DNA of 44,341 bases from an uncultured Eubacteriales bacterium. Its GTDB lineage: Bacteria; Bacillota; Clostridia; Saccharofermentanales; UBA5734. The first letter of the stretch is position 1. Each line of letters begins with the position of its first letter. A program made the position numbers and the translations under genes. Of this stretch, positions 1-44,341 are shown one piece after another. The notes beneath the pieces are model-generated. The model worked only from the letters and a program-made list of their open reading frames with translations, was not told the origin of the DNA and did no database searches. Where the stretch lies: the NCBI GenBank assembly GCA_903835065.1, contig CAILLO010000036.1:1-44341 (forward strand), in the 5' to 3' direction.

Positions 1-1
1 A

Positions 2-223
2 GAACGGAACGCAGTCGAGGGGAAATTCGGGGAAGGCAAGCGGAGATACGGCCTTGGCCGTGTGATGACCCGTCTGCAGAACACCAGTGAAGTCGCGATC
101 CATGTCACCTTCCTCGTCATGAACCTGGAGAAATGGATGAGAGATATTCTTTTCGCATTTTTCAGAGTGCTTTTCGGATGGTCTCAGGTCAAGGCTCGAT
201 GGTCATTGGAATGTGCGGTTTAA
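2..223 (+). CDS. Transposase C-terminal fragment, IS5/IS1182-like (partial at window edge)
   Basis: Frame 2 is open from the first base and ends in TAA at 221-223, giving about 73 residues. The stretch VEGKFGEGKRRYGLGRVM followed by RLQNTSE and FLVMNLEK is what I know as the conserved C-terminal end of DDE transposases of the IS5/IS1182 group. The 5' part lies outside the window, so intactness cannot be judged. Its stop is only 8 bases from the stop of the convergent lipoprotein gene, so the terminal inverted repeat of the element may lie inside that gene's last codons. I did not identify a terminal repeat with confidence. Confidence 0.7.
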   Translation, partial: ERNAVEGKFGEGKRRYGLGRVMTRLQNTSEVAIHVTFLVMNLEKWMRDILFAFFRVLFGWSQVKARWSLECAV

Positions 224-230
224 AAATGTC

Positions 231-1169
231 TCAATATTCAGCAGTCCCTATGTATACGATTCCCACGACTTTCCCGTCCTTGATCCCGATATTCAGATGC
301 CAGACATTGGCGTCATACTCGAGGAACGGATCCGGGCCGTACACGTTGATCCCCGACCAGAGGTCGTAGTCTTTGGAAGCACCGATCAGAAAGAAGTAGC
401 CGGTTCCGCAGGCCTTCATGGCATCGGCTTCTGTCATGCCGATCGTCACTCCCTGTTCACTCGCGTATTCGGCACTCGTGATCTCAGCGGTCACAAGCAT
501 CCAATTCTTCGTGGGGGCAGAGAAATCGAATTGGAGAAAATAGTACGTCGCTCCGTCAAACGTAAGCTTCCGCGACTTCCAGGCCTGTTCCTGGTTGTAC
601 CCATCCACTGTCGTATCCGACTTCGGCGTACCGAGCGCCGCAATGAAGAGGCTGATGTCATAGGACATCTCCGTCCGCACGACGCCATTGTAGTAGGCGA
701 GGTCGATGGAGTGGTCGCCATGGTGGAGGATCCAGCGCCTGGCATAGGTCGGGTCGACGGGCTTGTCCGTCGTGACCGTCCCGGAATCGTCCTTGACCGT
801 CTTCGAGAGGATGTAGATTGCGTTGTAGTATTCGGGATAGGTTGATGTCGCATACGTGAACGTCACCGTACCACCTTCGCGGATCGGATAGGAAGTCGGA
901 TAGGACTGGGTCGCGAAGATCGCGATATCGGACGAATCGGTCGCGAGCGTGTATACGTAGGCCGCGAGGTACCCGTACCCGATGCGGTCCACGTCCGCCC
1001 GCGAGAGTTCGGGAATCGGGGTCGAAGTCGGACCCGGGGTCGGGGTGGGTGTCGCCGTCTGCGAACCCGTTGGGCTGGGTTCCGGTGTCGCGGTCAGCGT
1101 CGACGCCTGGCACGAAGTGAGCGTCAGGGCCATCAAGAGGAAAATGGCGGCTGCTTTCCATCTTCGCAT
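231..1169 (-). CDS. Putative lipoprotein with Thr/Pro-rich linker, function unknown
   Basis: This 312-residue protein starts with a short basic stretch and a hydrophobic segment ending in the lipobox LTSC, with Cys at about residue 20. It is therefore predicted to be exported and lipid-anchored on the outer face of the membrane. Residues about 25-53 form a Thr/Pro linker (TPTPTPGPTSTP), and the rest is a globular domain that I do not recognise. The start is supported by AGGAGG six bases upstream of the ATG. The 5' end overlaps a small lipoprotein gene by 37 bases in another frame, suggesting co-transcription. The last codons lie next to a transposase end and may be IS-derived. Confidence 0.8.
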   Translation of the reverse strand: MRRWKAAAIFLLMALTLTSCQASTLTATPEPSPTGSQTATPTPTPGPTSTPIPELSRADVDRIGYGYLAAYVYTLATDSSDIAIFATQSYPTSYPIREGGTVTFTYATSTYPEYYNAIYILSKTVKDDSGTVTTDKPVDPTYARRWILHHGDHSIDLAYYNGVVRTEMSYDISLFIAALGTPKSDTTVDGYNQEQAWKSRKLTFDGATYYFLQFDFSAPTKNWMLVTAEITSAEYASEQGVTIGMTEADAMKACGTGYFFLIGASKDYDLWSGINVYGPDPFLEYDANVWHLNIGIKDGKVVGIVYIGTAEY

Positions 1170-1309
1170 GCGAATCCTCCTGCTTCGAGCGCTTGTGAGA
1201 GATCGACCCTCATCGGAACGGGTCGATGTTGATGGTCGTGACAGGCCCCCAGAAGAAGGAGCGCTGACACGAGTAAGACGGATGACCCGTTTCGCAGTTG
1301 CCTGTTCAT
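1133..1309 (-). CDS. Small lipoprotein, 58 aa, overlapping the next lipoprotein gene
   Basis: An ATG at 1309 sits six bases after a perfect AGGAGG and opens 58 codons. The product begins MNRQLRNGSS, then has a hydrophobic run ending LLLLGAC, a good lipobox with Cys at residue 23. After the Cys come about 35 residues rich in His and polar residues (CHDHQHR) with one more Cys. It overlaps the following lipoprotein gene by 37 bases, which suggests translational coupling. A longer frame runs upstream to 1555, but only this internal start has a ribosome binding site and gives a signal peptide at the N-terminus. The function is unknown. The overlap leaves some chance that only the first part is meaningful. 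Confidence 0.6.
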   Translation of the reverse strand: MNRQLRNGSSVLLVSALLLLGACHDHQHRPVPMRVDLSQALEAGGFACEDGKQPPFSS

Positions 1310-1355
1310 GTCGAGCCTCCTGCGATTGAATGGGGTCTTTGTCTTCGCTTCTCCC

Positions 1356-1364
1356 ATTCTATCA
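1356..1364 (-). promoter_or_regulatory. Extended -10 for the lipoprotein pair, next to a C9 tract
   Basis: On the minus strand the sequence TGATAGAAT is a good extended -10 element about 45 bases upstream of the small lipoprotein start. The matching -35 position (about 1379-1384) is poor in consensus and overlaps a run of nine C residues (1381-1389), which reads as G9 on the coding strand. Confidence 0.45.
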
Positions 1365-1497
1365 CCGCCCGGGCGCCGTTCCCCCCCCCTGAAATGTGGC
1401 GTTTGCGGGGCTTTAGGGCTCCCAGGACCGTGAATCTTTGAGCGTCGGATATTTCGTCTGCCTTCATTACGTTTGCGTGAGGGTTTCGCTCCGGCCC

Positions 1498-1526
1498 TTG
1501 CCAAAGCCGAGGTGCGCTGATAGATT
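1498..1526 (+). promoter_or_regulatory. Promoter of the M23 peptidase gene
   Basis: TTGCCA (1498-1503), a 17-base spacer, and TAGATT (1521-1526) preceded by TGA form a sigma-A-like promoter with an extended -10. It lies about 70 bases before the chosen start of the peptidase gene. Confidence 0.5.
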
Positions 1527-1596
1527 GACCGCGTCAGGCACCACCTTCTCTCCAACTCGTCGTCTCCACGGAGGGAAATCCTTTCAGGAGGTGGAA

Positions 1597-2391
1597 ATGC
1601 ACCGGAATCGTCGGAATCTCCAGCGGATTCTCGTTCCCTCTCTGGTCCTGCTCCTCGCCGCGACGGCCCTTCCGCCCTCCCTCGTCGGTGCGGCGAGTTC
1701 TTCCACCGCCATCGTGGCTTCGCTCGTGAATCTGGACAGCTCGTTCGCGATGCCGCCGCTCACCGATCGCATTCCGCACGGCCGGCCCGCCAACAAGAAC
1801 GTGCTCGTCCTGCCCGTCGACTACGCCACCTCCCTGATGCGCAACCTGAACGCCCAGCTCGCGAGTCGCGGCGGCACGAGCACCGTCAAGGCGTTCGCCG
1901 ACCAGGCGAAGCTACTGATCGGCCTCGAGAAGAGCGCGGCGGCGGTCAAGAAGACCGCCACGGCCCAGGGCATCGACCTCACGGCCTACCAGAACCGGCT
2001 GACGTCCCTCCTGAGCCACGTCCCGACCCTGCACCCCATCCAGGGCACATACGCGGGATACGGCTGGCGCATCAACCCGATTCTCCTGACGAAGGAATTC
2101 CACCCGGCCGACGACGTCGGCGCGGCGACCGGCACCCCGATCACGGCCGCGGCGGCGGGGATCGTGATCACGGCGAAGTATGACTCGAGCGGCGGCAACA
2201 TGACCATCCTCGACCACGGCAGCGTCTACATGCACTGCAGCAAGCTCCTGGTCTCGGTCGGGCAGACCGTCTCGAAGGGCCAGGTCATCGGGAAGGTCGG
2301 CATGACCGGTCTTGCGACGTGCCCCCACCTGCACTTCGGCATTTCCTTCGAGGGGACGCCCTTCGATCCGACGCTGATCCTTCAGGAATAA
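1597..2391 (+). CDS. M23 family metallopeptidase (secreted)
   Basis: The 264-residue product has a signal-peptide-like N-terminus (LVPSLVLLLAATAL ending near AASS). Its C-terminal LytM/M23 domain spans about residues 150-262. The zinc-ligand motifs of the family are visible: HPADD (HxxxD), MHCS for the catalytic His region, and the HLHF motif near the end. Known members cut peptidoglycan cross-bridges or stems, so the likely role is cell-wall hydrolysis or remodelling outside the membrane. The middle section (about residues 60-140) looks helical and may be a spacer. The frame is open from 1438, but the start at 1597 has AGGAGG five bases upstream and begins exactly at the signal peptide. Confidence 0.88.
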   Translation: MHRNRRNLQRILVPSLVLLLAATALPPSLVGAASSSTAIVASLVNLDSSFAMPPLTDRIPHGRPANKNVLVLPVDYATSLMRNLNAQLASRGGTSTVKAFADQAKLLIGLEKSAAAVKKTATAQGIDLTAYQNRLTSLLSHVPTLHPIQGTYAGYGWRINPILLTKEFHPADDVGAATGTPITAAAAGIVITAKYDSSGGNMTILDHGSVYMHCSKLLVSVGQTVSKGQVIGKVGMTGLATCPHLHFGISFEGTPFDPTLILQE

Positions 2392-2424
2392 TGGCGACTC
2401 CGGCTCCGTCGGGTCTTCAAGGCT

Positions 2425-2526
2425 TCATTTCCTGACCTTGCGGACCAGCAGGACGACGCCCAGGACCAGCAATGCGACCGCGACATTGAGCAGCGTGAAG
2501 AAGCCGGTGGCGATGTAGTCCGTCGT
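2425..2526 (-). CDS. Candidate 33-aa single-span membrane peptide with ACG start
   Basis: After the stop of the six-span membrane gene, the same frame continues into a stretch preceded by AAAGGAGG. Five bases after that motif comes ACG, then codons for TDYIATGFFTLLNVAVALLV and a basic tail ending VRKVRK. This is one clean transmembrane helix. No ATG, GTG or TTG occurs at the right place, so the peptide would need an ACG start, or ATG was changed to ACG by mutation or error. The ribosome binding site and tail make it look like a real membrane micropeptide downstream of two membrane-protein genes. A readthrough of the upstream TGA is a less likely alternative. Confidence 0.4.
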   Translation of the reverse strand, partial: TTDYIATGFFTLLNVAVALLVLGVVLLVRKVRK

Positions 2527-2559
2527 GGAATCCTCCTTTGGCGCCCGCGCGGAGCGCCG

Positions 2560-3249
2560 TCAGCGGGGGTGCGTCAGGTCGACCATGCGGCTTTCCCTGT
2601 TGGCCAGATAGACCTCCTGGCCCGGCGCGTCGCCGTCCAGAAGCTCCGCCGGCTCCTTCTTCGAAGTCGCCAGCGCGAACAGCAGCACCGGGAGGAGGAG
2701 GAAGCAGGAGTAGAAGGGGGCCAGCGAAGCCGGCGCCGCGAGGATCGGCCAGGTCCTGTCGAGCAGGTCCCCCAGCGTGCCCAGGAAGAGGAGGAGACAA
2801 TACCCGAAGGAAAGCCAGCCCATCAGGAGCGTCGCGAATCCGGCGCGCTTCCGACGGACCAGGTCGTACAGGAAGAGAGTCAGGGTCAGGAGCGTCAACA
2901 GTCCCGGCGCGGCGGTGTACAGGACGAGATTCGGGTCGAGATAGCCGGGCGAGTCGGCAAGAGCGCGGCCCAAGGAAATACCCAGCTCGACGATCCACAG
3001 GAGCATCAGCACCATGAGGGCGGAGACCGCCCCGAGGCCCTTCGTCCGGCGGTACGTGAACAGCGCGACGACGAAGGAGCACCAGAGCGCGAGCGTGAAC
3101 ATGGCCAGGAAGAGCGCTCCGGTCGGGTCTGCCGGACCGGCATCGGTCGAGAGGACCGCGAGCATCCGCGCCCCCTGCAGGAGGACTGGCAGGACCGCCG
3201 CGAGACCGGCCGCGACGAGGAATCCAGGGCGGCGGACGACGATTTCCAT
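2560..3249 (-). CDS. Six-span membrane protein, function unknown
   Basis: The 229-residue product has about six hydrophobic helices: roughly residues 8-30, 45-68, 75-98, 108-133, 142-167 and 172-198. It ends in a short charged cytoplasmic tail. I do not recognise the family. The ATG at 3249 has GGTGAT upstream. A GTG three codons earlier (3258) is an alternative start. It lies in a minus-strand group with the two-span protein upstream and the possible 33-residue membrane peptide downstream, so these may form one membrane-associated unit. Confidence 0.65.
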   Translation of the reverse strand: MEIVVRRPGFLVAAGLAAVLPVLLQGARMLAVLSTDAGPADPTGALFLAMFTLALWCSFVVALFTYRRTKGLGAVSALMVLMLLWIVELGISLGRALADSPGYLDPNLVLYTAAPGLLTLLTLTLFLYDLVRRKRAGFATLLMGWLSFGYCLLLFLGTLGDLLDRTWPILAAPASLAPFYSCFLLLPVLLFALATSKKEPAELLDGDAPGQEVYLANRESRMVDLTHPR

Positions 3250-3307
3250 GACGATCACCGCGGGGACAGCGTACGCTCTGACGCAGGGGAAGTGTCAAGC
3301 GGAATCT

Positions 3308-3673
3308 TCAGGACCTGGTTGTGTCTCCGGGCTTCTCCTTCTTCCGGATCCCCGTCAGCAGAGTCCCGAGTCCCGCTGCGAGCAGCAGGAGGCAGACGAG
3401 CGAGAGGACGAGGTTCGAGGACAGGAATCCCGCGACGGTCGGCATCGCGCTTTCGGAGGACCAGTAGCCGAGGGCGGTCGCCCCGATCGGCACGATGCCG
3501 CACAGGATCAGCGCAGCGCCCAGCCAGCCCGACCGCGGGGCACGGCGAAATCGCGGCGCGACCCGGCTCCACCCGTAGCGGGCGTCGACGCCCTGGCGGT
3601 CGTGCCACTCGCGCATCGGCTCGTAGGCTCCGGAATCATTCGACTCATTGCTTTCGATCGTCCTGTCTTCCAT
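3308..3673 (-). CDS. Two-span membrane protein, function unknown
   Basis: The 121-residue product has an acidic and polar N-terminus, a basic stretch near residues 35-50 (RFRRAPR), and two hydrophobic helices at about residues 52-72 and 84-107. It ends in a basic tail (IRKKEKP). I chose the ATG at 3673 because GGAGGG stands seven bases upstream. An earlier ATG at 3688 has no such site. A TATAAT on the minus strand at 3698-3703 would give a leader of about 20 bases. The family is not recognised. Confidence 0.6.
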   Translation of the reverse strand: MEDRTIESNESNDSGAYEPMREWHDRQGVDARYGWSRVAPRFRRAPRSGWLGAALILCGIVPIGATALGYWSSESAMPTVAGFLSSNLVLSLVCLLLLAAGLGTLLTGIRKKEKPGDTTRS

Positions 3674-3804
3674 GAGCGAACCCTCCATGCAACCACATTA
3701 TAATATGCCGCGCGCGAAGTTCATCCCCGGAAACATACCATTCGGAGCGGATTCGAGGGATCCTCTCTCGGGCCACCCCGTTCCGCACCGCTTCCCCACT
3801 CCGA

Positions 3805-3810
3805 TATAAT
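3805..3810 (+). promoter_or_regulatory. TATAAT -10 box before the FAD oxidoreductase
   Basis: A perfect TATAAT lies 30 bases before the start codon of the oxidoreductase gene. No good -35 is visible at the usual distance. Confidence 0.4.
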
Positions 3811-3840
3811 GGGACCATCCGGATCCGAGGAGGGCGCACG

Positions 3841-5712
3841 ATGAAGTACGACGCGGTGGTGGTCGGAGGCGGACTCGCAGGTCTTACGGCGGGCGCGCTG
3901 CTCGCGAAGCGGGGCCTGTCGGTCGCGGTCGTCGACCGGAATTTCAAGCCGGGCGGCTCGTGCGGCATCTTCAAGCGCGACGGCGTCGTCTTCGACCAGG
4001 GCTCCTCGATGCTCTACGGCTTCGGCGAAGAGGGTTTCGCGCCGCACCGGTTCGTGTTCGACTGCCTCGAGCAACCGATCGCCGTGCTCCGCCACGAGCT
4101 CCTCTACAGCGTCGACTTCGAGGGCCACCGGATCCGCTTCTTCCCCGACATCGACCGCTTCGTCGAGGAACTCTCGACCCTATTCCCCACCTCGAAGGAC
4201 GCCCTCCGGCGCTTCTATCGCGACATGCTCGAGACGTACCGGCACGTGATGGCCGACACGCCGCAGTTCTCGACGCCCGACGAGACCGACCCGAAGGCCG
4301 CCTCCGAGAATTTCCGGAAGCACCCGCGCTCGTACCTGAAGTTCCTGTCCTACATGTTCCGCAACGCCAAGGGCCTGTTGCGCTCGTACTTCAACGACCC
4401 CGCGATCTTCCGCTTCTTCGACAAGCTGACCTCGACCTACTGCTACACGACCGTCGAGGAGACGCCCGCCGTGCTCGCCGCCGTCATGTTCGTCGACAAC
4501 CACGTGGGCGGCAGCTACTACCCCGCCGGCTCGACGCTCTTCCTGCCCGGCCTGCTCGAGAAGTCGATCGAGGAGCACGGCGGCGCCATGCTCCTGTCCC
4601 GCGAAGCGACCGGCATCCGCTTCGACGGCGGGCGCGCGTGCGGCGTGACCCTGGCCGACGGCGAGTCGCTCGACGCCGACGCCGTGGTCTTCGCGGGCAA
4701 CGTCTGGGACCTCTATGACCGCCTCGTCCCCGCCACCGTCTCCACCGCGCACCGCCGCGCCTGGGCGAAGGGGCTCGTGCCCACCTACCCCAGCGTCGTG
4801 CTCTTCGCTTTCGTCGACGCCGCCGTGATTCCCGAAGGCACCACCCCGATCGTCATGTTCGTGGGCAATCCCGACCGCATCGACGAAAGCGAGATCACCG
4901 TCTACCTCGTGAGCCTCGACGACCGCACGGTCTGCCCGCCGGGGCTGCACACGGTGGTGGCCATCGGCCCCTCCTTCGGCGACTGGCCCGTCCCCGGCTC
5001 CTCCGGCGACCGCACGCCCGAGTACGACGCGAAGAAGGCCACCGAGCGCGAGCGTCTGCTGACCGTCCTCGAGTCAAAGTTTCCAGGCTTCCGCAAGGCC
5101 GTCCACCACGTCGAGGTCTCGACGCCGACCACGATCGAGCGCTTCTGCGGCAAGCCCGGCGGCAACGTCGCCGGCCCGAAGCAGAAGATCGGCCAGCACA
5201 TGCTCAAGCGCCTGCACACCCGTTCCGAGTGGCCCGGCCTCTACAACTGCGGCGAGTCCACCGCCATGGGCACCGGCACGCCGGCCGTCACCGTGTCCGG
5301 CATCTCCGCCGCCAACGCGGTGCTGAAGGCGCGCGGACTGCCCGTCTTCCAGTTCGACCCGGCGGTGAAGCGCCAGGTGACCTACGTCGACCGGCCCGTC
5401 GAGTGGGCGGACGTCGTCGCCGGCAAGTCGCCCGAACTGGCCGAGATCATGCGCCTCGCCAACGAATGCGAGTTCTGCGAGGACCCGGCCTGCATGAAGG
5501 GCTGCCCGACCGACATCCGGGGCATCCTGCGCCGCACCGCCGTGGGCAATCTCGTCGGAGCGAAGCGCCTGCTACCCCCCGATGGCGTCGACGCCTGCGC
5601 CGGCTGCGCGCCGAAGGAGTGCGAGAAGCGCTGCATCCGCGCACATTTCGCGACGCACCCGGTCGAGATCGCGAGGACGCTGAAGCTGGTGCAGGAGTAC
5701 AAGGGGGAATAG
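3841..5712 (+). CDS. CrtI/phytoene-desaturase-like FAD oxidoreductase with C-terminal di-cluster Fe-S domain
   Basis: This 623-residue protein has an N-terminal Rossmann dinucleotide-binding motif (VVVGGGLAGLTAG) and a C-terminal FAD-closing segment near TAMGTGTPAVT. That is the layout of the CrtI / carotenoid isomerase / retinol saturase superfamily. Residues about 540-600 add two cysteine clusters, C543-x2-C546-x4-C551-x3-C555 and C586-x2-C589-x4-C594-x3-C598. These resemble the Fer4_20 domain found at the N-terminus of GltD and dihydropyrimidine dehydrogenase, where it binds two 4Fe-4S clusters. Here the domain is at the C-terminus. No carotenoid genes are nearby, so the substrate is unknown. 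Electron entry or exit through the clusters is inference. GAGGAGG lies seven bases before the ATG. Confidence 0.82.
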   Translation: MKYDAVVVGGGLAGLTAGALLAKRGLSVAVVDRNFKPGGSCGIFKRDGVVFDQGSSMLYGFGEEGFAPHRFVFDCLEQPIAVLRHELLYSVDFEGHRIRFFPDIDRFVEELSTLFPTSKDALRRFYRDMLETYRHVMADTPQFSTPDETDPKAASENFRKHPRSYLKFLSYMFRNAKGLLRSYFNDPAIFRFFDKLTSTYCYTTVEETPAVLAAVMFVDNHVGGSYYPAGSTLFLPGLLEKSIEEHGGAMLLSREATGIRFDGGRACGVTLADGESLDADAVVFAGNVWDLYDRLVPATVSTAHRRAWAKGLVPTYPSVVLFAFVDAAVIPEGTTPIVMFVGNPDRIDESEITVYLVSLDDRTVCPPGLHTVVAIGPSFGDWPVPGSSGDRTPEYDAKKATERERLLTVLESKFPGFRKAVHHVEVSTPTTIERFCGKPGGNVAGPKQKIGQHMLKRLHTRSEWPGLYNCGESTAMGTGTPAVTVSGISAANAVLKARGLPVFQFDPAVKRQVTYVDRPVEWADVVAGKSPELAEIMRLANECEFCEDPACMKGCPTDIRGILRRTAVGNLVGAKRLLPPDGVDACAGCAPKECEKRCIRAHFATHPVEIARTLKLVQEYKGE

Positions 5713-5719
5713 ACGCCCG

Positions 5720-7093
5720 CTACCTCGCCGTCCGCTCGGTCACGGGCAGCGTCGCGGTTCCCGTCGAGCCCGTCAGTGTCTTCCGGGTGCGGTCGAGCGA
5801 GCCCGTCGCGCGCGAGTCGGTCGCCGGGATAATCTCGAAGCGGCGCAGCCCGTCCTCGGTGACCTTGAGGCAGTAGATCGGCAGAAAGTCCGCCGAGACG
5901 ACGCGCACCGTGCCGTCCGGCTGGCGCACGGCGGTGACGCCCATCATGATGCCGTCCTCGGTGATGCCGACCGTGCCGTGCGTGTTGTAGGTCATGTTCG
6001 ACACGAAATTGCCGCTTGAGTAGAAGACGGGCATCTCGTGCGTGCCGTCGGCGGACCGCAGGACCGAGATCTCCTCGACGACGTGGGGGTGCTGGCCGAA
6101 GACCACGTCGACGCCCGCGTCGGCGAGCGCCTGGGCGAGGCGGCGCTGGTAGGCGTCGGAGTGCGTCTGGTACTCGTCGCCCCAATGGAGCACGAAGACC
6201 GTGAGTTCCGCGCCGGCCGCGCACATGTCCTTCTCGCGCTGCTGCAGGGCGGCGATGTCGGCCGGAAAGTCGGACGCGTAGGGGTTGAAGGCGTCGATCA
6301 GGGATTCGGCCGCCTGGACCAGCCGGATGCCGTTGAGGTGCACCCGGCCGTCGGTCGAGGGCGTCTCGAAGGTGTAGGCCGAGATGCCGATCCGGATGCC
6401 GTTGCGTTCGACGATCGCGAAGCGCGGCTCGTCCGCGGTCTTCCGGGTGCCGACGACGGTCAGGCCGGCGGTGCGCAGGACGTCGACCGTGCGGGTCAGG
6501 CCGTCCAGGCCGCGGTCGTACATGTGGTTGTTGGCCGTGACGGCGACTTCGAAGCCGGCCTGCGAAAGGGCCGTGGCAATCGCGTCGGGCGCGCTGAACG
6601 CGGGAAAGCCCGTGTACGGCGGGCCGGCCAGCGTGCCCTCCATTTCGGCGATCGCGAGGTCGGCCGCGGAGATCGTCGGTTTCATCGTGCGGTAGAAGCG
6701 CGTGAAATCGTACGACCCGTCGGCCTGCTTGCCGCTCAGGATCACGGCGTCGTGCAGGAGGTTGTCGCCGACGTCGAGGATGCGCACCTGGCCGTAGCCT
6801 TCGGGCGTCGGGGTCGGCGGCGGCGGGGTCGGGGTCGCGGGGTCGGGCGTCGCGGTCGGGACGGCCGTGGGGACGGGCGTGGGCGTCGGGGCGGCGCCAT
6901 GGCGGAGGACCAGCACGACGGCGGCGATCGTGAGCACGAGGACGATCACGATGGGGACCGCGACCACGAAGCCCATCGAGCGGCGCAGTCCGACGGGCAG
7001 CCCGTGCTTGTCGAGGGGCAGGAGGGTCTTCTCCGGGACGGCCGGGCCCTCGGGACCGGGCGGCGGCGGGGGCGACGCGGCGGCGCGCTTCAC
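5720..7093 (-). CDS. capA: CapA family protein (poly-gamma-glutamate synthesis type), membrane-anchored
   Basis: The 457-residue product has a Pro-rich cytoplasmic N-terminus, one transmembrane helix at about residues 40-65, a Thr/Pro linker, and an extracytoplasmic CapA domain in the metallophosphatase-like fold. Visible family motifs are VGDNLLHD, EMEG, NNHMYDRG, HWGDEY and GQHPHVVE. CapA/PgsA proteins take part in poly-gamma-glutamate or capsule export or anchoring. No pgsBC partners are present here, so the exact role is unknown. The gene starts with GTG directly after the ispE TGA, and GAGGTGA in the end of ispE can serve as ribosome binding site, so the two are translationally coupled. 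Its 3' end faces the oxidoreductase gene with only seven bases between. Confidence 0.87.
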   Translation of the reverse strand: MKRAAASPPPPPGPEGPAVPEKTLLPLDKHGLPVGLRRSMGFVVAVPIVIVLVLTIAAVVLVLRHGAAPTPTPVPTAVPTATPDPATPTPPPPTPTPEGYGQVRILDVGDNLLHDAVILSGKQADGSYDFTRFYRTMKPTISAADLAIAEMEGTLAGPPYTGFPAFSAPDAIATALSQAGFEVAVTANNHMYDRGLDGLTRTVDVLRTAGLTVVGTRKTADEPRFAIVERNGIRIGISAYTFETPSTDGRVHLNGIRLVQAAESLIDAFNPYASDFPADIAALQQREKDMCAAGAELTVFVLHWGDEYQTHSDAYQRRLAQALADAGVDVVFGQHPHVVEEISVLRSADGTHEMPVFYSSGNFVSNMTYNTHGTVGITEDGIMMGVTAVRQPDGTVRVVSADFLPIYCLKVTEDGLRRFEIIPATDSRATGSLDRTRKTLTGSTGTATLPVTERTAR

Positions 7094-7996
7094 TCAGGTC
7101 ACCTCGCGGGGGCCGTGGGCGACGGACTCGCAGGACGCGAGGAACCAACCGGTCCGGCGGAGGGCGTCGAGGGCGGGCGACGCGGCGGCGCGGTCGCGCT
7201 CGGCGGCGTCGGCGTAGCCGGCGAACAGGGTCGGCCCGCTGCCGGACATGCGGGCGATCAGGGGGCCGGTCGACGCGAGGGCGGAGAGGCCGTCCGCGAG
7301 CGCGGGGTGCTGCGCGAGAGCGACCGGCCAGAGGACGTTTCCGGTCGCGGCGGACAGCGCGGCGAGGTTGCGCGCGGCGACCGCGCGGCAGACGCCCGCG
7401 GTGTCGGGGCGGTCCACGAGGTCGTCGAGGGACAGGGCGCGGAAGGCGGCGGGCGTCGAAACGCCGAAGGGTCCCTTGAGCAGCAGCAGCGGAACGCCCT
7501 CGAAGGCGGGCAGCGGCGTCAGGATCTCGCCGATTCCTTCGCACAGAGACGTGCCGCCGAACAGGCAGAACGGGACGTCCGCGCCGGTCGCGACGGCGAT
7601 GCCCGGCAGGCGGGCCGAGGAGACGGCGCCGGGCAGGAGGCGGGCCAGCGCGAGGATCGTCGCGGCGGCGTCGGTGCTGCCGCCCGCGAGGCCGGCGGCC
7701 TCGGGGATTCGCTTGGCGATCCGGATGCGGACACCGGCGCGCACGCTGCCCGCGGCTTCCGCGAGGAACCGCGAGGCTGCACGGTGGCAGGTGTTGCGCA
7801 CGTCGCAGGGGATCCCCTCGCGGTCGCATTCGAGGACGACGCCTTCCGCGGCGGGGCGCAGTTCGACGTCGACGCGGTCGGCGAGCGATACGGCCTGCAT
7901 CACGGTGGACAGCAGGTGGTACCCGTCCGGGCGCTTTCCGACGACGTCGAGCGACCAGTTGATCTTGGCGGGGGCTTCGAGGGCGATCCGGTCCAC
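7094..7996 (-). CDS. ispE: 4-diphosphocytidyl-2-C-methyl-D-erythritol kinase
   Basis: IspE phosphorylates CDP-methylerythritol in the non-mevalonate isoprenoid pathway. The 300-residue length is typical. The N-terminus has the family signature PAKINW (Lys11, Asn13), followed by PDGYHLL, and the GHMP-kinase ATP loop appears as GLAGGSTDAA at about residues 102-111. I chose the GTG at 7996 because AGGAGAGG lies seven bases upstream and homology begins there. The frame is open to 8038, but those extra codons do not look like IspE. A TATAAT at 8044-8049 (minus strand) lies upstream. The gene is coupled to capA downstream and lies beside veg, a common Bacillota neighbour. Confidence 0.93.
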   Translation of the reverse strand: MDRIALEAPAKINWSLDVVGKRPDGYHLLSTVMQAVSLADRVDVELRPAAEGVVLECDREGIPCDVRNTCHRAASRFLAEAAGSVRAGVRIRIAKRIPEAAGLAGGSTDAAATILALARLLPGAVSSARLPGIAVATGADVPFCLFGGTSLCEGIGEILTPLPAFEGVPLLLLKGPFGVSTPAAFRALSLDDLVDRPDTAGVCRAVAARNLAALSAATGNVLWPVALAQHPALADGLSALASTGPLIARMSGSGPTLFAGYADAAERDRAAASPALDALRRTGWFLASCESVAHGPREVT

Positions 7997-8043
7997 GCGC
8001 TGTCCTCTCCTGTCCGCGGGCCTGCGGTGCCGCGGCATCTCCG

Positions 8044-8049
8044 ATTATA
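8044..8049 (-). promoter_or_regulatory. TATAAT -10 box upstream of ispE-capA
   Basis: A perfect TATAAT on the minus strand lies about 50 bases before the ispE GTG. The -35 region is weak (TCGTCC at 17 bases). Confidence 0.45.
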
Positions 8050-8092
8050 GTCCAAGCCCGCACTCGGGACGAGGGGATTCGCCGGGCAAGAA

Positions 8093-8117
8093 AAGGACCC
8101 GCCAGGAGCGGGTCCTT
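8093..8117 (-). terminator. Intrinsic terminator of veg
   Basis: Arms of ten bases, AAGGACCCGC and GCGGGTCCTT, enclose a five-base loop. On the minus strand the stem is followed by TTCTT. It lies 27 bases after the veg stop codon. Confidence 0.8.
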
Positions 8118-8143
8118 CATCGGTGCGCGGGGGCTTCGTCCGA

Positions 8144-8428
8144 TCAGTTCGCGTAGGAGAGGACGCGGGGGGAACTGTCGCTGTCTCCGGGGGTCAGCGC
8201 GACTTCGACCACGTGGGTCAGGACGTCGACGTAGCTGAAGGAGACCATTTCCTGATAGCTGTTCTTGCGGTTGCAGCGGACGGTGAAGAGGTTGGGGTAG
8301 CAGCTCTCGAGGATTCCCTCCTGGATGATCGTTCTCTTTCTTCCTCCGCTCGAGCGGAGCCTCACGTTCTTTCCGATGTTGGCTTCCAGGTCCTTCTTGC
8401 AGTTCTCCAGCTCGTTGCGAATGATCAT
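8144..8428 (-). CDS. veg: Veg family protein
   Basis: The 94-residue product matches the Veg family of Bacillota in length and pattern: a short N-terminal helix, then the basic stretch GKNVRLRSSGGRKR and a beta-rich core ending SYVDVLTHVVEV. In Bacillus subtilis Veg is very strongly expressed and affects biofilm matrix genes. Its biochemical role is not settled. GGAGGTAA precedes the ATG. The gene has a near-consensus promoter of its own about 95 bases upstream and its own terminator, so it is a single-gene transcription unit. The leader of about 85 bases contains short GC-rich hairpins. Confidence 0.92.
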   Translation of the reverse strand: MIIRNELENCKKDLEANIGKNVRLRSSGGRKRTIIQEGILESCYPNLFTVRCNRKNSYQEMVSFSYVDVLTHVVEVALTPGDSDSSPRVLSYAN

Positions 8429-8520
8429 GTTGCGTTACCTCCAAGCGTACTCCAGGGGGACCACCTATCAGAGGCTGGGGTGCCGTGAGCGGCTGTACGG
8501 GCGGGTTTCCCGCACCTCAG

Positions 8521-8549
8521 AGTATACCGCTTCATCTGGCTGAAGTCAA
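8521..8549 (-). promoter_or_regulatory. Strong sigma-A promoter of veg
   Basis: On the minus strand TTGACT (8544-8549), a 17-base spacer and TATACT (8521-8526) make one of the best promoters in the window. This matches the known strength of the veg promoter in Bacillus subtilis. Confidence 0.8.
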
Positions 8550-8569
8550 CCGGAGTGCACCATCGGTTG

Positions 8570-8578
8570 TGGTATAAT
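8570..8578 (+). promoter_or_regulatory. Extended -10 promoter of the beta-lactamase-like gene
   Basis: TGGTATAAT is an extended -10 with a perfect hexamer, about 50 bases before the GTG start at 8630. It lies back to back with the veg promoter. Confidence 0.6.
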
Positions 8579-8629
8579 TTGCCTGTCCGCACCATATCTT
8601 GTGCCTGAAGCATCCACAAGGAGCGTAAC

Positions 8630-9904
8630 GTGAAGAAGAACTCGAATGGGTCCGAACCTGCCCCGCAGCCCCTGCCGGAGCGTCCTTCGGGACGCGAGCC
8701 CCGCTGGGAGCGTGCCGTTTCGGAGCCCGTCGCCGACTCTTCCCGCACCGTCTCCGCGCCCGCGCGGGACGACCTGCGCGGCCTCGACCTGCACCGCGAA
8801 TGGGTGGCGCCCGACGCCGCGCAACGTCGCGGACGCCTTCGCCGCCGGGTGGTCGCGATCGGCGTGACCGTCCTGCTCCTGGTGGTCGTCGGCCTCGGCC
8901 TGTTCGCGCTGCTCGCGCACTGGAACCCGTTCGCCGGATGGCCCGGTCGAACGACCTCCACCGCGACGCCCTCGTCCGCCCCGACCGCGACGAGCGCTCC
9001 CGACGCCACCGCGACGCCCGACGCGACCGCCACGCCCGACCCCGGCCTGTCCGCCGCAGACCGCGCCGCCCTGTTCGCAGACCTCCAGAAGAACCTCGTC
9101 GCGCTCGTCGGCACCCAGCCCAAGGGGCGCTACGCGATCTACTACCGCAACCTCGAGACCGACGAGACCTGGGGTTACCATGAGACCGACCCGTTCGTCG
9201 CGGCGAGCTCGATCAAGCTGGGCATCAACACGTACCTCTACGACCGCATCAAGGCCGGAGAGATCTCCCTCGACGAGATGCTGACCTTCGACAAGCGCGC
9301 CTACCCGACCGGCGACCTCGAGTACGGGACCGGCACGATCCAGAACGAGGCCAACGGGATGCAGCACAGCGTCCGCGACACGGCCAGGCTGTCGATCCGG
9401 GTCAGCGACAACTGCGGTATCAACATGATCATCCGCCGCCTCGGCGGCATCGAGGGGATCGATGCCGCCTATCTCAAGCTCGTCGGCGGCACGGTCGATT
9501 ACCGGACCAGCGTCACCTACACGGACTACGCCGGCACGACGCGCACCGGGCGCAACCGGACCAGCGCGATCGACCTCGCCTCGATGGCGGCCGACCTCTA
9601 CACGCGCTACACCGCCGACCCGACGGCTTACCAGCCCCTGATCGACGACCTCGAGAACACGGAATTCGGCTTCAGCATCCCGAACCTGCTTCCGAAAAGC
9701 GTCGCCGTAGCGCACAAGATCGGCACGAACGACCTCTACAAGACCGAGAACGACGTCGGCATCGTCTTCGCGTCCGAGCCTTTCGTGATCTGCGTGACGA
9801 CAGAGACCTCCAGCGCGTCGAAGGCCCACGCCTTCACGTCGCAGGTCGCGAAGCAGGTCTACGACTTCGTGGAGACCGCGGCGACAGGCGTGGCGCCGGG
9901 CTGA
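8630..9904 (+). CDS. Membrane-anchored class A beta-lactamase-like serine hydrolase
   Basis: The 424-residue protein has a charged cytoplasmic N-terminus, one transmembrane helix at about residues 80-102, a Thr/Pro/Asp linker, and an extracellular domain from about residue 145. The serine-enzyme motifs are visible: S193-S-I-K196 (SxxK), S259-D-N261 (SDN), and H-K363-I-G365 in the KTG position. This is the order found in class A beta-lactamases and related D-Ala peptidase-like proteins. The KTG Thr is replaced by Ile, so whether it hydrolyses beta-lactams is doubtful. It could act on cell wall or be a sensor. AAGGAG precedes the GTG start. Confidence 0.83.
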   Translation: MKKNSNGSEPAPQPLPERPSGREPRWERAVSEPVADSSRTVSAPARDDLRGLDLHREWVAPDAAQRRGRLRRRVVAIGVTVLLLVVVGLGLFALLAHWNPFAGWPGRTTSTATPSSAPTATSAPDATATPDATATPDPGLSAADRAALFADLQKNLVALVGTQPKGRYAIYYRNLETDETWGYHETDPFVAASSIKLGINTYLYDRIKAGEISLDEMLTFDKRAYPTGDLEYGTGTIQNEANGMQHSVRDTARLSIRVSDNCGINMIIRRLGGIEGIDAAYLKLVGGTVDYRTSVTYTDYAGTTRTGRNRTSAIDLASMAADLYTRYTADPTAYQPLIDDLENTEFGFSIPNLLPKSVAVAHKIGTNDLYKTENDVGIVFASEPFVICVTTETSSASKAHAFTSQVAKQVYDFVETAATGVAPG

Positions 9905-10074
9905 CCATTCGTGCCCCCAGGGGGCACGAGCCCGCTTCCGGGACCGGTTAGCTGATAGGATTTTCACGGTTTCAGCAAGCCGCTCCATCGCGCCTCGACT
10001 CCTGCTCGGCGCGGTCGGAAGCTCCACTCGTGCCCCCAGGGGGCACGAGCCCGCTTCCGGGACCGGTTAGCTGA
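9905..10074. repeat. Pair of 51-bp direct repeats with internal palindromes
   Basis: The segment 9905-9955 recurs at 10024-10074 with one mismatch. Each copy contains a perfect palindrome with arms TCGTGCCCCC and GGGGGCACGA around one base (9909-9929 and 10028-10048), followed by the GC-rich stretch CCGGGACCGG. Between the copies, TCACGGTTTCAGC (9964-9976) is the exact inverse of GCTGAAACCGTGA (10070-10082), which starts in the tail of copy two. The region lies between convergent genes, so it could act as a bidirectional terminator or be a REP-like element. Confidence 0.8.
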
Positions 10075-10084
10075 AACCGTGACC

Positions 10085-11059
10085 TTATAGATCGATTCCT
10101 TCGAAGCCCTCGCCGAGCACTTCCCTCGAATCCACGACGATCATGAACGCCTTCGGGTCGATGCCCTTAATCAGGCGCTTCAGGGCCGACACCTGGTTCT
10201 GCGGCAGCACGCACAGGAGGACCTCCTTCTGTGTGCCGGTGTACATGCCCTGCCCGTGCAGGCCGGTGATGCCGCGGTCGAGGTCCTCCATCACGCGCAC
10301 GGCGATGTCGCTCGAGCGGTCGGAGATGATGATCGCGGCCTTGGTGTAACCGAAGCCCTCGATCACGAGGTCGGTCAGCTGCTGCGTCAGATAGAGGGCG
10401 ATTCCGGAGTACATGGCCAGCAGCACGCTGGGACCGGGCTCGGTCGCGTAGGCGATCGCGGCGCACAGGACGACGAAGACGTCCATCATCAGGATGAACT
10501 GCCCGAGGCTGAAGCGACGGTGGTGCTTCTTGATCACCTTGGCGAGGATGTCGGTGCCGCCGGTCGTGAAGCCGGCGCGGAAGATCATGCCGAGGCCGAC
10601 GCCGTAGACGATGCCGCCGAAGATGCAGTAGATCAGGGGGTCGGGCAGGCCGACGTCGAGGGGGCGGTTGATGTACTCGTTGTAGAAGCGCGTGAAGGTC
10701 GCCGCGGTCAGGTCGATCGCGGTGGAGTAGAGGACGGTGCCGATCAGCGACTTGATCACGAAGACGCGGCCGAGGTGGCGCCAGCCGAGAATCAGCAGCG
10801 GGACGTTCAGGATCATCACCATGACGCCGAACGGCAGCAGCCCGCCGCGGTCGGTGAGCTGGTAGACGATCGACACGAGGCCGCTGACGCCGCCCATGGT
10901 GAGCTTGAGCGGCACGTAGAAGACGTTGACGGCGACGGCGCACGCCAGCGACCCGCCGACCATCAGCAGGGCCTCGACGGACAGGCGCCTGCCGACCCCT
11001 CGGGTGCCTCCGGGGCCGGGCGACAGGGCGAGCAGGAGCTTGCGGAACTTCTCCTTCAC
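10085..11059 (-). CDS. YitT family membrane protein (DUF161 with C-terminal DUF2179)
   Basis: The 324-residue protein has about six transmembrane helices in its first 240 residues, including the repeated glycine-rich motifs MGGVSGLVSI and TTGGTDILAK typical of YitT proteins. A soluble C-terminal domain (about residues 240-320) contains AAIIISDRS and HGQGMYTG, the DUF2179 signature. The family is common in Bacillota, and no transport substrate is firmly known. I chose the GTG at 11059 because GGGAGG stands five bases upstream. The frame is open to 11476 but would run over the SRP RNA. A minus-strand TATAAT at 11171-11176 is the likely -10. Confidence 0.9.
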   Translation of the reverse strand: MKEKFRKLLLALSPGPGGTRGVGRRLSVEALLMVGGSLACAVAVNVFYVPLKLTMGGVSGLVSIVYQLTDRGGLLPFGVMVMILNVPLLILGWRHLGRVFVIKSLIGTVLYSTAIDLTAATFTRFYNEYINRPLDVGLPDPLIYCIFGGIVYGVGLGMIFRAGFTTGGTDILAKVIKKHHRRFSLGQFILMMDVFVVLCAAIAYATEPGPSVLLAMYSGIALYLTQQLTDLVIEGFGYTKAAIIISDRSSDIAVRVMEDLDRGITGLHGQGMYTGTQKEVLLCVLPQNQVSALKRLIKGIDPKAFMIVVDSREVLGEGFEGIDL

Positions 11060-11170
11060 GGGAGCCTCCCTCGAACCGGGGATTCGGGGTGTCAGGGGCG
11101 ATCGGGTCGCCGAAGCGTCGGACATGCGGGTCGAGAAGCGCAAGGACGCGTTTTGCGGGCGTTCGCCTCG

Positions 11171-11176
11171 ATTATA
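11171..11176 (-). promoter_or_regulatory. TATAAT -10 box of the YitT gene
   Basis: A perfect minus-strand TATAAT lies about 110 bases before the GTG start. The -35 (TACCGC at 17 bases) is weak. Confidence 0.4.
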
Positions 11177-11248
11177 CCGCTCGCCCCGCACGGGCGGTAC
11201 CCCCGCGGCGGAGGAGCGGGCGGGCCGGGCGGCATCGCGCCGCGTCCC

Positions 11249-11278
11249 TTGCCGGGTGGGCTCCGCGGAGGGTATAAT
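11249..11278 (+). promoter_or_regulatory. Promoter of the SRP RNA
   Basis: TTGCCG (11249-11254), an 18-base spacer and a perfect TATAAT (11273-11278) place a start at about 11285, just before the RNA body. Confidence 0.65.
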
Positions 11279-11298
11279 GACGCGGTATCCCGGATTCC

Positions 11299-11438
11299 GA
11301 ACTGCCCGGTCTGCTTCCGGGGGTGGGTCCTGTGCGATGCGGCCCGTGAACTCCGTGAGGTCCGGAAGGAAGCAGCGGTAAGCGGTCCACCGCAGGTGCC
11401 GCAGGGAAGCCTGCCTCCGGACGCAGACCGGGCAGGTC
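11299..11438 (+). ncRNA. ffs: Signal recognition particle RNA, small bacterial type
   Basis: The universally conserved SRP core AGGTCCGGAAGGAAGCAGC is present at about 11360-11378, followed by the complementary arm with GCAGGTGCCGCAGGGAAGC. The ends pair exactly: CTGCCCGGTCTGC (11302-11314) with GCAGACCGGGCAG (11423-11435). The molecule is about 140 bases, so it lacks the long Alu-like 5' domain seen in Bacillus SRP RNA. With Ffh it forms the particle that delivers nascent membrane proteins. Its position directly upstream of dnaX matches other Bacillota. The exact processed ends are not known. Confidence 0.9.
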
Positions 11439-11465
11439 GGCGTACGAGGGGAAGGAGGCGCGAGG

Positions 11466-13304
<1,839 letters not shown>

Positions 13305-13306
13305 CG

Positions 13307-13657
13307 ATGGCGAAGGGTTACGGCGGCGGGTTCCAGGGCGGCGGCATGGGCAACATGGGCAATCTGATGGCCCAGGCCCAGAAGATGCAGCGCGACATGG
13401 ACAAGGCCAAGGAGGAGATCGCGGCCATGACGGCCGAGGCGTCCGCCGGGGGCGGCGTGGTTTCGGCCCAGGTCGACGGGGCGCACAAGGTGCTGTCGGT
13501 GACGATCGACCCGTCCGCGGTCGACCCGCAGGACGTCGAGATGCTGCAGGACCTGGTCGTCGCGGCCGTGAATGAGGCGATGCGCAAGGTCGACGAGGCG
13601 GCGGCGGCCCGGATGACCCGTGCGACGGGCGGCATGGGCCTTCCTCCCGGATTCTGA
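13307..13657 (+). CDS. ybaB: YbaB/EbfC family nucleoid-associated protein
   Basis: The 116-residue product has a Gly/Met-rich N-terminus ([16 protein letters not shown]), then the YbaB pattern [18 protein letters not shown], a glycine turn, VTIDPS, and [13 protein letters not shown]. Family members are small DNA-binding dimers found between dnaX and recR in many bacteria. GGAGG stands seven bases before the ATG at 13307. A second ATG at 13301 overlaps the dnaX stop and is also possible. The stop overlaps the recR start by one base (TGATG). Confidence 0.93.
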
Positions 13658-14262
13658 TGGCGCGCTACGCACCGACGATCGCCCGGCTCGTCTCCGAGTT
13701 GGAGCGCCTGCCCGGCGTCGGCGGCAAGACCGCCCAGCGTTTGGCGTTCCATATCCTCGGTCTGCCGGTCGAGAAGGCGGAGGCCCTGGCCAACGCGATC
13801 CTCGACGCCCGCCACTCGACGATGCTGTGCACCACCTGCTGCAATCTGACCGACACCGACCCGTGCGAGATCTGCTCCTCCGCGTCGCGCGACCGCAGCA
13901 TCCTGTGCGTGGTCGAGAGCCCGCGCGACGTCGCGGCGATGGAGCGGATCCGCGAATACCACGGCCTGTACCACGTGCTGCACGGGGCGATCAACCCCAT
14001 GCAGGGCATCGGCCCGGACCGCATTCGCGTGAAGGAACTGCTGTCGCGCCTGCGCACGACGGAGGACACGGTGACCGAGGTCGTGCTCGCGACCAATCCG
14101 ACGGTGGAGGGCGAGGCGACGGCGATGTACATCGCGCGCCTGCTCAAGCCGGCCGGTATCCGGACGACGCGCATCGCGCACGGACTGCCCGTGGGCGGCG
14201 ACCTGGAGTACGCCGACGAGGTGACCCTGTCGAAGGCCATGGAGGGCCGGCGCGAGATCTGA
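13657..14262 (+). CDS. recR: Recombination mediator RecR
   Basis: RecR acts with RecO and RecF to load RecA on single-stranded gaps. The 201-residue length is standard. The helix-hairpin-helix [14 protein letters not shown] is at residues 16-29, the zinc finger is visible as CTTCC and CEIC (about residues 54-71), and the Toprim domain starts at [10 protein letters not shown] and ends in the [12 protein letters not shown] motif. It is the last gene of the dnaX-ybaB-recR unit and is followed by a hairpin. Confidence 0.96.
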
Positions 14263-14302
14263 GGGCGCGAGGCGCCCGAGAGAACCTGCCCGAATGCGAA
14301 AG

Positions 14303-14334
14303 AAGGACCCTGCACGATCCCGTGCGGGGTCCTT
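14303..14334. terminator. Probable bidirectional terminator between recR and oppF
   Basis: AAGGACCC-T-GCACG pairs with CGTGC-GG-GGTCCTT around a short loop. The tail is CTTTCG on the minus strand and weak on the plus strand. Two convergent units meet here. Confidence 0.6.
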
Positions 14335-14366
14335 CTGCCAGTCCGGCAAGGCAGGCGTGGAGGATG

Positions 14367-14501
14367 GTGCTAGACCGGCACGGCACTTGAGTCGCTGAGC
14401 GTCTCCATCCTCTACGGGCCGTATCGCGCCGTTTTCTACGCTCCCCCGATGCCCGAAGCCTCGGTCATCGTCCGCGTAGAACGGCCCGCGGGGGATGCGT
14501 G

Positions 14502-14529
<28 letters not shown>
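14367..14529. repeat. 31-bp direct repeat of the oppF 3' end flanking a long hairpin
   Basis: The last codons and stop of oppF (14499-14529) are repeated at 14367-14397 with one mismatch. Between the copies lies a long hairpin: GCCGTTTTCTACGC (14428-14441) pairs with GCGTAGAACGGC (14474-14485) with a two-base bulge, and an inner CGATG/CATCG stem. This could be the 3' structure of the opp transcript plus a small duplication. Confidence 0.65.
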
Positions 14530-15487
<958 letters not shown>

Positions 15488-15491
<4 letters not shown>

Positions 15492-16498
15492 CGGGATTCA
15501 CCTCCGCGGACGGCCTTGGGAGCCCTTGCGTCGGTCAGCCAGCAGCTGACCTTGTGGTCGTCGCCCACGGAGACCTCCGGAGGCATCGTCTCCCGGCAGA
15601 TCCGCATGCAGTGGCGGCAGCGGGCTGCGAACGGGCAGCCGACGGGGGGCTGGATCAGGTCGGGCGGCATGCCGTCGATCGGGACGAGCTGCTGGTTGCG
15701 GGCGTGGTCGACGCGCGGCCGGGAATCGAGCAGGCCCCATGTGTACGGGTGCAGCGGGCGGTAGAAGACCTCGTCCGCCGCGCCGACCTCGATGATGCGG
15801 CCGGCGTACATGACGGCCACGCGGTCGGACATGGAGGCGACGATGCCGAGGTCGTGGGTGATCAGGATGATCGAGCAGGCCGTCTTCTCTTTCAGGTCCT
15901 TCATGAGGTCGAGGATCTGGGCCTGGATCGTGACGTCGAGGGCCGTCGTCGGCTCGTCGGCGATCAGGAGCTTGGGCTTGCAGGCGAGGCCCATGGCGAT
16001 CATGGCGCGCTGGCGCATGCCGCCCGAGAACTGGTGGGGATACTGCTTGGCGCGGACGCCGGGGTTCGGGATGCGGACGAGGTCGAGGAGTCCGATGGCT
16101 TCGTCGTGCGCTTCCTTCTTGCTCTTGCGCTGGTGGAGCACGATGCTCTCGGCCACCTGCTTGCCGATCTGCATGGTCGGGTTGAGGCAGGTCATCGGGT
16201 CCTGGAAGATCATGCTGACCTGGGCACCGCGGATCCGCTGCATCTCGCGCTCGCTCATCGGGACGATGTCGACGCCGTCGAGCAGGATCCTGCCCGATTT
16301 GATCACGGACGGCGGAGAAGGGTTGAGCTTCATGATCGTCTGGGCGGTGACGCTCTTGCCGCAGCCGGACTCGCCGACGATGCCGAGGGTCTGGCCGCGT
16401 TCGATATCGAACGAGACGCCGCGCACGGCCTGGACTTCGCCGGCGTAGGTCAGGAAGGAGACCCGGAGGTCCTGGACGGATAGGATCAAGTCAGCCAT
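15488..16498 (-). CDS. oppD: Oligopeptide ABC transporter ATP-binding protein (OppD type)
   Basis: The 336-residue ATPase carries Walker [10 protein letters not shown]-loop [12 protein letters not shown], signature [13 protein letters not shown], and Walker [13 protein letters not shown]. Its C-terminal extension has [14 protein letters not shown]. It pairs with OppF as a heterodimer at the inner membrane face. The ribosome binding site is weak (GTAGGTG). It is 10 bases downstream of oppC and overlaps oppF by four bases, so the order oppA-B-C-D-F is intact. Confidence 0.93.
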
Positions 16499-16508
16499 GG
16501 CGCGGCAC

Positions 16509-17522
16509 CTACTTTCTCATGCGGGGATCGAGAACGTTGCGCAGCGCATCGCCGAAGAGGTTCAGGCTCAGCATCGTCAGGCAGATGAAGGCGGCGGGGA
16601 TCAGGAGGAGGTACGTGTTCATGAAGACCGAGGACTGGGCCTGCTGGCACAAGGAGCCCCAGCTGGCGGCGGGTTCCTGCACGCCGATGCCGATGAAGCT
16701 CAGGAAGGCCTCGGTGAAGATCGCGCCCGGGATGGCCATCGTCAGCGAGACGATGACGACCGACAGCGTGTTGGGCATGATGTGGCGGAAGATCAGGCGG
16801 GAGCGCGAGGCGCCCATCGTCTTGGCGGCGATGACGTACTCCTGCTCCTTGATCGAGACGACCTGGCCGCGCACGAGTCGCGCGAGGCCGGTCCAGCCGA
16901 CGACGGCCATGGCGAGGATGATGGTGGTGACGCCGCCGGGCAGGACGACCATGAGCAGCGTCACGACGATCAGGTAGGGGATGCCGTTGATGACCTCGAC
17001 GATCCTCATCATGACATTGTCGACGCGACCGCCCACGAAGCCGGAGACCAGGCCGTAGGGCATGCCCAGCACGAAGTTGGTGAAGGCGGCCATCAGGCCG
17101 ATGAACAGGGAGACCTGGCCACCGCTCCAGACGCGGGTCCACATGTCGCGGCCGAGGGCGTCGGTGCCGAAGATGTGCAACTTGCCGATGCCGGCGGCAC
17201 CGGGTTCCGTGCAGATCGTGAACATCGGGAGCTTGACTTCGTCCCAATGCTGCTCGCGGAAGGTGAAGGGGCTGATCAGCGGCATCAGGACCGAACCGAC
17301 GGCCATGATCCCGATGAAGATCAGGCACGCGATCGCGATCTTGTTCATCTTGAGGCGGCGCCAGGCGTCCCTCCAGTAGCTGATGCTGGGGCGGACCATC
17401 GCCATGCTCTTCTCGATGTCGGTGCCGACGACCTCGAAGTCGTTTTCCGCGAAGACGAGGGCGCCGTAGTCGACCGGCGGGGCGATGGGCGACAGGCCCG
17501 GCAGGGATCTCTTCTTCTTCAT
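16509..17522 (-). CDS. oppC: Oligopeptide ABC transporter permease (OppC type)
   Basis: The 337-residue permease has a cytoplasmic N-terminal extension of about 60 residues, a first membrane helix at about 62-85, an extracellular loop with IFGTDALGRDMWTR, and the transmembrane core. The EAA loop that contacts the ATPases is seen near EYVIAAKTMGASRSRLIFRH. It ends with FGDALRNVLDPRMRK, as most OppC proteins do. GAAGGAG is upstream of the ATG. It is spaced 16 bases from oppB. Confidence 0.93.
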   Translation of the reverse strand: MKKKRSLPGLSPIAPPVDYGALVFAENDFEVVGTDIEKSMAMVRPSISYWRDAWRRLKMNKIAIACLIFIGIMAVGSVLMPLISPFTFREQHWDEVKLPMFTICTEPGAAGIGKLHIFGTDALGRDMWTRVWSGGQVSLFIGLMAAFTNFVLGMPYGLVSGFVGGRVDNVMMRIVEVINGIPYLIVVTLLMVVLPGGVTTIILAMAVVGWTGLARLVRGQVVSIKEQEYVIAAKTMGASRSRLIFRHIMPNTLSVVIVSLTMAIPGAIFTEAFLSFIGIGVQEPAASWGSLCQQAQSSVFMNTYLLLIPAAFICLTMLSLNLFGDALRNVLDPRMRK

Positions 17523-17538
17523 CTACAGGTCTCCTTCG

Positions 17539-18492
17539 TCAATCGGCCAGACGGATCCGGGGGTCGATCAGGCCGTAGGCGATGTCGACCAGCAGGTTCA
17601 TGAAGATCAGGAAGGCGCCGTAGAACAGGGTCGTGCCCATGATGACCGTGTAGTCTTGGTTCTGGACGCTGGTGATATAGAGGCGGCCCATACCGGGCAC
17701 GCCGAAGATGCTCTCGATGACGAAGGTACCGGTCAAGATGGCGGCGGCCATCGGACCGAGCACGGTCACGATCGGGAGCAGGGAATTCCGAAGCATGTGG
17801 TGCAGGATGACCGCGTTGCGGGAGAGCCCCTTCGCCTTGGCGGTCTTGATGTAGTCCGACGTGATGACGTCGAGCATGCTGCTGCGCATCAGGCGGGAGA
17901 TGGTGGCCATCGAGCCGAAGCTGAGGGCGATCACGGGGAGGAATTTGCTGGCTTCGGACTTCCACCCCGTGATCGGGAACAATCGGAAGCCGAGCAGCGG
18001 CTTCAGGGCCGCCGAGAACTTGAAGGCGATGAAGTACTGCATGAGGTACGCCAGCACGAAAGCCGGCACGGATACGCCCAATATGGCGAGGAACATCGCG
18101 AACGCGTCGGCGAACTTGCCGGAGTTCAGGGCGGCGATGATGCCGAGGAGCAGCCCGAAGAAGATCGCGAGGACCAGGGAGCGCAGGCCGAGTTCGGCGG
18201 AGGCGGGGAATCCGGCGCCGATGACCTGCGCGACGGTGCGGCTGCCCTTGTAGTAGTACGAGTAGCCGAAGTCGCCGACCGCGGCGTTCTTGAGATAGAC
18301 GAGATACTGGATGACCACCGGCTTGTCGAGGCCCCACTTGGCGCGGACATTCTTTGCGACGCTCTCGGGCAGGGCCTTGGGCTTCAGGAAGGGATCGCCC
18401 GGCATGGCCTGCATCATGAAGAACGTCACGGTGGCGAGCAGCCACAGCGCCAGAACGGTATAGAGGATTCGGGTGGCGATGAACTTGTACAA
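17539..18492 (-). CDS. oppB: Oligopeptide ABC transporter permease (OppB type)
   Basis: The 317-residue permease begins YKFIATRILYTVLAL, has six predicted membrane helices, the conserved loop MPGDPF near residue 35, and the EAA loop SDYIKTAKAKGLSRNAVILHHM. It ends in AYGLIDPRIRLAD. I chose a TTG start at 18492 because GGAGG lies seven bases upstream and homology starts there. An ATG at 18522 would add ten residues with no ribosome binding site. A 12-bp stem-loop separates it from oppA. Confidence 0.92.
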   Translation of the reverse strand: MYKFIATRILYTVLALWLLATVTFFMMQAMPGDPFLKPKALPESVAKNVRAKWGLDKPVVIQYLVYLKNAAVGDFGYSYYYKGSRTVAQVIGAGFPASAELGLRSLVLAIFFGLLLGIIAALNSGKFADAFAMFLAILGVSVPAFVLAYLMQYFIAFKFSAALKPLLGFRLFPITGWKSEASKFLPVIALSFGSMATISRLMRSSMLDVITSDYIKTAKAKGLSRNAVILHHMLRNSLLPIVTVLGPMAAAILTGTFVIESIFGVPGMGRLYITSVQNQDYTVIMGTTLFYGAFLIFMNLLVDIAYGLIDPRIRLAD

Positions 18493-18526
18493 GGGGGTAC
18501 CTCCGGTGGTGTCGTTCCACATAGAG

Positions 18527-18554
18527 GTCCGGGGTGCCTTCCGGCACCCCGGAC
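18527..18554 (-). promoter_or_regulatory. Stem-loop between oppA and oppB
   Basis: A perfect 12-bp stem, GTCCGGGGTGCC with GGCACCCCGGAC, closes a four-base loop. No T-run follows on the minus strand, so it is more likely an RNA-stabilising or partial-attenuation hairpin than a full terminator. Such hairpins let binding proteins be made in excess over permeases. Confidence 0.65.
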
Positions 18555-18595
18555 ATATGTTGGTGACTATGTAGGGTCAAAGAGCCGGATCAAGG

Positions 18596-20215
18596 TCAGG
18601 ACGCTTCGACGTAGGCGTTGCGGAAGTTGATGTCCTGGAAGGCGCTGCGGGCGATGCCCTTCAGGGAGTCGATCGTCGTGTAGGAACGGATGCGGTAGAA
18701 GATCGGGCAGATCGGCAGGTCGGTCATCAGCGTGGTCTCCATCTGCTTGTAGAGGGCGTAGCGCTTCGCCGTGTTGGTCTCGGTGCGGGCGGAAGCGAGC
18801 AGCGCGTCATAGGCGGCGGAGGAGTAGCTGGTGTGGTTGTTGCCGTTGCCGGTCTCGAACATGTCGAGGAAGGTCATCGGGTCGTTGTAGTCGGGTCCCC
18901 AGCCGGCGTAGACGATCTGGAAGTCCTTGTCGGTCATCTTCTGGAGGCGGGACTTGAAGGGCATGGAGTCGACCTTGATCTCGATGCCGAGGTTCTTGGT
19001 CAGGGACTCGGCGAGGGCGGACGCGCGCTGGATCGCGAGGTCGCTGTCGTCGGAGATGATCGAGACGCTGATCGTGGAGACACCGAGCTCAGCGAGGCCC
19101 TGCTTGAACAGGTCCTGGGCGGCGGTCGTCTGGTTGTCCTTGATCAGGTTGCCGACTTCGTCGCGATAGCTCTTGCCGGCGACGGAGCCCTTGATCTCGG
19201 GGTTGACGAACGCGAGGGCGGGCTGGCTCTTGTCCTTGACGATCTTGTCGATGTAGTTCTGGCGGTCGAGGGCGTAGGTGATGGCGGTGCGGATCTTCTG
19301 GTTGGCCATCGAGGGATCCTTCAGGTTGAATTCGAGATAGAAGGTCGAGCCGTCGGAGAAGTTCTTGGTCGTGAAGCCGGCGGCTTCGGACTGCTTGATG
19401 TAGTCGGAGCTCGCGAGGCCGGTCAGGTCGTAGTCGCCCGCGAGGAACTTGGTGAAGGCGGCCTGGGTGTCGGTGATCATGTCCATGGACACGGTCTGGA
19501 GATAGACATCCTTGGCGTCCCAGTAGTTCGGGTTCTTGGTCAGGGTGATGTTCTGCTCATGGGTCCAGGCGGAGACGGTGAACGGGCCGTTGTAAAGGAG
19601 ATTCGCGGCCTCGGCGCCGTAGTTGGCCGCGCCGATCTTCTCGTAGAAGGTCTGGGGAACGGGATCCATGACGGCGAAGGCGCACGCGTCGAGGAAGTAG
19701 CCGATCGGCTGGGACAGCGTGACGACGAGGGTCTTGTCGTCGGTGGCCTTGACGCCGACGTCGGCGGCGGAGCCGGTGCCGGCGTTGTAGGCCTGCGCGC
19801 CCTTGATGAAGTACGCGAAGTAGGCATACTCGGAAGCCGTGTCGGGATTCAGCAGGGTCTTCCAGCCGAACTCGAAGTCATGGGCGGTGACCTTGGTGCC
19901 GTCGCTCCACGTGGCATCGCGGAGGGTGAAGGTCCAGGTCAGGCCGTCGGCGGAGGTCGTCCACTTCTCGGCCATGCCGGGAATGGGCTTGTCGTTGGCG
20001 TCGAGAATCGTCAGGCCTTCGACCGTGTGCCGAAGAACGTCGAACGAGACGACGTCGGTGGAGATCGTGCTGTTCAGCTGCGGCGGTTCGGTGCCGATGT
20101 TCATTCTCAGAACCTGCTGTTCGGCCAGCTTCGGAGCGGCCTTGCAGCCGACGGCGAACACGGACAGCGCGAGAACGAGAACAAGGGTGACGACCAGGAT
20201 CTTGCGGATGTTCAT
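18596..20215 (-). CDS. oppA: Oligopeptide-binding lipoprotein (SBP family 5, OppA type)
   Basis: The 539-residue protein has a signal peptide with lipobox FAVGC (Cys24), so it is anchored outside the membrane and captures substrate for OppBCDF. The family 5 pattern is clear: LRMNIGTEPPQLNST, SVEGLTILD-like VEGLTILDAN, LRDATWSDGTKVTAHDFEFGWK, and the C-terminal PICPIFYRIRSY. The real substrate, peptide or other, cannot be read from the sequence. AAGGAGG lies eight bases before the ATG. It is the first gene of the operon. Confidence 0.94.
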   Translation of the reverse strand: MNIRKILVVTLVLVLALSVFAVGCKAAPKLAEQQVLRMNIGTEPPQLNSTISTDVVSFDVLRHTVEGLTILDANDKPIPGMAEKWTTSADGLTWTFTLRDATWSDGTKVTAHDFEFGWKTLLNPDTASEYAYFAYFIKGAQAYNAGTGSAADVGVKATDDKTLVVTLSQPIGYFLDACAFAVMDPVPQTFYEKIGAANYGAEAANLLYNGPFTVSAWTHEQNITLTKNPNYWDAKDVYLQTVSMDMITDTQAAFTKFLAGDYDLTGLASSDYIKQSEAAGFTTKNFSDGSTFYLEFNLKDPSMANQKIRTAITYALDRQNYIDKIVKDKSQPALAFVNPEIKGSVAGKSYRDEVGNLIKDNQTTAAQDLFKQGLAELGVSTISVSIISDDSDLAIQRASALAESLTKNLGIEIKVDSMPFKSRLQKMTDKDFQIVYAGWGPDYNDPMTFLDMFETGNGNNHTSYSSAAYDALLASARTETNTAKRYALYKQMETTLMTDLPICPIFYRIRSYTTIDSLKGIARSAFQDINFRNAYVEAS

Positions 20216-20335
20216 CGATTCTTCCTCCTTGATTGATTATGTTCAAGAGGCGTCCTGCCTCTCGACACCGGGAAAGGGGGGAATCCGGGGTACGCAGACA
20301 ACTGTCCCCTGGCAAAAGACAGAAATGCTATTCGC

Positions 20336-20364
20336 ATACTACCACCCGAAAACGATTGCCGCAA
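20336..20364 (-). promoter_or_regulatory. Candidate promoter of the opp operon
   Basis: On the minus strand TTGCGG (20359-20364), a 17-base spacer, and TAGTAT (20336-20341) fit sigma-A. A small palindrome ATTGCCGCAAT (20355-20365) covers the -35 and may be an operator. The leader to oppA is about 110 bases. Confidence 0.45.
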
Positions 20365-20424
20365 TACGCGTTTTGTGGATTCTGCGGCCTAAACGGCCCG
20401 AAATTCGATGTTATGATGAATAAA

Positions 20425-20442
20425 CCTTCCGCTTGAGGAAGG
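20425..20442 (-). terminator. Terminator of the SDR gene
   Basis: CCTTCC and GGAAGG enclose a six-base loop. On the minus strand TTTATTCA follows. It lies about 65 bases after the SDR stop and upstream of the opp promoter. Confidence 0.6.
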
Positions 20443-20506
20443 ATGGAAGCGTTTTATTTTCCTTTTCTTCATGGTTTTCCGTCAATCTGCACAATTCACG
20501 ACGGAA

Positions 20507-21349
20507 TCAGCCATACAGGATGCCGACCAGGAATCGGGCGGTGCGGAAGGGCACGAGACGGAAGGCGAATCCGATCAGCTTGTACATCAGCCCGGGCGTC
20601 ACCTTCGGAGCGGGGTTGCGGCGGAAGACCCGCCGGATCGCGGGCGCGGCCACGGAAGCGGGGGAGGCGCCGTTCTGCTCGTCCCTGGCCATCCGGGCGA
20701 CCGAGGCGAGGAAGCGCTCCCGGTAGGCGGATTCCGGGGATTCCGCGCCCTTCGTGTTGACGCGCGACGCGGTGAATCCGGTCTTCGTGTCGCCGGGCTG
20801 CACCAGCACGCACCGGATGCCGAACTTCCGGGATTCGCTGGCGACGGCCTGCAGGAGCATGTCGGTCGCCGCCTTGCTGCAGCTGTACAGCGCCTGGAAC
20901 GGGATCGAGATGAAGCCGGCGACGGAGCCGACCGCCATCACGAGCCCCTTCCCTTCCTTGCGCATCGCGGGAAGGACGGCGTCCACGACGCGGTACGTCC
21001 CGAAGAAGTTCGTCTCCATCTGCGCCTTCGCCTCCGCGACCGACGTGTCCTCGACGGAGCCCGCGATGCCGAATCCCGCGTTGCAGACGAGGACGCCGAT
21101 CCGGCCCTCCTCGGCCAGCACCAGCCCGACGGCCCGCGCCACGCTCGCGTCGTCGTCGACGTCCAGCGGAATCATCCTGACGAACCCGCCCGACGGGCTC
21201 CTGCGTACCGAACCGTCTCCCTTCCGCGTCGTCGCGTACACGCGGAATCCCCTCTCCATGAGGCCCTCCGCGAACGCCGCGCCGATCCCCGAGCTTCCGC
21301 CCGTGACCAGCGCCACCTCTCCGTAGGGGCAATCCTTCGCCATCTTCAT
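20507..21349 (-). CDS. Short-chain dehydrogenase/reductase (classical SDR)
   Basis: The 280-residue product has the cofactor motif TGGSSGIG (residues 16-23), NAG (90-92), catalytic Ser142, Tyr155 and Lys159 (YSCSK), and a C-terminal extension of about 80 residues ending with a hydrophobic, basic segment near LIGFAFRLVPFRTARF that could touch the membrane. That tail is seen in SDRs acting on lipid-like or hydrophobic substrates, but the substrate is unknown. The start overlaps the stop of the upstream regulator (ATGA) and GGAGGATCG precedes it, so both are translated from one message. A serine palmitoyltransferase-like gene is divergent, 1 kb away. Confidence 0.85.
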   Translation of the reverse strand: MKMAKDCPYGEVALVTGGSSGIGAAFAEGLMERGFRVYATTRKGDGSVRRSPSGGFVRMIPLDVDDDASVARAVGLVLAEEGRIGVLVCNAGFGIAGSVEDTSVAEAKAQMETNFFGTYRVVDAVLPAMRKEGKGLVMAVGSVAGFISIPFQALYSCSKAATDMLLQAVASESRKFGIRCVLVQPGDTKTGFTASRVNTKGAESPESAYRERFLASVARMARDEQNGASPASVAAPAIRRVFRRNPAPKVTPGLMYKLIGFAFRLVPFRTARFLVGILYG

Positions 21350-22110
21350 GTCGATCCTCCCTCCGCGCGGCGCAGCGCCGCGCCCGGTTCCCGCGTTCCC
21401 TTCCTCTCGGCCGCGTCCAGCAGCCGCTCCATCTCTTCCCTCACGCCGCGGTTCCTCGCGTAGCGCAGCGTCGTCGACCGGTTCACCCCGACCGTGCGCG
21501 CCGCGACGACGACCGCCTCGGCCACGCCCTCGGCTGCGGCCCGCTCCCGGCCCTTCCCCACGCCCGCCGGCGCGCCTTCGTCCCGGGCGAACAGGCAATA
21601 GGCGTCCACGACCAGTTTCTCGAGCTTCGGCAACGGCACCGCGCCGGTCCTCCGGATCGGAGAGCCCCCGACGACGGCCTCCACGAGGGCGTCGATCCCG
21701 GCGGAGCGGAGCGCCGTCGCCACATCGGGCACGGATTCGCGCGGGACCTGCACGACGAGGAGGAGCGGGATCGACTGGCGGCCGGCGAAGCGCCGGATCC
21801 AGGACGTCGACCACAGGCAATGCCGGTCGCCCGACGCGAGGACCCCGACGACGATCGCGTCGACGGCCCGGAGCGCGGGCGTGGAGCGGGGCCGGAAGTC
21901 GCGGCCGCCCTCGAGCCGGTACGCGCCGCGCGCGACGGACGTGACGACCCGCGACCCGCGCATGACGGTCAGGCGCCAGCGCACGGTCGTGCGACTGATT
22001 TCCGGCTCCTTCTCGCGGTAGTACGCGACGATCCGGTCGAGCGGAATCTCGCCCTTCCCGAGTCGGCGCCGCATCTCGGCGATGCCGTAGAGGTCCTTCC
22101 GGGTCGGCAT
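21346..22110 (-). CDS. AbiEi-like (type IV antitoxin-like / DUF6577-like) putative DNA-binding protein
   Basis: The 254-residue product begins with a winged-helix-like region (LDRIVAYYREKEPEISRTTVRWRLTVMRGSRVVTSV split over residues 25-62, ending ARGAYRLEGG), followed by a mixed alpha/beta domain with hydrophobic strands (AIVVGVLASG, LLLVVQVPRE). A C-terminal helix includes VNRSTTLRYARNRGVREEMERLL cut at about residues 205-230. This resembles AbiEi/DUF6577 proteins, which act as transcriptional repressors. No AbiEii nucleotidyltransferase toxin is beside it. It is coupled to the SDR gene by a four-base overlap. AGGAGG precedes the ATG at 22110. The family call is by memory of the pattern and should be treated as tentative. 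Confidence 0.6.
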   Translation of the reverse strand: MPTRKDLYGIAEMRRRLGKGEIPLDRIVAYYREKEPEISRTTVRWRLTVMRGSRVVTSVARGAYRLEGGRDFRPRSTPALRAVDAIVVGVLASGDRHCLWSTSWIRRFAGRQSIPLLLVVQVPRESVPDVATALRSAGIDALVEAVVGGSPIRRTGAVPLPKLEKLVVDAYCLFARDEGAPAGVGKGRERAAAEGVAEAVVVAARTVGVNRSTTLRYARNRGVREEMERLLDAAERKGTREPGAALRRAEGGST

Positions 22111-22193
22111 GCTTCCTCCTGGTCCCGATATTTCGTTCCGCATCGTTTGCAGAGACCGGAAGCCCGCCATGGGCTTCACTCCGCACTTGTCGG

Positions 22194-22222
22194 ATTATAC
22201 CGTTCTTCCCTGCGCATTGCAA
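22194..22222 (-). promoter_or_regulatory. Promoter of the regulator-SDR operon
   Basis: On the minus strand TTGCAA (22217-22222), a 17-base spacer, and TATAAT (22194-22199) form a strong promoter. The -35 is the loop of the hairpin GCGCATT-GCAA-AATGCGC. Confidence 0.7.
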
Positions 22223-22239
22223 AATGCGCCTTTTTCTTT
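22212..22239 (+). promoter_or_regulatory. Palindrome/terminator-like hairpin between divergent promoters
   Basis: GCGCATT (22212-22218) and AATGCGC (22223-22229) enclose GCAA, followed by CTTTTTCTTT on the plus strand. It looks like an intrinsic terminator, yet no plus-strand gene lies upstream. It also covers the -35 of the minus promoter, so it may be an operator for the regulator gene next to it, or both. Confidence 0.5.
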
Positions 22240-22250
22240 GATTGTCAATA

Positions 22251-22259
22251 TGTTATCAT
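22251..22259 (+). promoter_or_regulatory. Extended -10 of the SPT-like gene
   Basis: TGTTATCAT is an extended -10 about 62 bases before the start codon. The -35 (TTTTTC at 17 bases) is weak. Confidence 0.45.
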
Positions 22260-22321
22260 GCGGCTTGATTGGATGCAGACGTCGACCTGTCGGACGGCGT
22301 CTCCTGAAAGGAGCGTATCTC

Positions 22322-23530
22322 ATGGATCTGTTCCAGAAGTGCCGCGAATTCACCAAGGCCCGGGAGGTGATGGCCGCCGGGGTGTACCCATACTTCCACG
22401 CCCTCGAGAGCGGTCAGGACACCGAAGTCCTCATGGACGGCCACCGCACCCTGATGCTCGGCTCCAACAACTATCTCGGCCTGACCTCCGACCCGCGCGT
22501 CAAGAAGGCGGCGATCGAGGCGGTCCAGACCTTCGGAACGGGCTGCTCCGGCTCGCGCTTCCTGAATGGCACGCTCACCCTGCATATCCAGCTCGAGGAG
22601 GCCCTCGCGAAGTTCCTCCACAAGGAGGCCGCCCTCACTTTCAGCACCGGATTCCAGTCGAACCTCGCCATCATCTCCACGATCACCGGCCGCAACGACG
22701 TGATCCTCAGCGACAGCATGAACCACGCCAGCATCGTGGACGGCTGCCGCCTGAGTTTCGCCCGCGTCCTCAAGTACAATCACTCCGATATGGTGGACCT
22801 CGAGCGCCACCTCAAGAACACCGCGGCCGCGGGCAACGGCATCCTGATCGTCACCGACGGCGTCTTCAGCATGGAAGGCGAGATCGCGAAGCTCCCCGAG
22901 ATCGTCCGCCTCGCGAAGCAGTACGGCGCGCGAGTCATGATCGACGACGCCCACGGTCTCGGCGTGCTCGGCGCGACCGGCCGCGGCACGGCCGAGTACT
23001 TCGGCCTCGAGGCCGAGGTCGATCTGATCATGAACACCTTCTCGAAGACCCTGGCCTCCCTCGGCGGCTGCGTCGTGGCCAGCGAGGAAGTGATCCACTA
23101 CATCAAGCACAACTCCCGCCCCTTCATCTTCAGCGCCTCGATTCCGCCCGCCCAGATCGCCGCAGCCCTCGAATCCCTCAGGATTCTCGAAGCGGAGCCC
23201 TGGCGCGTCCACCGTCTCAACGAAATCGCCGCCTACATGCGCGCCGGCTTCCGCAAGCTCGGCCTGCCGATGCACGACAGCGGCAACGAGATCGTCCCGA
23301 TCATCCCGATCGTCACCAACGACATCGACCGCACCCTCTATGTCGTCAAGCTCCTGCTGGACGCCGGCGTCTACGTCAACCCGGTCGTCCCCCCCGCCGT
23401 CGCGAGCGACTACTGCCTGCTTCGCACGAGTTACACGGCGACCCACACGAACGCCCAGCTCGACGAGGCGCTCGGCATCTTCGGCGCCGTCTTCGCCGGT
23501 CTGGCCGAGGCCGAGAAGGCGCAACACTGA
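22322..23530 (+). CDS. Alpha-oxoamine synthase, serine palmitoyltransferase-like
   Basis: This 402-residue PLP enzyme belongs to the family of BioF, Kbl, HemA and serine palmitoyltransferase, which condense an amino acid with an acyl thioester. PLP Lys242 is in TFSKTLASLGG, His135 in MNHASIVDG stacks on the cofactor, and D208-D-A-H211 holds the ring nitrogen. The segment TFGTGCSGSRFLNGTL, VFSMEGEIAKLPEIVRLAK, and VYVNPVVPPAV look to me closest to bacterial (Bacteroidota-type) serine palmitoyltransferases. No biotin or threonine-degradation genes are nearby. Substrates cannot be proved from sequence, and BioF or Kbl activity remains possible. AAAGGAG precedes the ATG. It stands alone between two regulator-SDR pairs. 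Confidence 0.85.
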   Translation: MDLFQKCREFTKAREVMAAGVYPYFHALESGQDTEVLMDGHRTLMLGSNNYLGLTSDPRVKKAAIEAVQTFGTGCSGSRFLNGTLTLHIQLEEALAKFLHKEAALTFSTGFQSNLAIISTITGRNDVILSDSMNHASIVDGCRLSFARVLKYNHSDMVDLERHLKNTAAAGNGILIVTDGVFSMEGEIAKLPEIVRLAKQYGARVMIDDAHGLGVLGATGRGTAEYFGLEAEVDLIMNTFSKTLASLGGCVVASEEVIHYIKHNSRPFIFSASIPPAQIAAALESLRILEAEPWRVHRLNEIAAYMRAGFRKLGLPMHDSGNEIVPIIPIVTNDIDRTLYVVKLLLDAGVYVNPVVPPAVASDYCLLRTSYTATHTNAQLDEALGIFGAVFAGLAEAEKAQH

Positions 23531-23562
23531 GCCGACGCCCACCGGCGACGGCTCCCCGCGGA

Positions 23563-23578
23563 TGTTCCACATGAAACA
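23563..23578. promoter_or_regulatory. parS site (ParB/Spo0J binding), one mismatch
   Basis: TGTTCCACATGAAACA differs at one position from TGTTCCACGTGAAACA, which occurs perfectly at 34240. It overlaps the first two bases of the terminator that follows. Confidence 0.75.
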
Positions 23579-23610
23579 AGGGCGGCCTCCCTCGCGGGAG
23601 ACCGCCCTTG
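23577..23610. terminator. Bidirectional terminator between convergent genes
   Basis: CAAGGGCGG-C-CTCCC pairs with GGGAG-A-CCGCCCTTG with one mismatch and a TCGC loop. TTTCATG follows on the minus strand. It separates the SPT-like gene from the extended-SDR gene. Confidence 0.7.
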
Positions 23611-23668
23611 TCCATACCGGGCGCGCAGGCCGGAGCCGCGGACCTGGCCGCATCCGGGGCCGCGCGGT

Positions 23669-24712
23669 CTAGACGGCCGTCGTGCGCGTGTTCCTGTGGC
23701 GCAGGCTCCGGGTATACTCCTTGTAGTACTTCGACTTCGAGAGCAGCACCATGCGGGCGACCGGCCGGCCGAGCACGACGAGCGACTTTCGGAACCCGTA
23801 CCGCTTCCGCTGCTCGCGCAGGAACTGGTCGAAGTCCTTCCTCTGATAGTGGAAGAGCGCCTCGCTCTCCTCCGTGTCCATCCAGTCCGTATGGTAGTTC
23901 TTCCGCCCGAACGCCTCGACCGGGAGCATCCCGACACCGAGCATCACCAGCGACTTGCGCATGAACTCGTACTGGGTCATCTGGCAGCTCGCGCCGCCGC
24001 CGATCTGCAGGATGCGCCCCTCCGCCGCGGGGCTCTGCACGGCCTTCGCGAAGGCGTAGCCCGCGTCGTCCGGATGCACGAACTCGATGCGGTCCGTCAT
24101 CGGGATCTCGTACATGATCGGGTCGATGCGCTTCCAATCGATCGTCGGCGCCGCGGCGACGCGCAGGACCGTCCACGGCAGGCCCGACGCGATCAGCATG
24201 TGCTCGCACTCCACCTTCATCTTGCCGTACGCGTCGATCGGCCCCACTTCGTCGCCCACGCGGCGCGGCGGCTGCTTGCCCTGCGAATTGCCGTACACCG
24301 AGATCGAGGACGCGAACACGACGCGCGGACCGCGTCCGCCCGCGACGCAGGCCGCGAGCAGACGGCGGGTGCCTTCCACGTTGATGTTCCGCGCCCACGC
24401 CGTCCTTCGCTCGCTCGTCGGCGGGATGATGTAGGCCATGTGCACGACGCCGTCGCACCCCTCGACCGCCTCCGCGAGTCCGCTGCCGTCCCCGAGGTCG
24501 CCCCACGCGTACTCGGGTCCGCGGACCTGCCGCTTCCCGAGTCCGATCGCCTTCACGGCGGCCTTCGCGACGCGCGTCGCCGCTTCGGTCGCCTTCTTCA
24601 GGTTGATCTTCGTCTTCTGTTCGAAGATGCGCACCTCGACGCCGTCTTCGAGCAGCGTGCGCACCACGGCGGACCCGATGTTTCCGAGTCCTCCGGTCAC
24701 CAGCACCTTCAT
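23669..24712 (-). CDS. NAD-dependent epimerase/dehydratase family protein (extended SDR)
   Basis: The 347-residue protein has the extended-SDR cofactor motif VTGGLGNIG (residues 5-13), HMAY near 91, SSIS at 135-138, and the catalytic pair Tyr162 and Lys166 (YGKMK). The N-terminal fold is interrupted by a Lys/Ala-rich helix at about residues 34-58, which is unusual in this family. The C-terminal third is long and contains several basic helices. The substrate is unknown, possibly a sugar or a lipid-like ketone. It starts inside the stop of the TetR gene (ATGA). The frame runs further upstream across TetR but only this start has homology and GAGGTCAGG upstream. Confidence 0.85.
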   Translation of the reverse strand: MKVLVTGGLGNIGSAVVRTLLEDGVEVRIFEQKTKINLKKATEAATRVAKAAVKAIGLGKRQVRGPEYAWGDLGDGSGLAEAVEGCDGVVHMAYIIPPTSERRTAWARNINVEGTRRLLAACVAGGRGPRVVFASSISVYGNSQGKQPPRRVGDEVGPIDAYGKMKVECEHMLIASGLPWTVLRVAAAPTIDWKRIDPIMYEIPMTDRIEFVHPDDAGYAFAKAVQSPAAEGRILQIGGGASCQMTQYEFMRKSLVMLGVGMLPVEAFGRKNYHTDWMDTEESEALFHYQRKDFDQFLREQRKRYGFRKSLVVLGRPVARMVLLSKSKYYKEYTRSLRHRNTRTTAV

Positions 24713-25365
24713 CGTCCTGACCTCTCTTTCTCCGGCCCGTCGGCCTTTCCGTCTCCCGAATGAATCTCGGCCACGCCCCGCTGCAGCACCTTGAGCACCG
24801 TGCGGAACGTCCCGTCGTCTTCGTCCGCCTGGGTCATCGCCTTCTGCATCGCCGCCGTGAACCCCATCGCGTAGAACAGCCAGAGGAAGAACCGCGTGAA
24901 ATCCCCTTCGCCGACGTCCTTCCTGAGGGACCCCAGGGCGCTCGAAAGGCCCTTCCCTTCGGGCATCGCGGACACGATCTCCCCGAGCGGCCTGTCGTAC
25001 GGCGCTCCGAAGCGCCTCAGGTGCGCTCCGCCGAACTCGTTCAGGTCGACCAGCACCAGCCGGAAGAAGTACGGGTCCTCCTCCGCGTAGCGCAGCATGT
25101 TCGCGAGGATCGCCTCCATGGTGCCGTCCAGGTCGCCTCCGGGCTCCACGCCGCGGAAGATCCTCTCCAGGTGGGCGCCCGGAAAATGCTCCTCGAAGAG
25201 CCGGTCGAACAGCACCTCCTTGGAAGGCGCGTGGTTGTAGACATTGCCTACGGAGACGCCCGAGCGGCCGGCGATCGTCCGGATGCTCGCTCCCTTGAAG
25301 CCCATTTCGCAGAAGGCCTCGAGCGCGCACTGCGCAATCCGTTCTCCGTTCGTCTCCCGATTCAT
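24709..25365 (-). CDS. TetR family transcriptional regulator
   Basis: The 218-residue protein has a TetR helix-turn-helix at about residues 8-52 (ALEAFCEMGFKGASIRTIA, then SGVSVGNVYNHAPSKEVLF split by the turn), followed by an all-helical ligand domain. GGAGGTCGG precedes the ATG at 25365. It overlaps the epimerase-like gene by four bases, and a 20-bp near-perfect palindrome lies 40 bases upstream at its promoter. Simple autorepression and control of the coupled enzyme gene are therefore likely. The inducer is unknown. Confidence 0.9.
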   Translation of the reverse strand: MNRETNGERIAQCALEAFCEMGFKGASIRTIAGRSGVSVGNVYNHAPSKEVLFDRLFEEHFPGAHLERIFRGVEPGGDLDGTMEAILANMLRYAEEDPYFFRLVLVDLNEFGGAHLRRFGAPYDRPLGEIVSAMPEGKGLSSALGSLRKDVGEGDFTRFFLWLFYAMGFTAAMQKAMTQADEDDGTFRTVLKVLQRGVAEIHSGDGKADGPEKERSGR

Positions 25366-25405
25366 GCGCCGACCTCCGTCTGCTGTCGTGGGCGTCATCG
25401 TTATA

Positions 25406-25425
25406 GTGAACGAACGTTCGCTCAC
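25406..25425 (-). promoter_or_regulatory. TetR operator over the promoter spacer
   Basis: GTGAACGAACGTTCGCTCAC is a 20-bp palindrome with one mismatched pair. On the minus strand it is followed by TATAAC (25399-25404) as a -10, so the operator lies in the promoter spacer. Confidence 0.75.
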
Positions 25426-25477
25426 ATGTCCACGATACTCCCCTCCCCCCTCGAAGTCAAATCCGGACGCAACAGAA

Positions 25478-25503
25478 AAGCGCCCCCGTCGATGGGAGCG
25501 CTT
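25478..25503 (-). terminator. Terminator of the divIC end of the mazG operon
   Basis: On the minus strand AAGCGC-T-CCC pairs with GGG-G-GCGCTT around ATCGAC, followed by TTCTGTT. It lies about 46 bases after the divIC stop. Confidence 0.7.
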
Positions 25504-25514
25504 CACGTGGAACA
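25499..25514. promoter_or_regulatory. Degenerate parS-like site
   Basis: Read on the minus strand the 16-mer TGTTCCACGTGAAGCG matches the perfect parS at 34240 in 14 of 16 positions. The two changes are also part of the adjacent terminator stem, so it is a compound site or chance similarity. Confidence 0.5.
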
Positions 25515-25549
25515 ATTCCTTGCAATCGGCTCAGAGAAAGGCTTTCCGG

Positions 25550-25882
25550 TCAATTTCCCGTTTCGACGATGCGCTCTCCGGGCTTCACCATGCCGAGCTT
25601 ATCGCGGGCGATCTGCTCGATGTACGTATCGGATCCGATGCTCTCGAGCGTCTTGTGCGCGGTCTGGTTGCGATCCAACGCAGCGGCGTAATTCGTGTTC
25701 GCTTCGGCGGTGCTCTCCGCGATCCGGGCCATCTGCTGGTTCTGGTTGACGAAGAGTCCGACGACGACAGCCAGGAACGCAAGCGTCGCGACCGCGCCGG
25801 CGATCCAGCCCAGTCGGCTTGCACGGGCCCTTCTGCGTGGGCGGGAGGAGGTCTTTTCGATGTCGGGCCGCTCTCCAGCCAT
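25550..25882 (-). CDS. divIC: Septum formation initiator family protein (FtsB/DivIC type)
   Basis: The 110-residue protein has a basic cytoplasmic N-terminus (SSRPRRRARASRLG), a single membrane helix at about residues 27-46, then a short coiled coil (NQQMARIAESTAEAN), and the C-terminal motif IARDKLGMVKPGE, typical of FtsB/DivIC. These proteins join FtsL and DivIB/FtsQ at the division site. It is the last gene of a minus-strand run mazG-rqcP-divIC, as in Bacillus, but without yabP and yabQ in between. About 155 bases separate it from rqcP, with no gene visible. Confidence 0.88.
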   Translation of the reverse strand: MAGERPDIEKTSSRPRRRARASRLGWIAGAVATLAFLAVVVGLFVNQNQQMARIAESTAEANTNYAAALDRNQTAHKTLESIGSDTYIEQIARDKLGMVKPGERIVETGN

Positions 25883-26038
25883 GGCTCCATCCCTTCTTGC
25901 GCATCGTCGCCCCGCTTCGGCGGCGCGGTTCCATCCGAGTGGATTCTACGACCGGAGGAGACCTGGAAGCAAGGCCCCGCCACGCTTCCGCAGCCAACCT
26001 TAACCTCCCTGCAATGATCCTGTAATGGAAAGTGGCCG

Positions 26039-26308
26039 TCAGGTCGGGCCGCCGACCCCGCGCGCGTCCTCGACCAGCTCGTACATCTCCGCGGCCTGAC
26101 CCTTGCGGACGGTCTCCTGCACGGACAGCACGCGGACGGTCGTCGGGCCGCCGCCGAAGGCGATCGTGACGACGTCGCCGGGTTTGAGGTCCGTACCGGG
26201 CTTCGCAGGACGTCCGTTCACCGTCACGCGCCCCGCGTCGCTGATCTCGTTCGCCACGGTGCGGCGCTTGATCAGGCGGGAGACCTTCAGGAACTTGTCG
26301 ACGCGCAC
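26039..26308 (-). CDS. rqcP: S4-domain RNA-binding protein, RqcP/YabO family
   Basis: The 89-residue protein is nearly all S4 domain: MRVDKFLKVSRLIKRRTVAN at the N-terminus, then GRVTVNGRPAKPGTDLKPGD. RqcP works with RqcH on stalled large ribosomal subunits during C-terminal alanine tailing. The C-terminal tail of about 20 residues is variable. It has a GTG start two bases after the mazG stop and uses AAGGGG as ribosome binding site, so translation is coupled. Confidence 0.9.
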   Translation of the reverse strand: MRVDKFLKVSRLIKRRTVANEISDAGRVTVNGRPAKPGTDLKPGDVVTIAFGGGPTTVRVLSVQETVRKGQAAEMYELVEDARGVGGPT

Positions 26309-26310
26309 GG

Positions 26311-27132
26311 CTACAGCCCCTTCTCCCGTTCGACCTGCTTGGCCTGGGCCCAGAGTACGTCCATCTCCGCGAGGGTCATCTGAACGAGCTGCCTCCCACT
26401 GTTGGCGGCGGAAGTCTCGACGTGGCGGAAGCGGCGGGTGAAGCGGTCGGTCGCCTCGTTCAGGGCCATCTCGGGCTGCACGTCGAGGAAGCGCGCGTAA
26501 TTGACCACGGCGAAGAGCAGGTCCCCGATTTCAGAGGCGACCGCGGCGGCGTCCCGGTGAAGACGGGCGTCCTTGATCTCCTCGAATTCCTCGAGCACCT
26601 TGGCTTCCACGTCGGCGACATCGGTCCAGTCGAAACCGACCCGACGGGCCTTGGACTGCACCTTTTCACTGCGCATCAGCGCGGGCAGCGTGCGGGGCAC
26701 GTCCTCCATGACGGACGCCTGGTCCGTCAGGCCCTTCTCCATTTTCTTGTTCTTCTCCCAGTTGTCGACGACGGCTTCGGGGGAATCCGCCAGGTCGACA
26801 CCGAAGACGTGCGTGTGTCGCGACACGAGCTTGCGGCAGATGCCGTCGACGACGCCTCCGAAGTCGAATTCGCGGTTCTCCTCGGCGATCCGGGCGTGGA
26901 AGACGACCTGCATCAGGAGGTCGCCGAGTTCGTCTCGGAGGCGCTCCGGTCTGCCCGATTCGACGGCGTCGACCACCTCATAGGCTTCCTCGACCGCATG
27001 GCGGCGCAGGGAAAGGTGCGACTGGTCCCGGTCCCAGGCGCACCCTTCCGGACTGCGGAGGAACGCCATGATATCCCTCAGGTCCTCGATCGTGTAGGGT
27101 ACGGACTGGAGACGGTGCGTTCGGTCGATCAT
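26311..27132 (-). CDS. mazG: Nucleoside triphosphate pyrophosphohydrolase MazG
   Basis: The 273-residue protein contains two MazG folds. The first has LRSPEGCAWDRDQSHLSL near the N-terminus and the metal-binding EAYEVVDAVE and ELGDLLMQVVFHA motifs. The second has EEFEEIKDA and EIGDLLFAVVNYAR. MazG removes non-canonical nucleoside triphosphates by releasing pyrophosphate. It is a short single-unit version without the methyltransferase domain that is fused in Bacillus YabN. AGGAGG precedes the ATG. Confidence 0.94.
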   Translation of the reverse strand: MIDRTHRLQSVPYTIEDLRDIMAFLRSPEGCAWDRDQSHLSLRRHAVEEAYEVVDAVESGRPERLRDELGDLLMQVVFHARIAEENREFDFGGVVDGICRKLVSRHTHVFGVDLADSPEAVVDNWEKNKKMEKGLTDQASVMEDVPRTLPALMRSEKVQSKARRVGFDWTDVADVEAKVLEEFEEIKDARLHRDAAAVASEIGDLLFAVVNYARFLDVQPEMALNEATDRFTRRFRHVETSAANSGRQLVQMTLAEMDVLWAQAKQVEREKGL

Positions 27133-27145
27133 CGGGCGTTTCCTC

Positions 27146-27403
27146 CTAGAGCCAGCGGATCTGGAAGCGGTCGAAGGGCACGCGGTCCGTGAACTGTCCT
27201 TCGAAGAAGACCGTCTGGTGGAACCTCGCGAATTCCCGCGTGTTCTTTCCCAGCCAGATCGGAGTGGGGATCTCGAGGTCCCGGCACAGCATCCGGAGAC
27301 ATGTGTCCAGGTCCTTCGCGATTCCGGCGCCCTCGCCCCCCGCTTCGGCCACTGCGTCCCGGAGGGCCCGGTTGCCGAGGAACAACCTGCCTTCCAGTCT
27401 CAT
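27146..27403 (-). CDS. Small conserved protein beside mazG, function unknown
   Basis: The 85-residue product begins MRLEGRLFLGNRALRD and contains a Cys-rich helix (LDTCLRMLCRDLEIPTPIWL cut here at residues about 38-57) and KNTREFARFHQTVFFEGQF before ending FDRFQIRWL. I recall similar short proteins in Clostridia with a WL..NTREF-type motif, but no function is known to me. GGAGGGG lies four bases upstream of the ATG at 27403. A second ATG at 27421 lacks a ribosome binding site. The gene is 13 bases from mazG, so probably co-transcribed with it. Confidence 0.72.
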   Translation of the reverse strand: MRLEGRLFLGNRALRDAVAEAGGEGAGIAKDLDTCLRMLCRDLEIPTPIWLGKNTREFARFHQTVFFEGQFTDRVPFDRFQIRWL

Positions 27404-27446
27404 CCGCCCCCTCCGTCGCATTCACACTTTGTTCACGGTTCATCCA

Positions 27447-27632
27447 TTGGCAGGATACAAATGGTTGCTAGGATGAAACCATAGACGGCGAGCAGAGTTC
27501 TTCAAGTTCTTCCTCCTCCTTTTCTCCACCGGCGATTCGTCGCCGGTGGAGCCCATAGGGGGGCTCGCACCGGAAAAGTATACCATAGAGCTCCCGGGAG
27601 CGGTCGGATTCCTCCTGTCCGACCGCTCTTTT
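27447..27632 (+). ncRNA. Candidate small RNA between mazG operon and dnaA
   Basis: A possible promoter, TTGGCA (27447-27452), 16 bases, TAGGAT (27469-27474), is followed by 120 bases with no ORF. Then comes a perfect 12-bp stem with a TTCG loop (27524-27551) and a full intrinsic terminator (27598-27628 plus TTTT). The terminator loop reads TTCCTCCTG and an upstream single-stranded stretch reads CCTCCTCCTT, both complementary to ribosome binding sites. This layout would make an RNA of about 150 bases. No transcription evidence exists here, and it could be only an insulating terminator. Confidence 0.35.
27598..27632 (+). terminator. Intrinsic terminator just upstream of dnaA
   Basis: GAGCGGTCGGA and TCCGACCGCTC form an 11-bp stem with a nine-base loop, followed by TTTT. 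It ends 17 bases before the dnaA extended -10. Confidence 0.8.
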
Positions 27633-27648
27633 CCTGCCCTCAGCTTTC

Positions 27649-27657
27649 TGCTATGAT
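27649..27657 (+). promoter_or_regulatory. Extended -10 promoter of dnaA
   Basis: TGCTATGAT is an extended -10 about 35 bases before the dnaA ATG. The -35 region overlaps the T-run of the terminator above. Confidence 0.55.
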
Positions 27658-27691
27658 GGGCTTTGCCCTACGCCCGGATGGAGGTGGAACG

Positions 27692-29056
27692 ATGGACGCC
27701 GGCTCTCTCAAGGCCCTCTGGACTCGTTCCCTTTCCATTCTGGAGAACGAGATCTCCGACATCAGCCTCAAGACCTGGATCTCCCCTTTGGAACCCGTCT
27801 CGGCCGAGAACGGGGAGTTCGTCCTCGTCGCTCCGAACGACTTCCACAGGACCTACGCGGACCAGTACGTCCCGCTGATCCAGAACACGCTCAAGTCCAT
27901 TTCCTCCCGTGACTTCAAGGTCCGGATCGTCCTTCAGGGCCACGAGTCCCTCGCGAACGGCGTCGCCGCGCGAGGATCTCCGTCGGACCCGCCCGAAGAG
28001 AGCGGCGACTTCCGCTCTGTCCCGGTCGGCCGCGCCCAGCTCAACCCGAACTACACCTTCGAGGGCTTCGTCGTCGGGAGCGGGAACCGCTTCGCCCACG
28101 CCGCCAGCGTCGCCGTCGCCGACAAGCCGGGCGGTCGGAACTTCAACCCGCTCTTCATGTATGGCGGCAGCGGCCTCGGCAAGACGCACCTGATGCATGC
28201 GATCGGCAACCGGATCCGCACGCTTCACCCCAGGACCAAGCTGATGTTCGTCCAGTGCGAGCAGTTCGTGAACGAATTCATCTTCGCGATCAAGGAGAAC
28301 CGGTACGAGGATTTCCGCGCGCGCTACCGCGGCATCGACGTCCTGCTGATCGACGACATCCAGTTCATCGAAGGCAAGGAACAGATGCAGATCGAGTTCT
28401 TCCACACCTTCAACGCCCTGTACGAGAACGGGAAGCACATCGTCCTGACCTGCGACAAACCGCCCCAGAGCCTCGCTTCGCTGGAGTCGCGCCTGAAGAC
28501 GCGCTTCGCGAGCGGGCTGATCGTCGATATCCAGCCTCCCGACTACGAGACGCGCGTCGCGATCCTCAAGAAGCGCGCGCAATCGCATGGCGTCGATGTC
28601 CCGGAAGAGGTCCTCGACTACATCGCCTCCCACGTGGCCTCCAACATCCGGGAACTCGAAGGCGCGTTCACCACCGTCCTCGCGTACTCGCTGCTCGCCG
28701 GCGGGATCACGCTCGAGGTGGCCCGCGAAGCCCTGAAGGACATCATCCAGCCCTCCACGCTGCGCAAGGTGACCTGTCCCGTGGTGATGGACGTCGTCGC
28801 CCGCTATTACGGGATCGGCATCGAGGACCTCCGGTCGAACCGCCGCAGCAAGGAGGTCTCCGACCCGCGCCAGATCGCGATGTTCCTCTGCCGGACCCTG
28901 CTGGACATGACTTTCCCGCAGATCGGTCAGGAGTTCGGCAACCGCGACCATTCGACCGTGATGCACGCCTGCAGCAAGGTGACGGAGGCCCTCGCCACGG
29001 ACCAGGCCGGGCTGAAGGCCGACATCGACGAGATCCGCAAGCGGATCAGCGGCTGA
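27692..29056 (+). CDS. dnaA: Chromosomal replication initiator DnaA
   Basis: DnaA binds DnaA boxes at oriC and melts the origin. The 454-residue product shows the N-terminal helicase-interacting domain I (LWTRSLSILENEISDISLKTWISPLEPV across residues 7-34), a short linker, the AAA+ domain with Walker A GGSGLGKTH, Walker B LLIDDIQF, and NRF-type start NPNYTFEGFVVGSGNRFAHAA. Domain IV carries the DnaA signature RDHSTVMHAC. GGAGGTGG precedes the ATG at 27692. The frame is open to 27653, but that region has the promoter. Confidence 0.97.
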   Translation: MDAGSLKALWTRSLSILENEISDISLKTWISPLEPVSAENGEFVLVAPNDFHRTYADQYVPLIQNTLKSISSRDFKVRIVLQGHESLANGVAARGSPSDPPEESGDFRSVPVGRAQLNPNYTFEGFVVGSGNRFAHAASVAVADKPGGRNFNPLFMYGGSGLGKTHLMHAIGNRIRTLHPRTKLMFVQCEQFVNEFIFAIKENRYEDFRARYRGIDVLLIDDIQFIEGKEQMQIEFFHTFNALYENGKHIVLTCDKPPQSLASLESRLKTRFASGLIVDIQPPDYETRVAILKKRAQSHGVDVPEEVLDYIASHVASNIRELEGAFTTVLAYSLLAGGITLEVAREALKDIIQPSTLRKVTCPVVMDVVARYYGIGIEDLRSNRRSKEVSDPRQIAMFLCRTLLDMTFPQIGQEFGNRDHSTVMHACSKVTEALATDQAGLKADIDEIRKRISG

Positions 29057-29320
29057 CGAGGCTTCCTTTCTCCCCCTTTTCCTGTGGATAAGTGGACGCA
29101 ATGGCTGGGGACGGAATGTGGACGGTTCCGCCCCCGACGTTGTCCCCAATCCGTCCACTTCCAGACCACAGACGCTCCACTTTCCGGACAGGCTTCCCTA
29201 CGGCTCGCCGTGCGGCTTTGCGGGATTGTCCACTTCGTCCTCACCCCATAATAAGAAAAGTGATAGAATGTCCTCAATAGAGGACCTCAGGTCCTGGTTT
29301 CCACCTTTCATGCGCAGGGG
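29057..29320. other. Probable oriC: DnaA boxes and AT-rich stretch between dnaA and dnaN
   Basis: A perfect DnaA box, TGTGGATAA, is at 29083-29091. Near-boxes are TGTGGACGG (29117-29125), TTGTCCCCA (29140-29148) and TTGTCCACT (29226-29234), plus partial GTCCACTT at 29153. The only AT-rich segment, ATAATAAGAAAAGTGATAGA (29248-29267), could be the unwinding element. The position between dnaA and dnaN matches many Gram-positive origins. Near the dnaN side, AGGACC and GGTCCT form a small hairpin that competes with a TCCTC/GAGGA hairpin. Confidence 0.75.
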
Positions 29321-29329
29321 GTGCACCTC

Positions 29330-30430
29330 ATGAAGATCCTTTGTTCGAGGGACCGTTTGATCGAATCCATCGGCACCGTCCAGAAGGCCGTCGCGACCCG
29401 CTCCACGTTGCCGATTCTCGACGGGATACTGATCGAGGTCACGGACCGCGTGAAACTGACGGGTTACGATCTTGAAACCGGCATCGAATGCTTCGTCGAG
29501 GCCGACGTCCAGGACCCCGGCAGCATCGTGATCAATTCCAGGATCTTCGGCGATATCGTCAAGAAGCTACCCGACGATATCGTGGAGATCGAGCTGCAGT
29601 CCAACAACGCGATCGCGATCGAAAGCGGGACGACCAAGTTCTCGATCAAGGGAATCCCGGCAGAGGGATATCCGCGCCTGCCGGTCGTCGAGAATTCCGC
29701 GAAGGCCTCGATTCCGCAGAAGGCGCTGAAGGACATGATCCGGCAGACGCTTTTCGCGGTCAGCACCGACGAGAGCCGCCCGATCCTCAACGGCAGCTAC
29801 GTCGTCTGCGACGGCACCAACCTCGAGATCGTCTCGATCGACGGGTTCCGCCTGGCGCTTCGCCGCCGCGCGATCGGAAAGGACCTTCCCGCCCTGAAGT
29901 TCATCGTCCCGGGACGCGCGCTCGGTGAAGTCGGACGCATTCTCGGCAACTCCGACGAACCGGTCGACATATACCCGTCCCAGAACCACATTCTCTTCGA
30001 CACCGGCACGATCAAACTCGTCTCCCGCCTGATCCAAGGCGACTATATGAACTATCGCAGCATCATTCCCCAGACCGCGGAGACTTCCGTCCGGATCTCG
30101 CCGCAGGTGATGATGCAGGCGATGGAGCGCGCCTCCCTCGTGATCACGAGCGAGGACCGCCGGTTCCCGGTCCGCCTGTCGATGGGCGGCGACGACGTGC
30201 TCGTAGTCTCCGCGAACACCGACATCGGCGCGCTGCGCGAGGAGATCAACGTCGACATGTCGGGCAGCCCGATCGACATCGACTTCAATCCCCGCTACTT
30301 CCTGGACGCGCTTCGCGCCGTCGACGACGAGGAGATCGTCGTGTCCTTCAACGGCGGGATGGGTCCTTGCGTACTGCGTCCCGTGGAAGGCGACTCCTTC
30401 GCGTACCTCGTGCTGCCGCTCCGTCGCTGA
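29330..30430 (+). CDS. dnaN: DNA polymerase III beta subunit (sliding clamp)
   Basis: The clamp encircles DNA and tethers the polymerase. The 366-residue product has three repeats of the clamp fold and typical segments: STLPILDGILIE near residue 24, SIDGFRLALRR, and the C-terminal FNPRYFLDALR followed by VLPLRR. It starts at 29330 where AGGGGGTG is suitably placed. A GTG at 29321 is an alternative three codons earlier. It is 34 bases from recF. Confidence 0.96.
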   Translation: MKILCSRDRLIESIGTVQKAVATRSTLPILDGILIEVTDRVKLTGYDLETGIECFVEADVQDPGSIVINSRIFGDIVKKLPDDIVEIELQSNNAIAIESGTTKFSIKGIPAEGYPRLPVVENSAKASIPQKALKDMIRQTLFAVSTDESRPILNGSYVVCDGTNLEIVSIDGFRLALRRRAIGKDLPALKFIVPGRALGEVGRILGNSDEPVDIYPSQNHILFDTGTIKLVSRLIQGDYMNYRSIIPQTAETSVRISPQVMMQAMERASLVITSEDRRFPVRLSMGGDDVLVVSANTDIGALREEINVDMSGSPIDIDFNPRYFLDALRAVDDEEIVVSFNGGMGPCVLRPVEGDSFAYLVLPLRR

Positions 30431-30464
30431 CGGGCCGGGACGACGGCGAGCCGACGGAGATTCG

Positions 30465-34047
<3,583 letters not shown>

Positions 34048-34072
34048 ACGGATCGGGCTTTCCAACAGTTTC

Positions 34073-34110
34073 AAGAACGGGGATGTTTCACGTGGAACAT
34101 CCCTGTTCTT
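34073..34110. terminator. 38-bp inverted repeat with parS at its centre (gyrB terminator)
   Basis: AAGAAC-G-GGGATGTT pairs with AACATCCC-T-GTTCTT, with two G-U pairs, around CACGTG. On the plus strand it lies 25 bases after the gyrB stop and ends in GTTCTTCATG. The central 16 bases are a parS. Confidence 0.7.
34084..34099. promoter_or_regulatory. parS site (perfect)
   Basis: TGTTTCACGTGGAACA matches the ParB/Spo0J consensus TGTTNCACGTGNAACA fully. It is embedded in the inverted repeat after gyrB. Confidence 0.92.
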
Positions 34111-34239
34111 CATGTCACGAGAAATCCGAAATACGATCAAGAAGCCCTTCATTTCGTTTTTTTGCATTCCGCATATCATGACAATACGACAATGTGAAAA
34201 CAGATTGGAATTGTCGCGGAATCGTCCGGAAATCGCGGA

Positions 34240-34255
34240 TGTTCCACGTGAAACA
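34240..34255. promoter_or_regulatory. parS site (perfect), flanked by GCGG/CCGC
   Basis: TGTTCCACGTGAAACA is a full consensus parS. GCGG and CCGC one base out on each side extend the symmetry. It stands 103 bases upstream of the parA start. The rest of 34111-34357 holds no gene that I can support. Confidence 0.92.
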
Positions 34256-34288
34256 ACCGCCTTTGGGATGCGCAGAACGCAGGGCCTA

Positions 34289-34297
34289 TGCTACAAT
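34289..34297 (+). promoter_or_regulatory. Extended -10 promoter of parAB
   Basis: TGCTACAAT is an extended -10 about 61 bases before parA. The -35 is weak. Confidence 0.45.
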
Positions 34298-34357
34298 GCA
34301 GGCGTGTATTCGATGCCGGCGCCCGGTCCACAGGGGTCGAGCGGAAGGGAGCGGTTC

Positions 34358-35134
34358 ATGGCGGAAATCCTCGCGATCGTCAACCAGAAGGGCGGGGTCG
34401 GAAAGACCACGACGACCGTGAACCTCGGAGCCGGATTGGCCGTCAAGGGCAAGAAGGTGCTGCTCGTCGACGTGGACCCGCAGGGAAATGCGACAAGCGG
34501 CTTGGGCTTCGACAAGCGCGCATTAGAGAAGACGACTTACGATGCGCTCATCAATGAGGAACCAATCCAGGAGATCATTCGGCCGACGGGTCGCCGAAAC
34601 TATTCGATCTGCCCTTCGAACATCCAGCTGGCCGGTGCGGAAGTGGAACTCGTCGGCGTGATGGCGCGCGAGAACTGCCTGAAGCGGGCGCTGGCAGGAG
34701 TCCGGAACGATTACGACTACATCCTGCTCGATTGCCCGCCATCCCTCGGCCTGTTGACCGTGAACGCGCTGACGGCGGCCGACGGCGTCATCGTGCCCAT
34801 CCAGAGCGAGTACTACGCGCTGGAAGGCCTGACCCAGCTCATGGAGACGATTTCGATCGTGCGCCGCCATTTGAATCAGGAGCTCGAGGTCTTCGGCGTG
34901 GTCATCACGATGTTCGACAGCCGCACGCAACTGTCGGGGCAGGTCGCAACCGAAGTGAAGAAGCATTTCGGGGACAAGATGTTCCGCACGATGATTCCGC
35001 GCAACGTGCGGCTGAGTGAAGCGCCGAGCCACGGCAAGTCCATCGGGGAGTACGACCCGAAGTCCAAGGGCGCGGAATGCTACGCCTCGCTGGCCCGCGA
35101 AGTGCTGGGCCGGTCGGGCGCAAGGAAGAGGTGA
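34358..35134 (+). CDS. parA: Chromosome partitioning ATPase ParA (Soj)
   Basis: ParA is the DNA-binding ATPase that moves ParB-parS complexes apart and in Bacillus also regulates DnaA. The 258-residue product has the deviant Walker A KGGVGKTT at about residues 10-17, VDVDPQGNAT (Walker A'), DYILLDCPPSLG, and the C-terminal GEYDPKSKGAECYASLAREV. The start at 34358 is supported by GGGAGCGG upstream. Longer upstream codons do not match. It is five bases from parB. Confidence 0.96.
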   Translation: MAEILAIVNQKGGVGKTTTTVNLGAGLAVKGKKVLLVDVDPQGNATSGLGFDKRALEKTTYDALINEEPIQEIIRPTGRRNYSICPSNIQLAGAEVELVGVMARENCLKRALAGVRNDYDYILLDCPPSLGLLTVNALTAADGVIVPIQSEYYALEGLTQLMETISIVRRHLNQELEVFGVVITMFDSRTQLSGQVATEVKKHFGDKMFRTMIPRNVRLSEAPSHGKSIGEYDPKSKGAECYASLAREVLGRSGARKR

Positions 35135-35139
35135 ACCCG

Positions 35140-35991
35140 ATGTCGAAGGGACTGGGGAAGGGTCTGGGCGCCCTGCTGCCCGACGAGGCGATGACGGAAG
35201 CCATGAGGGGTTCGGTCGTCGACCTCCGCATCAACGAGATCCAGCCGAACAGCGACCAACCCCGTCGGATCTTCGACAAGGAAAAGCTCGAAGAGCTGGC
35301 CGAGTCGATCCGCTCGAACGGCGTCATCCAGCCCGTCATCGTGCGCAAGGAAGGTTCGGCGTACCGCATCGTCGCCGGCGAGCGCCGCTGGCGGGCTGCG
35401 CGACTGGCGGGCCTTACGGCGATTCCCGCGATCGTCCGGGAGCTGACCGACCTCGAGGTACTGGAGTACGCCCTGATCGAGAACATCCAGCGCCAGGACC
35501 TGAACCCGATCGAAGAGGCGCAGGCCTTCGACAAGCTCATCAAGGAACATGGCCTGACCCAGGAAAAGCTCGCGGGGACCGTCGGACGCAGTCGTCCTGC
35601 CATCGCGAACTCCCTCCGCCTGCTGAACCTGTCCGAAGAAGTCCGCATGTTCGTGGAGACCGAGGAACTGTCGGCCGGCCATGCGCGCGCGCTGCTATCG
35701 CTGACGCACGCGGACACGCAGAAGAAGGCCGCGCTACTCGTGATCCAGCGGAATCTGAGCGTCCGCGAGACCGAACGCCTGGTGAAGAACTTCGAAGCGG
35801 TGAAGAAAGCCCGGAAGAAGGGGGACGCCGCCTACGAGAGCAGCCTGCACGAGGTCGAGGGCCGCATCGCCAGCAGTCTCGGGACCAAGGTCCACCTGAA
35901 CGACCGCAACAAGAAGGGGTCGATCGTCATCGAATACTACTCGCTCGACGACCTCGAAAGACTGATCGACCTGCTGACGAAACCGCGCTGA
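35140..35991 (+). CDS. parB: Chromosome partitioning protein ParB (Spo0J)
   Basis: ParB binds parS, spreads as a CTP-dependent clamp, and loads SMC. The 283-residue product begins SKGLGKGLGALLPDE (ParA-stimulating Arg/Lys patch region), then the CTP-binding motifs GVIQPVIVR, GERRWRAARLAG, and ENIQRQDLNPIEEA, the helix-turn-helix LTQEKLAGTVGRSRPAIAN, and a C-terminal dimer domain ending EYYSLDDLERLIDLL. GAGGTGA precedes the ATG at 35140. At least two perfect parS sites sit nearby. Confidence 0.96.
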   Translation: MSKGLGKGLGALLPDEAMTEAMRGSVVDLRINEIQPNSDQPRRIFDKEKLEELAESIRSNGVIQPVIVRKEGSAYRIVAGERRWRAARLAGLTAIPAIVRELTDLEVLEYALIENIQRQDLNPIEEAQAFDKLIKEHGLTQEKLAGTVGRSRPAIANSLRLLNLSEEVRMFVETEELSAGHARALLSLTHADTQKKAALLVIQRNLSVRETERLVKNFEAVKKARKKGDAAYESSLHEVEGRIASSLGTKVHLNDRNKKGSIVIEYYSLDDLERLIDLLTKPR

Positions 35992-36043
35992 AGCAGGTCC
36001 GGACCGGCATCGAACCGAGATCGAACCGAGACCGGATCGAGGT

Positions 36044-36073
36044 TTGACAGTGCGAGAAAGGCCGTTGTACAAT
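36044..36073 (+). promoter_or_regulatory. Promoter of the tRNA-Ser pair
   Basis: A perfect TTGACA (36044-36049), an 18-base spacer, and TACAAT (36068-36073) lie 28 bases before the first tRNA. Just upstream TCGAACCGAGA occurs twice in tandem. Confidence 0.75.
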
Positions 36074-36101
36074 ACTCAAGCGCCGTAGGCGCTCACCAGA
36101 T

Positions 36102-36192
36102 GGAGAGATGGTCGAGCTGGTTTATGGCACCGGTCTTGAAAACCGGCGTAGATGAGAGTCTACCGTGAGTTCGAATCTCACTCTCTCCGCCA
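36102..36192 (+). tRNA. tRNA-Ser (anticodon TGA)
   Basis: A class II tRNA with acceptor stem GGAGAGA/TCTCTCC, anticodon stem CCGGT/ACCGG with loop CTTGAAA (TGA), a long variable arm, T-loop TTCGAATC, and encoded CCA. It reads UCA and related serine codons. Confidence 0.95.
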
Positions 36193-36202
36193 AGCGGCTT
36201 AT

Positions 36203-36294
36203 GGAGAAGTACCCAAGCCGGTCGAAGGGGACGGTTTGCTAAACCGTTAGTGGGGGCAACTCCAGCGAGGGTTCGAATCCCTCCTTCTCCGCCA
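36203..36294 (+). tRNA. tRNA-Ser (anticodon GCT)
   Basis: A class II tRNA with acceptor stem GGAGAAG/CTTCTCC, anticodon stem ACGGT/ACCGT with loop TTGCTAA (GCT), a long variable arm, T-loop TTCGAATC, and encoded CCA. It reads AGC and AGU serine codons. Confidence 0.95.
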
Positions 36295-36297
36295 CGA

Positions 36298-36325
36298 GGG
36301 ACGTCCGGAAACGGACGTCCCTTTT
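36298..36325 (+). terminator. Terminator of the tRNA-Ser unit
   Basis: GGGACGTCCG and CGGACGTCCC form a 10-bp stem with a GAAA loop, followed by TTTT. Confidence 0.9.
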
Positions 36326-36463
36326 CGTCGCCCGCCTCCACCGTCCGTGACCGGATTGAGGTATAGTCGAGGCAGGGATTAAGCCGCCCGGAAGGCGGCG
36401 CTGCCGGATGCCGCGGTCGGCGGGCCGGCGCCCGATGCGTGCGGCGACACGGAAGGAGAACCG

Positions 36464-36958
36464 ATGAGACTCTGGATGAAGCAGAAGGTCTTTTCCTGGG
36501 GCGACCATTTCACGATCAAGGACGATGCGGGGAACGACCGCTATACCGTGCAGGGAGAAGTCTTCTCCTGGGGCAAGAAGCTGCATGTGCTCGATTCCTT
36601 CGGCAACGAGGTCGCCTTCATCCAGCAGAAGGTCTTCTCGTTCCTGCCTCGCTTTTTCGTCTTCCGCAACGGCGCGCAGGTGGCGGAAATCGTCAAGGAA
36701 TTCACCTTCTTCAAGCCGGCGTATTCGATCCAGGGGCCGGGCTGGGAAACGGAAGGAGACTTCTTCGGTCACGACTACGTGATCCGGGAGAACGGTTCGG
36801 ATGTCGTCTCGATCCGCAAGGAGTGGTTCACCTGGGGCGACAGCTACCAGCTCGACATCGCGGAGCGCACGGACGAGATCCTCGCGCTGTCCGTCGTACT
36901 GGCGATCGACTGCGTGATGGCGCAACAGCGGAACTCTGGCGCTGCGGGCGGGCGGTGA
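36464..36958 (+). CDS. YxjI/LURP-one-related family protein
   Basis: The 164-residue product has the repeating beta-strand pattern of the LURP-one/YxjI fold: KQKVFSWGDHFTIKD, YTVQGEVFSWGKKLHVLD, AFIQQKVFSFLPRFFVFR, and VSIRKEWFTWGDSYQLD. Members are single beta-barrel domains around a central helix. No clear enzymatic role is known. AAGGAG precedes the ATG. The next, broken membrane gene begins inside its stop (GTGA), so they were probably one operon. Confidence 0.83.
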   Translation: MRLWMKQKVFSWGDHFTIKDDAGNDRYTVQGEVFSWGKKLHVLDSFGNEVAFIQQKVFSFLPRFFVFRNGAQVAEIVKEFTFFKPAYSIQGPGWETEGDFFGHDYVIRENGSDVVSIRKEWFTWGDSYQLDIAERTDEILALSVVLAIDCVMAQQRNSGAAGGR

Positions 36959-37567
36959 GGAAAGCGGCGATCCTCCTCCCGATGGGGCCGCGATCGCGCT
37001 CGTCCTCGGGCTGGGCCGCATCGACGGTCTGCTCGCTTCGCCGGTCCAGACACCGGCCGCGTTCCTGTCTTCCATGCCGCACATCGTCTTCTTCGTCTAC
37101 GGTGCGACCGTCGTCCTGATCCAGCCGAGTTCCACGGTCCTCGTCGACCTGCTCGGGATTGCGACAGTCGCGTTCGGCGTCCGCTTCCTGCGGACGAAGC
37201 GGGGACAGGCCAGCCGTGAGTTCTGGGGCGCGGGGCGCTTATCCATTACGAGGGATTCATGGCGATGCACGCCGCGAACTTCCTGCTGATGATCGCGTTC
37301 AGCGCGGCGAGTCGCCGCCGGCGCAAAGACCGCACCGGCGGAGTATTCGCGGGTCTCTGGCTCGGCTTTCTCGCCGTGAATCTCGGCTACTTCGCCGTGC
37401 TCTACTCCGGAATCCCCGAGGAGCTCTACTCCCGGTTCGGGATCCGGTTCAGCGCGAACGACACGATGCATGTGCTGCTGATTGCCTGGATGGCCTTGGC
37501 GTTCCTGCTCCTCCGCCATACGCCGGGGGACGCGGAAGCGCAGGCGGAGACGTTCCACGGAATCTGA
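36955..37567 (+). pseudogene. Frameshifted polytopic membrane protein gene
   Basis: Three reading frames together encode one membrane-protein-like product. The GTG at 36955 overlaps the YxjI stop and gives MRKAAILLP. The next frame continues as DGAAIALVLGLGRIDGLL through SMPHIVFFVYGATVVLI and up to SREFWGAG. The third frame begins ALIHYEGFMAMHAANF and ends at 37567 with AETFHGI. Each shift equals one missing base, near 36980 and in a G-run near 37230. No single frame has a full start-to-stop. It has about five hydrophobic segments. Sequence error in an assembly is as likely as real decay. The 3' part alone is open from ATG 37259. The family is not recognised. Confidence 0.55.
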
Positions 37568-37669
37568 CGCGGCCGGATCCGTCCCCGATGGCCCTGACAC
37601 CCCCCAGACGGCCCGAATCCGCTCGGATTGCCAGAAAAGCCCATTTCAAGCTCCTTTCGCCATGGTCGT

Positions 37670-37698
37670 TTGACAGGGCGCGCGTAGCGTCGTATCCT
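37670..37698 (+). promoter_or_regulatory. Promoter of padR-polyferredoxin
   Basis: TTGACA (37670-37675), a 17-base spacer and TATCCT (37693-37698) form a strong promoter 42 bases before the padR GTG. Confidence 0.75.
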
Positions 37699-37702
37699 CC
37701 TA

Positions 37703-37721
37703 GTATATCTATTAGATATAC
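37703..37721 (+). promoter_or_regulatory. PadR operator, perfect 19-bp palindrome
   Basis: GTATATCTA and TAGATATAC flank a single T. It lies just after the -10 where a bound repressor would block transcription, and directly before a PadR-type gene. Confidence 0.8.
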
Positions 37722-37739
37722 CGTGAGGAGGCGAACCCC

Positions 37740-38318
37740 GTGCGCGAAGGCAAGACCCGATACGTGATCCTCGGACTGCTGTCCGAGCGCCCCATGTCCG
37801 GTTACATGGTCAAGAAGCTCGTCGACGCCCGGTTCCGGTTCTTCTGGAGCGAAAGCTACGGGCAGCTCTACCCGGAGCTCAAGGCGCTGCTCCGGGAGGG
37901 ACTCGTCGAGATCGACGACGACGCCGCACTCCGACCGGAGGAGCCGGTTCCGACGCCTTCGACCGCCGGGCGCAGGGACCGGATCGCCTACCGCATCGCG
38001 CCGGCGGGTCGCGAGGCACTCCGCCGATGGCTCGATCGGCCCGCGGAGCGCGAATCCGTCCGGTTCGAGATCCTGCTGAAGATGTATTTCGCGGGGCAGG
38101 GGGACCGGAAGGCGCTTCAGGCGAGTCTCCGGGAGTTCGAGGCGCACTACGCGACCGAGCGCGCGACCCTGGACCGCTACCAGGAGGAGCTGGAGCGGAT
38201 TCCCGACGAGCGGGGAGACCACCGCGACGTCCTGCGCGTGATCGATTTCGGGCAGAAGTCCTACGACGCGTATCTCGCGTGGTGCCGCGGCACGTTCGCG
38301 GAATGGGAAGGACGGTAG
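37740..38318 (+). CDS. PadR family transcriptional regulator
   Basis: The 192-residue protein has the PadR winged helix at about residues 8-80 (YVILGLLSERPMSGYMV, FWSESYGQLYPELKALLREGLV split across the domain, then YRIAPAGREALRRWL) and the helical C-terminal domain Vir_act_alpha_C (about 95-190). The wing has an insertion rich in Pro and Asp. AGGAGG precedes the GTG start. A perfect palindrome at its promoter points to autorepression. It is five bases from the polyferredoxin gene, which is then the likely target. The effector is unknown. Confidence 0.9.
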   Translation: MREGKTRYVILGLLSERPMSGYMVKKLVDARFRFFWSESYGQLYPELKALLREGLVEIDDDAALRPEEPVPTPSTAGRRDRIAYRIAPAGREALRRWLDRPAERESVRFEILLKMYFAGQGDRKALQASLREFEAHYATERATLDRYQEELERIPDERGDHRDVLRVIDFGQKSYDAYLAWCRGTFAEWEGR

Positions 38319-38322
38319 CCCG

Positions 38323-39048
38323 ATGCGTCAGAAGACCCGGAGGATCCTTCTGCTCGTCTCCCTGCTCCTGTTCCCGGTGACCCTGAACTTCTTCTCGCCC
38401 TACGTGTCGATCGACGGGGCGATGGCGGGCGTGGCGTCGGGTTCGCTGCTGCTGTTCGTCGCGTTGGCGGTCGGCGCGGTCTTCTTCGGACGGGCCTGGT
38501 GCGCCTGGGCGTGCCCGATGGGCGGACTCGCGGAATACGGGCGCGCCGTCAACGACCGGCCGGTGAAGCGGAAGCCCCTCGCGGTGCTGCGGTACTCGAT
38601 CTTCGGCGTCTGGGGCGCCTTCGTGGCGCTCGGGTTCTTGATGGCCGGCGGCGTGAAGGGCTTCGACCCGCTTCGCCTGACCGAGAACCTCGTGTCCGTG
38701 GATGAGCCGGTGAAATACATCACGTACTATCTCGTCCTGGCGGTCTTCGTCGTGTTGACGCTCGCGGTCGGGAGGCGCGGCGCCTGCCATGCAATATGCT
38801 GGATGTCGCCGTTCATGGCGGTCGGATACGTCGCGGGACGCTGGCTCGGGATCCCGCAGCTGCGGATCGTGTCGGAGCCGGGGAAGTGCACCGATTGCGG
38901 ATCCTGCGACCGCAGGTGTCCGATGAGCCTGCCCGTCTCCTCGCTGCACAAGAGGGGCGCGGTCCGGGTCTCGGACTGCATCCTGTGCGGCGAGTGCGTC
39001 GACCATTGCCCGAAGAAGGTCCTCCGATACGGCGTGCGCGGCCGGTAG
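38323..39048 (+). CDS. Membrane 4Fe-4S polyferredoxin (NapH/YccM-like)
   Basis: The 241-residue protein has four membrane helices and the motifs of the NapH/YccM/NosR C-terminal type: FFGRAWCAWACPMGG after helix two, GACHAICWMSPF after helix four, then two ferredoxin clusters, CTDCGSCDRRCP and CILCGECVDHCP, near the C-terminus. Such proteins pass electrons across or along the membrane. The partner is not encoded nearby. It is co-transcribed with PadR. The stop is placed directly against the truncated response-regulator remnant on the other strand. Confidence 0.88.
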   Translation: MRQKTRRILLLVSLLLFPVTLNFFSPYVSIDGAMAGVASGSLLLFVALAVGAVFFGRAWCAWACPMGGLAEYGRAVNDRPVKRKPLAVLRYSIFGVWGAFVALGFLMAGGVKGFDPLRLTENLVSVDEPVKYITYYLVLAVFVVLTLAVGRRGACHAICWMSPFMAVGYVAGRWLGIPQLRIVSEPGKCTDCGSCDRRCPMSLPVSSLHKRGAVRVSDCILCGECVDHCPKKVLRYGVRGR

Positions 39049-39049
39049 G

Positions 39050-39799
39050 CGAGAAGGCGTCGACGACGCCGACGATCTGGGCGATGAGCGGGATCCGGTC
39101 GCCGGAGATACCGCGCGGAAAGCTCGTGCCGTCCCATCGTTCGTGGTGGCAGTAGGCGATGTCCACGCCCATCTCGATGAAGCCGTTGCCCGGGTGGCGC
39201 TCCACGATTTCCTGGAGGATGCGGTCGGGGATAAACACCTTGCCGGTGTCGTGCAGCACGCAGGCCCGGAAGGTGGTGTCGACGCATTCGTCGACGAGGT
39301 GCGCCAGGGTGAAGATCGTCCCGTTCTGGGTCTCGAGGACGCGGGCGCTGCACTCGCGCACGAGCCTCTCGAGGTGGCGGGTATGGCATTCGTGCTCGAG
39401 AAGATTCTGGCGCAGACTCAGTGGGGTGCGGACGCGGGCACGCAGCCCCGCAGCGTGGAAGGGCTTCTCGACGTAGTCCGCGACGCCGCCCTCGAAGGCG
39501 CGGATCTTGAAGTCGACATCGGAGCGGGTGCCGAGGAAGATCACGGGAATCTCGCCCAGGCGGGGGACCTGCTTGATCCGCATGCAGGTCTTGAAGCCGT
39601 CCATCCCGGGCATGACGACGTCGAGGAGGATCAGGTCGAGCGGTTCGGCGGACGGAGCGGCCAGCATCTCGAGCGCCCGAACGCCATCGAACGCGAAACG
39701 GAAACGATAGATATCCGGAATCGTTCCAATCAGAAGATCGATGCTTTCCGGGCTATCATCGACGATCAATGCGGATGAAGCGGTGTCGTCCTTCATCAT
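39050..39799 (-). pseudogene. Decayed HD-GYP response regulator
   Basis: From the ATG at 39799 (GGAGGTATAGG upstream) the frame encodes a receiver domain with phospho-acceptor Asp60 (LILLDVVMPGMDG) and Lys112 (VEKPF), then an HD-GYP part with LHDTGK (about 182-187) and HHERWDG (218-224), and FPRGISGD. The HD domain is about 45 residues too short before LHDTGK and again after ILQEIV, and the homology stops at VVDAF (about residue 249), where the polyferredoxin gene ends. The frame stays open to 38813 only by running antisense to that gene. HD-GYP proteins break down cyclic di-GMP, but this copy is unlikely to be active. Confidence 0.65.
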
Positions 39800-39935
39800 T
39801 TCCTATACCTCCAATATCACGGAACAATAGGGAAAGCGCGCCGTCGACCTTGCGGGTCAGCGGAAGCGCCGCGGCGTCGTTCCTGCGGAGCAGCACCGCG
39901 AGGTCCTGGACCAGCCGGTTCGCACCCCACCCGCC

Positions 39936-39965
39936 TTGCCGCCGCGGAATCGGCCGGGGTATCAT
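39936..39965 (+). promoter_or_regulatory. Promoter of the UDG-family gene
   Basis: TTGCCG (39936-39941), 18 bases and TATCAT (39960-39965) predict a start close to the ATG at 39973, so the mRNA could be leaderless. Confidence 0.4.
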
Positions 39966-39972
39966 GGTGTCC

Positions 39973-40485
39973 ATGGCCGCGCGCGTCGAACACCCCCTGC
40001 CGCCCGTCTTCGACGGGGAATCCCGGGTCCTGCTGCTCGGGACGATGCCGTCCCCGCGCTCGCGGGCGACGGGGTTCTACTATGGCCACCCGCAGAACCG
40101 CTTCTGGTCGGTCCTCGCGGCGGCGGCCGGCGAGCACGCGCCAGCGACCCGGGAGGAGAAGCTCGACTTCCTGCGACGCCACCGGCTCGCGCTGTGGGAT
40201 GTGCTGGCCTCGTGCCGGATCGACGGGGCGTCGGACGCGAGCATCCGAGAGCCCGTGCCGAACGATGTCGCCGGGCTGCTGCGCAAGGCGCCGATCTTTG
40301 CGGTATTCGCAACGGGCGAGACGGCCGGCCGGCTCTACGACCGTCTCTGCCTCCCGTCGACCGGCGTGCCGGCGCGGCGACTGCCGTCCACCAGCGCCGC
40401 GAACCGCGGACGGTGGCCCTTCGAAGCCCTGGTCGAACGGTATCGCGCCGCGCTCGGGGCGGCCGGAGAGGAGAGCGACGCATGA
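39973..40485 (+). CDS. Uracil-DNA-glycosylase-superfamily protein (deoxyinosine glycosylase type)
   Basis: The 170-residue product matches the short UDG superfamily group annotated as DNA-deoxyinosine glycosylase. The active-site motif is GTMPSP (about residues 23-28), with YYGHPQNRFW following, then LALWDVLASC, and the second motif as LPSTSAANRG. Members remove deaminated bases such as hypoxanthine or uracil. The start is uncertain: ATG at 39964 and GTG at 39967 are also in frame. It overlaps the ArsC-like gene by four bases (ATGA). Confidence 0.87.
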   Translation: MAARVEHPLPPVFDGESRVLLLGTMPSPRSRATGFYYGHPQNRFWSVLAAAAGEHAPATREEKLDFLRRHRLALWDVLASCRIDGASDASIREPVPNDVAGLLRKAPIFAVFATGETAGRLYDRLCLPSTGVPARRLPSTSAANRGRWPFEALVERYRAALGAAGEESDA

Positions 40486-40823
40486 ACATCCAGATCTTCG
40501 GCAAGCGCAAGAGCTTCGACACGCAGAAGGCCGAGCGGTACTTCAAGGAGCGCCGGGTGGCCTTCCAGTCGGTGGACCTGGTCGAGAAGGGCCTCAGCAA
40601 GGGCGAATTCGCCAGCGTCAAGGCCGCCGTCGGGCTCGTGGAGCTGATCGACAAGGAGTCGAAGGCTTACGAGCGCCTGAACATGCGCTACTTCGGCAAC
40701 AGCTCCGTCGCCGAGGAGACGCTCTTCAGGAATCCGGAGCTCTACCGGGCGCCGATCGTGCGCAACGGCAAGAAGGCGACCGTGGGATTCCGGCCCGACG
40801 TCTGGGACGCCTGGACCGACTAG
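40482..40823 (+). CDS. ArsC/Spx family protein lacking the active-site cysteine
   Basis: The 113-residue product has the ArsC/Spx thioredoxin-like pattern: MNIQIFGKRKSFDTQKAERYF, VDLVEKGLSKGEF, and a C-terminal LYRAPIVRNGKKATVGF. The place where family members carry the redox Cys (or CxxC) reads GKRKSFDT, with no Cys anywhere near. Arsenate reductase or disulphide chemistry is therefore unlikely, and it may be a structural or regulatory variant. It is translationally coupled to the glycosylase gene. Confidence 0.82.
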   Translation: MNIQIFGKRKSFDTQKAERYFKERRVAFQSVDLVEKGLSKGEFASVKAAVGLVELIDKESKAYERLNMRYFGNSSVAEETLFRNPELYRAPIVRNGKKATVGFRPDVWDAWTD

Positions 40824-40872
40824 CACCGCGCGTGCTCGCGGATCGGCACGACCGCCGTGGAAAAAACGAGCC

Positions 40873-40901
40873 TTGAAAGGAAGCTGGCCCTTTGCTATCG
40901 T
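40873..40901 (+). promoter_or_regulatory. Promoter of the LacI-type gene
   Basis: TTGAAA (40873-40878), a 17-base spacer and TATCGT (40896-40901) lie 45 bases before the ATG. Confidence 0.65.
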
Positions 40902-40916
40902 AGAAATCGTTTTCTA
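40901..40916 (+). promoter_or_regulatory. LacI-type operator
   Basis: TAGAAATCGTTTTCTA has arms TAGAAA/TTTCTA around a central CG, the usual look of LacI-family operators. It overlaps the -10, fitting autorepression. Confidence 0.6.
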
Positions 40917-40946
40917 ACCCCACGACGACACGGAAGGGGTGGAGCC

Positions 40947-42008
40947 ATGTCCGAATCCGTCGAACATCCCCGCAAGGCGAACATCCACGACGTCGCGCGC
41001 AGGGCGGAGTCCTCGCCCGCCACGGTGTCCCGCGTGCTGAGCGGCAGCTCGTACCCGGTCAGCGAGGCCATGCGCCGCCGCATCGTCGAGGCCGCCGCCG
41101 AGCTCAACTACACGGCCAACGCGATCGGACGCATGCTCAAGACCAACGACACGCACGAGATCGGCGTAATCGTGCCCACGATCGCCAACCCCTTCTATGC
41201 GCAGATCGTCGTCGGCATCGAGAAGGAAGCCAAGGAGCGCGGATACGGCATGCTGCTGTGCAACACGCTGCGCGACGCGACCGACGAGGACCGCTACGTC
41301 GAGACGCTGTTCGGCAAGCAGGTCATGGGCATCGCCCTGTCCTCCGTCGCCGTGGACCACGCTCGGCTGCGCGCCCTCCAGCGCAAGGGCCTGAAGGTCG
41401 TGTTCATCGACCAGGAGCCGTCCGATGCGAACAGCGGCAAGGTCGGTCTCGACTTCATCCGCGGCGGCATGCTCGCGGCCGCGCACCTGCTGTCCAACGG
41501 CCACCGGTCCTGCGCGTACTTCACCGCGCCGCTCGACAAGCGCAGCCGCGTCGAGGTTCTCGAGGGCTTCCGGCTCGAGCACGCGCTGCGGGGCCGTTCG
41601 CTCGACCCGCGCCACGTGCTCGTCGACGAGCGCGAGGAGGAGAGCGAGGAGAGCGTCTACGAGTTCGAGTGCGGGCGCCGCCTCGCGCGCCGGTTCCTCG
41701 CCCTGACCGGCCGCCCCACCGCCGTGCTGGCCGCCAACGACATGATCGCCATCGGCGCGATGCAGGAGTTCGCCGCGCGCGGCGTGTCCGTGCCCGACGA
41801 CGTGTCGGTGGTCGGCTACGACAACATCATGCTCGCGTCGCTGGTGCGGCCGGGCCTCACGACGGTCGACCCGCGGTCGAACGAGATCGGCCGCCTCGCC
41901 TGCCGGGCGCTCGTCGACATGATGGAGGGGGAGACGCCGGAGATCCGGCACGTGAAGGTGGAGCCCGTCCTCGTCGAGCGCGGGTCCGTGAAGCGTCCGC
42001 GCGCCTAG
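40947..42008 (+). CDS. LacI family transcriptional regulator
   Basis: The 353-residue protein has the LacI helix-turn-helix NIHDVARRAESSPATVSRVLSG (cut at residues about 13-34), the hinge helix AIGRMLKTN, and a periplasmic-binding-protein-like sensor domain with IGVIVPTIANPFYAQIVVGIE and PDDVSVVGYDNIMLASLVRPGLTT. AGGGGTGGAG precedes the ATG. It likely represses itself and may control the GH4 gene 1 kb downstream, but no copy of its operator was seen there. Its stop shares bases with the convergent AraC gene. Confidence 0.93.
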   Translation: MSESVEHPRKANIHDVARRAESSPATVSRVLSGSSYPVSEAMRRRIVEAAAELNYTANAIGRMLKTNDTHEIGVIVPTIANPFYAQIVVGIEKEAKERGYGMLLCNTLRDATDEDRYVETLFGKQVMGIALSSVAVDHARLRALQRKGLKVVFIDQEPSDANSGKVGLDFIRGGMLAAAHLLSNGHRSCAYFTAPLDKRSRVEVLEGFRLEHALRGRSLDPRHVLVDEREEESEESVYEFECGRRLARRFLALTGRPTAVLAANDMIAIGAMQEFAARGVSVPDDVSVVGYDNIMLASLVRPGLTTVDPRSNEIGRLACRALVDMMEGETPEIRHVKVEPVLVERGSVKRPRA

Positions 42009-42859
42009 AGCGCGCCGCGGAACCGGGCCGGCGTCATGCCGTGCTTCTCGCGGAACCGTTCGATGAACCGGCTCGCGCTGCCGTACCCCACCGCCTCCGC
42101 GATGCGCTCCACGCTGCCGTCCGTGCCGCGCAGGAGTTTCTCCGCCTCCGCGAGGCGGATCTGGTTGACGTACGCGTTCACCCCCATGCCCGTGACCTCC
42201 TTGAAGGCGTGGCAGAGGTAGTATTTGTCCATGTAGCAGGCTCGGCTCAGGTCCTCCAGCGTCAGGCGCTCGCGGTGGTGGAGGCTGATGTGGCGGACGG
42301 CCTCCGACACGCGCTTCTCGCGCGCCGTGGGCAGGGTCTCGGCGGCGACGAGGCGGCCGGACTCGTACAGGTCCAGGAGGTCGAGCAGGAAGGCCAGCGT
42401 GCCGAGCTTCATCTTCAGCGGGCGCAGGGCGTCCGCGGCGGCGCCGGCGGGCGGGGGGGGCGGGATGCGCGCGAGCAGCGACGCGGCGAGCGGCCCGGCG
42501 ACGTCCTCGGGGAGGGTGAACTGCGTGCGGGCCACCATCCGGTGCAGGCGGGCCATCCCCTCCGGGCCGAAGACCGGCGCGACGGACGCCTCGGTGAACA
42601 GGAGCAGGATGCGGTCGCGCAGCGCCGTCGGCCGGTAGATCGTGCGGTGCGCGGTGAACGGCGGGATGATGAGGATGTCGTGGTGGCGCACCGTGTGGAC
42701 CTGGTTGTCGATGAAGAAGGTGACGCCGTCGCCGAGGCTCAGGTAGACCTCGTAGTGGTCGTGGTAGTGCGCGACCTCGCGGTCCGCGCCGCCGCCGCGC
42801 GCGCGGTAGCGCTCCACGAGGAACCCTTCTGCGAAATCGGACGGCAGGTACTCTTCCAT
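42005..42859 (-). CDS. AraC family transcriptional regulator
   Basis: The 284-residue product has an N-terminal cupin sensor (HYHDHYEVYLSLGDG, VRHHDILIIPPFTAHR) and a C-terminal pair of helix-turn-helix motifs (LTLEDLSRACYMDKYYLCHAF, cut at the turn, and IAEAVGYGSASRFIERFR). AraC regulators of this type often activate sugar-use genes. GGAGGACC precedes the ATG at 42859. It is divergent from the GH4 gene, a typical arrangement for an activator and its target. The inducer is not known. Confidence 0.92.
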   Translation of the reverse strand: MEEYLPSDFAEGFLVERYRARGGGADREVAHYHDHYEVYLSLGDGVTFFIDNQVHTVRHHDILIIPPFTAHRTIYRPTALRDRILLLFTEASVAPVFGPEGMARLHRMVARTQFTLPEDVAGPLAASLLARIPPPPPAGAAADALRPLKMKLGTLAFLLDLLDLYESGRLVAAETLPTAREKRVSEAVRHISLHHRERLTLEDLSRACYMDKYYLCHAFKEVTGMGVNAYVNQIRLAEAEKLLRGTDGSVERIAEAVGYGSASRFIERFREKHGMTPARFRGAL

Positions 42860-42901
42860 GGGCGGTCCTCCGGCGGGTCTCGATAGCAATTTGCGTATAT
42901 C

Positions 42902-42930
42902 AGTATACACGGAAGAGCAATCGGTGGAAA
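42902..42930 (-). promoter_or_regulatory. Promoter of the AraC-type gene
   Basis: On the minus strand TTTCCA (42925-42930), 17 bases and TATACT (42902-42907). GTATA-CTGA-TATAC is a small palindrome here that may be an operator. A TATTCT at 42952-42957 is a weak -10 for the GH4 gene. Confidence 0.5.
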
Positions 42931-43023
42931 TCCGATGACCAGAGATTGCGCTATTCTAGGGGCGTGGGGCAACGCACGTCCGGCGGACCGCCGACCGTCC
43001 CCGACACGAAAGGAGTCCGTTCC

Positions 43024-44328
43024 ATGAGCAAGCAGCAGATCACCGTCGTCGGTGGCGGAAGCGTTTCCTGGATGGCCATCTTCATGAAGGACATCGTCGC
43101 GTCGGAGTCCATGGAGGGCGGCACCGTCGTCCTGCAGGACCTGTCGCTCCCCGCGCTCCAGAAGATGAGGCAGTTCTCCGAGAAGCTGATCGCCGAGCGC
43201 AAGCGCGACATCGAGGTCGTCATCGAGCAGGACCTGCGCAAGGCCGTCACCGGCTCGACGTTCGTCCTCAACACCGTGCTCGTCGGCTCGCACGACGCCT
43301 GGACCAAGGAGCAGAACATCATCAAGGCCCACGGCATCCAGCACCCGAAGGGTATGTCCGTAGGCCCCGGCGGCATGATGATGGGCATCAAGCAGATCCC
43401 GTTCGTCCTCGACCTCGCCCGCACCATGGTCGAGGTCTGCCCGGACGCCTGGCTGTTCAACTTCTCGAACCCGATGCAGTTGCTCATGCTGTCCATCCAA
43501 CGCTTCGTGCCGGAGCTCAAGTCGGTCGGCATCTGCCACGGCGTCAAGGACACGATCGAGATTATCTCCCAGCGCATGGGCGTGAACGACAAGGACCTCT
43601 CCTTCGTCGCCGGCGGCGTCAACCACTTCGAGATCATCAAGTCCATCACGATGAACGGCAAGGACATGTTCCCGACCTACCTCGAGAAGCTCGAGGAGAT
43701 GGACCGCAAGGACGGCTACAACGGGGACTGGGTCGGGCGCGAGATGTACCAGCTCTATGGCGGCTGGCCGACGAACTTCGACATCCACAACCTCGAGTTC
43801 CTTCCGCACTACATCCACAAGGACACCGACGTCACGACGCTGCACCAGATCTTCAACGCCATCGAGGGCCGCGTGAAGTCGCGCACCGAGCGCTGGCAGC
43901 TGTTCGACGAGTACATCGCCGGCACGAAGAAGTTCGAGGACCTGCAGGGCAAGGGCACCGAGTACATCGACCGCATGGTCGACGCGGTCGTGAAGAACGA
44001 GCCCTTCCTGTTCCACGGCCAGGTCACCAACAAGGGCTACATCACGAACCTGCCCGACGACATGGCGGTCGGCGTGCCGGTCCTCCTGTCCCGCGACGGC
44101 TATGCCGGCGTGTGCATCGGCGACCTGCCGCGCGGCCTTGCGGAGTTCTCCGCGATCCACGGTGCGGTGCAGAACTTCATGGTCGAGGCGGCCGTGACCG
44201 GCGACCGCGGCAAGCTGCTCTCCGGCCTGTCGCTCGACCCCATGTGCTACACGATTCCCTTCGCCGAGCGCAAGCAGCTCATCGACGAACTGCTCAAGGC
44301 GTCGAAGGAGTACCTGCCGCTGTTCTAG
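43024..44328 (+). CDS. Glycoside hydrolase family 4 (alpha-galactosidase / alpha-glucosidase-like)
   Basis: GH4 enzymes cleave glycosidic bonds by an NAD- and Mn-dependent redox mechanism. The 434-residue product has the nucleotide-binding start ITVVGGGSVSW, the motifs NFSNPM and GICHGV (metal-binding Cys), and GGVNHF. The pattern is near MelA-type alpha-galactosidases, but substrate preference inside GH4 cannot be read safely. AAAGGAG precedes the ATG. It is divergent from an AraC regulator and near a LacI regulator, so it is probably a sugar-utilisation gene. Further genes may lie beyond the window edge. Confidence 0.92.
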   Translation: MSKQQITVVGGGSVSWMAIFMKDIVASESMEGGTVVLQDLSLPALQKMRQFSEKLIAERKRDIEVVIEQDLRKAVTGSTFVLNTVLVGSHDAWTKEQNIIKAHGIQHPKGMSVGPGGMMMGIKQIPFVLDLARTMVEVCPDAWLFNFSNPMQLLMLSIQRFVPELKSVGICHGVKDTIEIISQRMGVNDKDLSFVAGGVNHFEIIKSITMNGKDMFPTYLEKLEEMDRKDGYNGDWVGREMYQLYGGWPTNFDIHNLEFLPHYIHKDTDVTTLHQIFNAIEGRVKSRTERWQLFDEYIAGTKKFEDLQGKGTEYIDRMVDAVVKNEPFLFHGQVTNKGYITNLPDDMAVGVPVLLSRDGYAGVCIGDLPRGLAEFSAIHGAVQNFMVEAAVTGDRGKLLSGLSLDPMCYTIPFAERKQLIDELLKASKEYLPLF

Positions 44329-44341
44329 AGCACAGCTTTCC

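Follow-up and report, generated by a model that had tools for sequence, protein, structure and literature searches.

Among the structured repeats described from bacteria, REP elements carry a GT(A/G)G head before a palindrome of 20-40 nt and usually exceed 100 copies per genome. Integron attC sites lie directly after stop codons and follow a plan of stem, unpaired spacer, stem and variable end, with RYYYAAC at the 5' side and GTTRRRY at the 3' side of the simple sites. In the passages of PMC3049150 that deal with them, the BOX repeats of Streptococcus pneumoniae are small, interspersed and modular, have extensive predicted secondary structure, form tandem internal modules, insert into one another and can provide a gene with its stop codon by overlapping its very 3' end (36 of 58 CDSs with an overlap). 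Bacterial MITEs (ERIC/RU-1, RUP, Correia, RPE) are characterised, in the relevant parts of PMC2229807, as foldback elements of less than 200 bp that are presumed to be moved in trans; most of them are AT-rich, bear terminal inverted repeats and have TA at their ends.

The duplicated palindrome described here consists of a full and a broken copy of a dispersed hairpin repeat, termed family A, which shares with BOX its modular build, predicted structure, tandem modules, nesting and the supply of stop codons to genes, a likeness of behaviour. Unlike BOX, its copies are GC-rich, the stop lies within a CTAG-like terminal word and a mismatch motif stands between covarying stems in most copies. With the MITEs it shares its short length, its foldback structure and a presumed movement in trans, but it is GC-rich rather than AT-rich (G+C 0.61-0.71 in 10 members) and has asymmetric, CTAG-like ends. 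The attC sites were considered because of the stem-spacer-stem plan, which family A resembles along with the placement after stops. They were then set aside, as the core word order is not RYYYAAC...GTTRRRY (the 5' arm has GTTAGRC-like words and the 3' arm GCCTTG) and copies stand beside apparent housekeeping genes. In the open-access literature, searched by title and passage, no CTAG- or stop-anchored structured repeat of such make was found.

In the window (the whole 44,341-nt stretch of DNA analysed), two 51-bp copies at 9905-9955 and 10024-10074 are 98% identical, with one mismatch and starts 119 bp apart, and both hold a 21-bp palindrome of odd length with a central A. An exact inverted 13-mer joins 9964-9976 to 10070-10082, and the inverted repeat extends beyond it, from 9964-9986 to 10060-10082. 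The two copies, their palindromes and the 13-mer had been pointed out in an earlier note on this DNA, as had the location between convergent genes, which was confirmed: a Beta-lactamase2 (PF13354) serine hydrolase (8630-9904, plus strand, TGA stop at 9902-9904) faces a gene for a YitT_membrane and DUF2179 protein (10085-11476, minus strand), whose TAA stop (10085-10087, minus strand) lies within the terminal CTATAA of the element. Exact 25-mers recur in the window only here and in one 27-bp match between 15335 and 16354, and the repeat is far above chance.

The 51-bp piece, however, was wrongly taken as the unit. The true unit, read on the minus strand, is about 132 bp and runs from ATAG at 9955-9958 to ATAG at 10087-10090. 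The starts of the 51-bp copies are 119 bp apart, not 132, because the truncated copy has a deletion of 13 bp. Two units, one full and one truncated, fill the 180 bp from stop to stop. Read on the minus strand, the sequence runs CTATAAGGTCACGG-TTTCAG-CTA-ACCGG ... GCGG-CTTG-CTGAAA-CCGTGAAAATC, then CTAT, then the broken second unit, which is without 13 bp near its start and without its 3' part. The full copy (9959-10090, minus strand, including one terminal CTAT, the other being 9955-9958) was identified by matches to the covariance models R1 and R2 (9964-10079, minus strand), by its fold and by the empty site in a sister species. The truncated copy (9905-9958, minus strand), recognised by the 51-bp repeat and its sequence, is fused to the TGA that ends the serine hydrolase gene and gave a weak R1 match (9841-9960, minus strand, E 0.0075). 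Within the full copy, the 3' arm of stem 1 (9964-9976, the exact 13-mer) pairs with the 5' arm at 10070-10082 in the minus-strand reading. The 3' arm of stem 2 (9977-9986) adjoins the TTG motif and has its partner within 10057-10069, where the CTA motif stands in the minus-strand reading. Inside lie a small hairpin CGCGCC...GGCGCG (9989-10013) and a long hairpin TCGGAAGC..GCTTCCGG (10015-10060) that encloses the palindrome CTCGTGCCCCCAGGGGGCACGAG (10027-10049). The arrangement would be explained by one insertion at the junction of the convergent genes and a tandem duplication of the insert, after which the outer copy lost parts; the duplication looks recent, because the 51-bp copies are so nearly identical.

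Elsewhere in the window, Rfam models placed a bacterial large SRP RNA at 11262-11447 and two tRNA genes at 36102 and 36203. Repeats at 23557, 34078 and 34234 are close to the ParB site parS, and two of them lie between gyrB and parA/parB genes (31534-35991), suggesting an origin region.

A search of the host's own 2.5-Mb genome (G000) at the DNA level found diverged copies at C25:76450, C36:92659, C36:44373, C9:14201 and the window (E down to 3.8e-40), with end fragments at C21:12047 and C9:65436. Covariance models confirmed these five copies and added C1:166782 and C9:65433, giving seven members, some of them damaged, and one chimaera, a count that is a lower bound since the first look scored 150 of 5488 candidates in one search. 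The C36:92659 copy holds a hairpin of another family (family C), the C36:44373 copy has a foreign 5' arm, the C9:14201 copy has lost its 3' arm and the C21 copy is a chimaera with another hairpin family. Four clear members (on C134, C72, C94 and C107) and a fifth, weaker one (C293, E 0.008) were found by covariance model in the sister species G001. A DNA-level search of 58 genomes had missed these sister-species copies, returning the host genome and one weak match in G016 (E 0.007). Across 39 genomes, the covariance models gave matches at E<=1 in six, namely the host, G001 and four genomes with one match each (G006, G019, G033 and G038; E 0.06-0.70), the last four being taken as chance; none was found at this threshold in the remaining genomes. 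One copy was without a match in phage, plasmid and viral sequences, as was a 17-base core in viral contigs. Two stretches returned by a core-word scan of genome contigs, from which the host's own records were possibly excluded, had no palindrome around them and were likewise taken as chance. The genome search proposed in the earlier note turned up dispersed, diverged copies at gene ends, and the unit is not unique to this place, as diverged copies exist both elsewhere in the genome and in G001. Nested copies (family C inside families A and B) and tandem copies are present, and some family A copies lie between tandem genes.

At the window locus, G001 has the same convergent genes with their stops 6 bp apart and no element. 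Its junction reads ...GAGATC TAG CTTCCG TCA..., with CTAG at the YitT stop, and the protein ends are alike (EGIEI in G001 and EGIDL here; TAATGVAPG in both). Between pgm and mutS2 (named by resemblance), the stops are 36 bp apart in G001 versus 118 bp here, where the C1 insert lies, and the end of the second gene, GVTIAEL, is identical in the two species. At the groEL locus, the unaligned stretch between aligned blocks is 234 bp in G001 versus 426 bp here, with the junctions placed only approximately; the element, which holds a family C hairpin, sits by eye downstream of the stop and ahead of a hairpin that has its equivalent in G001. The element is thus absent from G001 at three of three loci compared. 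Insertion here, instead of loss in G001, is the simpler reading by parsimony on an unrooted comparison.

The first TAG of the element is the stop of the upstream open frame, at offset 0, in six of eight family A copies of the host (a count that includes the C21 chimaera) and in a family B array, with upstream open frames of 180-497 codons. In the window copy the upstream stop is the TAA within CTATAA, the C9:65433 copy is inverted and carries a TAG stop at its other end, and both ends of the C1 copy are the stops of the two convergent genes. Seven of the eight copies are sense to the upstream gene, at its stop. Among six family C copies tested, a stop starts 1-6 nt before the searched word in five and none was found in one; among five G001 copies tested, a stop lies 6-12 nt before the word in three, the frame enters the element in one and none was found in one. 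In G001, a frame of 511 codons (to the locus end) enters the element at L125 (C94:2107-2209) and stops inside, so that the element may add a C-terminal tail.

As 14 of the 38 stops are TAG when window ORFs are selected with a GC3 rule, six TAG in eight is only mildly unusual (p 0.03), and the exact offset is a stronger fact than TAG usage. The word CTAG is strongly avoided in the window (13 versus 57 expected), and the 13 present comprise six stop codons, three sites inside ORFs and four elsewhere. With CTAG both rare and about half stops, a CTAG-seeking element filtered by selection could reach stops without aiming at them. The heads of the element are CTAG, TTAG, CTAT or CTATAG. Terminal words are equal on both sides in four of the eight family A copies (CTAT, CTATAG and, twice, CTAG) and differ in the other four, in one of them through an apparent later deletion. 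The ends are asymmetric, with no symmetrical inverted repeats: the distance from CTAG to the stem is 1 nt on one side and 6 nt on the other in the consensus, so the arms are inverted but subterminal and offset. Some inserts have direct repeats, of 9, 12, 15 and 31 bp (12 bp at C9:65433 and 15 bp at C1:166782), lengths that do not fit a duplication of fixed size. At window positions 42005-42008, a LacI-type and an AraC-type gene converge on a single CTAG that gives both of them their TAG stop. Such a shared-CTAG arrangement, as CTATAG, may be what the C1 element entered.

The 191-nt region of the window repeat folds at -112.1 kcal/mol versus -73.2 (sd 4.6) in 200 shuffles (z -8.5). The members have a common fold of two covarying stems, separated in most copies by a CTA/TTG mismatch motif and followed by one or two hairpins. 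In alignment A4 (10 members, seven from the host and three from the sister species, kept from 12 loci with L135 and L137 below the cut, the latter at E 0.16 with model R2), 89.5% of cells in 39 pairs are paired, 21 of 39 pairs are changed on both sides and the covariation score is 0.287, each of these values being reached by 0 of 500 shuffles. Further pair types (33) were reached by two of 500, and slid controls gave 35-45% paired. A4 was fitted to the structure of the first model, which came from five A4 members, and this favours it; the first alignment itself (five members, MAFFT) already had double changes in 6 of 33 pairs. Stem 1 is the weakest helix, with 70% of cells paired.

Such covariation could also arise from an RNA function or from quasi-palindrome correction. 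On the first of these readings, family A would be a functional RNA in 3' UTRs (an mRNA stabiliser, or a processing or protein-binding site), spread by duplication and kept for transcript structure, and the sense orientation of seven of the eight host copies would agree with it. On the strand that continues the upstream gene, G.U (G.T) pairs outnumber A.C pairs (18:5, p 0.011), and the predicted fold of this strand is the more stable one in 9 of 10 members, with a difference of 0.2 to 12.8 kcal/mol. However, the pair asymmetry loses significance without one shared column pair (11:5, p 0.21), and the strand asymmetries are suggestive at most, so that the structure may matter as RNA, as single-stranded DNA or by way of palindrome correction. 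Furthermore, the host genes seem unrelated (GroEL, MutS2, YitT and an oxidoreductase, all but YitT named by resemblance), the element is absent from the three compared loci of G001, and the window repeat has no Rfam match even at E<=10. A functional RNA is accordingly considered an unlikely explanation. No known RNA family in Rfam release 15 was above threshold at the window repeat or at 11 other loci, one of which (the L022 copy) overlaps a sub-threshold sX14 match (25.1 bits versus a gathering score of 80, E 0.82).

Hairpins as strong and GC-rich as these, placed where two genes converge, would also suit a bidirectional transcription terminator that had been duplicated. No hairpin followed by a T-run was found in 8400-11600, where shuffles led us to expect 1.0, in a scan whose scope stops short of Rho-type and tailless terminators, and an intrinsic terminator was rejected on this ground. 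The groEL element stands upstream of a second hairpin that, by eye, G001 also has, and copies occur between tandem genes as well, leaving this reading improbable.

The earlier note had also offered a REP-like element, here taken as a REP/BIME of a RAYT (IS200/IS605-like) system. Family A is indeed palindromic and extragenic, with a short conserved word at the hairpin foot, and in the passages of PMC2817692 on REP and BIME elements complementary changes likewise keep the fold, distribution is species-restricted and BIMEs are modular and form mosaic arrays. The resemblance did not extend to length, copy number, head word or enzyme: the unit of about 130 bp is several times too long, the seven to eight copies found (a lower bound) fall far below the usual number, the head is CTAG-like, and Y1_Tnp (PF01797) had no match in the host genome (completeness 98.47), with 5 of 14 control genomes positive. 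A REP origin is thus very unlikely. A tandem duplication confined to this place, of a spacer found nowhere else, to which the near identity of the window copies might point, is ruled out by the diverged copies on C1, C9, C25, elsewhere on C36 and in G001.

Family A is instead probably a non-autonomous mobile hairpin family of about 90-135 bp, MITE- or BOX-like, that uses rare CTAG-like sites. The dispersed copies, the covarying fold in two species, the empty sister loci, the tandem and nested copies and the stop-flush starts were all observed. The suggestion of a small non-autonomous element in the earlier note agrees well with the gene-end copies, the empty sites and a length of about 130 bp, too short for a transposase. 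Short dispersed copies with empty sites in relatives are a feature of MITEs, here with polarity unrooted, but no strict MITE label is applied because of the asymmetric ends, the GC richness and the uncertain duplication. A complete copy is one folded hairpin consisting of a CTAG-like word, stem 1, the mismatch motif (5'-YTR / 3'-TTG), stem 2, a long hairpin and, in the host species, a short one. An enzyme acting in trans, presumably recognising the folded stem, would move the copies and insert them at CTAG-, CTATAG- or CTAT-like words; a search of the host genome for Y1 transposase (PF01797), the only enzyme covered, found no candidate. Insertions within genes would be selected against, and since about half of the CTAG words left in the window are stops, the survivors would sit at gene ends, where the word kept at the junction would leave the host gene its stop.

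Model R2, built on family A, also gave three matches to family B, in the C47 array (E 3.4e-7 to 6.3e-5), and matched two of seven family C sources (L083, E 7.7e-9; L025, E 7.2e-4), with no match at E<=0.5 in L079, L082, L085, L086 and L090. The array (L084, C47:82806-83158 of the host) consists of about 3.5 family B hairpin units with a period of about 105 bp, and its start falls exactly on the TAG that ends a TPM-domain-like gene (named by resemblance). Family C hairpins lie inside family A at the groEL locus (L019) and inside family B on C21 (L078), placed between GGC and the next base without clear duplication. In a hand table of 17 elements of the three families, 16 have YTR and one has CCA between the stems on the 5' side; on the 3' side 13 have TTG, with TTT, TTA, TCG and TAG once each. 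Compensating changes affect the bases of stem 2 and, less cleanly, those of stem 1. In a duplex reading, the middle pair of the motif is non-standard in all 17, a figure valid for this set only, as its elements were chosen since the motif could be placed in them. Several family C rows are near-identical, and the ungapped layout leaves stem 1 partly unpaired in about seven rows. Outside the table stand C36c, C9a and C21 (one arm lost or chimaeric), L086, L090, short fragments, the C1 copy (L138), from which the motif is absent, and a window insert at 14398, in which none was seen. This insert (14398-14498, 101 bp) is a hairpin on the minus strand between 31-bp direct repeats (14367-14529) that differ by one mismatch and contain the last part of an OppF-type ABC gene (PF00005/PF08352), its TAG stop included. 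It gave a weak R2 match (14400-14500, minus strand, E 3.5e-4) and may be a distant relative, distantly like family C.

That the mismatch is retained while the stems around it covary freely suggests that a fold, rather than a sequence, is recognised. Families A, B and C might, quite tentatively, form one superfamily of gene-end transposons, read as a folded single strand via the mismatch (T.T, T.C or C.A inside YTA/TTG) and inserted at stops by an as yet unnamed enzyme. If so, a mobile element would reproduce the stop codon of its host gene and thereby spare the gene. The findings add an apparently undescribed family of structured repeats, and they offer a simple test of why such repeats keep so close to gene ends: an element that seeks CTAG would frequently run into stops in a genome where this word is avoided.
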